Assembly (NCBI RefSeq): GCF_000337495.1
Contig: NZ_AOIS01000047.1
Location: 66,951 to 108,258, forward strand
DNA length: 41,308 nt
Direction of reading: 5' to 3'
Source of the DNA: Haloterrigena salina JCM 13891
GTDB lineage: Archaea > Halobacteriota > Halobacteria > Halobacteriales > Natrialbaceae
Every line of letters starts with the position of its first letter. Positions within the stretch are counted from its first letter, which is position 1. The translations under genes and the position numbers were made by a program. Of the stretch, positions 1-41,308 are shown piece after piece. The notes beneath the pieces were generated by a model. That model was not told the DNA's origin, searched no databases, and saw only the letters and a program-made list of their open reading frames with translations.

Positions 1-168
1 GAGGAACGACTCGAGGAGGTCGCCCTTGCCGTCGAAGTGGTAGTGCAGGGTGCCCTTGCTCTTGTCCGACTCCGCGGCGATGTCTTGCATCGTCAACTCC
101 GCGTAGCCGTGTTTGCAGAGCGCCCGGTACGTCGCCTCCATAAGATCGTCAACAGTGTCTTCGGACAT
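1..168 (-). CDS. TetR-family regulator, N-terminal part (cut by window edge)
   Basis: The first 56 codons of a TetR/AcrR DNA-binding domain are visible, read leftward from ATG at 168; the ligand-binding part lies outside the window. The reading contains the helix-turn-helix segment TMQDIAAESDKSKGTLHYHF, where the short helix followed by LHYHF is the family signature. It is very similar to the complete TetR protein at 40203-40817: both share LMEATY, ALCKHGYA and DIAAES. A palindrome at 191-204 lies just upstream of this start and nearly matches the one before the other regulator, so autorepression is likely (inference). TetR proteins of this kind usually repress an adjacent efflux gene, but none is visible on this side. 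Confidence 0.9.
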   Translation of the reverse strand, partial: MSEDTVDDLMEATYRALCKHGYAELTMQDIAAESDKSKGTLHYHFDGKGDLLESFL

Positions 169-190
169 TCGAAATTTCGTTACCTGACTT

Positions 191-204
191 ACTGACCGAC
201 CAGT
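191..204. promoter_or_regulatory. Likely TetR operator upstream of the partial TetR gene
   Basis: ACTGACCGACCAGT has perfect ACTG/CAGT arms. On the minus strand it reads ACTGGTCGGTCAGT, which differs at one position from ACTGGCCGGTCAGT before the second TetR gene. It lies between a weak TATA-like CTTTTGAC (about 206-214) and the start at 168, where a bound repressor would block transcription. Confidence 0.6.
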
Positions 205-341
205 CAAAAGGGCTTTGCAACCGGACGGTCGCGATCGACTGGATCGCAAGACGAGCGATCAAAGAGATGGGAAGACGGACGATAACAGTAGATAGTATCT
301 CGATTTCGTTACTAATAGAGAGCCCACATCTGAGCGGGTTT

Positions 342-566
342 TCAGAAATATGCCTCTCTGATCACAAACAGTAGCCAGACTATCGGTGCAAGAGCGAGTA
401 CCAAGCCTAACACGCCTATCGAATAGTTCCCTTCCACGAGTCCCCGCGCCCATCCCCTTCCGAGATAAAAAATGAACAGGGAAAGGATAACCAAAATCAC
501 ATTGCGGAGTGAAAAGCCCAATCCTTCCGCATTGGAATCAGGCGATGGCATTTCGTAATAATTCAT
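342..566 (-). CDS. Small hypothetical membrane protein, two transmembrane helices
   Basis: A 74-residue protein of unknown family. Two hydrophobic segments are clear, about residues 21-38 and 49-68, separated by a short loop (GRGWARGLVEGNYS). The N-terminus is short and polar. The ATG at 566 is used; a second ATG at 551 (MPSPDS) is possible. Its codons are less GC-rich than those of its neighbours and it sits in AT-richer DNA, so it may be a recent arrival. It stands alone between the TetR gene and the RNA-binding protein gene. No function can be assigned. Confidence 0.55.
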   Translation of the reverse strand: MNYYEMPSPDSNAEGLGFSLRNVILVILSLFIFYLGRGWARGLVEGNYSIGVLGLVLALAPIVWLLFVIREAYF

Positions 567-660
567 CTCGTCTTGTGATAAGCGTTCTCCCGTTACGTTC
601 GCACACGAACTTGACGAAACCAGCCATCCAGTTTCAGGCGTAGTTCTAAATAAAGAAATC

Positions 661-674
661 GTAGTACTAACTAC
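661..674. repeat. Short inverted repeat GTAGT-N4-ACTAC
   Basis: Perfect 5-bp arms around ACTA, in the AT-rich gap between the small membrane gene and the RNA-binding protein gene. A further CGTAGT copy lies about 20 bp to the left, next to a TATA-like stretch (TTTATTTAG on the minus strand, about 642-650). It could be a regulator site for the 342-566 gene; the repeat is short and chance is not excluded. Confidence 0.25.
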
Positions 675-730
675 TGATAACGGGACATCAGGACAGATAC
701 TCGCCGTCCGACGCGTCGAGACGACGAAAC

Positions 731-1183
731 TCAGTCCTGCTCGCGCAGTCGCTCGAGGACCTCCTCGGCGTTGGCGACTGCTTTCTCCTTCTTCGCGGGG
801 TAGGCTTCGACCTTCCCGCGGAAGGTGATGCCGTCGCCGAGTCGAACGTCTCCTTCGAAGGCGGCCTGCTTGTCGAGTCGCAAGAAGAGTTCGGTGTTCT
901 CGGTGACCCGCTCGTCGAGCTCCTCGATCAGGTCGTCGAACGACTCGAGGTCGGCCAGCCGCGAGAGGACGTGACGGACGTCGTCGGCCGTCTCGACGCG
1001 AGCCGAGAGGACCAGAATGCGATCGCCGTAGTGGCCCTCGCTCTCGACGCGTTCGATCTCGAACGGTTCGTCGTCGTCGCCGTCGGGAAGAAACGTGCGC
1101 AGGGCCTCCTCGACGCGTTTCTCGTCCTCGGTGGCGTAGCAGAACGTGCGTAAGTCGACGTAGTGAAGCGGGATCTGTGGCAT
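731..1183 (-). CDS. RNA-binding protein, COG1325/PF01877 type
   Basis: A 150-residue acidic protein matching the archaeal RNA-binding family once called DUF54, with a dsRBD-like fold and predicted links to RNA processing or the exosome. Family-like features are the opening MPQIPLHYVDLRTFCYATED, the central GHYGDRILVLSARVE strand region, and the FLRLDKQAAFEG segment followed by GDGITFRGKVEAYP. Length is normal for the family. The start ATG at 1183 lies 58 bp after the stop of the gene ending at 1242, so the two may be co-transcribed. Its exact RNA target is unknown. Confidence 0.8.
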   Translation of the reverse strand: MPQIPLHYVDLRTFCYATEDEKRVEEALRTFLPDGDDDEPFEIERVESEGHYGDRILVLSARVETADDVRHVLSRLADLESFDDLIEELDERVTENTELFLRLDKQAAFEGDVRLGDGITFRGKVEAYPAKKEKAVANAEEVLERLREQD

Positions 1184-1241
1184 CTGAACCTATCCGTGTC
1201 CGTGAAACGGTCGCGAATCGAATCCTCGCGACCAGCGGTCG

Positions 1242-1448
1242 TTAGTCCTCGTCTTCGTCTTCGTCGCCGTCGTCGGCCGCCTCGAGGTCGTCCTCGGGGA
1301 CGCCGGTCTCCTGTCCGTCCTCGAAGCTGACGGTGTAGGTGACGTCACCGAACATCGACTCCATCGTCTGGGTGACGGTGCCGGTCTCTCCGTCGAACTC
1401 GCTGTGCTCGTCGTTCAGGACGACGCGATCGTCTTCCTCGAAGCTCAT
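1242..1448 (-). CDS. Small acidic SH3/KOW-like protein
   Basis: A 68-residue protein. Residues 5-55 read like a small beta-barrel of the KOW/SH3 type: DRVVLNDE, a GETGTVTQ turn, then YTVSFEDGQETGVPEDDL. The last 15 residues are almost all Asp/Glu. No function is known; such proteins are common in haloarchaea. A TATA-like CCTTTTTACG lies about 29 bp upstream of the ATG at 1448, consistent with a leaderless transcript. Coding is supported by the acidic composition and by GC3 bias. Confidence 0.7.
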   Translation of the reverse strand: MSFEEDDRVVLNDEHSEFDGETGTVTQTMESMFGDVTYTVSFEDGQETGVPEDDLEAADDGDEDEDED

Positions 1449-1487
1449 ACCCGATGGTTCCCCGCGGTCGCGTAAAAAGGGACTGAT

Positions 1488-1835
1488 TCAGTCGTTCGCC
1501 GCCGTCGCCCGGTCGCGCAACCGCTCGTATCCGTAGCCGACGGCGACCGCGATCGAATAGCTCGCGCCGAGGAACGGCACCCAGTAGACCCAGAACTCGA
1601 AGCGCGGCGCGACGGCGTTTCCGATCGCCGTTCCGACGCTGTAGAGCAGATATCCCGGGAGCGCGAGCGGCGAGAAGAACCGCGAGTCGAGCCAGCCGAG
1701 GGCGAACGGGACGACGACCGCCGCGAAGGCGGCGACCGTCGCGGGACTCGCGACGGCCCGGCGGAGCGACGCCGGCAGGTACCGCTCGAGCGCGGGGCTC
1801 GCACCGTCACCCGGACGCTCGCGTTCGGCGGTCAT
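1488..1835 (-). CDS. Hypothetical membrane protein coupled to the M14-like gene
   Basis: A 115-residue protein with an N-terminal cytoplasmic-type stretch and two or three hydrophobic segments, about residues 29-46, 56-70 and 79-98. The family is not recognised. Its ATG at 1835 overlaps the stop of the upstream hydrolase gene (ATGA overlap), so the two are translationally coupled. This suggests a shared membrane or envelope role (inference). Confidence 0.7.
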   Translation of the reverse strand: MTAERERPGDGASPALERYLPASLRRAVASPATVAAFAAVVVPFALGWLDSRFFSPLALPGYLLYSVGTAIGNAVAPRFEFWVYWVPFLGASYSIAVAVGYGYERLRDRATAAND

Positions 1836-2647
1836 TCGGCACCTCCGGCCTCGACCTCGAGCAGGCCGTGCATCGCGAGGACGCGCGCCGTCGCCAGCCG
1901 CGTCAGTTCGACCCTCGTCTCCCGATCCAGCAGGAACTCGGTCGTCTCGAAGAGATAGGCCGTCGACTCGAGTTCGCGGGCGGCCTTCTGGAAGAGCAGG
2001 GGACTCGAGAGATCGGTCTCCCGGGCCGTGAACCGGTGGAAGGGGATATACCAGGAAACGCCGTCCGCGTCGAGCGCGTCGGCGAGTTCGTCGCCGCGGG
2101 CGTCCGGCGAGTGAAAGATCGCCTGCCCGACGTACTCCCGGTGAAGTCCGTAGATGCCGAGCGACCGGTGGAGGTCGAGGACGACGTCCGGTTCGCGGCG
2201 GTCGACGGCGTCCCAGATTCCGCGCGCGAGTTCGGTCGTCGGCTCCTGGCCGACCGGAAACATGCGGTTCAGATCGCCGTCGGGGCCCTCCCGCTCGTTG
2301 TTCTCGACAGCCACGCGGTTCGTCTCGGGGACGACGACGAGCGTGCCCGCGTCGGGGCGCCAGTCGACGGCCTCGCGAGCGACCGCGACGCCGCTTCGCT
2401 CGTCGCCGTGGACGCCGCCGAACACCATCGCCGTCGGACCGTCCCGCGGCGAGTCGATCTCGTACAGCGGCGTCTCGTGATCGGTGTCCGGAAGGAGTCG
2501 TTCCGTCTGCGTTTCGGCCTCGCCCGCGTCGCTCGGGGTTCGAGCGGCCGCGAGCAGCCGGTCGTTACTCGGCGGCTGACTCGCGACACCGGCGGTAACC
2601 GTTCCCGCGAGAACGCTGCCGGCGGCCAACAGGGTCCGACGATTCAT
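1832..2647 (-). CDS. Secreted succinylglutamate desuccinylase/aspartoacylase-like M14 zinc hydrolase
   Basis: A 271-residue protein of the AstE/AspA branch of M14 carboxypeptidase-like zinc enzymes. The zinc motif HxxE is in GGVHGDERSG, the arginine motif in DLNRMFP, and the third zinc ligand in LDLHRS. The N-terminus MNRRTLLAAG with a following hydrophobic run suggests a Tat signal, so the enzyme probably acts outside the membrane. Family members hydrolyse N-acyl amino acids or peptides; the substrate here is unknown. The gene overlaps the downstream membrane-protein gene by four bases. Length is slightly short compared with cytosolic AstE. Confidence 0.85.
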   Translation of the reverse strand: MNRRTLLAAGSVLAGTVTAGVASQPPSNDRLLAAARTPSDAGEAETQTERLLPDTDHETPLYEIDSPRDGPTAMVFGGVHGDERSGVAVAREAVDWRPDAGTLVVVPETNRVAVENNEREGPDGDLNRMFPVGQEPTTELARGIWDAVDRREPDVVLDLHRSLGIYGLHREYVGQAIFHSPDARGDELADALDADGVSWYIPFHRFTARETDLSSPLLFQKAARELESTAYLFETTEFLLDRETRVELTRLATARVLAMHGLLEVEAGGAE

Positions 2648-2765
2648 CGGATCGGAGAACGGCGTCCCGCCTGAAGCGCTTTCCTATCGACGACGCGCGA
2701 CGTCGCAACTGAGTGAGATGAAACTCGAGGAGGCCCGACGCGGCCGTTGGTCGGTCGCGGTCGAA

Positions 2766-2939
2766 CTATCGCATGTTCTCGAGGGCGACGACGGTGTCCG
2801 ACATGAGCCACGCGTCCTCGTTGGCGGCGTCTTCGATGCTGAGCGCGAAGAACGACTCGCGGCCGTCGTCGACCGTAATTCGGTAGCTACGGCTCTCTAA
2901 GCGGACTTCTGCGGACGGGTTCGATTCAGCGGGGACCAC
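2766..2939 (-). CDS. Small hypothetical haloarchaeal protein
   Basis: The C-terminal part has the composition of a real haloarchaeal protein: YRITVDDGRESFFALSIED followed by NEDAWLMSDTVVALENMR, resembling small DUF proteins that end in a D/N-x-DAW-x-SD motif. The same frame stays open up to an ATG at 3050, but the extra 37 residues are basic and unlike haloarchaeal protein. I therefore prefer the GTG at 2939, giving 57 residues. The start is uncertain, and no Shine-Dalgarno or clear TATA decides it. Function unknown. Confidence 0.5.
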   Translation of the reverse strand: MVPAESNPSAEVRLESRSYRITVDDGRESFFALSIEDAANEDAWLMSDTVVALENMR

Positions 2940-3094
2940 AGTCGTGCTCGGGAACCAGCGGGGATAACTCGCTCGGTCGGCGGTCGATCCGGGACGAACG
3001 GAGCCGCGAACGGTCACACGAGAGCCGTCCGAACGGGGACGGATTAGCAATATCGACGGACGCTATCGGGGTGTCGAGTGCACGCCCGGAGGCG

Positions 3095-3775
3095 TTACTC
3101 GCCGAGTTCCTCGAGCAGCGTCTCGGCCGCGGCGCTCGAGGATTCGGGACCGCGGGCGGTCAGCAGGTCGCCGTCGACGGTGACGCTGGTGTCCGCGTCG
3201 AGTTCGGCGTCCCAGTTGGCGCCAGCCGCCTTGACCTCGTCTTCGACCCAGTAGGGCAGTTTCCGGCCGCTTGGCATCAGGTCGTTCTCGTCGACGATGC
3301 CCTCCTCCCACTCGTTGGGGAAGCCGGTGATGTTGCGACCGTTGACGATGAACGCGCCCTGTCGGTCGCGGGCGAACGCGAGGATGCCGACGGCGTGGCA
3401 GACGACCAGCGCCTTGCCGTCGTCGCCGGCGACGGCCTCGCGGAGGAGGCGCCGCGCGTCGCTGTCCTGGTTGACGTCCCACGCGGTGCCGTGACCGCCG
3501 GGGAAGACGACCGCGTCGTAGCCCTCGGCCTCGGCCTGGGCCGTTGGGATCGGATCGTTCAGTCGCTCGTCGTTCTCGTGGACCTCACGGACGTGCTCGG
3601 CGGTCTCCTCGCCGACCTCGTCGGGATCGATCGAGCGCTCGTCGACCTTCGGCGGCTTCCCGGAGGGCGTCGAGACCGTGATCTCGAGGCCCGCTTCCGA
3701 GAGCGCCTCGAGCGGCTCGACGCATTCTTCTCCCCAATACCCCTCTTCGCTGACGACAAACAGTGCAGAACTCAC
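3095..3775 (-). CDS. DJ-1/PfpI (HchA-like) family protein
   Basis: A 226-residue class I glutamine-amidotransferase-like protein of the DJ-1/PfpI superfamily. The nucleophile elbow is VVCHAVGIL with Cys126 followed by His127; an acidic residue near Glu17 and the FPGGHGTAWD loop complete the usual site. Homologues are chaperone or glyoxalase/deglycase-like stress proteins. The start is the GTG at 3775: a TATA-like GTTTTTAGG lies about 26 bp upstream, and the open frame beyond it would run into the divergent hsp20 gene and has non-archaeal composition. It is divergent from hsp20, so the pair looks like a stress-response locus (inference). Confidence 0.85.
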   Translation of the reverse strand: MSSALFVVSEEGYWGEECVEPLEALSEAGLEITVSTPSGKPPKVDERSIDPDEVGEETAEHVREVHENDERLNDPIPTAQAEAEGYDAVVFPGGHGTAWDVNQDSDARRLLREAVAGDDGKALVVCHAVGILAFARDRQGAFIVNGRNITGFPNEWEEGIVDENDLMPSGRKLPYWVEDEVKAAGANWDAELDADTSVTVDGDLLTARGPESSSAAAETLLEELGE

Positions 3776-3907
3776 ACCCGTCCGTACGGGACGGAGCCTA
3801 AAAACGACCAGCCCTCCCCTCGGTTCTGCCGCAATGTCTCGCTTCGATACGTTTCCTTGCGTGACAATCCGCGACGACGAGAGTGGCCTTTTTCGCCGTT
3901 CGAGTTT

Positions 3908-3921
3908 TATGGTATACCATA
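3908..3921. promoter_or_regulatory. Perfect 14-bp palindrome at the hsp20 start
   Basis: TATGGTATACCATA is a perfect palindrome ending two bases before the ATG of hsp20 at 3924. It lies where transcription of a leaderless gene would begin, with the T-rich CCTTTTTCG at about 3889-3897 as the possible TATA element. A regulator dimer bound here would block initiation. The binding protein is not known. Confidence 0.5.
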
Positions 3922-3923
3922 CC

Positions 3924-4478
3924 ATGTCAGATAGACCCACTCCGTTCGACGGACTCGACGAGCTGTTCGACCAACTGAATCGTCGGCTCGAGACGGCCGC
4001 CCGAACCTGGCAGTCGGAGGTCGACGACCGGAGTCGACTCGACCTCTCGATGAGCGGGGCGGCGACCCGGCTGGACCTGACCGATCGGGGCGACGAGTTC
4101 GTCGCCACCGTCGACGTCCCCGGCTACGAGAGCGACGACCTCGAGATTCGCGTCCGCGACGAGACGCTCGCCATCAGGGGCGAACGACAGCACGCGGTCA
4201 CGGAGAGCAGCGGACTCGACGAGCGCGGCGATCTCGAGGAACGCGAGCGCGAGGAGACGCGCGGGACGGGCGAACGCGACCGGGCGGGCGAGACGGGCGA
4301 GCAGGAGGGAACCTACATTCGCCGCGAGCGCGAGTTGCAGTCGTTCAGCCGGCAGGTTCAGCTTCCCGAGCGCGTCGACGCCGACGCCGCGACCGCGACC
4401 GTCAACAACGGCGTCCTGACGGTTCGGCTTCCGAAACTGGAGCCCGGCGGCGAGACGCGGACGATCGACATCGACTGA
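3924..4478 (+). CDS. hsp20: Hsp20/alpha-crystallin small heat-shock protein
   Basis: A 184-residue small heat-shock protein that holds unfolding proteins in the cytoplasm. The alpha-crystallin domain begins near residue 55 with DEFVATVDVPGYESDDLEI, continues with TLAIRGERQ, and resumes with YIRRERELQSFSRQVQLPE and NNGVLTVRLPK. The C-terminal I-x-I anchor is present as IDID. Between the RGERQ strand and the YIRRER strand lies an insertion of about 40 charged residues rich in Glu, Arg and Gly, longer than in typical archaeal Hsp20. The ATG at 3924 gives the usual MSDRPTPFD opening; an in-frame ATG at 3909 lies inside the palindrome. It is divergent from the DJ-1 gene. Confidence 0.92.
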   Translation: MSDRPTPFDGLDELFDQLNRRLETAARTWQSEVDDRSRLDLSMSGAATRLDLTDRGDEFVATVDVPGYESDDLEIRVRDETLAIRGERQHAVTESSGLDERGDLEEREREETRGTGERDRAGETGEQEGTYIRRERELQSFSRQVQLPERVDADAATATVNNGVLTVRLPKLEPGGETRTIDID

Positions 4479-4560
4479 CCGGCGATGGCGCAGCCAACAC
4501 TCATCGACCGATCGCGACGGCCCCGCCACCAGGTGTGTGCCCGGATCGACTGGCGCGCGC

Positions 4561-5565
4561 TCACTGGATGTCGTCGAGGTTCAGGGCGTCGAAGAACCGA
4601 CGCGTGAGGCGGCCGTCGACGAACTCGAGCAGTGCGTCCGTGTCGTCGGCCTCGTCGGCGAAGAGGCCGAGCTCGATCCGTCCGCCGGCCATGTCGTGGT
4701 GGCCGCCGACCTGTCCGAGGTCGTCGAAGGCGGTCTGGAGCGTCTCGCCGATGTGGATCCGCGGATCGATCGACCGCGCGCTCAACCGGATCGAGCCGCC
4801 GACGACCCCGTAGACGAGCACCGTGTCGACGCCCTCGAGGTTCAGCAGGTAGTCCGCGGCCTGGGGTAAGGCGTCGGTCTCGGTCGTCTTGCCGACGCTC
4901 GCGACCAGCGAGGAGCCCCGGCGCTCGCGGCTCGCGATCGCCTTCCCGATCGCGTCGAGCGTGCCCGGCGAGAACGCGCTGCTGTAGAGTTGCTCGAGGG
5001 TCTCTAGGTCCGCGTGCGGGTAGACCGCCAGCGCCGCCTCGTACTCCCGGCGGGTCGGCTCGCGGACGAAATCGAGCCGTTCGCGGTGGAGCGCGAACAG
5101 CAGCGCCGAGGCGAGCCGCGTCGTCAACTCGATCTCGAGCTCGCAGAGGTACTCGACGAAGATGGTCGCGGTCGCGCCGATCCGGGTCCGGACGTCCTCG
5201 AAGGGCGCGCCGACCGACTCGCCGGGGTGGTGATCGACGACGATCCCGGGCTCGATCTCCGTCGGGAGTTCGGTGTTGGCCCCCGGCTGTGAGTGATCGA
5301 CAAAGCCGATGCAGTCGTAGTCGTCGACGGCCGTGTCCTCGAGCGCCTGCAGAGAGATGTCGAGCATGTTGACCAGCGCCCGGTTTTGCTGGTGGGAAAT
5401 CTCGCCGCCGTAGGCGATCGTCACCTCCTCGACGTCGTGGTCGATCGCGATCGCCTCGAGGGCCAGAGCGCTGGCCAGGCAGTCCGGATCCGGGTTGTCG
5501 TGGCAGACGATCGCCAGCGACTCCACCGTCTCGAGGACGGCCACGAGTTCGTCTGCGCGGGACAT
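4561..5565 (-). CDS. DHH/DHHA1 phosphoesterase (RecJ/NrnA-like)
   Basis: A 334-residue two-domain phosphoesterase. The DHH domain shows HDNPDPDCLASA near residue 22, a DHS metal motif in FVDHSQPG, and the signature VDHHPG. The C-terminal DHHA1 domain ends with the GGHHDMAGGR loop near residue 290. Relatives degrade nanoRNA, pAp or cyclic dinucleotides using Mn2+. Length fits the NrnA-like group rather than RecJ. The gene is convergent with hsp20 and starts at ATG 5565. The exact substrate cannot be read from the sequence. Confidence 0.88.
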   Translation of the reverse strand: MSRADELVAVLETVESLAIVCHDNPDPDCLASALALEAIAIDHDVEEVTIAYGGEISHQQNRALVNMLDISLQALEDTAVDDYDCIGFVDHSQPGANTELPTEIEPGIVVDHHPGESVGAPFEDVRTRIGATATIFVEYLCELEIELTTRLASALLFALHRERLDFVREPTRREYEAALAVYPHADLETLEQLYSSAFSPGTLDAIGKAIASRERRGSSLVASVGKTTETDALPQAADYLLNLEGVDTVLVYGVVGGSIRLSARSIDPRIHIGETLQTAFDDLGQVGGHHDMAGGRIELGLFADEADDTDALLEFVDGRLTRRFFDALNLDDIQ

Positions 5566-5710
5566 ACTTGATGTACGACGACGAGACGTTTGAATCCCGC
5601 GTCGCGTCTCACGAACAGTATTGGCGGTCCCAGCACCATCGCGCGGTTCGCTCGAAGGAACGCCGGCTCGGGCCGAGACCGAACTCGGACGGTCGCTCTC
5701 GAGGCGCCGT

Positions 5711-5835
5711 CGAACACGCTTATACCGAAATCAGAACATCTTCGGGTCCGTTCTCGAGCGGAGGTAACGCGACTGTACCCCTACAGTAGGCTTCCCATCC
5801 CGGAGAAACGCGCCTCGTGGTTCAATAATCGAACG
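5711..5835 (+). promoter_or_regulatory. nirK upstream region with candidate regulator sites
   Basis: The 290-bp gap before nirK holds two candidate promoters. A CGAAC half-site at 5711-5715 stands four bases before TTATA at 5720-5724. Closer to the gene, GTTCAATAATCGAAC is a 15-bp imperfect palindrome overlapping a TATA-like CAATAATC about 30 bp before the ATG. As I recall, haloarchaeal denitrification promoters carry CGAAC-N4-GTTCG-type sites read by NarO; only a half-site is seen here. Confidence 0.4.
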
Positions 5836-5858
5836 GATCGATACCCAGGTGTCACGTC

Positions 5859-6959
5859 ATGACCCCGACCACCAACTCCCGACGACGGTTCCTGCAAACG
5901 GCCGGTGGGGCGACCGCGCTGGCGATCGCCGGTTGTCTCGACGGACTGTCTAACGACGGCGAGCAGAACGCACAGGGCACCGATACCGAGACGGACGAGG
6001 AGGGGGAGCCGGCGGCGGTCGAGTCCGTCGACGTCGACAGGATCGCTCGCGATCCGACGGCTATCCCCGATCCGGTCGACTGGAACGAGCCTCGCGAGCA
6101 CGACGTCACGGTTCGAACCGAGCGGGTGACCGCCGAGATCGAACCGGGGGTCACCTTCGACTACATGACCTTCGAGGGGCAGGTCCCCGGTCCGATGCTG
6201 CGGGTCCGCCGCGGCGACCGCGTCACCCTCACCTTCGAGGTCTCCGACGACCTGAACGTCACAAACCACAACATGGATTTCCACGCGGTTTACGGACCGG
6301 GCGGCGGTGCCGACGCGACGACGATTAGCCCCGGCGACGACCCCGCGCAGATCAGCTTCAGCGCCGAGTACCCGGGCGTGTTCATCTACCACTGTGCGAT
6401 ACCGAACATGGATCAGCACATCAGCGCCGGGATGTTCGGCTCGATCCTCGTCGAGCCCGAGGACGGCCTTCCGGAGGTCGATCGGGAGTTCTACCTCGGC
6501 CAGCACGAGATCTACACGGACGGGTCGGTCGGCGAGAAGGGACACCACGGTTTCGACTTCGACGCGATGCTGGCCGAGCAGCCCACGTACGTCGTCTTCA
6601 ACGGGCAGGCCTACGGTTTCACCGAGGACGGCGTCGGGCCGATGCACGCCGACGTCGGCGAAACCGCCCGCGTCTACTTCGCCAACGGCGGGCCGAACCT
6701 GCTGAGTTCGTGGCACCCGATCGGCAACGTCTGGAGTCGGTTCTACCGCGACGGCGACCTCCTGACCGCCCCCGATCATAACATCGAGACCGCGCCCGTG
6801 GCCCCAGGGACGACCGCCGCGGCCGAGATGGAGTTCCCCGTCCCCGGACCGGTCAAGATCGTCGACCACGCACTGACCCGCGCGGCTCGGCGGGGCGCAC
6901 TCGCGGTCATCGATATCGACGGCGAGGCGGATCCCGAAATCTACGATCCGAATCCGTGA
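5859..6959 (+). CDS. nirK: Copper-containing nitrite reductase
   Basis: A 366-residue two-cupredoxin NirK that reduces nitrite to nitric oxide at the outer face of the membrane. All copper residues are visible: HNMDFH (His137, Asp140, His142), HCAIPNMDQH (His178, Cys179, His187), Met192, the catalytic His286 in SSWHPIG, and a late His in VDHAL. The N-terminus has a twin-arginine SRRRFLQ motif and a lipobox-like IAGC at residues 23-26, so it is probably Tat-exported and lipid-anchored. An acidic linker of about 25 residues follows. No nor, nar or nos genes lie nearby; the next gene is a HTH_10 regulator. Confidence 0.95.
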   Translation: MTPTTNSRRRFLQTAGGATALAIAGCLDGLSNDGEQNAQGTDTETDEEGEPAAVESVDVDRIARDPTAIPDPVDWNEPREHDVTVRTERVTAEIEPGVTFDYMTFEGQVPGPMLRVRRGDRVTLTFEVSDDLNVTNHNMDFHAVYGPGGGADATTISPGDDPAQISFSAEYPGVFIYHCAIPNMDQHISAGMFGSILVEPEDGLPEVDREFYLGQHEIYTDGSVGEKGHHGFDFDAMLAEQPTYVVFNGQAYGFTEDGVGPMHADVGETARVYFANGGPNLLSSWHPIGNVWSRFYRDGDLLTAPDHNIETAPVAPGTTAAAEMEFPVPGPVKIVDHALTRAARRGALAVIDIDGEADPEIYDPNP

Positions 6960-7104
6960 GAATCGACCTTCGAAGACCGCCGTACGACGGGTAATCGACC
7001 CCCGTTTCCAGCGCAGTTAGAACGATGCAAATCGAAACAAACACCCCCGTCGCAGTGTCCGGTATCGGCGAGCAACCCGGGGCCGATCAACGCGCTGTCT
7101 GCCC

Positions 7105-7509
7105 ATGAGGAACGATACCGACGGCAACCGGATCCGAGTCACGGTGACCGTGACCGAGGACGATTCGATCGAACAGCTCGTCGACTGTGTCGAAGACGTG
7201 GTCGACGCTCGCATCGTCGATGCACCCGACTCGAGTCGCCGCCCGACGACGCTCCGAATCGACGTCCGGGACGTGACGCCGAAACAGTGGGAAGCACTCG
7301 AAGTCGCCTTCGAGCAGGGATACTTCGACTGCCCTCGAGGGACGGATCTCGAGACGCTCGCGGCGAGGCTTTCGATCTCGAAGTCGGCGGTTTCCCAGCG
7401 CCTTCGCGCGGCCGAGGCGACGCTCCTCCGCGCGATCGTCGAGGCGACTCGAGCGTCCGGATCGCACGATGTCGATACCGGGGCCGAACCGGAACCCGAA
7501 ACGCGATAA
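7105..7509 (+). CDS. HTH_10 (Bat-type) transcription regulator
   Basis: A 134-residue protein. The first 60 residues form a small ligand- or partner-binding region of unknown type. Residues about 62-112 are the HTH_10 domain (PF04967) found in Bat and NarO-like haloarchaeal regulators: LTPKQWEALEVAFEQGYFD-like text (here beginning VTPKQ) followed by LAARLSISKSAVSQRLRAAE. There is no Cys-rich N-terminal sensor of the NarO kind. It lies 145 bp after nirK on the same strand and may control it (inference). The ATG at 7105 is the first in frame. Confidence 0.82.
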   Translation: MRNDTDGNRIRVTVTVTEDDSIEQLVDCVEDVVDARIVDAPDSSRRPTTLRIDVRDVTPKQWEALEVAFEQGYFDCPRGTDLETLAARLSISKSAVSQRLRAAEATLLRAIVEATRASGSHDVDTGAEPEPETR

Positions 7510-7527
7510 CCGGCCGAGCGTTACTTC

Positions 7528-7680
7528 ACGGTCACGGCGCTCGCTTGGACGACCAGCAGAACTCGCCGAGTCAACCGTCACGCGCTCGCACAGGTCGGGA
7601 ACGTCCGTCGGTCGCTCGACGGTCGTCGTCTCCTCCCCGCGCTTGTCCGGCGCGTACTGGGCTACGTATCGGTGGCGCCA
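7528..7680 (-). pseudogene. Decayed fragment of an ornithine-cyclodeaminase-family gene
   Basis: The minus strand reads as a broken copy of a segment of the intact OCD-family gene at 12178-13176. Recognisable pieces are QYAPDKR, TVERPTDVPDLCERVTVDSA and an upstream GATDT piece, against QYSPDKR, TVERATYVPDLRERATFDS and GTHVT in the intact protein. At DNA level it aligns along about 150 bp with 12386-12545, with several single-base gaps that break the frame. Neither end of the gene is present. It sits between the HTH_10 gene and the thiolase promoter, so a former paralogue was probably deleted from this spot. Confidence 0.7.
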
Positions 7681-7703
7681 GCGTCCTCCGAGAGTATGTA
7701 CAT

Positions 7704-7712
7704 CTTTTATCC
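7704..7712 (+). promoter_or_regulatory. TATA element of the thiolase operon
   Basis: CTTTTATCC is centred 26 bp before the ATG at 7734, the spacing expected for a leaderless haloarchaeal transcript. Confidence 0.5.
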
Positions 7713-7733
7713 TGGGAGATCTCAGCCACGTGT

Positions 7734-8912
7734 ATGCGAGACGCGTATCTCGTCGGTGCGGGGCAGTCGGACTACGGGGCGTTCCCCGAGGAGAGCTACC
7801 GGTCCCTGTTCCGGACGGCGTTCGAAGCGGCGACGGAGAGCGTACCGAACGGGATCGACGGCGAGGAGATCGACGAAGCCTTCGTCGGCCACCTAGGGGT
7901 CGGCGGTCGACAGCTCGGCCTCTCGGGGCCCGCGGTCACCGAACACGTCGGCCTCGGCGGCGTCCCCTGTACGCGCGTCGAGAACGCCTGCGCGGCCAGC
8001 GGCTTCGCCGTCCGCCAGGCCGTCCAGGCGGTCAAGTCGGGAATGGCCGACGTCGTGCTGGCCGGCGGCTTCGAGGTCATGTCCGACACGAGCTCCGACG
8101 CGACGAAGTACTGGCTCGGCGTCTCCGGAGAAACCGAGTGGGAACGACTCTCCGGCACGACCTTCTCGGGCGTCTACGCCCAGATGGCTTCCGTCCACAT
8201 GGAGCGGTACGGCACCACCCGCGAGCAGCTCTCTCGAGTGGCCGTCAAGAACCACGCGAACGGCGCGAAGAACCCCCACGCCCAGTTGGGGTTCGAGTGC
8301 TCGCTCGAGGACGCCGAGTCCGCGCCGGTCGTCGCGGACCCCCTGAACCTCTATCACTGCTGTCCGACCTCCGACGGCGCGGCCTGCGCCCTCATCGTCA
8401 GCGAGGACGTCGTCGAGAAGTATACGTCGGACCCGATCCGAATCGCCGGCGTCGGCGCGGGCAGCGACAACGTCGGGCTCTTCCAGCGCGACACCTACAC
8501 CGGCGTCCCGGCGAGCCAACGCGCCGGCGAGCAGGCCTACGAGATGGCCGGCGTCGAGCCGGACGACCTCGACTTCGCGGAGGTCCACGACTGCTTCGCC
8601 ATCGCCGAACTGCTGGCCTACGAGGATCTGGGCTTCTGCGAGCGCGGCGAGGCCGGCGACCTGATCGAGTCCGGCGAGACCGAACTCGGCGGCGGGCTCC
8701 CCGTCAACACCTCCGGCGGGCTCAAGTCCAAGGGCCACCCCATCGGCGCGACCGGCGCCGGGCAGATCGTCGAGGCGTTCAAACAGCTCTCCGGGAAGGC
8801 GGGCGACCGACAGGTCGAGAACCCGACCCGCGGCCTGACTCACAACGTCGGCGGCAGCGGCGGTGCGGCCGTCGTTCACGTATTTGAAAAGGTGCAGGAG
8901 GTGAGCGCGTGA
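7734..8912 (+). CDS. Thiolase (acetyl-CoA C-acetyltransferase, SCP2-like archaeal type)
   Basis: A 392-residue thiolase-fold enzyme that joins or cleaves acyl-CoA units. The nucleophile is Cys86 in RVENACAASG; the acid/base histidine is in KGHPIGATGAG; EVHDCFAIAE and the C-terminal HNVGGSGG are typical of the SCP2/archaeal group, which lacks the bacterial CxGGG end. The ATG at 7734 is backed by a TATA element 26 bp upstream; the frame stays open further up but would run through the OCD relic. It overlaps the next gene at TGATG, and such pairs form a thiolase/HMG-CoA synthase/DUF35 complex in other archaea (known from methanogens). Confidence 0.92.
   Translation: MRDAYLVGAGQSDYGAFPEESYRSLFRTAFEAATESVPNGIDGEEIDEAFVGHLGVGGRQLGLSGPAVTEHVGLGGVPCTRVENACAASGFAVRQAVQAVKSGMADVVLAGGFEVMSDTSSDATKYWLGVSGETEWERLSGTTFSGVYAQMASVHMERYGTTREQLSRVAVKNHANGAKNPHAQLGFECSLEDAESAPVVADPLNLYHCCPTSDGAACALIVSEDVVEKYTSDPIRIAGVGAGSDNVGLFQRDTYTGVPASQRAGEQAYEMAGVEPDDLDFAEVHDCFAIAELLAYEDLGFCERGEAGDLIESGETELGGGLPVNTSGGLKSKGHPIGATGAGQIVEAFKQLSGKAGDRQVENPTRGLTHNVGGSGGAAVVHVFEKVQEVSA
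8896..8904 (+). promoter_or_regulatory. Full-length Shine-Dalgarno for the HMGCS-like gene
   Basis: AGGAGGTGA matches the whole anti-Shine-Dalgarno sequence and lies 7 bases before ATG 8912, inside the end of the thiolase gene. It favours ATG 8912 over the GTG at 8909. Confidence 0.65.
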
Positions 8913-10336
8913 TGACCGCGATCACCGGCGTCGGCGCCTACGCGCCGCGGTTCCGCATCACGGCTGAGGCCTTCGAGGAGGCCTGGGGCCAGTTCCACGC
9001 GGCCGGCATCTCCGAGAAGGCCGTTCCCGCGGCCGACGAGGACGCGCTGACGATGGGCTACGAGGCCGCCACGCGGGCCCTCGAGGCCGCCGCCGTCGCC
9101 CCTTCGAGCGTCGACTGGCTCGCCTTCGCCTCCTCGCGGCCGCCGGCGGCCGAGGAAGATCTGACCGCCCGGCTGGGCGCGATGCTCGCCCTCGACGAAT
9201 CGACGACCCGGCAGCTGTTCACCGGCAGCACGCGCGCCGGGACGCGTGCGCTCTGGGCCTGCACGGACGCGATCGGCGCCGACGCCACCGCCGGCCTCGT
9301 CGTCGCGGCCGACGCGCCGAAGGGCGACCCCGACGACGGCGTGGATCACGCCGCAGGCGCCGGCGCCGCCGCGTTCGTCCTCGAGCGCGACGGGCCCGCC
9401 GAGATCGTCGACCGCGCCGAGTACGCGACGCCCTACCCCGGCACGCGATTCCGTAACACCGGCGAGGACGAGACGCAGGGACTGGGCGTCACCCAGTACG
9501 ACCGCGCCGCGTTCACCGAGACGATCGGCGGCGCCGTCGACGGCCTCGAGACCGAACCCGACCCCGACGCCGTCGCGATTCAGGCGCCCGACGGCAAACT
9601 CCCCTACCGCGCCGCGGGCGCAGCGGGCGTCGGTACCGACGAGATTCAGGCCGCCGCGATGGTCCACGAACTCGGCGACCTTGGCGCCGCGAGCGTCCCC
9701 GTCTCGCTGGCGAGCGCGCTCGCCGACGGCTACGAGTCGATCCTCGCAGTCGCCCACGGGAGCGGCGCGGGCGCGGACGCGCTCATGGTCGATGCCGACG
9801 GTGCGGTTCCCGCGCAAACGGCTCTCGAGGGCGACGCCACCCTCTCCTACGCCGAGTACCTGCGCCAGCGCGGTGTCGTCACGACCGGCCCGCCGTCGGG
9901 CGGCGGCGCCTACGTCAGCGTCCCCTCGTGGCGCCGGTCGATCCCCCAGCGCTACCGGCTCGAGGCCGGCCGCTGTCCCGACTGCGGTGCGCTCTCGTTC
10001 CCACCGGAAGGGGCCTGTACCGACTGCGGGTCGCTCGTGGAGTACGAGCCGGTCGAGCTTCCCGGCACGGGGACCGTCGAGGCCGTCACGACCATCTCGC
10101 AGGGCGGCGCCCCACCGGAGTTCGCCGAGCAACAGGCCCGGACGGGCGACTACGCGGCGGCGATCGTGGCCCTCGAGGACGAGGCCGGAACCGAGTCGGT
10201 GAGCATCTCCGCGATGGGTACCGACGCGGCCCCTGAGGAGTTCGCGGTCGGCGAACGGATCGAGACGACGATCCGCCGCGTCTATACGCAGGAGGGCGTG
10301 ACCCGCTACGGGTTCAAGGTCCGGCCCGCGGAGTGA
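8912..10336 (+). CDS. HMG-CoA-synthase-like domain fused to DUF35 zinc-ribbon/OB fold
   Basis: A 474-residue fusion. Residues 1 to about 320 follow archaeal HMG-CoA synthase: the GVGAYAPRFRI opening and an AGAGAAAFVLE segment. Residues 345-474 are a DUF35 module with a four-Cys zinc ribbon (CPDCG and CTDCG) and an OB fold. In archaeal HMGCS the catalytic cysteine lies in a segment like EFACKAGT; the matching part here reads LFTGSTRAGT, with no cysteine, so normal condensation is unlikely. It may serve as scaffold or CoA-binding partner of the upstream thiolase (inference). Start at ATG 8912; a GTG at 8909 is the alternative. Confidence 0.85.
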   Translation: MTAITGVGAYAPRFRITAEAFEEAWGQFHAAGISEKAVPAADEDALTMGYEAATRALEAAAVAPSSVDWLAFASSRPPAAEEDLTARLGAMLALDESTTRQLFTGSTRAGTRALWACTDAIGADATAGLVVAADAPKGDPDDGVDHAAGAGAAAFVLERDGPAEIVDRAEYATPYPGTRFRNTGEDETQGLGVTQYDRAAFTETIGGAVDGLETEPDPDAVAIQAPDGKLPYRAAGAAGVGTDEIQAAAMVHELGDLGAASVPVSLASALADGYESILAVAHGSGAGADALMVDADGAVPAQTALEGDATLSYAEYLRQRGVVTTGPPSGGGAYVSVPSWRRSIPQRYRLEAGRCPDCGALSFPPEGACTDCGSLVEYEPVELPGTGTVEAVTTISQGGAPPEFAEQQARTGDYAAAIVALEDEAGTESVSISAMGTDAAPEEFAVGERIETTIRRVYTQEGVTRYGFKVRPAE

Positions 10337-10449
10337 GCCGTCGTCAGTTCGCGACCGGCCGAAAAGCGGCTTCATCCGTGGTGCGTTCTGACTCAAGCAG
10401 ACTACTTAATCGGTCAGACGGCCTATCGTGGGTGATCGGAGGGCACCGA

Positions 10450-12105
10450 ATGCGCGAACTCAGAGATATCGAGGGGTTGCATCCGCGCGATCTCACGAAA
10501 CGCCAGCGATTACTGGTGTTCTTCGTGGTCGGTCTCGTCTCGGTCGTCCTCTTCTACACCGGTATCTACAACTGGGGGATGAGAGCGCTCGAAAACCGTC
10601 CCCAGTCCGTTTTCCGATCGTTCCAGACCGTGGTCGAGACGATGACGACGACCGGATACGGCGCGGATTCGCCCTGGACGACGCCGGCGATGAACGTGCT
10701 GATGGTGACGATCCAGGTGACCGGCGTCGTCATCGGGTTCGTTACGCTGCGCGTCCTGGTCATCCCGCTGTTCGAGCGGACGCCGCTGAACCTCGACGAC
10801 CGCCTCACGACTAAGAACGACCACGTCGTCATCGCTGAGTACCAGCGCGATACCGACCTGCTCCTCGACGAACTCGAAGAACTCGACATCGATTACGTTC
10901 TCATCGAATCGGACGACGAGGAAGCGAAACGCCTCTCGGATGACGGCTATCAGGCTATCAACGGCGACCCCGAGGATCGGGACGACCTCGAGCGTGCCGA
11001 TATCGAGCGAGCGTCGCTGCTCATCACCGACGCCGCCGATAGGACCGCGAGCATCGTCCTGACCGCGCTGGAGGCCAACGAGGAGCTGCGGGTGGTCAGT
11101 TTCACGGAGTCGACGCGCAGAGAAGCAGCGCTCGCGAAAGTCGGGGTGGATCGGAGCGTCGCCCCGCACGCACTGATCGGCCAGCGACTGGCTGAGAAGG
11201 CGACGATCCCCCTCTCGAGGGACTGGTCCGACGAGGACGAGGTCGACGTCAGCGAGATACTCGTCAGGCGAGACAGTCCGCTTCACGGCGTTCGGGTGCG
11301 CGATTCACCGATCGCGAACCATCCGAACCTGACGCTGGTCGCCGGTTGGTTCCACGGGGAACTGCGTCTGCCGCCGTCGCCCGACGACGAACTCGCCCCC
11401 GATACCGTTCTGGTCGTCGCGGGTCCGGAGAGCGAACTCGACGAAATAACGGACGAAATCGCGGGCGTCCGGTCGCGCCGCATCCGATCCCTCTCACAGA
11501 TCATCGTCGCCGGGTACGGAGAGGGCGGAACCGCGGCGGTCGAAGCGCTTCCGGAGGACGTTTCGGTGACGACTATCGACGAATCGGCGGACCCGAATCC
11601 AGACATCGTCGGAGACGTCACCGAACCCGAAACGCTCCGCGAAGCCGACATCGATGACGCCTCGGCGCTGATCGTCACCGTCGATGACGATTCGGTCGCG
11701 TTGTTGACGATCGCTATCGCCCGTTCGCTCTCTAGCGGAACGGAGATTCTCGCGCGGGTGACCGATAGGGAGAAGACGAAGCCGGCGTTCAGAGCGGGTG
11801 CCGACTACGTTCTCTCCACCCAGCAGATATCCGCTCGACTGGTCGCGGCAGAGGTGTACGGTGAACGAGTGATGGCTCCGACGAGTCAAATCCGTCTGAT
11901 TCAGGCCGACGCGGACCCGTTCGCCGGCGAGTCGCTGGCGGACGCTCGTCGCAACACCGAGCGCGGATGGACCGTGGTCGGCGTCGAGCGCGACGGTACC
12001 GTCCGTACCGACGAACGCATCACTATCGAGGCCGACGACGAAGTGATCGTCGCGGGGAGCGACCGCGCGATCCAACAGTTCGAGCGAACGGTCGCCACGT
12101 CATGA
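10450..12105 (+). CDS. Two-TM potassium channel with tandem RCK (TrkA-N/TrkA-C) domains
   Basis: A 551-residue ion channel. Two membrane helices (about residues 20-40 and 78-103) flank a pore loop with the selectivity filter TTTGYG. A cytoplasmic RCK-N domain follows near residue 120 (HVVIAEYQRDTD), then RCK-C, then a second RCK-N (QIIVAGYGEGGTAA near 353) and RCK-C to the end. This matches MthK/GsuK-like channels gated by nucleotide or ion binding. The ATG at 10450 follows GGAGGG at 10438-10443 with 6-bp spacing; a TATA-like ACTTAATC lies near 10403. The frame remains open upstream to 10333, but that part is not membrane-channel-like. Confidence 0.88.
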   Translation: MRELRDIEGLHPRDLTKRQRLLVFFVVGLVSVVLFYTGIYNWGMRALENRPQSVFRSFQTVVETMTTTGYGADSPWTTPAMNVLMVTIQVTGVVIGFVTLRVLVIPLFERTPLNLDDRLTTKNDHVVIAEYQRDTDLLLDELEELDIDYVLIESDDEEAKRLSDDGYQAINGDPEDRDDLERADIERASLLITDAADRTASIVLTALEANEELRVVSFTESTRREAALAKVGVDRSVAPHALIGQRLAEKATIPLSRDWSDEDEVDVSEILVRRDSPLHGVRVRDSPIANHPNLTLVAGWFHGELRLPPSPDDELAPDTVLVVAGPESELDEITDEIAGVRSRRIRSLSQIIVAGYGEGGTAAVEALPEDVSVTTIDESADPNPDIVGDVTEPETLREADIDDASALIVTVDDDSVALLTIAIARSLSSGTEILARVTDREKTKPAFRAGADYVLSTQQISARLVAAEVYGERVMAPTSQIRLIQADADPFAGESLADARRNTERGWTVVGVERDGTVRTDERITIEADDEVIVAGSDRAIQQFERTVATS

Positions 12106-12177
12106 CCGCGGAGTGGACCCTCGGTTCGACGGAAGTGAGTCTGCTCTCGTACAACGAAGAGGTGCCCGACCAGCCGT

Positions 12178-13176
12178 TCAGTCCCCGGTCAGCGCCTCGC
12201 TCGCGGGCGCGAACTCGATCGTCTGCCCGCGGCCCTCTCGCTCGGCGCGCTCGTAGAGCATGTGCGCCGCGGCGACGGTCTCGATGCCCGTCCCGCCGCT
12301 ATCGAAGAGCGTGATCTCGTCGTCGCCAGTCCGCCCAGGCTCGTTCCCGGCGACGATCTCGCCTAGTTCCGCGTGGATGTCCTCCTCCGTCACGGCGCCC
12401 TCCTGGACAGCCAGCATGAACTCGCCGGAGTCGAAGGTCGCGCGTTCTCGCAGGTCGGGGACGTAGGTCGCGCGTTCGACCGTCCGCGCGTCTACTTCCC
12501 GCTTGTCTGGCGAGTACTGGCCCATCGCCGTCACGTGGGTGCCCGGCTCGAGGTCGTCGCCGTCGAAGACCGGCTCACCGGCTTTCGTCGCCGTGATGAC
12601 GACGTCCGCACCGGAGACCGCGGCCTCGCTCGAGTCGACGGCGCGGACGTCCGCCTCGAGGTCCGCGTCGAAGTCGGCGGCGAAGGACTCGCGGCTCTCA
12701 GGGGTCGGGGAGTAGACGCGGACCTCGGCGAAGTCGCGGACGGTCGCCGTCGCGCGCAGTTGGCCCCGCGCCTGCGCGCCGCTGCCGATGACGGCGAGGA
12801 CGGTCGCGTCCTCGCGTGCGAGTTCGTCGACCGCAACGGCGCCCGCCGCGCCGGTCTTGTGGGGGTTCATGCTGGCGCCGTCGAGCAGGGCGAGCGGCGC
12901 GCCGCTGTCGGCGTCGAACAGCGGCGTCATGAACCACGCGTCTCCGGCGCCGAAGCCGGCGCTGTACATGTAGCCGCCCATCGCTCCGGTCTCGGGGAGG
13001 ACGGCGGCGTAGCTCGTCAGCATCCCCTCGGGATCGGCGCGGAAGAACTTCGACCGCGGCTGGGCCGGCGCGCCCTCGCCGCGCTGGCGGTACCCCTCGC
13101 GAACGGTGTCGACGTAGTCAGCTGGTGATGCAAGGTCACTGACGTCCTCACTGGAGAGAAACAGGGTCGAAGTCAT
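12178..13176 (-). CDS. Ornithine cyclodeaminase/mu-crystallin family dehydrogenase
   Basis: A 332-residue NAD(P)-dependent enzyme of the OCD/alanine dehydrogenase/mu-crystallin family. The Rossmann motif is IGSGAQARGQL near residue 134; the substrate side has MNPHKTGAAGAVA and FDSGGTGIETVAAA. In well-known members these motifs usually read RTGAA and end with an Asp (as in AIQD or AIED); here Arg is Lys and Asp is Thr, so substrate use is open and I do not call it alanine dehydrogenase. A T-rich GGTTTTTATC about 28 bp before ATG 13176 is the likely TATA element. A broken relative lies at 7528-7680. Confidence 0.85.
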   Translation of the reverse strand: MTSTLFLSSEDVSDLASPADYVDTVREGYRQRGEGAPAQPRSKFFRADPEGMLTSYAAVLPETGAMGGYMYSAGFGAGDAWFMTPLFDADSGAPLALLDGASMNPHKTGAAGAVAVDELAREDATVLAVIGSGAQARGQLRATATVRDFAEVRVYSPTPESRESFAADFDADLEADVRAVDSSEAAVSGADVVITATKAGEPVFDGDDLEPGTHVTAMGQYSPDKREVDARTVERATYVPDLRERATFDSGEFMLAVQEGAVTEEDIHAELGEIVAGNEPGRTGDDEITLFDSGGTGIETVAAAHMLYERAEREGRGQTIEFAPASEALTGD

Positions 13177-13228
13177 AGCAGAAAACGGGACGCGAGCGGA
13201 GATAAAAACCGGGGAGACGAGAACGACC

Positions 13229-13444
13229 TCAGTCGGCGTTCATCGGCGGCCGCGTGGACTTGGGTTCGTCCGCACCGTCTGCAGGCGTGTTGACGAACAT
13301 CGCGTGCCCGATGATCGCCATCGCGACGAACGCGCCGACAGGCACCGCAGCCGTCAACGAGAGTCCCACGAGCGTGAGGGCTGCGGTGATGCCGAGCAGT
13401 GCGACTGGGATGAGGCCGAGAACAATGTCGTAATATCCAGTCAT
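13229..13444 (-). CDS. Small two-helix membrane protein
   Basis: A 71-residue protein opening MTGYYDIVLGLIPVALLG, with helices at about residues 6-31 and 33-52, then a polar tail rich in Asp and Pro. I recognise this as a conserved haloarchaeal hypothetical but know no function. The frame is open to an ATG at 13489, but a TATA-like GCTTATATGG at 13471-13480 sits about 30 bp before ATG 13444, so the shorter form is preferred. It is followed after 52 bp by the OCD-family gene on the same strand. Confidence 0.65.
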   Translation of the reverse strand: MTGYYDIVLGLIPVALLGITAALTLVGLSLTAAVPVGAFVAMAIIGHAMFVNTPADGADEPKSTRPPMNAD

Positions 13445-13480
13445 AATCTGTACTATCATATGAGGAATAGCCATATAAGC

Positions 13481-14085
13481 GTTTTCCATAATTAGCCGAT
13501 ACTGGATTCATTTCTCATCTGTATATAGCGTGGTGAATTTGCATAACTTATGAGATCGTTATCTGCGCTCTCGAGATTGGTGGTTTGGCCGCGTTCGCGA
13601 CTAGTTACGATAATACAGATTATATGATTTCAACATTCAACGTTGCTAATCGCAGGACGTAATCGGGGCTCTGAACTAATCGAAGTGGATCACACCACGA
13701 ATAGTATATGATTATCGTCCCTTATGTTATTCTCCACCTCGAGATAGTTTATCCCGTTTGTGATAAGTCACGGGACCGACCAACCGGAACGAAACCTGCA
13801 GACGGGGGCCAGTTGGCGCTAGTTGGCGGTACTCAAAGACGATCGTCGTATTCGATACGCTCGACCGAACGGTCGACGACGGCCGGTTCGCGGTACGACG
13901 AAAACACGGAGTACACGGTCTGCAGTGATCCGATGCCAGCGAAATGGCGTCGGAGACCGAACGAACAGCCCTGGTCACCGAGCAGGAGAATAACTCGTCT
14001 CGTCGTCGTCAGGCTTCGGACGGTCACGAATCCTCGAAACGAAGCGAATCGACGCGACCGACTCGTCAGGACCGCACCAGTTGTG
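13481..14085. other. AT-richer gap without a convincing intact gene
   Basis: About 600 bp with lower GC than the surroundings and no open frame that looks coding along its length. On the minus strand, 13836-13980 has protein-like text in two adjoining frames: RAVRSVSDAISLASDHC, then after a shift TVYSVFSSYREPAVVDRSV and VERIEYDDRL before a stop. GC3 is high in that part only. It could be the relic of a small regulator of the DUF7344 kind. A 10-bp near-tandem repeat (AGTTGGCGCT/AGTTGGCGGT) lies at about 13811-13830. No tRNA or structured RNA was seen. Confidence 0.4.
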
Positions 14086-14286
14086 TCACGCGTTGTTCAT
14101 CCGCTTGCTCTCGCGGTTGCCACAGCGCGAGCACTCGCGGACGCGGTAGGGTTCGCGGGAGTACTGCGCGGTTTCGTCGTCGTCGCCCTCGGTTATCAGT
14201 TGGATCGAAATCTCGTGAAGCGTATCGGTTCCGCAGACCGCACACGGTTCGGTCATCCCGTCTGATACGCCGTTCGTCGTTGCCAT
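14086..14286 (-). CDS. Small zinc beta-ribbon protein (DUF7835-like)
   Basis: A 66-residue protein with two CxxC knuckles, CAVCG near residue 15 and CSRCG near residue 53, separated by TLHEISIQLITEG and REPYRV. The end MNNA and the SREPYR segment match a haloarchaeal family of putative zinc beta-ribbon proteins. A TATA element (ACCATATATCG, 14308-14318) is centred 27 bp before the ATG, giving a leaderless transcript. Function unknown; a nucleic-acid or protein adaptor is possible. Confidence 0.8.
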   Translation of the reverse strand: MATTNGVSDGMTEPCAVCGTDTLHEISIQLITEGDDDETAQYSREPYRVRECSRCGNRESKRMNNA

Positions 14287-14307
14287 ATTCGGACCTTACA
14301 CTGCACC

Positions 14308-14318
14308 ACCATATATCG
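14308..14318 (-). promoter_or_regulatory. TATA element of the zinc-ribbon gene
   Basis: CGATATATGGT on the minus strand, centred 27 bp from the start codon at 14286. Confidence 0.5.
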
Positions 14319-14348
14319 TCGACAGCGACTGCGGATCGGGAGAAGGGG

Positions 14349-14356
14349 TATATATA
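14349..14356. promoter_or_regulatory. Orphan strong TATA-like sequence
   Basis: TATATATA within a GC-rich genome, with no start codon at leaderless distance on either strand. It lies about 35 bp behind the TATA of the zinc-ribbon gene. It may serve a small RNA or be chance. Confidence 0.25.
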
Positions 14357-14571
14357 GGTATTTTCGCAAATTGAAGACGCGACGTGACAATCGAAGTTAC
14401 AATTCGAGACGAACCGGGCTCGATCGCTTTGTCAGCGATAGCGGCGCTTTTGTAGCCGTCTCACGCCGTTCTCGAGCGGTGACGATGACCGGATAACACC
14501 ATATATCAGTATCAAAGACACTCTCTACTACTCGGAAAACATTTAGCGATGAATCTCCAAAGCGGTCACGT

Positions 14572-14922
14572 ATGGACGACGAATCCTCCATCGAGGAGAT
14601 TCTCAATACGATCGGGGACGAGCACGCCCGGACCGTCCTCGCCTCGATCAGCCGCGAACCCGGCTCCGCGAAGGAGTTGGCCGAGCGGCTCGATCTCTCC
14701 CAACCGACGATCTATCGCCGTCTCGAGCTCCTCGAAGCGAACGATCTCATCGAGTACCGCACCCTCGTCGCGGACGACGGGAACCACTTCAAGGAGTACA
14801 CGTGTAACTTCAACAGCACGGTCATCTCGCTCGACGACGACGAGTACGACGTTCGTATCTTCCGGGAAGAGAACCTCCCCGACCGGTTTTCCCAGCTCTG
14901 GGACGAGCTCGGCGTGAAATAG
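14572..14922 (+). CDS. ArsR-like winged-helix regulator
   Basis: A 116-residue DNA-binding protein. Residues 10-75 form a winged helix: ILNTIGDEHARTVLASIS, the recognition region AKELAERLDLSQPTIYRRLE, and a wing before LIEYRT. The C-terminal 40 residues are acidic and lack a known ligand domain. A TATA-like ATTTAGC is centred about 29 bp before the ATG. The membrane-protein gene follows on the same strand after 61 bp, a pairing seen often in haloarchaea; the regulator probably controls its own operon (inference). Confidence 0.85.
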   Translation: MDDESSIEEILNTIGDEHARTVLASISREPGSAKELAERLDLSQPTIYRRLELLEANDLIEYRTLVADDGNHFKEYTCNFNSTVISLDDDEYDVRIFREENLPDRFSQLWDELGVK

Positions 14923-14983
14923 CGACTCGAGACAGCATGACAGGAGACACAGCGACACCCGCACGGCGCGCCGGTGAGACCCG

Positions 14984-15262
14984 ATGACCGTCGCCGGGCT
15001 CAGTCAGGCGCTGCTCATGGTGATGCAGATGGCCGTCTTCGCGCTCTCGCTCGGGCTGACGCTCATCAGCTTCCAGTCCTACCGCCAACGCCAGTCCAAG
15101 CGTCTGGAGTCCGCGTTCATCGGCTTCGCGTTTCTCAGTATGGGCGTCGGACTCACGACGATCGTTTCGCAACTCCCCGACCCGATGACGCTGTTTCGCG
15201 TCGTCGAGACGGTGCCGTTTATCGTCGGTTTCGGCATGCTCTACGTCTCGCTGTACCGGTAA
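14984..15262 (+). CDS. Small membrane protein (DUF7521-like), partner of the HTH regulator
   Basis: A 92-residue protein with three hydrophobic segments, about residues 6-28, 43-61 and 72-88, separated by a basic loop (YRQRQSKRLE). The arrangement and its place behind an ArsR-like gene fit the DUF7521 membrane family. A 16-codon frame starting at ATG 14937 ends at TGA 14985-14987 and overlaps this start, so it could feed ribosomes onto the gene. The function is unknown; membrane stress sensing is a guess from context only. Confidence 0.75.
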   Translation: MTVAGLSQALLMVMQMAVFALSLGLTLISFQSYRQRQSKRLESAFIGFAFLSMGVGLTTIVSQLPDPMTLFRVVETVPFIVGFGMLYVSLYR

Positions 15263-15268
15263 CGCCGA

Positions 15269-16015
15269 CTACTCGGCCGACGGCGGCGCGGTCGTCTCGA
15301 CGCGGTCCTCGAGCCAGGCGATCGCGTCCTCGACGGCCGCCTCGTCGGTTCCTCGCACGCGGATCCGTCCCGGCCGATTCTCGCCCCGCGGATAGCTGCC
15401 GACGCTGACGTCGAACGTTTCGGTGACCGCCTCGAGCACCTCGTGCAGCGATCCCTCGGGAGCGGGCGTGTAGATCGTCTCGGCGACGGCGTCGCCCCGG
15501 AACTCGTCTTCGACCGCGCGGAACATGGCCTGCATCTCGTCGGGGATACCCGCGAAGACGTAGACGTTCTCGACGATACAGCCCGGCGCCCAGCCCGCGT
15601 CGGTCACGATCGGTGTCGCGCCTTCGGGCAGCGACGCCGCGGCGTCGAGATCGAGTTCGAGGTCGTACTCCTCGACTAAGTCCGGATTCTCGTCGCGGAA
15701 CTCGGCCGCCTTCTCGAGCAACTGCTCTCGAATGCGATCGAAGACGACGAACTCGCGGTCGAGACCGTCCGCGACGGCTTCGACGGTCACGTCGTCGGGC
15801 GTGCCGCCGATCCCGCCGGTGACGATCACGGCGTCGAACTCGTCGTTCCAGCGGGCGGCGTAGTCGGCGATCAGCGCTCGGTCGTCGGGAATCGTCAGGA
15901 TGCGATCGACGGTACTCCCGCGCTCGGTGATCCGCTCGGCCAGCCAGGCGGCGTTCGTGTTCGTCGTCGTTCCGGCCAGCAACTCGTCGCCGACGGTGAC
16001 GATCGCGACGTGCAT
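15269..16015 (-). CDS. CinA-like molybdopterin-binding domain protein
   Basis: A 248-residue protein with the MoCF-binding/CinA N-terminal domain (COG1058). Typical text is VGDELLAGTTTNTNAAWLAE at the start, DDRALIADYAARW, and VTGGIGGTPDDVT near residue 66. The C-terminal amidohydrolase half of bacterial CinA is absent, as in other archaeal members. Such proteins bind nucleotides or act as ADP-ribose pyrophosphatase-like enzymes; the role here is not proven. It is convergent with the DUF7521-like gene (6-bp gap). GGCTAACTG about 25 bp upstream is a weak TATA candidate. Confidence 0.85.
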   Translation of the reverse strand: MHVAIVTVGDELLAGTTTNTNAAWLAERITERGSTVDRILTIPDDRALIADYAARWNDEFDAVIVTGGIGGTPDDVTVEAVADGLDREFVVFDRIREQLLEKAAEFRDENPDLVEEYDLELDLDAAASLPEGATPIVTDAGWAPGCIVENVYVFAGIPDEMQAMFRAVEDEFRGDAVAETIYTPAPEGSLHEVLEAVTETFDVSVGSYPRGENRPGRIRVRGTDEAAVEDAIAWLEDRVETTAPPSAE

Positions 16016-16039
16016 AGCCGCCGTTCGGCCTCGAGTCAG

Positions 16040-17158
16040 TTAGCCGCTCCGTTCGCTCGAGTCGGTCTCAGTCACGGTCTCGGTCTCGCGGAGTCGCTCG
16101 ATCCGCGCTGCGATCGACGGGGTCGTCGAGAGCCAGCGTCGACTACCGTCGCCCTCGAGTTCGAAGCCGGCGGTTTCGTAAGCGCGTTCGAAGGCGTTCG
16201 CGAGGGCGTCCGCGCCGAACGCGTCGGCGGCGTGGTCGTCGGCCCGATATCGGAGTCGGCGCACGAGGGCGAAGCCGCCGAGGACGACGGCAGTGGTCAC
16301 TCCGAGACCGGCCGCTGCCGGCAGATCGCCGCCGAGCCACGCGCTCAGCGGGACGACGGTTGCAACGAGGACCGCGACCGACGCCAGCCGTTCGTACTGG
16401 TTCGCTTGTTCGCGGCGGGCGATCAGCATCGCCGTCAGCGTCTCGTCGTCGAGCCCTGCCAGCGCGCCCGTCGAGACGAACAGCGTCCGAGCGCCGGGCG
16501 CGCCCAACAGTTCGACGCTCACGCGGCTGTCGCTGTCGTCGATTACTCGGACGGCGCGCGCCTCGATCTCGGTGGCCTTTCGAACGGCCTCGAGACGGTC
16601 GCGTTCGTCGTCGGTCGGCTCGCGGGTAGCGGCGGTCAGCGATCGGAGTAACGGGCCGCCGGCCCAGAAGCATCCCCCGATGACAGCGACGATGGCGGCG
16701 GTGCCGGCGGCGTCCCGAGTCGCCAGTTCGATGGCGGGAACGAAGAGGAGGACGACGAATACGACTCCCGCCAGATAGCGCGCGTATCGTCGCCGAACGG
16801 TGGCGATGTCGTCGACGCCGGGGAGGGTCGGGCGGGCGGTGGCGATCCCGGTGATCGTCGCCGCACTGACGGCGCCAGCCGCGAGACCGCCGGCGACGGC
16901 CGTGAAGAGTCCGACAAGTATCGCTTCGAGGGCGGTCGCGCCGTCGACCCCGGCGTTCCGAACGACGATTCCGACGACGGCCCCGACGAGGACCGCCGGT
17001 CCGAGCGTGAGGACGTTGGTCCCCCGACTGGCGCGCTCGTCGCTTCGCCCTCGAGTGAAGCGGGCGTAGAGATAACCGATGCCGGCGGTGACGACCGAGA
17101 CCACACTAACGCCGATCGCGAGGAAGAGCAGGAGGTCGGCGGGGACTGGGAGCATCAT
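16040..17158 (-). CDS. M48-like membrane protein that has lost the zinc site
   Basis: A 372-residue membrane protein with about four N-terminal helices and two more after residue 255. The layout follows HtpX/Ste24-type M48 peptidases: LFVSTGALAGLDDETLTAML leads to where HExxH is expected. The sequence there reads IARREQANQYER, so both histidines and the glutamate are gone. Further on, RYRADDHAADAFGADAL stands where EYxAD normally supplies the third ligand, and the Glu is Arg. It cannot bind zinc in the usual way and is probably a pseudoenzyme. A TATA element (GATATATACT, 17181-17190) is about 28 bp before the ATG. Confidence 0.8.
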   Translation of the reverse strand: MMLPVPADLLLFLAIGVSVVSVVTAGIGYLYARFTRGRSDERASRGTNVLTLGPAVLVGAVVGIVVRNAGVDGATALEAILVGLFTAVAGGLAAGAVSAATITGIATARPTLPGVDDIATVRRRYARYLAGVVFVVLLFVPAIELATRDAAGTAAIVAVIGGCFWAGGPLLRSLTAATREPTDDERDRLEAVRKATEIEARAVRVIDDSDSRVSVELLGAPGARTLFVSTGALAGLDDETLTAMLIARREQANQYERLASVAVLVATVVPLSAWLGGDLPAAAGLGVTTAVVLGGFALVRRLRYRADDHAADAFGADALANAFERAYETAGFELEGDGSRRWLSTTPSIAARIERLRETETVTETDSSERSG

Positions 17159-17291
17159 ATCTCGACTTGACTGTCTGGTGAGTATATATCTTTTCCAATG
17201 ACTTCTGGTTGTATCCGATCATCGAGAACGATCCTCGAAACGGGAGTGCGTCGGGATTTGGCTGCCGCATCCACGGGACCGCGAGTGCCGT

Positions 17292-18833
17292 TCAGGACCA
17301 CTGCGTTATCGGGTCGCCGGCTCCCGCTCGACGAACGTACGCGGCCTGCATCTCGTGGACCGCATCGGCGAACCGCTCGCCTGCATCGAGCGCGTCCCGT
17401 ACGCGCTCGAGCTTCCACCGACTGGGAGTGGTTCGCTCGCGCCAGCGGGCCTCCAGCGGCTCGAGGGACGTCTCGATCGTCTCGTCGGACACGCCCTGCT
17501 CCCGGAGGCCGCGGCGGGCGAACGCGAAGAGTTCGTCGTAGATCGCGTCCCGATCGGTCGTCCGGTCGCCGTCGGCGGTGATCCACGCGAGGTCGGCCTC
17601 GAGACCGTTCGCGACCGCGTCGTAGAAACTCTCCACGGCGGCCTCGTACTCGAGCGTCGCGAGCGGGTGGTCGGCGCCGACGAGTCCGCGGAGGAGGCCG
17701 CCGACGAGACACTGGAGGCCGACGGTCTCGGCGACCGTCGGCTGGGTCGGCAGCGGTCGGTACTCGAGTCGGATCGACCAGCGATCACCCTCCGCGACCG
17801 GCTGGCCGCCGACGACGGTGCGGAGCCACCGCCAGTAGGTCCCGCGCTTGTGGTCGAGTTCCCAGAACCGATCGGCGAACTCCTCTCGGTCACCGTCGGC
17901 GAGCCACTCGCGGAGGAACGGTGCACAGGTCTGGTCGGCGACGAGCCTGTCGACGGCGTCTGTCGTGCGCTCGATCCGCCGGGGGACGCGAACCTTCTCC
18001 CAGGCCCGATTGACGGACTGTTCGAACACCGGGATCCGGAGTTCGTGGTGGGTCGCCTCGAGGAGCGCGTACGGATCAGTGGGACCGGCGGACTCGTCCC
18101 GTTTCTCACAATCGTATAGATCGGGCGGCAACAGCGGCGAGTTCGTCGCGATCGCCAGCACCGGACCGAGGGTCCCGAGCGCGGTGTTGTAGTACCGTGG
18201 AAACGCCTCGACGTCGGGGATCTGGACGTGAGGCTGGACGGAACTCGTCAGCGACTCGAACAGGAGCGACGAGAACGTCTCCTCGACGCCCGGCACCGAG
18301 AGCGCGATTTCGCCCCCCGTTCGCGCCAGCACGTCGTTGTCGATCGCGTAGTATCGCGCCGATTTCGTCATGTTCTCGGCGAGCGCCACGCCCTCGCGCT
18401 CCGTCGTGGCCGCGAGGTACTCGCGAGCGCCCTCCGGCGGCGGTCGCGTCCACATCGCATCCAGCACGATCTCGAGGCCGTCCGCTTCGGCGTCCGATTG
18501 CGCCTTCCGGACGCGACGCTCGAGTTGGGCCGCCTGCGCGGCGATACCCGCCCCGTCGAACGGCGTCGGTTCGGTGTTAAATTCGACGTTGTGTCGCCCG
18601 AGTTCGCGCTCGCAGCGGCCCTCGAAGACGGTGTCCGGGACGCGGGCGAGGCGCCCCGCCTCGTCGACGGCGTAGGCCTCGAGTTCGAGCCCCAGTCCGA
18701 GTCCGGGGCTGTCGAGTCGGCCGGCGCGGAGGGCGTCGGTGATCCGCGCGGCCTGCTCGTCGACACGTCGGTCGAACTCGCGGCGCGTCTCGTCGGTCAG
18801 CGACCGCGTGACGAGGGCGACGGGATCTGCCAT
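17292..18833 (-). CDS. Glutamate-cysteine ligase (GCS2)-like protein, paralogue A
   Basis: A 513-residue protein related to carboxylate-amine ligases of the GCS2 type. Likely metal/ATP residues are Glu50 and Glu52 in LGLELEAYAV; other shared motifs are RHNVEFNTEP, SVQPHVQIPD, HKRGTYWRWLR and RLEYRPLPTQPTV. The protein at 38410-39963 has the same motifs in the same order, so the two are paralogues. Both are longer than usual GCS2 enzymes. The ATG at 18833 (MADPVAL) is preferred over upstream starts because the extension is Gly/Arg-rich. Haloarchaea make gamma-glutamylcysteine, but whether this enzyme does so is unknown. Confidence 0.75.
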   Translation of the reverse strand: MADPVALVTRSLTDETRREFDRRVDEQAARITDALRAGRLDSPGLGLGLELEAYAVDEAGRLARVPDTVFEGRCERELGRHNVEFNTEPTPFDGAGIAAQAAQLERRVRKAQSDAEADGLEIVLDAMWTRPPPEGAREYLAATTEREGVALAENMTKSARYYAIDNDVLARTGGEIALSVPGVEETFSSLLFESLTSSVQPHVQIPDVEAFPRYYNTALGTLGPVLAIATNSPLLPPDLYDCEKRDESAGPTDPYALLEATHHELRIPVFEQSVNRAWEKVRVPRRIERTTDAVDRLVADQTCAPFLREWLADGDREEFADRFWELDHKRGTYWRWLRTVVGGQPVAEGDRWSIRLEYRPLPTQPTVAETVGLQCLVGGLLRGLVGADHPLATLEYEAAVESFYDAVANGLEADLAWITADGDRTTDRDAIYDELFAFARRGLREQGVSDETIETSLEPLEARWRERTTPSRWKLERVRDALDAGERFADAVHEMQAAYVRRAGAGDPITQWS

Positions 18834-18953
18834 TACGGAACCGACTCGAGCCAGTCGCATCAAACCGGGGTGTGGCCGTCCGCCGGAACCCGCGCCGTGC
18901 ACCCGTCGTTATCGTCGCGACGGCGACCGCCCGTCCGGCGCACCGAACCGGCG

Positions 18954-19754
18954 CTACGGATCGACGCGAACGTCGAACTGTGCCGTGATCAGGGTCCCCT
19001 CCGGCTTGGTCTGGAAGAACAGCCGATACCGACCCGGGGTCGGGAATCGGGCCCCGAATTCGACGCGGCCGCTGTCGGGGGCCGTCGCTTCGGGATGGAC
19101 GTGCAGGTACGCGAGGTCGCCCTCACGGAGGGCGACGAGGTGCCCGAGCGCACCGAGGTACGACTCGAGTTCCGAGACGGGCTCTCCGCCCCGGCGAACC
19201 GCGAACGACAGTCGCGTGCGTTCGCCGGCGGCGACGTCGTCGGTGAGCAGTTCGAGCTCGTAGTTCCCCGTGGTCGCGCGACGCGAGGCGTCCGGGCGCT
19301 CGTCGTGGGTCACCGTCCCGGGTGCGAGCAGATCGAAGCCCAACGTGGTCGGGTGCCCGTCGACGACGACATCCACGAACGCGCGGTAGACGCCCGGATC
19401 CGGCACCGCGAAATCCTCGACGAGCCACGTCCCGTCCGCCTGCAGTTCCGGGTGGCGGTGCTGGAATCGAGTCAGATCCCGCCGCACGACGACGAGGTGG
19501 CTCGGCCGGCCGTGCGCCTCCTCGAAGTCGGTCACGACCGCCCCGTCCTCGTCGAGGATTCGGAACGTCCAGTGGACGGGTACCTCGGGCTCGAACCGCG
19601 TCTCCGACGGCTCGAGGCGGAGCCCGTTCGCCGCGAGCGACAGTCCGCCCGGTGCGGCGTGTCCCCCGGATGCGTGCCCCCGATTCGCGTCGGTCGATCC
19701 GTGGCCGTGACTCGAGTGCTCTCCCATACCGAGCGGCTCGCTCTCGCGGGCCAT
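18954..19754 (-). CDS. His-rich putative metal-binding protein
   Basis: A 266-residue protein. Residues 12-35 are rich in His, Gly and Ser (HSSHGHG, GHASGGHA), a typical metal-binding tail, probably for copper or zinc. The remainder looks like two beta-sandwich units: RPSHLVVVRRDLTRFQHRHP near residue 83 and LGHLVALREGDLAYLHVHP near residue 200. These two units share H-LV-xx-x-DL-xxxH-HP and look like an internal duplication. Similar proteins sit beside metal transporters in other genomes; none is here. No signal peptide is seen. The start could also be ATG 19727. Confidence 0.65.
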   Translation of the reverse strand: MARESEPLGMGEHSSHGHGSTDANRGHASGGHAAPGGLSLAANGLRLEPSETRFEPEVPVHWTFRILDEDGAVVTDFEEAHGRPSHLVVVRRDLTRFQHRHPELQADGTWLVEDFAVPDPGVYRAFVDVVVDGHPTTLGFDLLAPGTVTHDERPDASRRATTGNYELELLTDDVAAGERTRLSFAVRRGGEPVSELESYLGALGHLVALREGDLAYLHVHPEATAPDSGRVEFGARFPTPGRYRLFFQTKPEGTLITAQFDVRVDP

Positions 19755-19828
19755 ACTGCTTGGCGTCGGGATTACCCACGCGATACGGATGTACTCATGC
19801 GCGTTTGAGATGCTGAATATTCACTCGT

Positions 19829-19861
19829 AGAGGGGTTCAGTCGGCAGCGTTAAATCCCTCT
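19829..19861. repeat. Inverted repeat AGAGGG-N21-CCCTCT
   Basis: Perfect 6-bp arms in the divergent gap between the His-rich protein gene and the histidine kinase gene. It could be a hairpin or an operator; chance is possible. Confidence 0.25.
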
Positions 19862-19906
19862 GCTACAGACCTCGTGGAATGTTATCACTATCTCGACAAT
19901 GCCGAT

Positions 19907-19914
19907 CTTTAACC
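19907..19914 (+). promoter_or_regulatory. TATA element of the histidine kinase gene
   Basis: CTTTAACC, centred 28 bp before the ATG at 19939, as expected for a leaderless transcript. Confidence 0.45.
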
Positions 19915-19938
19915 GTCTGAATCGAATATCCCGATCTA

Positions 19939-22857
19939 ATGAATCAAGCCGCCGGCCGCTATGACCAGCCGGAGGTACTGGGCCTCGAGAACGGTCTCGA
20001 GGCGTTTCAGTCCAGTTCCGAGTTCCGTGGCCCGGTCGAACCGCTCGACGAGCACACCTGCAACGATCACTTCGCACACATCTACGAGACGCCTGAGGAG
20101 AAGTTCGGGGCCGCCATCCCGTTTGTTCGGCACGGGCTCGAGCGCGGCGAGCGCGTCATGTATGTCATCGACGAGAGTACCGAAGCCGAGGTGCGGGACG
20201 CGATGCGTGACGCCGGACTCGACGTCGATCCCGCGCTCGCCGCGGGCGCACTGACGTTCCACACCGCACAGGAGACCTATCTCCGAGACGGATCGTTCGA
20301 GCCCGACGAGATGATCGACTTCTACGACGAGATGGTCACCGAGGCTACGGCGGACTACGAGGCGCTCCGGGTCGTCGCCGAGATGACGTGGCTCGACGAC
20401 GACGAGACGCCAGTCGAGCAGTTCATCGAGTACGAGCAGAAAATCAACGATCTCTTCGACCAGACGGATTCGCTCGCGATCTGTCAGTACAACCGCGACT
20501 TATTCGAACCGGAGGTCATCCGGAACGTCGTCCAGACGCACCCGCATCTCATCTACGACGGCGCCGCGTGCCACAACGTCTACTACACGCCACCGGAGGA
20601 GTTCTTCGGTACCGACGCGCCGGCCCGCGAAAACGAGCGCATGCTCCGGACGCTCCGGGATCGGACCATGGCGAAGGCTCAACTCCACCGCCGCGAACGA
20701 TTCCTGCAGAATCTGTACGAGGTCTCGTCCGATCCCACGCGCTCGTTCGAGGAGAAATTGCAGGCGCTGTTCGATCTCGGATGCGGGCAGTTCGGCCTCG
20801 AACTCGGAGCGATGGCCACGGTCGACCCCGACGCCGATCGGTTCGAGGTCGAATTTGTGAGTGACGATCACGAGTACTTCGAGGCGGGTCTCGAACTCCC
20901 GCTGTCGGAAACGTACTGCACCGCGGCGACCGATACCGGCGGGATCGGGAGCGTGGCCGACCCCGTTGCGGCCGGGTACGACGATATCTACGTTCACAAC
21001 GAGTTCGGCATCAAAACGTATCTCGGCACCTATATCGAGGTCGAGGGCGACGATAACCGAACGTTCTTCTTCGTGTCCGAGAAGCCGCGCGACGAGGACT
21101 TCTCGGCTAACGAGCGTACGTTCCAGCGGTTGCTGGGACAGTGGGTCAAGTACGAACTCGAACGCCAGCAGCGCGAACGGTTCCTCCACGAGTGCTACGA
21201 GATCACGTCCGATCCCGCCCTCGGCTTCGAGGAGAAACTCGAGCAGTTACTCGAACTCGGATGCGACCGGTTCGGCCTCGAGATCGCCGGCCTGAACCAC
21301 TTGCCCTCGTGGGACGGCAAATTCCGACTCGAGAAGGGCATCGGACTCGGCTTAGATGCCGACGAGGAGCTGTGGACCGACCCGGACAACGACTGTTACT
21401 GCCGTCGGACCGTGACCGAGGATAGTCCGGTCGAGATGCTCGACGTTCGCGGCACTCATTGGGCCGAGGACGCGATCTACCAGGAGTTCGGCCTAACGAG
21501 TTACCTCGGGACGAAAGTGTCGACCGGAGCCGCACCGTACGGCACGCTCTGGTTCGGGAGCACCGAACCGCGGGAGCGACCGTTTTCGGAGACCGAACGC
21601 TCGTTTATCGAGTTGATGGGGCAGTGGGTCAGCTACGAGATCGAGCGCCGCGAAAACAACGACTCCCAGCGGAAACTCTACGAAATCACCGCCGATCCCG
21701 ATCTCGATCCGGACGAGAAGATCGATCGATTGCTAACAGTCGGCTGCAAGCGGCTGAACCTCCCCATCGGGATGCTCACTCGCAAACGCGAGCGGGCGTT
21801 CGAGATCGAGCATATGCACGGTACGCATCCCGAACTCGACGAAGGGACGCTCACCCCGCCGTTGACGGACAACTACTGCCGTCGCGTCGTCAACACCGGG
21901 GACTCGATTAGCGTCGGCGACGCCGGGGCGGCCGGGTGGGACGGCGACGCGCTCTACCACGAATTCGATCTCAAGTGTTACGCCGGGACGCAGGTGTTCG
22001 TCCGCGGCGAGAACTACGGCACCGTCTGTTTCACCGATACGGGAACCCGAGAAGAATTCACCGAGGCGGAGCAGGTGTTTCTCGATATCCTCGGCCAGTG
22101 CGTGAGCTACGAAATCGAACGCCAACACCACGAGGCCGACCTCAAGGATACGATCGATCAACTAGAACAGTCCAACGACCGGCTACGGCAGTTCGCCTAC
22201 GCCGCCTCGCACGACCTGCAGGAACCGCTCCGGATGGTTTCGACGTATCTACAGCTGCTGGAAAACCGGTACAAGGAGGACCTTGACGGGGACGCACAGG
22301 AATTCATCGATTTCGCAGTCAACGGAGCCGACCGGATGCGGGAGATGGTCGACGATCTGCTCGCGTTCTCGCGGGTCGAACACGCCGACGACGAGTTCGA
22401 TTCGGTCGACTGCGATGCGGTCCTCGACCACGTCACCGACGATCTCCGGATGCAGATCGAGGAGAACGACGCGGTGATCAGCAGCGAGTCGCTTCCGACG
22501 GTGAGCGGCGACCACGAGCAACTCGAACACCTGTTCAGGAATCTCGTCTCGAACGCCATCAAGTATAACGAAAGTAATCCCCCGCGCGTCGAAATCTCGG
22601 CCGAGAAGCGGGCTAACAGCTGGGAATTCTCGGTTACCGATAACGGAATCGGGATCGCTCCGGACGAAGCGGACAAGATCTTCGACGTTTTCAAGCGGCT
22701 CCACCACGACGACGAGTACTCGGGGACGGGAGTCGGACTCTCGCTCTGCCAGAAGATCGTCAATAATCACGGCGGCGAAATCCGGGTCGAGTCCGAACCC
22801 GGCGAGGGGTCGACGTTCTCGTTTACGCTTCCCGCGACACGGAATCCGACGCAGTGA
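19939..22857 (+). CDS. MEDS-GAF-GAF-GAF sensor histidine kinase
   Basis: A 972-residue soluble sensor kinase with no membrane helix. Residues 40-215 are a MEDS (DcmR-type sensory) domain, with HIYETPEEKFGAAIPFVRHG and ERVMYVIDE. Three GAF-like units follow at about 255-410, 414-568 and 578-728; each starts with a YEITSDP-x-xxFEEKL-type segment and ends with GQ(W/C)VxYE(I/L)ER, so they arose by tandem duplication. The HisKA helix has phosphoacceptor His758 in ASHDLQEP. The ATPase domain shows NLVSNAIKYN, DNGIGI and GTGVGLSL. No receiver gene lies beside it, so it is an orphan kinase; the MEDS domain suggests sensing of a small organic or redox signal. Confidence 0.92.
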   Translation: MNQAAGRYDQPEVLGLENGLEAFQSSSEFRGPVEPLDEHTCNDHFAHIYETPEEKFGAAIPFVRHGLERGERVMYVIDESTEAEVRDAMRDAGLDVDPALAAGALTFHTAQETYLRDGSFEPDEMIDFYDEMVTEATADYEALRVVAEMTWLDDDETPVEQFIEYEQKINDLFDQTDSLAICQYNRDLFEPEVIRNVVQTHPHLIYDGAACHNVYYTPPEEFFGTDAPARENERMLRTLRDRTMAKAQLHRRERFLQNLYEVSSDPTRSFEEKLQALFDLGCGQFGLELGAMATVDPDADRFEVEFVSDDHEYFEAGLELPLSETYCTAATDTGGIGSVADPVAAGYDDIYVHNEFGIKTYLGTYIEVEGDDNRTFFFVSEKPRDEDFSANERTFQRLLGQWVKYELERQQRERFLHECYEITSDPALGFEEKLEQLLELGCDRFGLEIAGLNHLPSWDGKFRLEKGIGLGLDADEELWTDPDNDCYCRRTVTEDSPVEMLDVRGTHWAEDAIYQEFGLTSYLGTKVSTGAAPYGTLWFGSTEPRERPFSETERSFIELMGQWVSYEIERRENNDSQRKLYEITADPDLDPDEKIDRLLTVGCKRLNLPIGMLTRKRERAFEIEHMHGTHPELDEGTLTPPLTDNYCRRVVNTGDSISVGDAGAAGWDGDALYHEFDLKCYAGTQVFVRGENYGTVCFTDTGTREEFTEAEQVFLDILGQCVSYEIERQHHEADLKDTIDQLEQSNDRLRQFAYAASHDLQEPLRMVSTYLQLLENRYKEDLDGDAQEFIDFAVNGADRMREMVDDLLAFSRVEHADDEFDSVDCDAVLDHVTDDLRMQIEENDAVISSESLPTVSGDHEQLEHLFRNLVSNAIKYNESNPPRVEISAEKRANSWEFSVTDNGIGIAPDEADKIFDVFKRLHHDDEYSGTGVGLSLCQKIVNNHGGEIRVESEPGEGSTFSFTLPATRNPTQ

Positions 22858-22975
22858 GTCCGCGGACGTACGGTCCGCTGCGGCCCTGAACTACCGTCGA
22901 CTCCGACGGCCGATCCGGTGCTTTCGAACGCGCGCTCCGCAACCACTAAACGCCGAACGGCCTAACGACGTCACA

Positions 22976-24472
22976 ATGACCGACTGGACCGAGAAGTACC
23001 GTCCGACGACGCTGTCGGAGGTACGCGGAAACAACAAGGCCCGCGACAAACTCGAGGAGTGGGCCGAGAGCTGGGACGACCACCGGGACGCGGTGATCGT
23101 CCACGGGAGCCCGGGCGTGGGGAAGACCTCCGCGGCCCACGCGCTGGCCGGCGACATGGGGTGGCCGGTGATGGAGCTCAACGCCAGCGACAGCCGAGGG
23201 GCCGACGTCATCGAGCGCGTCGCGGGCGAGGCCTCGAAGAGCGGGACGCTCACGGGCGGCGAGGCCGGCCGGCGGCTGGTGATCTTGGACGAGGCGGACA
23301 ACTTCCACGGCAACGCCGACTACGGCGGCTCGGCCGAGGTCACGCGGGTCGTCAAGGACGCCAACCAGCCGATCGTCCTCGTGGCCAACGAGTTCTACGA
23401 CATGAGCCAGTCGCTGCGCAACAGCTGCGAGACCATCGAGTTCCGCGACGTCTCGAAGCGCTCGATCGTCCCCGTGTTGCGCGATATCTGCCGGCGCGAG
23501 GACATCGAGTTCGAGGAGGAGGCCTTAGAGAAGATCGCCGAGGACACCAGCGGCGACCTCCGGTCGGCGGTCAACGACCTGCAGGCGGTCGCCGAGGAGG
23601 CAGAACGACTGACCGTCGAGGACGTCGTCACCGGCCAGCGCGACACCACGGAGGGGATCTTCGACTTCCTCGACGCGCTCATCAAGGAGGAAGACGCCGA
23701 GGGCGCCCTTCGTGCCTCCTATGACGTCGACGAGAACCCCGACGAGATGCTGAACTGGATCGAGGACAACGTCCCCAAGGACTACGCGGGCGCCGAACTC
23801 GCGGACGCCTACGAGTTCCTCGCGAACGCCGACCGCTGGCTGGGCCGCGTGCGGGCGACTCAGGACTACTCCTACTGGCGCTACGCGACGGACAACATGA
23901 CCGCCGGCGTGGCCGCCTCGCGCCGCGAGCCGAAGGGCGGCTGGACCCGCTACGGGCCGCCGAGCTACTGGTCGAAACTCGGCCGGACCAAAGGTACCCG
24001 GAACACCCGCGACGCCATCGCGGAGCGCATCGCCGAACGCGAGGGCACCAGCGTCGCGACTGCCCGGCGGGAGATCCTCCCGTTCCTCTCGGCGATGACC
24101 CACCACTGCAAGAACCGCGATCTGACGGTCCGAATGGCCGCGGTGTACGAACTCGACGAGAAGGAAGTCTCGTTCGTCACCGGCAGCGGGAAGGACACCA
24201 ACAAGGTCGAGTCCATCGTCGAGGAAGCCGAGGAGCTGCGGACCGAGGAGACCGTCGAACACTCCGGAAGCGCCTTCTTCGACGCCGGAGACGGTGCGGA
24301 GGACGCGACCGACGGCGACGAGCCCGACGCCACGGACTCGAGCGGCGACAACGGTCAGGAGACCCTCGCGGCGGCCGGTTCTACCGACGACGCGACGACC
24401 GCCGAGTCGGAGCCGGACGCCGACGACGCCGAACCCGACGACGATCAGTCGGGGCTCAGCGACTTCATGTGA
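22976..24472 (+). CDS. rfcL: Replication factor C large subunit
   Basis: A 498-residue clamp loader subunit that opens PCNA onto primed DNA together with RfcS. The opening DWTEKYRPTTLSEVRGN is typical. Walker A is GSPGVGKT (44-51), Walker B is LVILDEADN (101-109), with an AAA+ lid and collar after. The last 70 residues are highly acidic and disordered-looking, ending QSGLSDFM, which fits a PCNA-interacting (PIP) box of the Q-xx-L-xx-F type. A TATA-like CACTAAACG is about 28 bp upstream. The gene stands alone between the kinase and the zinc-finger gene. Confidence 0.95.
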   Translation: MTDWTEKYRPTTLSEVRGNNKARDKLEEWAESWDDHRDAVIVHGSPGVGKTSAAHALAGDMGWPVMELNASDSRGADVIERVAGEASKSGTLTGGEAGRRLVILDEADNFHGNADYGGSAEVTRVVKDANQPIVLVANEFYDMSQSLRNSCETIEFRDVSKRSIVPVLRDICRREDIEFEEEALEKIAEDTSGDLRSAVNDLQAVAEEAERLTVEDVVTGQRDTTEGIFDFLDALIKEEDAEGALRASYDVDENPDEMLNWIEDNVPKDYAGAELADAYEFLANADRWLGRVRATQDYSYWRYATDNMTAGVAASRREPKGGWTRYGPPSYWSKLGRTKGTRNTRDAIAERIAEREGTSVATARREILPFLSAMTHHCKNRDLTVRMAAVYELDEKEVSFVTGSGKDTNKVESIVEEAEELRTEETVEHSGSAFFDAGDGAEDATDGDEPDATDSSGDNGQETLAAAGSTDDATTAESEPDADDAEPDDDQSGLSDFM

Positions 24473-24571
24473 CGCCGCCGTTCTGGCTCTCGGAACGATC
24501 CTCGAGCGCGACATATCAATACATAGTACGACCGACACTATTACTTCGGAGAACGACGACAGTTACTTTCG

Positions 24572-24784
24572 GTGACCGAGCGAATGACTGGCCAACACCC
24601 CTGTCCCCTCTGTACGGAGACGTACGCCGATCGAACGAGCCTTCGGGTTCACCTCGAGGTCGAACACCGGAAGTCGGAGATCGTCGCCGAGTTCGTCGAC
24701 CAGTGCGACGCCGGCGCCGGGAGCCGGGTCGACGGCGATCCGGCGGTCGTCGGAGAGGACCGACAGGCGCCGTCGGCCGACTGA
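24572..24784 (+). CDS. C2H2 zinc-finger mini-protein
   Basis: A 70-residue protein with one classical C2H2 finger: CPLCTETYADRTSLRVHLEVEH, followed by an acidic tail. Single-finger proteins of this kind are numerous in haloarchaea and some act in gene control. The GTG at 24572 suits a leaderless transcript, since TATA-like ACTATTAC lies about 30 bp upstream; the ATG at 24584 (MTGQHPCPLC) is the alternative. It is convergent with bioD. Confidence 0.75.
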   Translation: MTERMTGQHPCPLCTETYADRTSLRVHLEVEHRKSEIVAEFVDQCDAGAGSRVDGDPAVVGEDRQAPSAD

Positions 24785-24830
24785 GGGTCTCGTTCTGTTC
24801 TACCCGCGTTAGCTGCCTCCAGCCGAAGCG

Positions 24831-25514
24831 TCAGCCGTCCACGGTCGGAAGTCCCTCGAGGAACGACGTAGAGAGCGCGTCACTGACACCGGCGGCCAGC
24901 GTCGCCGGCGACTCGCCGTCGAGCGGCGGCACCGTCTCGACACCGTGGCCGGTAATGCGCTCGAGTTCGGCGGGATTCGTCCGCTCGGCGACCGTCGCAC
25001 CGGCGTACTCGTTGCAGACGATCCCCGCGATGTCGACGCCGCGGCGCTCTAAGGCCTCGATCGAGAGCGCAGTGTGGTTCAGCGTGCCCAGCCCCGACCG
25101 GGTGACGACGACGGCCGTCGCCTCGAGGTCGGCGACGAGATCGATCACCTCGCGGTCGCCGGCCAGCGGGACGCGGAGGCCGCCAATCCCCTCGACGATC
25201 GGCGCGGGCGTCTCGGCGACGGCGTCCTCACAGGCCGTTCGAATTTCGTCGTAGGAGAGTTCCGCATCGGCCACCTCGGCCGCGACTCGCGGCGCCAGCG
25301 CGGGCCCGAGATAGCGGGGACAGGTCGCCGCCTCCGAGTCCCCACAGGCGTCGGCGACGAACGCAGCGTCGTCGTCCGGCGGAGACCCCGTCTGGGCGGG
25401 TTTGATCGCTCGGGCGTCGACGCCCCGCTCGCGAAACCAGCGGGTGATCCCCGCGGTGACGACGGTCTTTCCGATTCCGGTTCCGGTGCCGACGACTGCG
25501 ATGGGGTCGGTCAT
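24831..25514 (-). CDS. bioD: Dethiobiotin synthetase
   Basis: A 227-residue enzyme that closes the ureido ring of dethiobiotin from 7,8-diaminononanoate, CO2 and ATP. The P-loop is GTGTGIGKT (residues 9-17), the substrate lysine is in AIKPAQTG, and the VEGIGGLRVPL loop is characteristic. It is the last gene of the biotin operon, overlapping bioF by the ATGA of its start. Length is typical. Confidence 0.95.
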   Translation of the reverse strand: MTDPIAVVGTGTGIGKTVVTAGITRWFRERGVDARAIKPAQTGSPPDDDAAFVADACGDSEAATCPRYLGPALAPRVAAEVADAELSYDEIRTACEDAVAETPAPIVEGIGGLRVPLAGDREVIDLVADLEATAVVVTRSGLGTLNHTALSIEALERRGVDIAGIVCNEYAGATVAERTNPAELERITGHGVETVPPLDGESPATLAAGVSDALSTSFLEGLPTVDG

Positions 25515-26743
25515 AGGAGTCCGAGTTCGTCCCCGGTCGCCCGAAACGCCTCGAGGCAGGCGACGATGTCGTCGCGATCGTGGGTCGCCATCGGAGCGAC
25601 ACGGATGCGGCTGGTCCCCTCGGGGACGGTGGGGGGCCTGATCGCGGGCGCGACGACGTCTCGTTCTCGCACGCCCTCCGCGAGCGCGAGCGCGTCGGTT
25701 CGGTCGCCGACGATGACGGGGAGGATCTGCGAGTCGCCCAGCACCTCCAGACCCATCGACTCGAGGCCGTCTCGGAGGTGCGCGACGTTCTCCCAGAGGC
25801 GCTCGCGGACGTCGCTATGGCGAGCGATGTGTAGCGCCTCGCTGGCGGCGGCGGCGGCCGGCGGCGCGAGGCCGGTCGAGAAGACAAACGAGCGGGCGTC
25901 GTTGACGAGACACTCGATCAGATCCTCGCTGCCCGCGACGTAGCCGCCCTGACTCGCCAGCGCCTTCGAGAGCGTCCCCAGCTGGATGTGGACGCGATCC
26001 GCGAGGCCCTCCGCCTGGACGACCCCGCCGCCGTTGGCGTAGAGTCCGGTCGCGTGGGCCTCGTCGACCATCACCCACGCGCCGTGGGCCTCGGCGGCGT
26101 CGCAGATCGCTTCGAGGGGCGCGACGGTGCCGTCCATGCTGAACACGGAGTCGGTGACGAGCAGCCAGGACTCCTCGCTCGCGTCGTCGCGGTCGGCCCG
26201 CTCCTCGAGTTTCGATCGCAGGTCCGCGGCGTCGCAGTGGTCGTAGACGACCGTCTCGGCGTCCGCGAGCCGACAGCCGTCGATGATGCTCGCGTGGTTG
26301 TACTCGTCGGAGAAGATCACGTCCGGCTCGAGGGCCGTGATCGTCCCGACGTTGGCGGCGTACCCCGAGGAGAAGGCGAGCGCGCGCTCGGCGCCTTTCG
26401 TCTCGGCGAGCTGGCGCTCGAGGTCCCGGTGGACCATCGTATCGCCGGTCACCAGTCGACTCGCGCCGGCGCCCGTACCGACGGTCGCGGCGGCCTGTCG
26501 GGCGGCGTTCTCGACGCGCTGATCGTCGGTCAGCCCCAGGTAGTTGTTCGAGGCGAAGACCAGCGCCTCGGTCGAGTCGAGAACCGGGAGCTCGCTCCCC
26601 GACGGCGGAGCGAAATAGCCCCGCTCGGCGACCCGGTCGACGGGCGACAGCGTGCGTTTCAGATCGGCGTCCTCGAGGTCGTCGAGTCGGCTCTCGAGGT
26701 CGAACCCGCGATCTTCCATTCGGCTAAAGGGTGACAGTGCCAT
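25511..26743 (-). CDS. bioF: 8-amino-7-oxononanoate synthase
   Basis: A 410-residue PLP enzyme joining L-alanine with pimeloyl thioester. Typical parts are FASNNYLGL, GTGAGASRLVTGD, the cofactor Asp in VMVDEAHATG, and the PLP lysine in TLSKALASQGGY. The start at ATG 26743 (MALSPF) is used; ATG 26719 (MEDRGFDLE) gives a protein more like other haloarchaeal BioF and is a real alternative. It lies 83 bp after the bioU stop and overlaps bioD. No gene for making pimeloyl thioester (bioC, bioH, bioW or bioI) is in the window. Confidence 0.95.
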   Translation of the reverse strand: MALSPFSRMEDRGFDLESRLDDLEDADLKRTLSPVDRVAERGYFAPPSGSELPVLDSTEALVFASNNYLGLTDDQRVENAARQAAATVGTGAGASRLVTGDTMVHRDLERQLAETKGAERALAFSSGYAANVGTITALEPDVIFSDEYNHASIIDGCRLADAETVVYDHCDAADLRSKLEERADRDDASEESWLLVTDSVFSMDGTVAPLEAICDAAEAHGAWVMVDEAHATGLYANGGGVVQAEGLADRVHIQLGTLSKALASQGGYVAGSEDLIECLVNDARSFVFSTGLAPPAAAAASEALHIARHSDVRERLWENVAHLRDGLESMGLEVLGDSQILPVIVGDRTDALALAEGVRERDVVAPAIRPPTVPEGTSRIRVAPMATHDRDDIVACLEAFRATGDELGLL

Positions 26744-26808
26744 GGTATGACTCTCACGGTTCCGTTCAGCGCGATCGTTCCCGCGCGTTCGTGCCCGAGA
26801 CAGCGGAT

Positions 26809-26821
26809 ATACCGGCGGTAT
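26809..26821. repeat. 13-bp palindrome between bioU and bioF
   Basis: ATACCGGCGGTAT has perfect 6-bp arms and lies just after the bioU stop. On the minus strand a TATA-like GGTATATCC is next to it. It could be an internal regulatory or processing site. Confidence 0.25.
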
Positions 26822-26826
26822 CGGGT

Positions 26827-27888
26827 TCAGAACCCGGGCATCAGTTCGGCAGGGCCGAAGACGCCGTACTCGCCCGCACGGTTTCGGCGAACGCCGGCCT
26901 TCAGGTAGCCCAGCGCCGGCCCGTTGACGTTGGCCTCCATGCTGGTCTCGTCGCCGAGCTGGAACGTGTTCGTCGCCGTCTCGCCGTCGAACGTCTGGCC
27001 AGTTACTCGGACGGTCGTGGTCGTCGGCTTCTCGTCGCTGCGCACGTCGAGAATTCCGCCCACAGTGACGTCCTCGGCGTCGCAGACGCCCGCGCGCTCG
27101 AGCAGGACGTCGTCGGCGTGTTCCATGTCCTCGAACTCGATGACGCCGTCGTGCTCGTCGATGATCGACTCGATCTCCGCGTCGGAGAGGTCGCGGGCGG
27201 TCTCGATGTCGTACTCGGGGAGGTGGGCGACGTCCTCGCGGACGGTGCCGCGGTTGTCCTCGTAGCCCGACTTGAGGCCGACGCCCCACCAGATGTCGAC
27301 GTCCGTGACCTCGACGAACGACTGGGCCGCGAGCGCGGCGGCGCCCGTCAACAGGCCGGGCGTCGCGCCGGCGCCGCAGATGAAGGTGATGCCGGCGTCC
27401 TCGAACTCGTCGCCGCGCTCGTCGAGCATGTCGATCACGCGCGAACGCTTGAGGACGTCGATCAGCACGCCCGCGTAGCCGCCCTCGAGGAAGCGGTCGG
27501 CGACCCGCGGGATGAAGTCGTGCTCGTAGTTCGGCAGCGCGAGCAGGACGGCGTCGATCCCGTCGCCGTGGTCGATGACGTCCTGGATGGGATCGTCGCT
27601 GGCCCGAGCCTGTTCGGAAGCGACGACGCCCCTGTCCTCGCCGTGTTGTTTGACGCCGCCCTCGCTGTCGACGGCGGCAGCGCTCCCGCCGTCGGAAGCG
27701 ACTTCATTATCAATATTGCCCTCCGTTGCCGCCAGCAGTTCGTCGACGTCCAGCCCGTCGAAGTCGATCGCGGTGCCGTGGCGATCGCAGGCCGCGACCG
27801 GCGTCAGACTGTCCTTGTGCTGGCTGACCTCGAGCGCTCGTCGGCCGATACCTCCCGTGCCAAGTACTGCAAACGTGACTTCGTCCAT
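26827..27888 (-). CDS. bioU: BioU-like diaminopelargonate-forming oxidoreductase (saccharopine-dehydrogenase-like)
   Basis: A 353-residue NAD(P)-binding protein with the Rossmann motif VLGTGGIG (residues 8-15). It resembles saccharopine dehydrogenase-like proteins and sits exactly between bioB and bioF, while no BioA aminotransferase is present. BioU replaces BioA in cyanobacteria by donating a lysine nitrogen from its own chain, and haloarchaeal relatives have been reported, so bioU is the best call (context plus family knowledge). Residues 57-99 are an acidic Ser/Ala/Gly-rich insertion. The ATG at 27888 (MDEVTFAVLG) is used; a TTG 18 bp upstream is unlikely. Which residue donates nitrogen needs an alignment. 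Confidence 0.75.
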   Translation of the reverse strand: MDEVTFAVLGTGGIGRRALEVSQHKDSLTPVAACDRHGTAIDFDGLDVDELLAATEGNIDNEVASDGGSAAAVDSEGGVKQHGEDRGVVASEQARASDDPIQDVIDHGDGIDAVLLALPNYEHDFIPRVADRFLEGGYAGVLIDVLKRSRVIDMLDERGDEFEDAGITFICGAGATPGLLTGAAALAAQSFVEVTDVDIWWGVGLKSGYEDNRGTVREDVAHLPEYDIETARDLSDAEIESIIDEHDGVIEFEDMEHADDVLLERAGVCDAEDVTVGGILDVRSDEKPTTTTVRVTGQTFDGETATNTFQLGDETSMEANVNGPALGYLKAGVRRNRAGEYGVFGPAELMPGF

Positions 27889-27909
27889 AGTTGTCTGAAT
27901 TCGCAATCG

Positions 27910-29022
27910 TCAGTCGTCGCTCGGTTCAGTGCCCGCGTTCGTGCCCGCTGCCGTCTCGGTCGACGACTCCGCCGCGTCACTGTGGCGCGCTTTGACCGCC
28001 TCGGGATCGAACTCGTTGGCCTCCATGTTGGGCTCGAGTCCGGCCCGCTCGACGATTGCGAGGTCGTCGCCGGGCGACTGTCCCTCCGTGGTCAGGTAAT
28101 CGCCCGTCAGCAGGCCGTCGGCGCCGGCCTCGAGGGGCAGGTGTTGCTCCTCGGGCGAGAGGTTCGCCTCGCGCCCGCCGGTCAGGCGCACCCGTGACTC
28201 GGGATGGAGCAGTTTGTAGACCGCGACCGTCTTCACGATCTCCTCTGTCGTGATGTCGGCGCCCTGCTCGTACAGCGGCGTCCCCTCGACCGGGTTCAAC
28301 ACGTTCACCGGTAGCGAGGAGATCCCGATGTCCTGGAGCGCGATCGCGGCCTCGACACGGTCGGTGGGCGTCTCGCCCATCCCGAGGATGACGCCGGCAC
28401 AGAGGTCCATCCCCGCTTCTTTCGCCACCTCGAGGGTCGCCACCCGGTCCTCGAAGCTGTGGGTGTCGACGATCTCGGGGAAGTACCGCGGCGAGGTCTC
28501 GATGTTGTGATTGTAGTGGTTGATCCCCTCCTCGGCGAGGATCGCGGCCTCCTCTTCGGTCAGAATTCCGAGGGAGGCGTCGACCTCGAGATCGCACTCG
28601 TCGCGAACGAGCCGGATGGACTCGATGACTTCGTCCCACTCCTCGGGACGACGCTCCTTCGAGACGCCCTTCTCGGCGACGACGATGCCGAAGCGCTGTG
28701 CGCCGTCGGCCTCGGCTCGCTTGGCCGCCTCGAGGATCTTCTCGGGGCCGAGGAAGCCGTAGGTGTCGATGCCAGTGTCGAAGTGGACCGACTGGGCGCA
28801 GAAGCCGCAGTCCTCGGCGCAGTTGCCGGCCTTCGCGTTGACGATCGAGCAGGCGTCGACCGTGCCGTCGCCGAAGCGGTCGCGCACGACGGCGCCGGCC
28901 TCGGCGAGCGGTTCGACCGGTTGCGCCATCAGCGCCAGCCCGTCGGTGCGATCGAGCCGCTCGCCGGCCAGAACCCGCTCGAGCGCGTCGTCGACCGTCC
29001 GGTTGTTCGTCTCGTAAACCAC
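27910..29022 (-). CDS. bioB: Biotin synthase
   Basis: A 370-residue radical SAM enzyme inserting sulphur into dethiobiotin. The cluster motif is CAEDCGFC (Cys68, Cys72, Cys75); other marks are FGIVVAEKGVS, NHYNHNIETS and VNVLNPVEGTP. The last 30 residues are a Thr/Ala/Glu-rich tail beyond the catalytic barrel. The start is the GTG at 29022: a TATA element (CGTTATATTTTCG, 29041-29053) is centred 26 bp upstream, so the transcript is leaderless. A BirA-type operator overlaps the start. It is the first gene of bioB-bioU-bioF-bioD. Confidence 0.95.
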   Translation of the reverse strand: MVYETNNRTVDDALERVLAGERLDRTDGLALMAQPVEPLAEAGAVVRDRFGDGTVDACSIVNAKAGNCAEDCGFCAQSVHFDTGIDTYGFLGPEKILEAAKRAEADGAQRFGIVVAEKGVSKERRPEEWDEVIESIRLVRDECDLEVDASLGILTEEEAAILAEEGINHYNHNIETSPRYFPEIVDTHSFEDRVATLEVAKEAGMDLCAGVILGMGETPTDRVEAAIALQDIGISSLPVNVLNPVEGTPLYEQGADITTEEIVKTVAVYKLLHPESRVRLTGGREANLSPEEQHLPLEAGADGLLTGDYLTTEGQSPGDDLAIVERAGLEPNMEANEFDPEAVKARHSDAAESSTETAAGTNAGTEPSDD

Positions 29023-29041
29023 ACTCCTAGAGGTGGTTAAC
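29014..29041. promoter_or_regulatory. BirA-type biotin operator at the bioB start
   Basis: GTAAACC (29014-29020), 14 bases, GGTTAAC (29035-29041). The arms and spacing match the known BirA consensus GTAAACC-N14-16-GGTTTAC with one mismatch. The site covers the start codon and initiation point between the TATA element and bioB, so a bound BirA would block transcription when biotin is sufficient. Confidence 0.75.
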
Positions 29042-29219
29042 GAAAATATAACGTTTTTGGATGTTCGCTTCGAGAGAAAACGGACGGAGCGAGCGTCTGA
29101 AAGCGTCGGTTGCGTCCCATAGAGCGCCGTATGAACGGTTTTCGTTTCGAGATTCGGGGGCTCGAGCGCTGACAACGCGCGGTCCGTTCACGTCGGTTCC
29201 CTAACCGTTTAATATCACT

Positions 29220-29231
29220 GTGTGGTCACAC
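29220..29231. promoter_or_regulatory. Operator-like inverted repeat before the hydrolase gene
   Basis: GTGTGGTCACAC has perfect 5-bp arms. It lies between the TATA element TTTAATATC (29208-29216) and the ATG at 29237, a repressor-type position. Confidence 0.45.
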
Positions 29232-29236
29232 GGCTC

Positions 29237-30136
29237 ATGGTAGTACGCATCTCGGAGGAACGGTTCGCCGACGTGCCCGATTTCGACTACGAGCCGAAGT
29301 ACGTCGACGTCGGCGAGTTGCGAATGGCGTACGTCGAAACCGGCGGAAGCGGGGGTGACGGGGGAGACGAGGAGACGTTCCTCTGTCTCCACGGCGAACC
29401 GACGTGGTCGTTTCTCTACCGGGAGATGATGTCGACCCTGGCCGAGCGCGGTCGTGTCGTTGTCCCCGATCTGATCGGCTGCGGGCGCTCCGACAGGTAC
29501 GAGGACCGCGACGCCTACTCCCTCGAGATGCACTACGACGCGCTCGAGACGTTCGTCGAGGAACTCGATCTAACGAACGTCACGCTCGTCTGTCAGGACT
29601 GGGGCGGCGTCCTCGGACTCCCGCTCGCAGTCCATCGGCCCGAGCGGTTCGCGCGTCTCGTCCCGATGAACACCGGCGTTCCGGACGGGACCCAGGAGAT
29701 GAGCGACCGGTGGCACGAGTTCGCCGAGATGGTAGCGACCGCCGACGACCTCGACATCGGCAGACTCGTCCGGAACGGCTGTTACCGGGACCTCTCTGCG
29801 GAGGTTGTCGACGCCTATCGCGCGCCGTTCCCGGACGAGCGATACATGGCTGCCGCGCGAACATTCCCCGGCCTCGTCCCAACATCGCCCGACGACCCCG
29901 GGGCGGAGCTGATGGCCGAAACGCAGGAGCGTCTCGGCGAGTGGGAGAAACCGGCGTTCGTGCTGTTCGGAAGGGAGGATCCGATCACGTCTCACGACCG
30001 CGATCCGCTCCGACACCACATCCCGACCGCGACCGAGCAGCCCGACGTCTGGATCGACGAGGCGGCACACTTCCTACAGGAGGACGCCGGCGAGGAGATC
30101 GCCGAACGCATCGTCGAGTTCGTCGATCGGACCTGA
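29237..30136 (+). CDS. Haloalkane-dehalogenase-like alpha/beta hydrolase
   Basis: A 299-residue alpha/beta hydrolase closest to group I haloalkane dehalogenases. It has the HGEPTWSFLYR oxyanion loop, nucleophile Asp in CQDWGG, the acid in FGREDPIT and the base His in EAAHFLQED; APFPDERYMAAARTFP is typical of the cap. The first halide-binding Trp follows the nucleophile. The second, a cap Trp in DhlA, appears replaced here: RNGCYRDLS stands where DhlA has a Trp. Dehalogenation is therefore plausible but unproven. The ATG at 29237 is 25 bp after the TATA element; the GTG at 29222 lies inside the inverted repeat. Confidence 0.82.
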   Translation: MVVRISEERFADVPDFDYEPKYVDVGELRMAYVETGGSGGDGGDEETFLCLHGEPTWSFLYREMMSTLAERGRVVVPDLIGCGRSDRYEDRDAYSLEMHYDALETFVEELDLTNVTLVCQDWGGVLGLPLAVHRPERFARLVPMNTGVPDGTQEMSDRWHEFAEMVATADDLDIGRLVRNGCYRDLSAEVVDAYRAPFPDERYMAAARTFPGLVPTSPDDPGAELMAETQERLGEWEKPAFVLFGREDPITSHDRDPLRHHIPTATEQPDVWIDEAAHFLQEDAGEEIAERIVEFVDRT

Positions 30137-30178
30137 CTCGAGCCGGGCGAGGTGAGCTCCGGGCGACCCCAACGACCG

Positions 30179-30790
30179 CTATCCGGGCCGCTCCTCCCGG
30201 CGAACGAAGCCGATCGTCGCCGGATCGAAGTAGTACGTCGATCGACAGTCCGCACACGAGGCCGTCAACAGCTTCCCGTGTTTGTACTGTTTCCACAGCT
30301 TCGTCTGGTCCCGTTCGATATCCAGCGTGACCGGGTGGCCGCAGTCGGGAATCGTACAGGGAAACCGGATGTACCAGTTGGGAACCGAGAGCGCCCCGAG
30401 GGGTGCGAGTTCGCTCCGGAGGCGACTGAGCAGATTGAAGATCGTAAACGACGGGTTCTCCCGATCGATCGCCACGCCGTCGACGTCGCTTACGTACCCG
30501 TCCCGCTGGCGTTCGTCCTCGTGGAGCGGGAGCACCGGAATTCCCTTGGCCCGCGCGTAGCCGATCTCCTGGTTGATCCACCGGTTGGTCGCCGCGTCGT
30601 CGGTTATCACCGCGACGACGACGTCGCTGTTCGCGAGTCGTCCCTCGAGTCGCTTCCGCGAGCGGCCGGATTCAACCTCCTCGAGGGCGATGTGGACGCC
30701 GAAGGGGAAGTTCTTGACCGTCGAGAACAGTTCCTGGACGAGATCGAAGTCGCCGGGGGCGTGCGAGACGTAGATCTGTTCTCCGGTCAT
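30179..30790 (-). CDS. TIR-domain protein with C-terminal zinc ribbon
   Basis: A 203-residue protein. Residues 4-95 read as a TIR domain: QIYVSHAPGDFDLVQELF, a DVVVAVITDDAATN strand, then WINQEIGYARAKGIPVLPL, with Glu75 at the position of the NADase catalytic Glu. Residues 139-190 hold four Cys in a ribbon pattern (CTIPDC and CADC), the second pair in a TASCADCRSTYYF context. TIR proteins hydrolyse NAD+ or make signal nucleotides in defence systems; here no effector or Argonaute gene is near. ATG 30790 is used; ATG 30826 adds 12 residues. A 147-residue unknown protein gene lies 44 bp upstream on the same strand. Confidence 0.72.
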   Translation of the reverse strand: MTGEQIYVSHAPGDFDLVQELFSTVKNFPFGVHIALEEVESGRSRKRLEGRLANSDVVVAVITDDAATNRWINQEIGYARAKGIPVLPLHEDERQRDGYVSDVDGVAIDRENPSFTIFNLLSRLRSELAPLGALSVPNWYIRFPCTIPDCGHPVTLDIERDQTKLWKQYKHGKLLTASCADCRSTYYFDPATIGFVRREERPG

Positions 30791-30834
30791 CTGTGAATCT
30801 ACAACGACTGGTGTGTGAGACAACATTAATCTAT

Positions 30835-31278
30835 CTACTCGGTACCAGTCACCTGGCGCCGCGTCTCGAGCACGCGCTGGGAGAACTCGAGGTCGTCCAA
30901 CTCGATGCCGAGCCCGTCGAACCACTCCCGTTCGACGTGCCAGCGGCCGCGGACGTCCCCGTCTGTCGTCAGCGACGTCGCCTCGAGGCGGCCCGGCGAC
31001 CACTCGCGCTCGGCGGCGATATCGAGTACTGTTCGGACGACGGTCCCCACTTCATTGCTGTCGACGGCGGGTGTCTCGGAGACGGTCTCGTACTCGAGGA
31101 CGATTCCGGCCCCGTCCGGAGCCGCAGCTGCAGTCTCGCCGTCAGTGACATCATCCGCGGCCGAGTCCAAGCCGTCGCGCTCGTCGTCCGGCAGTTGCAA
31201 CTCACAGCTCGTGATGTAGATCCCCTGTCCCATCAGGCGGTTCTCGAGCGTCACCGGGATGGGGTAGTCATCGGTCAT
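30835..31278 (-). CDS. Hypothetical protein upstream of the TIR gene
   Basis: A 147-residue acidic protein of no family I recognise. It opens MTDDYPIPVTLENRLMGQGI and has a low-complexity acidic Ala-rich stretch at about residues 38-60. A conserved-looking end, GRWHVEREWFDGLGIELDDL, follows. No catalytic motif is visible. A T-rich CTTTTCCCC about 28 bp before ATG 31278 may be the TATA region. The gene ends 44 bp before the TIR start on the same strand, so co-transcription is possible but not shown. Confidence 0.65.
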   Translation of the reverse strand: MTDDYPIPVTLENRLMGQGIYITSCELQLPDDERDGLDSAADDVTDGETAAAAPDGAGIVLEYETVSETPAVDSNEVGTVVRTVLDIAAEREWSPGRLEATSLTTDGDVRGRWHVEREWFDGLGIELDDLEFSQRVLETRRQVTGTE

Positions 31279-31373
31279 GCGATACGCTACCGTAACCGAG
31301 GGGAAAAGTCCAGTGGCGCGGCCCTGCCGCACCTCGTGATGTGATCGATTCTCCGTGATCTCTCAACTCCGAA

Positions 31374-32018
31374 TCAGAGCGGCTCGACGAGGTCCTCCAG
31401 GGCCGCCTGCGGGTCGTCGGCCTTCGCGACGCCGCTGGCCAGCAGGACGCCCTCGGCGCCGAGATCACCGGCCGCGACGACGTCGTCGCCGGTGCTGATG
31501 CCGGCACCACAGAGGACCGACACCTCGCTATCGACGTTGTCGGCCGCCTCGACGGCGTCCTCGACGATATCGGGATCTGCCTGGCTGACCGGCGTTCCGG
31601 TGCCGATCAGTTCCGGCGGCTCGACGGCGACCGCGTCCGGACCCAGCGCCGCCGCCGCGCCGATCTGTTCGGGATTGTTCGCACAGACGACCGTCTCGAG
31701 GCCCGCGCGCTCGGCGGCTTGGACAGAGCCGTCGATATCGGCCAGTTTCAGCCGCTTCTCGGAGTGGTTGATCAGCGTCCCGACCGCGCCCGCGTCGGCG
31801 ACCGATTCGGCGAGCGTGTGGCCGGTGTTGCTCCCGTGTTCGATCGGGTCGACGTGCTGGGCCCACGTCTCGACGCCCGTCTCGGCGACGCGGGCGAGGT
31901 CGGCCGCCTGCGGCGCGACCGCGAGGCGCGCGTCGGTCGATTCGTCGACGTCGCGGACGGCTTCGGCGACTGCGACGGGGTCGCAGGGATACGTCTTCAG
32001 GTTAACGAGAACGAACAT
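31374..32018 (-). CDS. tpiA: Triosephosphate isomerase
   Basis: A 214-residue archaeal-type TIM interconverting dihydroxyacetone phosphate and glyceraldehyde 3-phosphate. The catalytic Lys is in VNLKTYP, the His in INHSEKRL and the Glu in [13 protein letters not shown] phosphate loop [10 protein letters not shown] follows. The archaeal form is shorter than bacterial TIM, as expected. A TATA-like CTATTTCTTT lies about 27 bp before the ATG. Confidence 0.95.
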
Positions 32019-32099
32019 ACGAGCACAGCCATCCGCACGAAAGAAATAGCTTGCGAGTCGCCGGCGCGAATCGGCGTCGGCGCCCGGACCGGTCGCCCG

Positions 32100-32648
32100 T
32101 CAGTCCTTTCGCTTGACGACGTCACCGAGCGTGTAACTGCCCGAGGCCGACCCGCCCGACCACTCCGAATCGTCGCCGGAGCTCCCCTCGGCGCTCAGGT
32201 CGATCTCGAGGAAGCTCTCGAGTTCCGACTGGACGCGGTCGCTGGGGAGCGTGTCCCCGCGTTCGATCTTGCGGATCAGGCTCGCCTTCTCGTTGAGTTC
32301 GTTGGCCAGGTCCGACTGGCTGAGCCCCTTCTGCTCGCGGGCGTTGCGGACGCGGTCGTCGTAGTCGGTCGCGAGTTCGTCCATGTCGTCGAACATGTCC
32401 GACCGACGCTGGGAACTCGAGCCGCCCGAACGAGACGACGAGCTCGATGCAGAGCCACCCGAACTACCCCCGGAGCTGGACGACGAACTCGATCCGGTCG
32501 AGTACTTCGTCGAGGAGCTCGAGCTGGAGGTCTGCTTGACCTCGGTACCGAAATCGGTACAGTCTGAACACACGTCGAGCTTCGCGCCCTCGACCTTGAT
32601 TGTCTTCGGAGACGACGTCTCGGCGCCACACATCTCGCACTGGACCAT
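32100..32648 (-). CDS. Multiprotein bridging factor 1 (archaeal MBF1)
   Basis: A 182-residue protein. The N-terminal zinc ribbon has CEMCG and CSDC. A linker of about 50 residues made almost only of Ser and Gly follows (about 38-80). The HTH_3 domain is at about 95-150: NAREQKGLSQSDLANELNEK and LIRKIERGDTLPS. The C-terminal tail ends YTLGDVVKRKD. MBF1 bridges TBP/TFB and regulators in eukaryotes; the archaeal role is linked to ribosome and stress. The Ser-rich linker is unusually long. TTTATGG about 29 bp before ATG 32648 is the TATA element. Confidence 0.92.
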   Translation of the reverse strand: MVQCEMCGAETSSPKTIKVEGAKLDVCSDCTDFGTEVKQTSSSSSSTKYSTGSSSSSSSGGSSGGSASSSSSRSGGSSSQRRSDMFDDMDELATDYDDRVRNAREQKGLSQSDLANELNEKASLIRKIERGDTLPSDRVQSELESFLEIDLSAEGSSGDDSEWSGGSASGSYTLGDVVKRKD

Positions 32649-32838
32649 AGGGGTACGTATATTCCGGCGAGCCATAAACCATGCGGCGCGGTCTCGATGG
32701 CTCGGATTTGCCGCTGGCGTCTCAGTATTCGGTGACGCGTCGGTCGCCACTTGCGACTCGAGAGCGACTACAAACCCGATCGAGACGGCGCGAAAACGAG
32801 ACACCGGAAAACGAAACGCGACCTCGAGAGCGCGAGAC

Positions 32839-33453
32839 TCAGTCCAGCGCCGCCCAGGAGTAGGCGAACCGCTGGAGCGCGGTCAGGTGGCCGACGACCG
32901 CGAGGAAGACGAGCAGCCAGCCGATCACCGTGACTCCGCCCGGTTCGAGGTCGGCCAGCGGGTAGGCGACGAAGCCGACGATTCCGATGATCGCCAGCCG
33001 GTCCGCGCGGCCGACGAGGCCGCCGTAGACGCGGTCGAGGCCGACGGCCTGGGCCTGCGTGCCGAGGTAGGAGGTCATCACGACGCCCGTCACGGCCAGG
33101 AAGCCGAGCAGATAGTCGTCGATACCCGCGGCGAGGCCGGCGATGACGACGATGTCGGCGTAGCGGTCGAGGACGTGATCGAGGAGGTCGCCACCCGCGG
33201 AGGCGACCTGTTGTTCGCGTGCGAGCGCGCCGTCGATGATGTCCAGCCAGCCGTTGAGGAAGACCAGCGTCGCGGCCGCGACGTACCAGATCGGATCGGC
33301 GCGACCGCCCAGCGCGAACGCGGCCGCCGCGAGGACCGCCATGCCGAAGGCCAGCACGCTCACGCCGTCGGGGGTCAGCCCGACGCGGTCGAAGCCTCTG
33401 ACGAACGGATCCAAGAATCGGGAGACGTACGGCCTGAGTTTGTCCAGCGTCAT
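32839..33453 (-). CDS. CDP-alcohol phosphatidyltransferase family protein
   Basis: A 204-residue membrane enzyme for polar lipid heads. The signature D-xx-DG-xx-AR-x8-G-x3-D-x3-D is complete, starting at DIIDGALAR and ending with GGDLLDHVLD. About five to six membrane helices are present. Members transfer inositol phosphate, glycerol phosphate or serine to CDP-archaeol; which one is not clear. Its ATG at 33453 overlaps the stop of the kinase gene (ATGA), so it is the last gene of the hisC operon. Confidence 0.9.
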   Translation of the reverse strand: MTLDKLRPYVSRFLDPFVRGFDRVGLTPDGVSVLAFGMAVLAAAAFALGGRADPIWYVAAATLVFLNGWLDIIDGALAREQQVASAGGDLLDHVLDRYADIVVIAGLAAGIDDYLLGFLAVTGVVMTSYLGTQAQAVGLDRVYGGLVGRADRLAIIGIVGFVAYPLADLEPGGVTVIGWLLVFLAVVGHLTALQRFAYSWAALD

Positions 33454-33986
33454 GCCAGGTACCCCACGTAGTCGACGTCGCCGGCGCTCGGCTCTCGTTC
33501 GCCCGTTACGACCGCCTCGAGGGCGTCCGCGACGGCCTCGGGGTCGCGGTCAGTGGTATCGATCTCGTAGACCGATTCGAGGCCGTGTTCGTCGACCGCT
33601 TCGGAGAGGATGACGTCTAAGGCCTCGCTCTCGGCGTTCTCGCGAGCCTTGGCCTCGGTTTCACCGCGCTCGCGGAGTCGCGCCTCGAGTTGCTCCGGCG
33701 CACACCGCAGGACGGCGACTCGGTCGGCCGCGAAGTGGTGGGCGAGGTGGGACTCGATCACGACGTCGTCCCGGCCCTCGAGCCACTCGCTCATGGCCTC
33801 GAGGTCGGCGATCTTGCTCTCGCGGTCGGCGTCGACCTCGGTGTAGAGGCCCTCGTCCTCGAGGACGCGGTTGAGGTGAACGACCTCGAAGTCGGGCGCC
33901 GCGTCGTCGTCCGCGAACCGCGACTCGAGCAGTTCGGTCGCGGTGGTCTTCCCGGTGCCCGGGGTCCCGGTGACGGCGATCTTCAC
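33450..33986 (-). CDS. Adenylate kinase AK6/Fap7-like NTPase
   Basis: A 178-residue P-loop kinase. Walker A is GTPGTGKTTA (residues 7-16), and IESHLAHHF with RCAPEQLEARLRERG matches the AK6/Fap7 group. Fap7 works in small-subunit rRNA maturation as well as nucleotide exchange. The GTG at 33986 overlaps the hisC stop, and the stop overlaps the CDP-alcohol transferase start, so three genes are tightly coupled. Confidence 0.9.
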   Translation of the reverse strand: MKIAVTGTPGTGKTTATELLESRFADDDAAPDFEVVHLNRVLEDEGLYTEVDADRESKIADLEAMSEWLEGRDDVVIESHLAHHFAADRVAVLRCAPEQLEARLRERGETEAKARENAESEALDVILSEAVDEHGLESVYEIDTTDRDPEAVADALEAVVTGEREPSAGDVDYVGYLA

Positions 33987-35164
33987 GTGTCGGACACCTC
34001 CGCTTCCGGGTCCGGGTCGACCGCGGTCTCGCCGTCGGCGTCCGCGTCGTCGTCGGGTTCGGACTCGAGGTCGAGCTCCGCGAGCACGTCGTTTACCGTC
34101 TCGACCGCGCGCTCGGTCTCCTCGTCGGTGCCGCAGGTGATGCGGATGCAGGCCGGGAGGCCGAAACTCGAGCAGTCGCGGACGATGACGCCCCGCCGTT
34201 GCATCTCCTCGGCGACCGCGGTGGCGTTGCCGACGTCGACGAGGACGAAGTTACCCTCGCTCTCCCAGACGTGCGCGTCGATCGCGTCGCGCATGTGCTC
34301 ACGTGATTCGCGGGCCGTCTCGACGGTGCGCTCGACGTGTTCCTCGTCGTCCATCGCGGCGAGGCCGGCCCGGCAGGCGAGTTCGCTGGCCGCGAAGGGG
34401 GTGTTCACCCGGGCGTAGGCCTCGCCCCACTCCGCGGGGACGATGGCGTAGCCGAGGCGGACGCCGGCCAGCCCGTAGGCCTTCGAGAACGTCCGCAGGA
34501 CGGCGACGTCATCGCGAGCGTCGTAGCCGTCCCGACCCTCGATCAGGGCGACGGCGCTGTCGCGGTCGGCGAATTCGCCGTAGGCCTCGTCGACGACGAT
34601 CAGCGTCTCGTCGTCGGTCTCGTCGGCGAGTCGCTCGATTTCGGCCAGCGGCATCGTCGACCCCGTCGGGTTGTGCGGGCTGGTAACCCAGACGACGCGG
34701 TCGTCGTCGTAGGAGTCGAGGACCGTCTCGGCGGTCTGTGCGAAGTCGTCCTCGCGCTCGATGGCGTACTCCCGGACCTCGCCGTGGTGGTAGCGGGCGC
34801 TCATCCCGTAGTAGGCGAAGCCTGGCGTCGGGACGCGGACGGTGTCGCCGGGCTCGAGGGTCGCCCGGTGGAGGTAGTCGATCGCCCCGTCGCCGCCGTT
34901 GGCCAGCCAGACCTGCTGGTCGTCGACGGACCAGCGGTCGGCGACGGCGGCGGTCAGGTCGGCGTGGGCGGCTTTCGGGTAGGAACTGACGCTCGAGGCG
35001 GCGTCGCGAAGCGCCACGGCGGCCGCGGGGGAGGGGCCGTGCGGGTTCTCGTTGGAGGCGAGTTTGACGAATTCCGAGGGGTCGCGCCCGAGTTCGCGGG
35101 CGACTTCCTCGATGCCTCGACCCGCCTCGTAGGCGACGTGGTCGGACAGGTCGCGCGGTTGCAT
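33983..35164 (-). CDS. hisC: Histidinol-phosphate aminotransferase
   Basis: A 393-residue PLP aminotransferase of histidine synthesis. It shows KLASNENPHGPSP, NGGDGAIDYL, SPHNPTGST, VVDEAYGEFAD, the PLP lysine in TFSKAYGLAGVRLGY, and RITCGTDEE near the end. A tail of about 30 mostly acidic residues follows the catalytic fold. The start ATG at 35164 has a TATA-like CTTAAG 28 bp upstream. It is the first gene of an overlapping trio. Confidence 0.93.
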   Translation of the reverse strand: MQPRDLSDHVAYEAGRGIEEVARELGRDPSEFVKLASNENPHGPSPAAAVALRDAASSVSSYPKAAHADLTAAVADRWSVDDQQVWLANGGDGAIDYLHRATLEPGDTVRVPTPGFAYYGMSARYHHGEVREYAIEREDDFAQTAETVLDSYDDDRVVWVTSPHNPTGSTMPLAEIERLADETDDETLIVVDEAYGEFADRDSAVALIEGRDGYDARDDVAVLRTFSKAYGLAGVRLGYAIVPAEWGEAYARVNTPFAASELACRAGLAAMDDEEHVERTVETARESREHMRDAIDAHVWESEGNFVLVDVGNATAVAEEMQRRGVIVRDCSSFGLPACIRITCGTDEETERAVETVNDVLAELDLESEPDDDADADGETAVDPDPEAEVSDT

Positions 35165-35261
35165 ACGAGCATCCTGTCGGGCGTGGGTCTTAAGGGTGCT
35201 TACCTGTCTTCGACGCGGGGAGTTTCCCGTCACAACAGCCGACCCCCCGAACGGCGCCGGT

Positions 35262-36425
35262 TCAGTTCGGGAGCCGCCCGATTCGCTCGAGTCCCAGGAG
35301 GACGACGGCCGAGACTCCGAGGAGGAGCGCGGCGCCGGCGAACACGCCGTCGTAGGTGTAGCCTCGCTCGAGGACCCACCCCAGGGCGGACGAGCCCAGC
35401 GCCTGCGCGAGCATCCAGGCGGAGCTGAACACGGCGTAGGCGCTGCTCCGCGTCGAGTCCGGGAGCGTATCGAGGAGATACGCGTCGGTGGCCGGGAACA
35501 GCGCGTGGATGACGAGCCCGACAACCGCGCTGAGAACGGCCAACGCGAGGAAGCCCTCGACGGCCGTCAACAGGAGTAGCGTCGCGGCGAACGTTCCGAC
35601 GACGCCGAGCAGGTACGGAACGTAGGGGAACCGATCGGCCAGATTCCCGCTGAAGAAGAACGCGGGGACGCCGGCCGCGAAGACGATCGTGAGCAGCGTG
35701 CCCGCCGCGCCGTCCGAGAGCCCCTTCGACTGCATGTACAGTTCGTAGAAGTTGAACAGCCCCTGCCAGACGAACGAGGTCGCGCCGACGATCGCCAGCG
35801 CCGTCACGATGAGTTTCCACTCCGAGAGCGCGCCGGCGACGAAGTCCCGGTCGGCATCGCCCGCCGTCGGCATCTCGGTTCGTCGCGCGGTGGCCCACGT
35901 GATGGCCGTCAGCAGCGCCGCGCCGGCGGCGATCGTCCACAGCGAGAGCCGCCAGTCGACGAGCAGCGTGAGCGCGACGAACGGGGCGGCGGCCACCGCG
36001 CCGATCTGGGCGGCGGCGCCGTGGATCCCCATCGCGCGGCCGACCCGCGACGGGAAGAGTTCGCTCAGCAGCGGGTTCGCCGCGACGAAGTAGACGCCGG
36101 AGGCGATGCCCATGAGGAAGGCGCCGATCAGCAGGTGCCGAACGGTCGTCGCGTTCGCGGCGAGCGCCGCGGAGATCGCGAGAATCGTCCCGGAGCCGAT
36201 CGCGACGTGGTGTCTCGGAACTCTCGTGAGCAGCCACCCCGTCGGCAGTCGCGGGGAGGCGCTCCCGACCCACACGAGGGTCACGATGAGTCCGGCGGTC
36301 GCCTCGCCGATCGCGAACTCGGCGATGAAGACGTCCAGCAGCGGCGCGAAGATGATTCTGGCGAGATTGAGGAGGAAGACGAGACCGCAGAGGGAGGCGA
36401 AGAGTCGGGTACGGGACACAGTCAC
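35262..36425 (-). CDS. MFS transporter
   Basis: A 387-residue transporter with about twelve helices. The middle loop between the two six-helix halves is near residues 185-205. Motif-A-like GNLADRFPYVPYLLG is in the second half and RVPRHHV in the first. MGIHGAAAQIG is typical of helix 5. The substrate cannot be read; many relatives export drugs or organic acids. It is a single gene between hisC and lig. Confidence 0.9.
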   Translation of the reverse strand: MTVSRTRLFASLCGLVFLLNLARIIFAPLLDVFIAEFAIGEATAGLIVTLVWVGSASPRLPTGWLLTRVPRHHVAIGSGTILAISAALAANATTVRHLLIGAFLMGIASGVYFVAANPLLSELFPSRVGRAMGIHGAAAQIGAVAAAPFVALTLLVDWRLSLWTIAAGAALLTAITWATARRTEMPTAGDADRDFVAGALSEWKLIVTALAIVGATSFVWQGLFNFYELYMQSKGLSDGAAGTLLTIVFAAGVPAFFFSGNLADRFPYVPYLLGVVGTFAATLLLLTAVEGFLALAVLSAVVGLVIHALFPATDAYLLDTLPDSTRSSAYAVFSSAWMLAQALGSSALGWVLERGYTYDGVFAGAALLLGVSAVVLLGLERIGRLPN

Positions 36426-36517
36426 GCTTTTCGACAGTCGCTCTCAAGCGTTCCGAAAGCGGAAGTGTCAGTACACTAGTCGCTGAGTCGTCCTCGAGAT
36501 ACCTCCCTCGTCGCTCG

Positions 36518-38287
36518 CTACGCTCGCAGCCGTTCGACGCGCTCGAGCGTGTCCGCGTCCTCGGGGTCCTTGTCGGAGCGAACGCCGAGGAACCGCGGAA
36601 ACCGCAGCGCGTAGCCCGACGAGTAGGTCGGCGAGCTCTGGATCTCCTCGTAGCCGACCTCGAAGACGACTTCGGGCTCTATGTCCACCGCCTGGCCCTC
36701 CTCGGCGGCGATGTGGGGCTCGAGGAGTTCCGTGAGTTCCTCGAGTTTCTCGTCGGTGATGCCCGTCGCGACCTTGCCGACGGTCTCCAAGTCGTCGCCC
36801 GCGCGCACTGAGAGTTCGAAGGTGCCGAGGAACGTCGCGCGCCGACCCTCGCCCCACTCCGCGCCGGTCACCACGCAGTCCAGCGTCTCCACGTCGGGTT
36901 TGCGCTTGCGCCAGTGTTTGCCCCGCCGGCCCGGCGAGTACGCCGAGTCGGGGTCCTTGAGCATGATCCCCTCGTGGCCCGCCTCGAGGGCCTCGGCGTC
37001 GATCGCCTCGATCTCGTCGGGGTCGTCGGTCGTCCAGAGCAACGAGAGGCCCTCGATCTCGTCCTCGTCCTGCTCCGGCGCCTCGCCGTCCGCCAGCACC
37101 GCCCGCAGCCGCTCGTGGCGCGTCGTCAGCGGCTCCTCGAGCAGGTCCTCGCCGCCGGCGTGCAGGCAGTCGAAGAAGACCGGCCGAACCATCACGTCCT
37201 CGCGGGCCTTCGCGACGTCGTGTTTCCGGCGGAAGCGCTTGAGCACCTCTTGGAACGGGAGCGGATCGTCGTTCTCGTCGATCGCGACGACCTCGCCGTC
37301 CAGAATCGCGGGTTCCTCGAGGGTCGCCTCGGCGAACTCGACGACTTCGGGGAGGGCGTCGGTGACTTCCTCCATGTTTCTCGAGAAGACGCGGGTCTCG
37401 GCGTCCGCCTCGGCGGCCTCGGGATCGGAGTGCAACTGGATGCGCGCCCCGTCGTACTTCCATTCCACGGCGGCCTCGTCCCACTCCTCGAGCGCGTCGG
37501 TCACCGTCCCCGCCTGGGCGAGCATCGCCTGGACGGGCCGGCCGACCTCGAGGTCCAGTTCGTCGAGTCCCTCGCGGCCCTCGTCGCGGGCGACGCGGGC
37601 GACCTGCCCGTAGTCGTTCGAGACCTGCAGGGCGCGCTCGACGCGCTCGACGGGGACGTCGAAGGCCTCGCTGATCGCGTCCCGGACGGTGCCCTCGCCG
37701 ACGCCGATGCGCATCTCCGAGAGGACGAGCCGCGCGAGGTAGCGGGCCTCTTCGCTCGAGCAGCGGTTGAAGAGGCCGAACAGCAGATCGATCTTTCGGT
37801 CCTGACTGCCCGAGCCCTCCGCGGCGGCGAGGTCGGCGAGCGTCTCGGAGACCTCGCGAACGGTGAGATCGTTCCCGCCGGCGCTGCCGGCACCGTTTCC
37901 GCCACCGCCGCCCGTAAACGCGCCGAGTCCCTGCTGGCCGCCAAACTCGTAGCCGGCGGCCACAGCGCCGATCTCGCCGACCTCGGCCAGTCGCTCCTCG
38001 ACGTCGTCGCTTCCCACGTTCGTCCCCGCCGCGCGGGCGATCGCCTCGTAGCACGTCGTCGGACCGATGTCGAGTTTCGTCGAGTCCCAGGCCGGGAAGA
38101 CGCGTCCCTGAACGAACCGGGCGACGATCTCGACGGTCTGTGGCTCCACCGCAGAGTCAGCGGAACCTCGTTCCTCGCTATCATCGCCCGCGTCCGCGAG
38201 CAACTCGCTGGTTCGAGCGACGATCTCGAGGTCGGCCGGCTCGGCTTCGATCGCGGCGGCGCGGTCGGCGAACGTGGCGAACTCCAT
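36518..38287 (-). CDS. lig: ATP-dependent DNA ligase
   Basis: A 589-residue archaeal replicative ligase. The N-terminal DNA-binding domain is followed by the adenylation domain with active-site Lys277 in EWKYDGARIQ, motifs FLDGE-like AILDGEVVA, and GIMLKDP, then the OB domain with RKRKPD before it. A Gly-rich loop of about 20 residues (around 120-140) in the DNA-binding domain is lineage-specific. The ATG at 38287 has a TATA-like GTTTTACTC about 27 bp upstream; longer readings cross into the divergent gene's promoter. Confidence 0.95.
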   Translation of the reverse strand: MEFATFADRAAAIEAEPADLEIVARTSELLADAGDDSEERGSADSAVEPQTVEIVARFVQGRVFPAWDSTKLDIGPTTCYEAIARAAGTNVGSDDVEERLAEVGEIGAVAAGYEFGGQQGLGAFTGGGGGNGAGSAGGNDLTVREVSETLADLAAAEGSGSQDRKIDLLFGLFNRCSSEEARYLARLVLSEMRIGVGEGTVRDAISEAFDVPVERVERALQVSNDYGQVARVARDEGREGLDELDLEVGRPVQAMLAQAGTVTDALEEWDEAAVEWKYDGARIQLHSDPEAAEADAETRVFSRNMEEVTDALPEVVEFAEATLEEPAILDGEVVAIDENDDPLPFQEVLKRFRRKHDVAKAREDVMVRPVFFDCLHAGGEDLLEEPLTTRHERLRAVLADGEAPEQDEDEIEGLSLLWTTDDPDEIEAIDAEALEAGHEGIMLKDPDSAYSPGRRGKHWRKRKPDVETLDCVVTGAEWGEGRRATFLGTFELSVRAGDDLETVGKVATGITDEKLEELTELLEPHIAAEEGQAVDIEPEVVFEVGYEEIQSSPTYSSGYALRFPRFLGVRSDKDPEDADTLERVERLRA

Positions 38288-38409
38288 CGGCGGAGTGTAC
38301 CGGCGGCGGGAGTAAAACGGTTCTGAGACCGCTCGAGTGACGGGCCTCGAGCGCCGCGCCGCGGGCGCGAGGCTGTGCTTTAAAGGCGATCGCGCTCGCA
38401 CTCGGAGGT

Positions 38410-39963
38410 ATGCCAGAGGAGGAGCTCGCCGAGCGAGTCGCCGACGTGCTGGCCGTCGACGCCGCGGGGTTTCGCGAGCAGGCGCAGGCGGACGCCGAGG
38501 TGATCAAAGACGCCGTCGACGAGGGTGTCTTCGACAACCCGCAGGCGATCGTCGGCCTCGAGTACGAGTTCTACGCGGTCAAGAACGACGACTGCGCGCT
38601 GCGGCGGGTTCCCCGCCGGTTGCTCGAGCTGATCGGGTTCGAGAAGGAACTCGGGCTGCACAACGCGGAGATGACGACCAGTCCGCAGCCGATGAACGCC
38701 CACGGGCTGGCGGCCCAGGAGTCGGAAGTGAAGGCGCGACTGCAGACGGCGCTGAACGTCACCCAGTCCGAGCGGATGCGGCTGGTCAGCGACGCGCTCT
38801 GGACGCTGCCGCCGGAGGGCGAGGACGCGACGACGTACCTCACCGACAGCGTCGAGCGGACGACGACCGACGACGACGGCAGCGAGCGGTCGTTCCGGAT
38901 CGCGACCAACATGAGCGGTTCCGCGCGCTACCATGCGATGGCCAACACGGACCAGGCCGAGTCCGCCGGCATGTGCATCCAGGCCCCCCACGTGTCGCTC
39001 CAGGCCGACACGGTCATGCCCGAGAGCCTCATCACGTCGATCCAGCCCCACTATCAGGTGGCCCACGCGCCGGATCTCCCCGAGTACTTCAACTACGCGC
39101 TGCGCATCGCGGGGCCGCTGCTCGCGCTCGGCGTCAACTCGCCGTTCTTCCCGGCCGACCTCTACGACGACGAGGCGACCCCCGAGGAGATCCTCCGGGA
39201 CGGCTGGATGGAACACCGGATCAGCGTCTTCGAGACCGTGCTCAACGATCCCACGACCGGTGAAGGGAAGGTCCGCTTTCCCCGCGATCTGGGGACCGTC
39301 GAGGATGCGATCGACCGGATTGCCGACGACGACACCATCGTCCCGATGCCCGTCGAATCCGGCGAGCGCTTCGACGACCAGTTTCCCCACTTCAGCCGCA
39401 AACACGGCACCTACTGGCGGTGGATCCGCCCGGTGTTCGGCGGACCGACGCGCTCGGCCGCCAACGCTCGCATCGAGTTCCGCCCCATCCCCGCCCAGCC
39501 GACCGTCCGCGACTCCACGGCCTTCCTCGCCGCCTTCGCCGGGCTGATGGAGAGTCTGACCCGCCTCGAGCACCCCGTTCTCGAGCTCGACTGGCAGCTC
39601 GCCCGGGAGAACTTCTACGCGGCGATGGTCGACGGCCTCGAGGCCGAGTTGAACTGGATCACCAACGACGGCAAGGAGACCGCCGACAAGCTCGCGCTCT
39701 ACGAGGACCTGCTGGCCCACGCCGAGGACGGGCTGACGAACCGCGGACTGAGCGGGGAAGAGGCCGCGAAGTACCTCTATCCGCTCCGGCGGCGGGTCCG
39801 CCAGGAGGTGACACCCGCCAGCTGGAAACGCGAGCAGGTCCGGTCGGCGCTCGCGGACGGCGCCGACCTCGACGCGGCGATCGAGGCGATGCAGCAGGCG
39901 TACATTCACCGACAGTCGGAGACGCTTCTCGACGGGAGTTTCGCCGACTGGATCGGCGACTAG
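38410..39963 (+). CDS. Glutamate-cysteine ligase (GCS2)-like protein, paralogue B
   Basis: A 517-residue paralogue of the protein at 17292-18833. It shares Glu51/Glu53 in VGLEYEFYAV, LHNAEMTTSPQP, SIQPHYQVAH, HGTYWRWIRPVFGG, IEFRPIPAQPTVRD, and TPASWKREQVR near the end. Compared with paralogue A it differs in the region around residues 150-190. A TATA-like CTTTAAAGG lies 28 bp before the ATG at 38410, and GGAGGT directly precedes the ATG. It is divergent from lig. The substrate is unknown; carboxylate-amine ligation is the family reaction. Confidence 0.78.
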   Translation: MPEEELAERVADVLAVDAAGFREQAQADAEVIKDAVDEGVFDNPQAIVGLEYEFYAVKNDDCALRRVPRRLLELIGFEKELGLHNAEMTTSPQPMNAHGLAAQESEVKARLQTALNVTQSERMRLVSDALWTLPPEGEDATTYLTDSVERTTTDDDGSERSFRIATNMSGSARYHAMANTDQAESAGMCIQAPHVSLQADTVMPESLITSIQPHYQVAHAPDLPEYFNYALRIAGPLLALGVNSPFFPADLYDDEATPEEILRDGWMEHRISVFETVLNDPTTGEGKVRFPRDLGTVEDAIDRIADDDTIVPMPVESGERFDDQFPHFSRKHGTYWRWIRPVFGGPTRSAANARIEFRPIPAQPTVRDSTAFLAAFAGLMESLTRLEHPVLELDWQLARENFYAAMVDGLEAELNWITNDGKETADKLALYEDLLAHAEDGLTNRGLSGEEAAKYLYPLRRRVRQEVTPASWKREQVRSALADGADLDAAIEAMQQAYIHRQSETLLDGSFADWIGD

Positions 39964-40150
39964 TCGAATCTCGAGAGCGGCCCGCGTCCGGCGGTTCCTC
40001 GAGAACATCCTTTGATTCGATCGCGTGACTCGGCTCGAGCGATCCGGCGACGCCGAACGCTTACTGGCCCGCTTCCAGATCGGCGAATCAGCCGTGTGAA
40101 GAGGTCTCAGCCCGCTCGGTGGGCGAATTCGAACCCCAAGATACTTCCCT

Positions 40151-40166
40151 AACTGGCCGGTCAGTT
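40151..40166. promoter_or_regulatory. TetR operator before the tetR-MATE operon
   Basis: AACTGGCCGGTCAGTT has perfect 5-bp arms around a near-palindromic centre. It lies just behind a TATA-like AAGATACTT (40138-40146) and 36 bp before ATG 40203. It matches 13 of 14 bases of the site at 191-204. Confidence 0.65.
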
Positions 40167-40202
40167 ACGACGAGAACGACCGCCTTCGGACCCAGGACCC
40201 TA

Positions 40203-40817
40203 ATGACTGAGACGACAGCAACTACCGACGAACTCATGGAGGCGACCTACGCCGCGCTCTGCAAGCACGGCTACGCGTCGCTCCGGATGCGAGACATCGC
40301 CGCCGAATCGTCCAAGAGCAAGGCCACGCTCCACTACCACTACGAGAGCAAGCAGAACCTCCTCTACGCGCTGCTGGACTATCTCACCGACTCCTTCGCG
40401 GAGCAGGTCGAGACCCTCGAGGGCGAGACGCCGGCCGAACAGATTCTGGCGCTCGTCGATATCTACCTCGAGCCCGCTGCGGACGATTCGCTGCCCGAAT
40501 TTCGGACCGCGCTGCTCGAGATCAAAGCCCAGGGGCCGTACGACGACCGATTCCGAGCCGAACTCGCCGAGTTCGACCGGATGCTTCGCGGACGGATCCG
40601 ATCGCTGATCGAGGACGGACAGGACGAGGGCGTCTTCCGGCCGGACGTCGACCCCGATGAAACCGCCGAGTTCATCGTCACCGCGCTCAACGGCGCCCAG
40701 ACGCGACACGTGGCCGTCGATCACCCCCTCGAGCGGACTCGGGGCGCGCTCGAGACCTACGTCCGCCGCGAACTGCTCGTAGCCGACGCCGACGAGACGG
40801 GGGAGCGATTCGAGTGA
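40203..40817 (+). CDS. TetR-family regulator of the MATE exporter
   Basis: A 204-residue repressor. The HTH is at residues 25-55: LRMRDIAAESSKSKATLHYHYES. A mostly helical ligand domain follows to the end. Its DNA-binding domain is closely related to the partial TetR at the left edge. The stop overlaps the start of the MATE gene (GTGA), and an operator precedes the gene. A drug- or metabolite-responsive repressor of its own operon is the likely role. Confidence 0.93.
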   Translation: MTETTATTDELMEATYAALCKHGYASLRMRDIAAESSKSKATLHYHYESKQNLLYALLDYLTDSFAEQVETLEGETPAEQILALVDIYLEPAADDSLPEFRTALLEIKAQGPYDDRFRAELAEFDRMLRGRIRSLIEDGQDEGVFRPDVDPDETAEFIVTALNGAQTRHVAVDHPLERTRGALETYVRRELLVADADETGERFE

Positions 40818-41308
40818 CGGTGCGCGATCACCTCGAGGCGATCTTCAAATCGGCCGACGAGCTCGACCTGACCGAGGGCGGGATCGCGCGGCCGCTGATC
40901 TACCTCTCAATTCCATTGATCATCACGAACGTGTTGCAGGTCACCTACAACCTCGCGGACACGTTCTGGCTCGGCCAGTACAGCACGACGTCGCTGGCGG
41001 CGATCAGCTTCGCGTTCCCGATGGTCTTTTTCCTCATCGCACTGGCGCTCGGCGTCTCCGTCGCCGGGAGCGTCCTCGTCGCCCAGCACACCGGCGCGGA
41101 TAACCCCGAACGAGCGGAGTACGCCGCCTCGCAGACGGTCATGTACGCGATCCTCGCGTCGCTCGTGCTCGGCGCCGTCGGCTACCGCTTCGCCGGCGAC
41201 ATCCTCGCGTTGTTCGGCGCCGAGGCCGACATCGAGCCGCTGGTCACTGCCTACATGGAGGTTTTCTCCGTGGGGCTGGTGGCCGTCTTCGGCTTCCTCG
41301 TCTTCCTC
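40814..41308 (+). CDS. MATE-family multidrug exporter (cut by window edge)
   Basis: The first 165 codons of a MATE transporter, open to the window end. The start is GTG 40814 overlapping the tetR stop; a GTG at 40820 is possible. The text TEGGIARPLIYLSIPLI opens helix 1, followed by NLADTFWLGQYSTTSLAAIS and GSVLVAQHTGADNPERAEYA, all typical of the family. Four membrane helices are visible. MATE proteins export cationic drugs or metabolites with H+ or Na+ influx; the substrate is unknown. Confidence 0.92.
   Translation, partial: MTVRDHLEAIFKSADELDLTEGGIARPLIYLSIPLIITNVLQVTYNLADTFWLGQYSTTSLAAISFAFPMVFFLIALALGVSVAGSVLVAQHTGADNPERAEYAASQTVMYAILASLVLGAVGYRFAGDILALFGAEADIEPLVTAYMEVFSVGLVAVFGFLVFL

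Follow-up and report, generated by a model that had tools for sequence, protein, structure and literature searches.

The second gene of the biotin operon of the haloarchaeon Haloterrigena salina JCM 13891 very probably encodes an archaeal BioU, which would carry out the step otherwise assigned to BioA by suicide chemistry of the Slr0355 type. The gene lies in what is here called the window, i.e. the whole 41,308-nt stretch of contig NZ_AOIS01000047.1 that was analysed. An earlier note on this DNA had proposed that a BioU-like enzyme stands in for BioA, and this overall reading is supported, all computable checks having come out in its favour.

The biotin operon and its BioU orthologue

The four bio genes (Table 1) are closely packed, all on the minus strand, and the start of bioD overlaps the stop of bioF as ATGA. 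The earlier note, whose interval of 26,827 to 29,022 spans bioU and bioB, had given the order as bioB-oxidoreductase-bioF-bioD. That order is right: BioB and BioD score above the respective NCBIfam equivalog cut-offs, BioF is slightly short of its own, and the order bioB-bioU-bioF-bioD is found again in nearly all haloarchaeal BioU loci read. Because the same order recurs and BioU and BioD co-occur across genomes (see below), the arrangement is not a matter of chance.

Table 1. Features of the biotin operon region, in window coordinates
Feature	Position	Strand	Evidence
bioB, biotin synthase	27910..29022	-	GTG start at 29022; TIGR00433 337.5 bits (cut-off 225); Pfam Radical_SAM and BATS
bioU, BioU orthologue, 353 aa	26827..27888	-	ATG start; phmmer, Foldseek, NF047886 (E 8e-104)
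bioF, 8-amino-7-oxononanoate synthase	25511..26743	-	best model TIGR00858, 403.7 bits, just below the cut-off of 426
bioD, dethiobiotin synthase	24831..25514	-	TIGR00347 100.7 bits (cut-off 83.3)
Lys147 codon, predicted sacrificial lysine (Slr0355 Lys124)	27448..27450	-	alignment to wild-type and K124A chains
His257 codon (Slr0355 His233)	27118..27120	-	alignment; Ala in 6k38
Acidic insertion of haloarchaeal BioU, predicted disordered, residues about 58-88	27625..27717	-	pLDDT <50
Predicted BirA-type operator, CGTTAAC-N16-GTTTACG	29013..29042	-	right half over first bioB codons; conserved upstream of bioB

The protein that had been described as BioU-like proved to be a BioU orthologue by both sequence and fold. 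In phmmer searches, it matches Slr0355, the BioU of Synechocystis PCC 6803, with an E value of about 1e-86, and the Slr0355/BioU entries 6ir4, 6k36, 6itd/6k37, and 6k38 are the only solved structures to which it is related in sequence. Residues 6-54 and 87-353 align to Slr0355; identity to cyanobacterial BioU is 44-46%, and another cyanobacterial BioU is 44% identical over 346 columns. When the AlphaFold model of the protein (pLDDT 75) was compared with solved structures in Foldseek, the five BioU structures took the top five places at E values of 1e-35 to 1e-37 (for 6ir4, E 8.5e-37, TM 0.71/0.76, and 41% identity), and the next fold, that of amino-acid dehydrogenases, followed at ~1e-10 and 16% identity. 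Meso-diaminopimelate and D-amino acid dehydrogenases and dihydrodipicolinate reductases (5gz3, 3wgo, 6bdx) share the general NAD(P) Rossmann fold, but with E values of about 1e-8 to 1e-10, TM scores of about 0.4-0.5, and 11-16% identity they match the model of the window protein far less well than BioU does, and they are without the sacrificial lysine motif. Homology to Slr0355 thus extends over the whole protein, and the NAD(P)-binding Rossmann fold is of the BioU type; a GTGGIG motif is present and is invariant in haloarchaeal BioU loci. The Pfam search of the protein returned zero matches, DNA-binding domains included. Of the earlier description as a 'saccharopine-dehydrogenase-like' Rossmann protein, the general fold therefore stands, and the likeness to saccharopine dehydrogenase, with Pfam matches nil, does not.

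Slr0355 and the haloarchaeal protein have in common a Rossmann-type fold, a glycine-rich N-terminal motif, the reactive lysine, and an equivalent of His233, and both replace BioA alongside BioF, BioD, and BioB. They differ in the acidic insertion of the haloarchaeal side, which varies in length among homologues and is almost missing from locus L123 and from Slr0355. The genomic setting differs as well: none of 80 cyanobacterial loci has bioB, bioF, or bioD within up to ~5 kb on either side, whereas haloarchaeal bioU sits in a four-gene operon. No BioU was found in phages (INPHARED) or viral contigs (IMG/VR).

The PDB titles give K124A as the mutation in 6itd and 6k37, and H233A as that in 6k38. 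The K-to-A change of the former aligns with Lys147 of the window protein—the residue in VLKRSR that the earlier note had named as a candidate, and the exact counterpart of Slr0355 Lys124—and the H-to-A change of the latter aligns with His257. Lysine occupies the 147 position in 87 of the 87 intact haloarchaeal BioU loci, always as KRSRV and within an invariant D-x-L-K-R; His257 is likewise invariant. These 87 loci come from 86 genomes, and three more loci hold remnants only. Both residues are carried by all 80 cyanobacterial loci fetched, the histidine count being partly built in, as one search pattern contained that His. Whether the enzyme is suicidal or uses free lysine was, in the earlier note, to be read from the reactive residue. 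Because this is lysine, both in the window protein and in every intact haloarchaeal copy, the suicide mechanism is predicted rather than the free-lysine variant, and haloarchaeal BioU would by this residue be of the lysine-bearing, suicide type.

Absence of bioA and distribution of BioU among haloarchaea

With the BioA model TIGR00508, none of 242 haloarchaeal genomes, each at least 90% complete, gave a hit that reached the cut-off, nor did the window's genome; of 14 control genomes, 6 did. The search for bioA thus came out as the proposed replacement would have it, and the absence of bioA is supported. BioA acts at the same step, from 8-amino-7-oxononanoate (AON) to diaminononanoate, but is a PLP enzyme unrelated to BioU, and no aminotransferase match was obtained in the BioU protein itself. 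The window's genome encodes seven class-III aminotransferases (ArgD/LysJ-like, diaminobutyrate transaminase, acetylornithine-type, and two HemL), which score far better on these models than on BioA. Given the result for the 242 genomes and the resemblance of the seven to other enzymes, a hidden BioA is rejected.

Of the 242 genomes, 87 have intact BioU, 87 have a BioD that passes its cut-off, and 86 have both; one has BioU only, one BioD only, and 154 lack the two. Fisher's test, taking no account of relatedness, gives p about 6e-64. Both exceptions are due to contig breaks: in G186, bioD is split over two contigs, and in G227, bioD lies beside a truncated bioF at contig ends. BioB is more widespread, being over cut-off in 104 genomes; where it occurs without intact BioU, BioD is nowhere over cut-off, and mostly there is no BioF beside BioB. 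This co-occurrence and joint loss indicate that BioU accompanies the pathway in which it is needed and disappears along with it. In the operon and across the class alike, BioU therefore occurs with bioF, bioD, and bioB where bioA is missing.

Remnants of BioU persist in G101, G182, and G215. Four loci keep bioF without intact bioU (L048 in G033, L067 in G160, L060 in G182, and L063 in G215), none of them with bioD over cut-off; three of these four genomes carry bioU or bioB fragments, and pathway decay is under way in all four loci. Another enzyme would be suggested by a haloarchaeon that has bioF and bioD yet lacks BioU; none was found, G227 and G186 being contig breaks and G033, G160, G182, and G215 being without bioD. 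One genome (G230) has two BioU/BioB copies, L037 and L118; in L037, neither bioF nor bioD was detected downstream of bioU.

In haloarchaeal biotin synthesis, the gap that is left narrows to the pimeloyl precursor. Of the known pimeloyl routes, BioW is absent from the window's genome, and BioC and BioH gave nothing near cut-off. No conserved pimeloyl gene was found next to the operon either: the genes that recur in every case are the four bio genes alone, and in loci taken with 4 kb flanks, no fifth gene is common to all. Divergent from bioB, at 29222-30136 on the plus strand, lies a gene for a haloalkane-dehalogenase-like alpha/beta hydrolase. It is retained next to the operon in just some genomes of the family to which the window's genome belongs, and the hydrolase may have a BioH-like role. 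Also near the biotin operon, at 30182-31003 on the minus strand, is a gene for a TIR-domain protein (Pfam TIR_2, ThsB_TIR), which may be a defence gene. In another haloarchaeal family (L069 and about 20 other loci), a DRTGG/BioD-like P-loop protein of the phosphotransacetylase type is encoded about 1 kb downstream of bioD, adjoining an ATP-grasp acyl-CoA synthetase subunit and convergent with the biotin operon.

Proposed chemistry and alternative readings

In Synechocystis BioU, AON condenses with the lysine, and NAD(P)H reduction, carboxylation, and NAD(P)+-driven release follow, with loss of the lysine amine (PMC12915131, PMC7133116). Since Slr0355 has been characterised, we infer by analogy that haloarchaeal BioU shares this chemistry, the single turnover, and the use of the lysine's nitrogen. 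AON made by BioF would condense through its keto group with the epsilon-amino group of Lys147, and the resulting imine would be reduced by NAD(P)H to a BioU-diaminononanoate conjugate. After carboxylation of the conjugate by CO2, oxidation of the lysine side by NAD(P)+ would release diaminononanoate-carbamate, which takes the lysine's nitrogen with it, and BioU would be left spent, with allysine in place of the lysine. BioD would then close the ring to give dethiobiotin, into which BioB would insert sulphur.

A one-shot enzyme is costly, and the same step could in principle be run over many turnovers, if free lysine or a different amine were the donor or if the allysine at position 147 were re-aminated. 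Turnover is not readable from sequence, and the haloarchaeal copies, with their acidic insertion, stand 54-56% away from the characterised protein. If the lysine came from solution, however, variation at the reactive position would be expected, and the sacrificial lysine is invariant, together with its D-x-L-K-R surroundings, in 87 haloarchaeal loci; we regard multiple turnover as improbable. Still less credit is due to the reading that the gene is no biotin enzyme at all, being instead a transcriptional regulator or generic dehydrogenase, while a class-III aminotransferase makes diaminononanoate. Orthologues are indeed labelled 'transcriptional regulator' in public records, and there are seven candidate aminotransferases in the genome, but these fit their own models far better than that of BioA, the protein has neither a DNA-binding domain nor any Pfam match, its best fold matches are the five BioU structures, and BioU is lost together with BioD. 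A BioU acting by sacrifice of its own lysine remains the preferred reading.

Regulation, public annotation, and meaning

In a set of 103 non-redundant regions upstream of bioB, an inverted repeat, CGTNAAC-N16-GTTTACG, is conserved together with a promoter-like block (CC at -38/-37 and TTAT at -29 to -26); a TATA-like element lies about 29 nt upstream of the bioB start codon. The left half of the palindrome is non-coding and 90-100% conserved except for its variable fourth base, and the right half is also coding, with T always at the synonymous Val position. Scores of 12 or more were rare in random stretches of the same loci (3 of 400, vs 69 of 105 for the palindrome). The palindrome over the bioB start presumably resembles BirA operators, and a BirA with an HTH_11 domain is encoded in the window's genome. 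The element is hence a predicted BirA operator on a leaderless or near-leaderless transcript, behind a TATA/BRE-like block. More tentatively, biotin-loaded BirA may repress the operon, and such repression would keep down the expense of an enzyme that works once.

In public records, the gene appears as 'transcriptional regulator' (Haloferax larsenii NZ_CP078064, Natrinema thermotolerans CP031304, and several Haladaptatus) or as 'hypothetical protein' (Natronococcus occultus), and the neighbouring bioB, bioF, and bioD are named correctly in the two records read. All seven named records are plasmids, the collection searched being one that holds plasmids. On the NCBI BioU model NF047886, the window protein scores 347 bits and other haloarchaeal orthologues 329-339 bits, below the 600-bit naming threshold that three cyanobacterial BioU proteins pass at 630-647 bits. 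Failure to reach this cut-off likely accounts for the labels. The threshold looks to have been set on cyanobacteria and, on present evidence, parts two clades rather than functions. In Haloferax mediterranei, bioD, bioF, and bioB are HFX_5076, 5077, and 5079, which respond together to Lsm deletion (PMC10779274); synteny with the Haloferax larsenii record suggests that HFX_5078 is BioU. No paper joining BioU, biotin, and haloarchaea was found in the open literature searched; the original BioU paper (Sakaki et al. 2020) may already mention archaeal homologues.

The archaeal branch of BioU is thus a class-wide, misannotated, and domain-crossing member of a known family. With its recognition, a 'suicide' vitamin enzyme of single turnover described from cyanobacteria is predicted in a second domain of life; the diaminononanoate step is filled for a whole archaeal class, in about one in three of the haloarchaeal genomes sampled; and a 'transcriptional regulator' label in wide use is corrected. 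It also makes Haloferax a tractable second system in which the single turnover of BioU can be studied.
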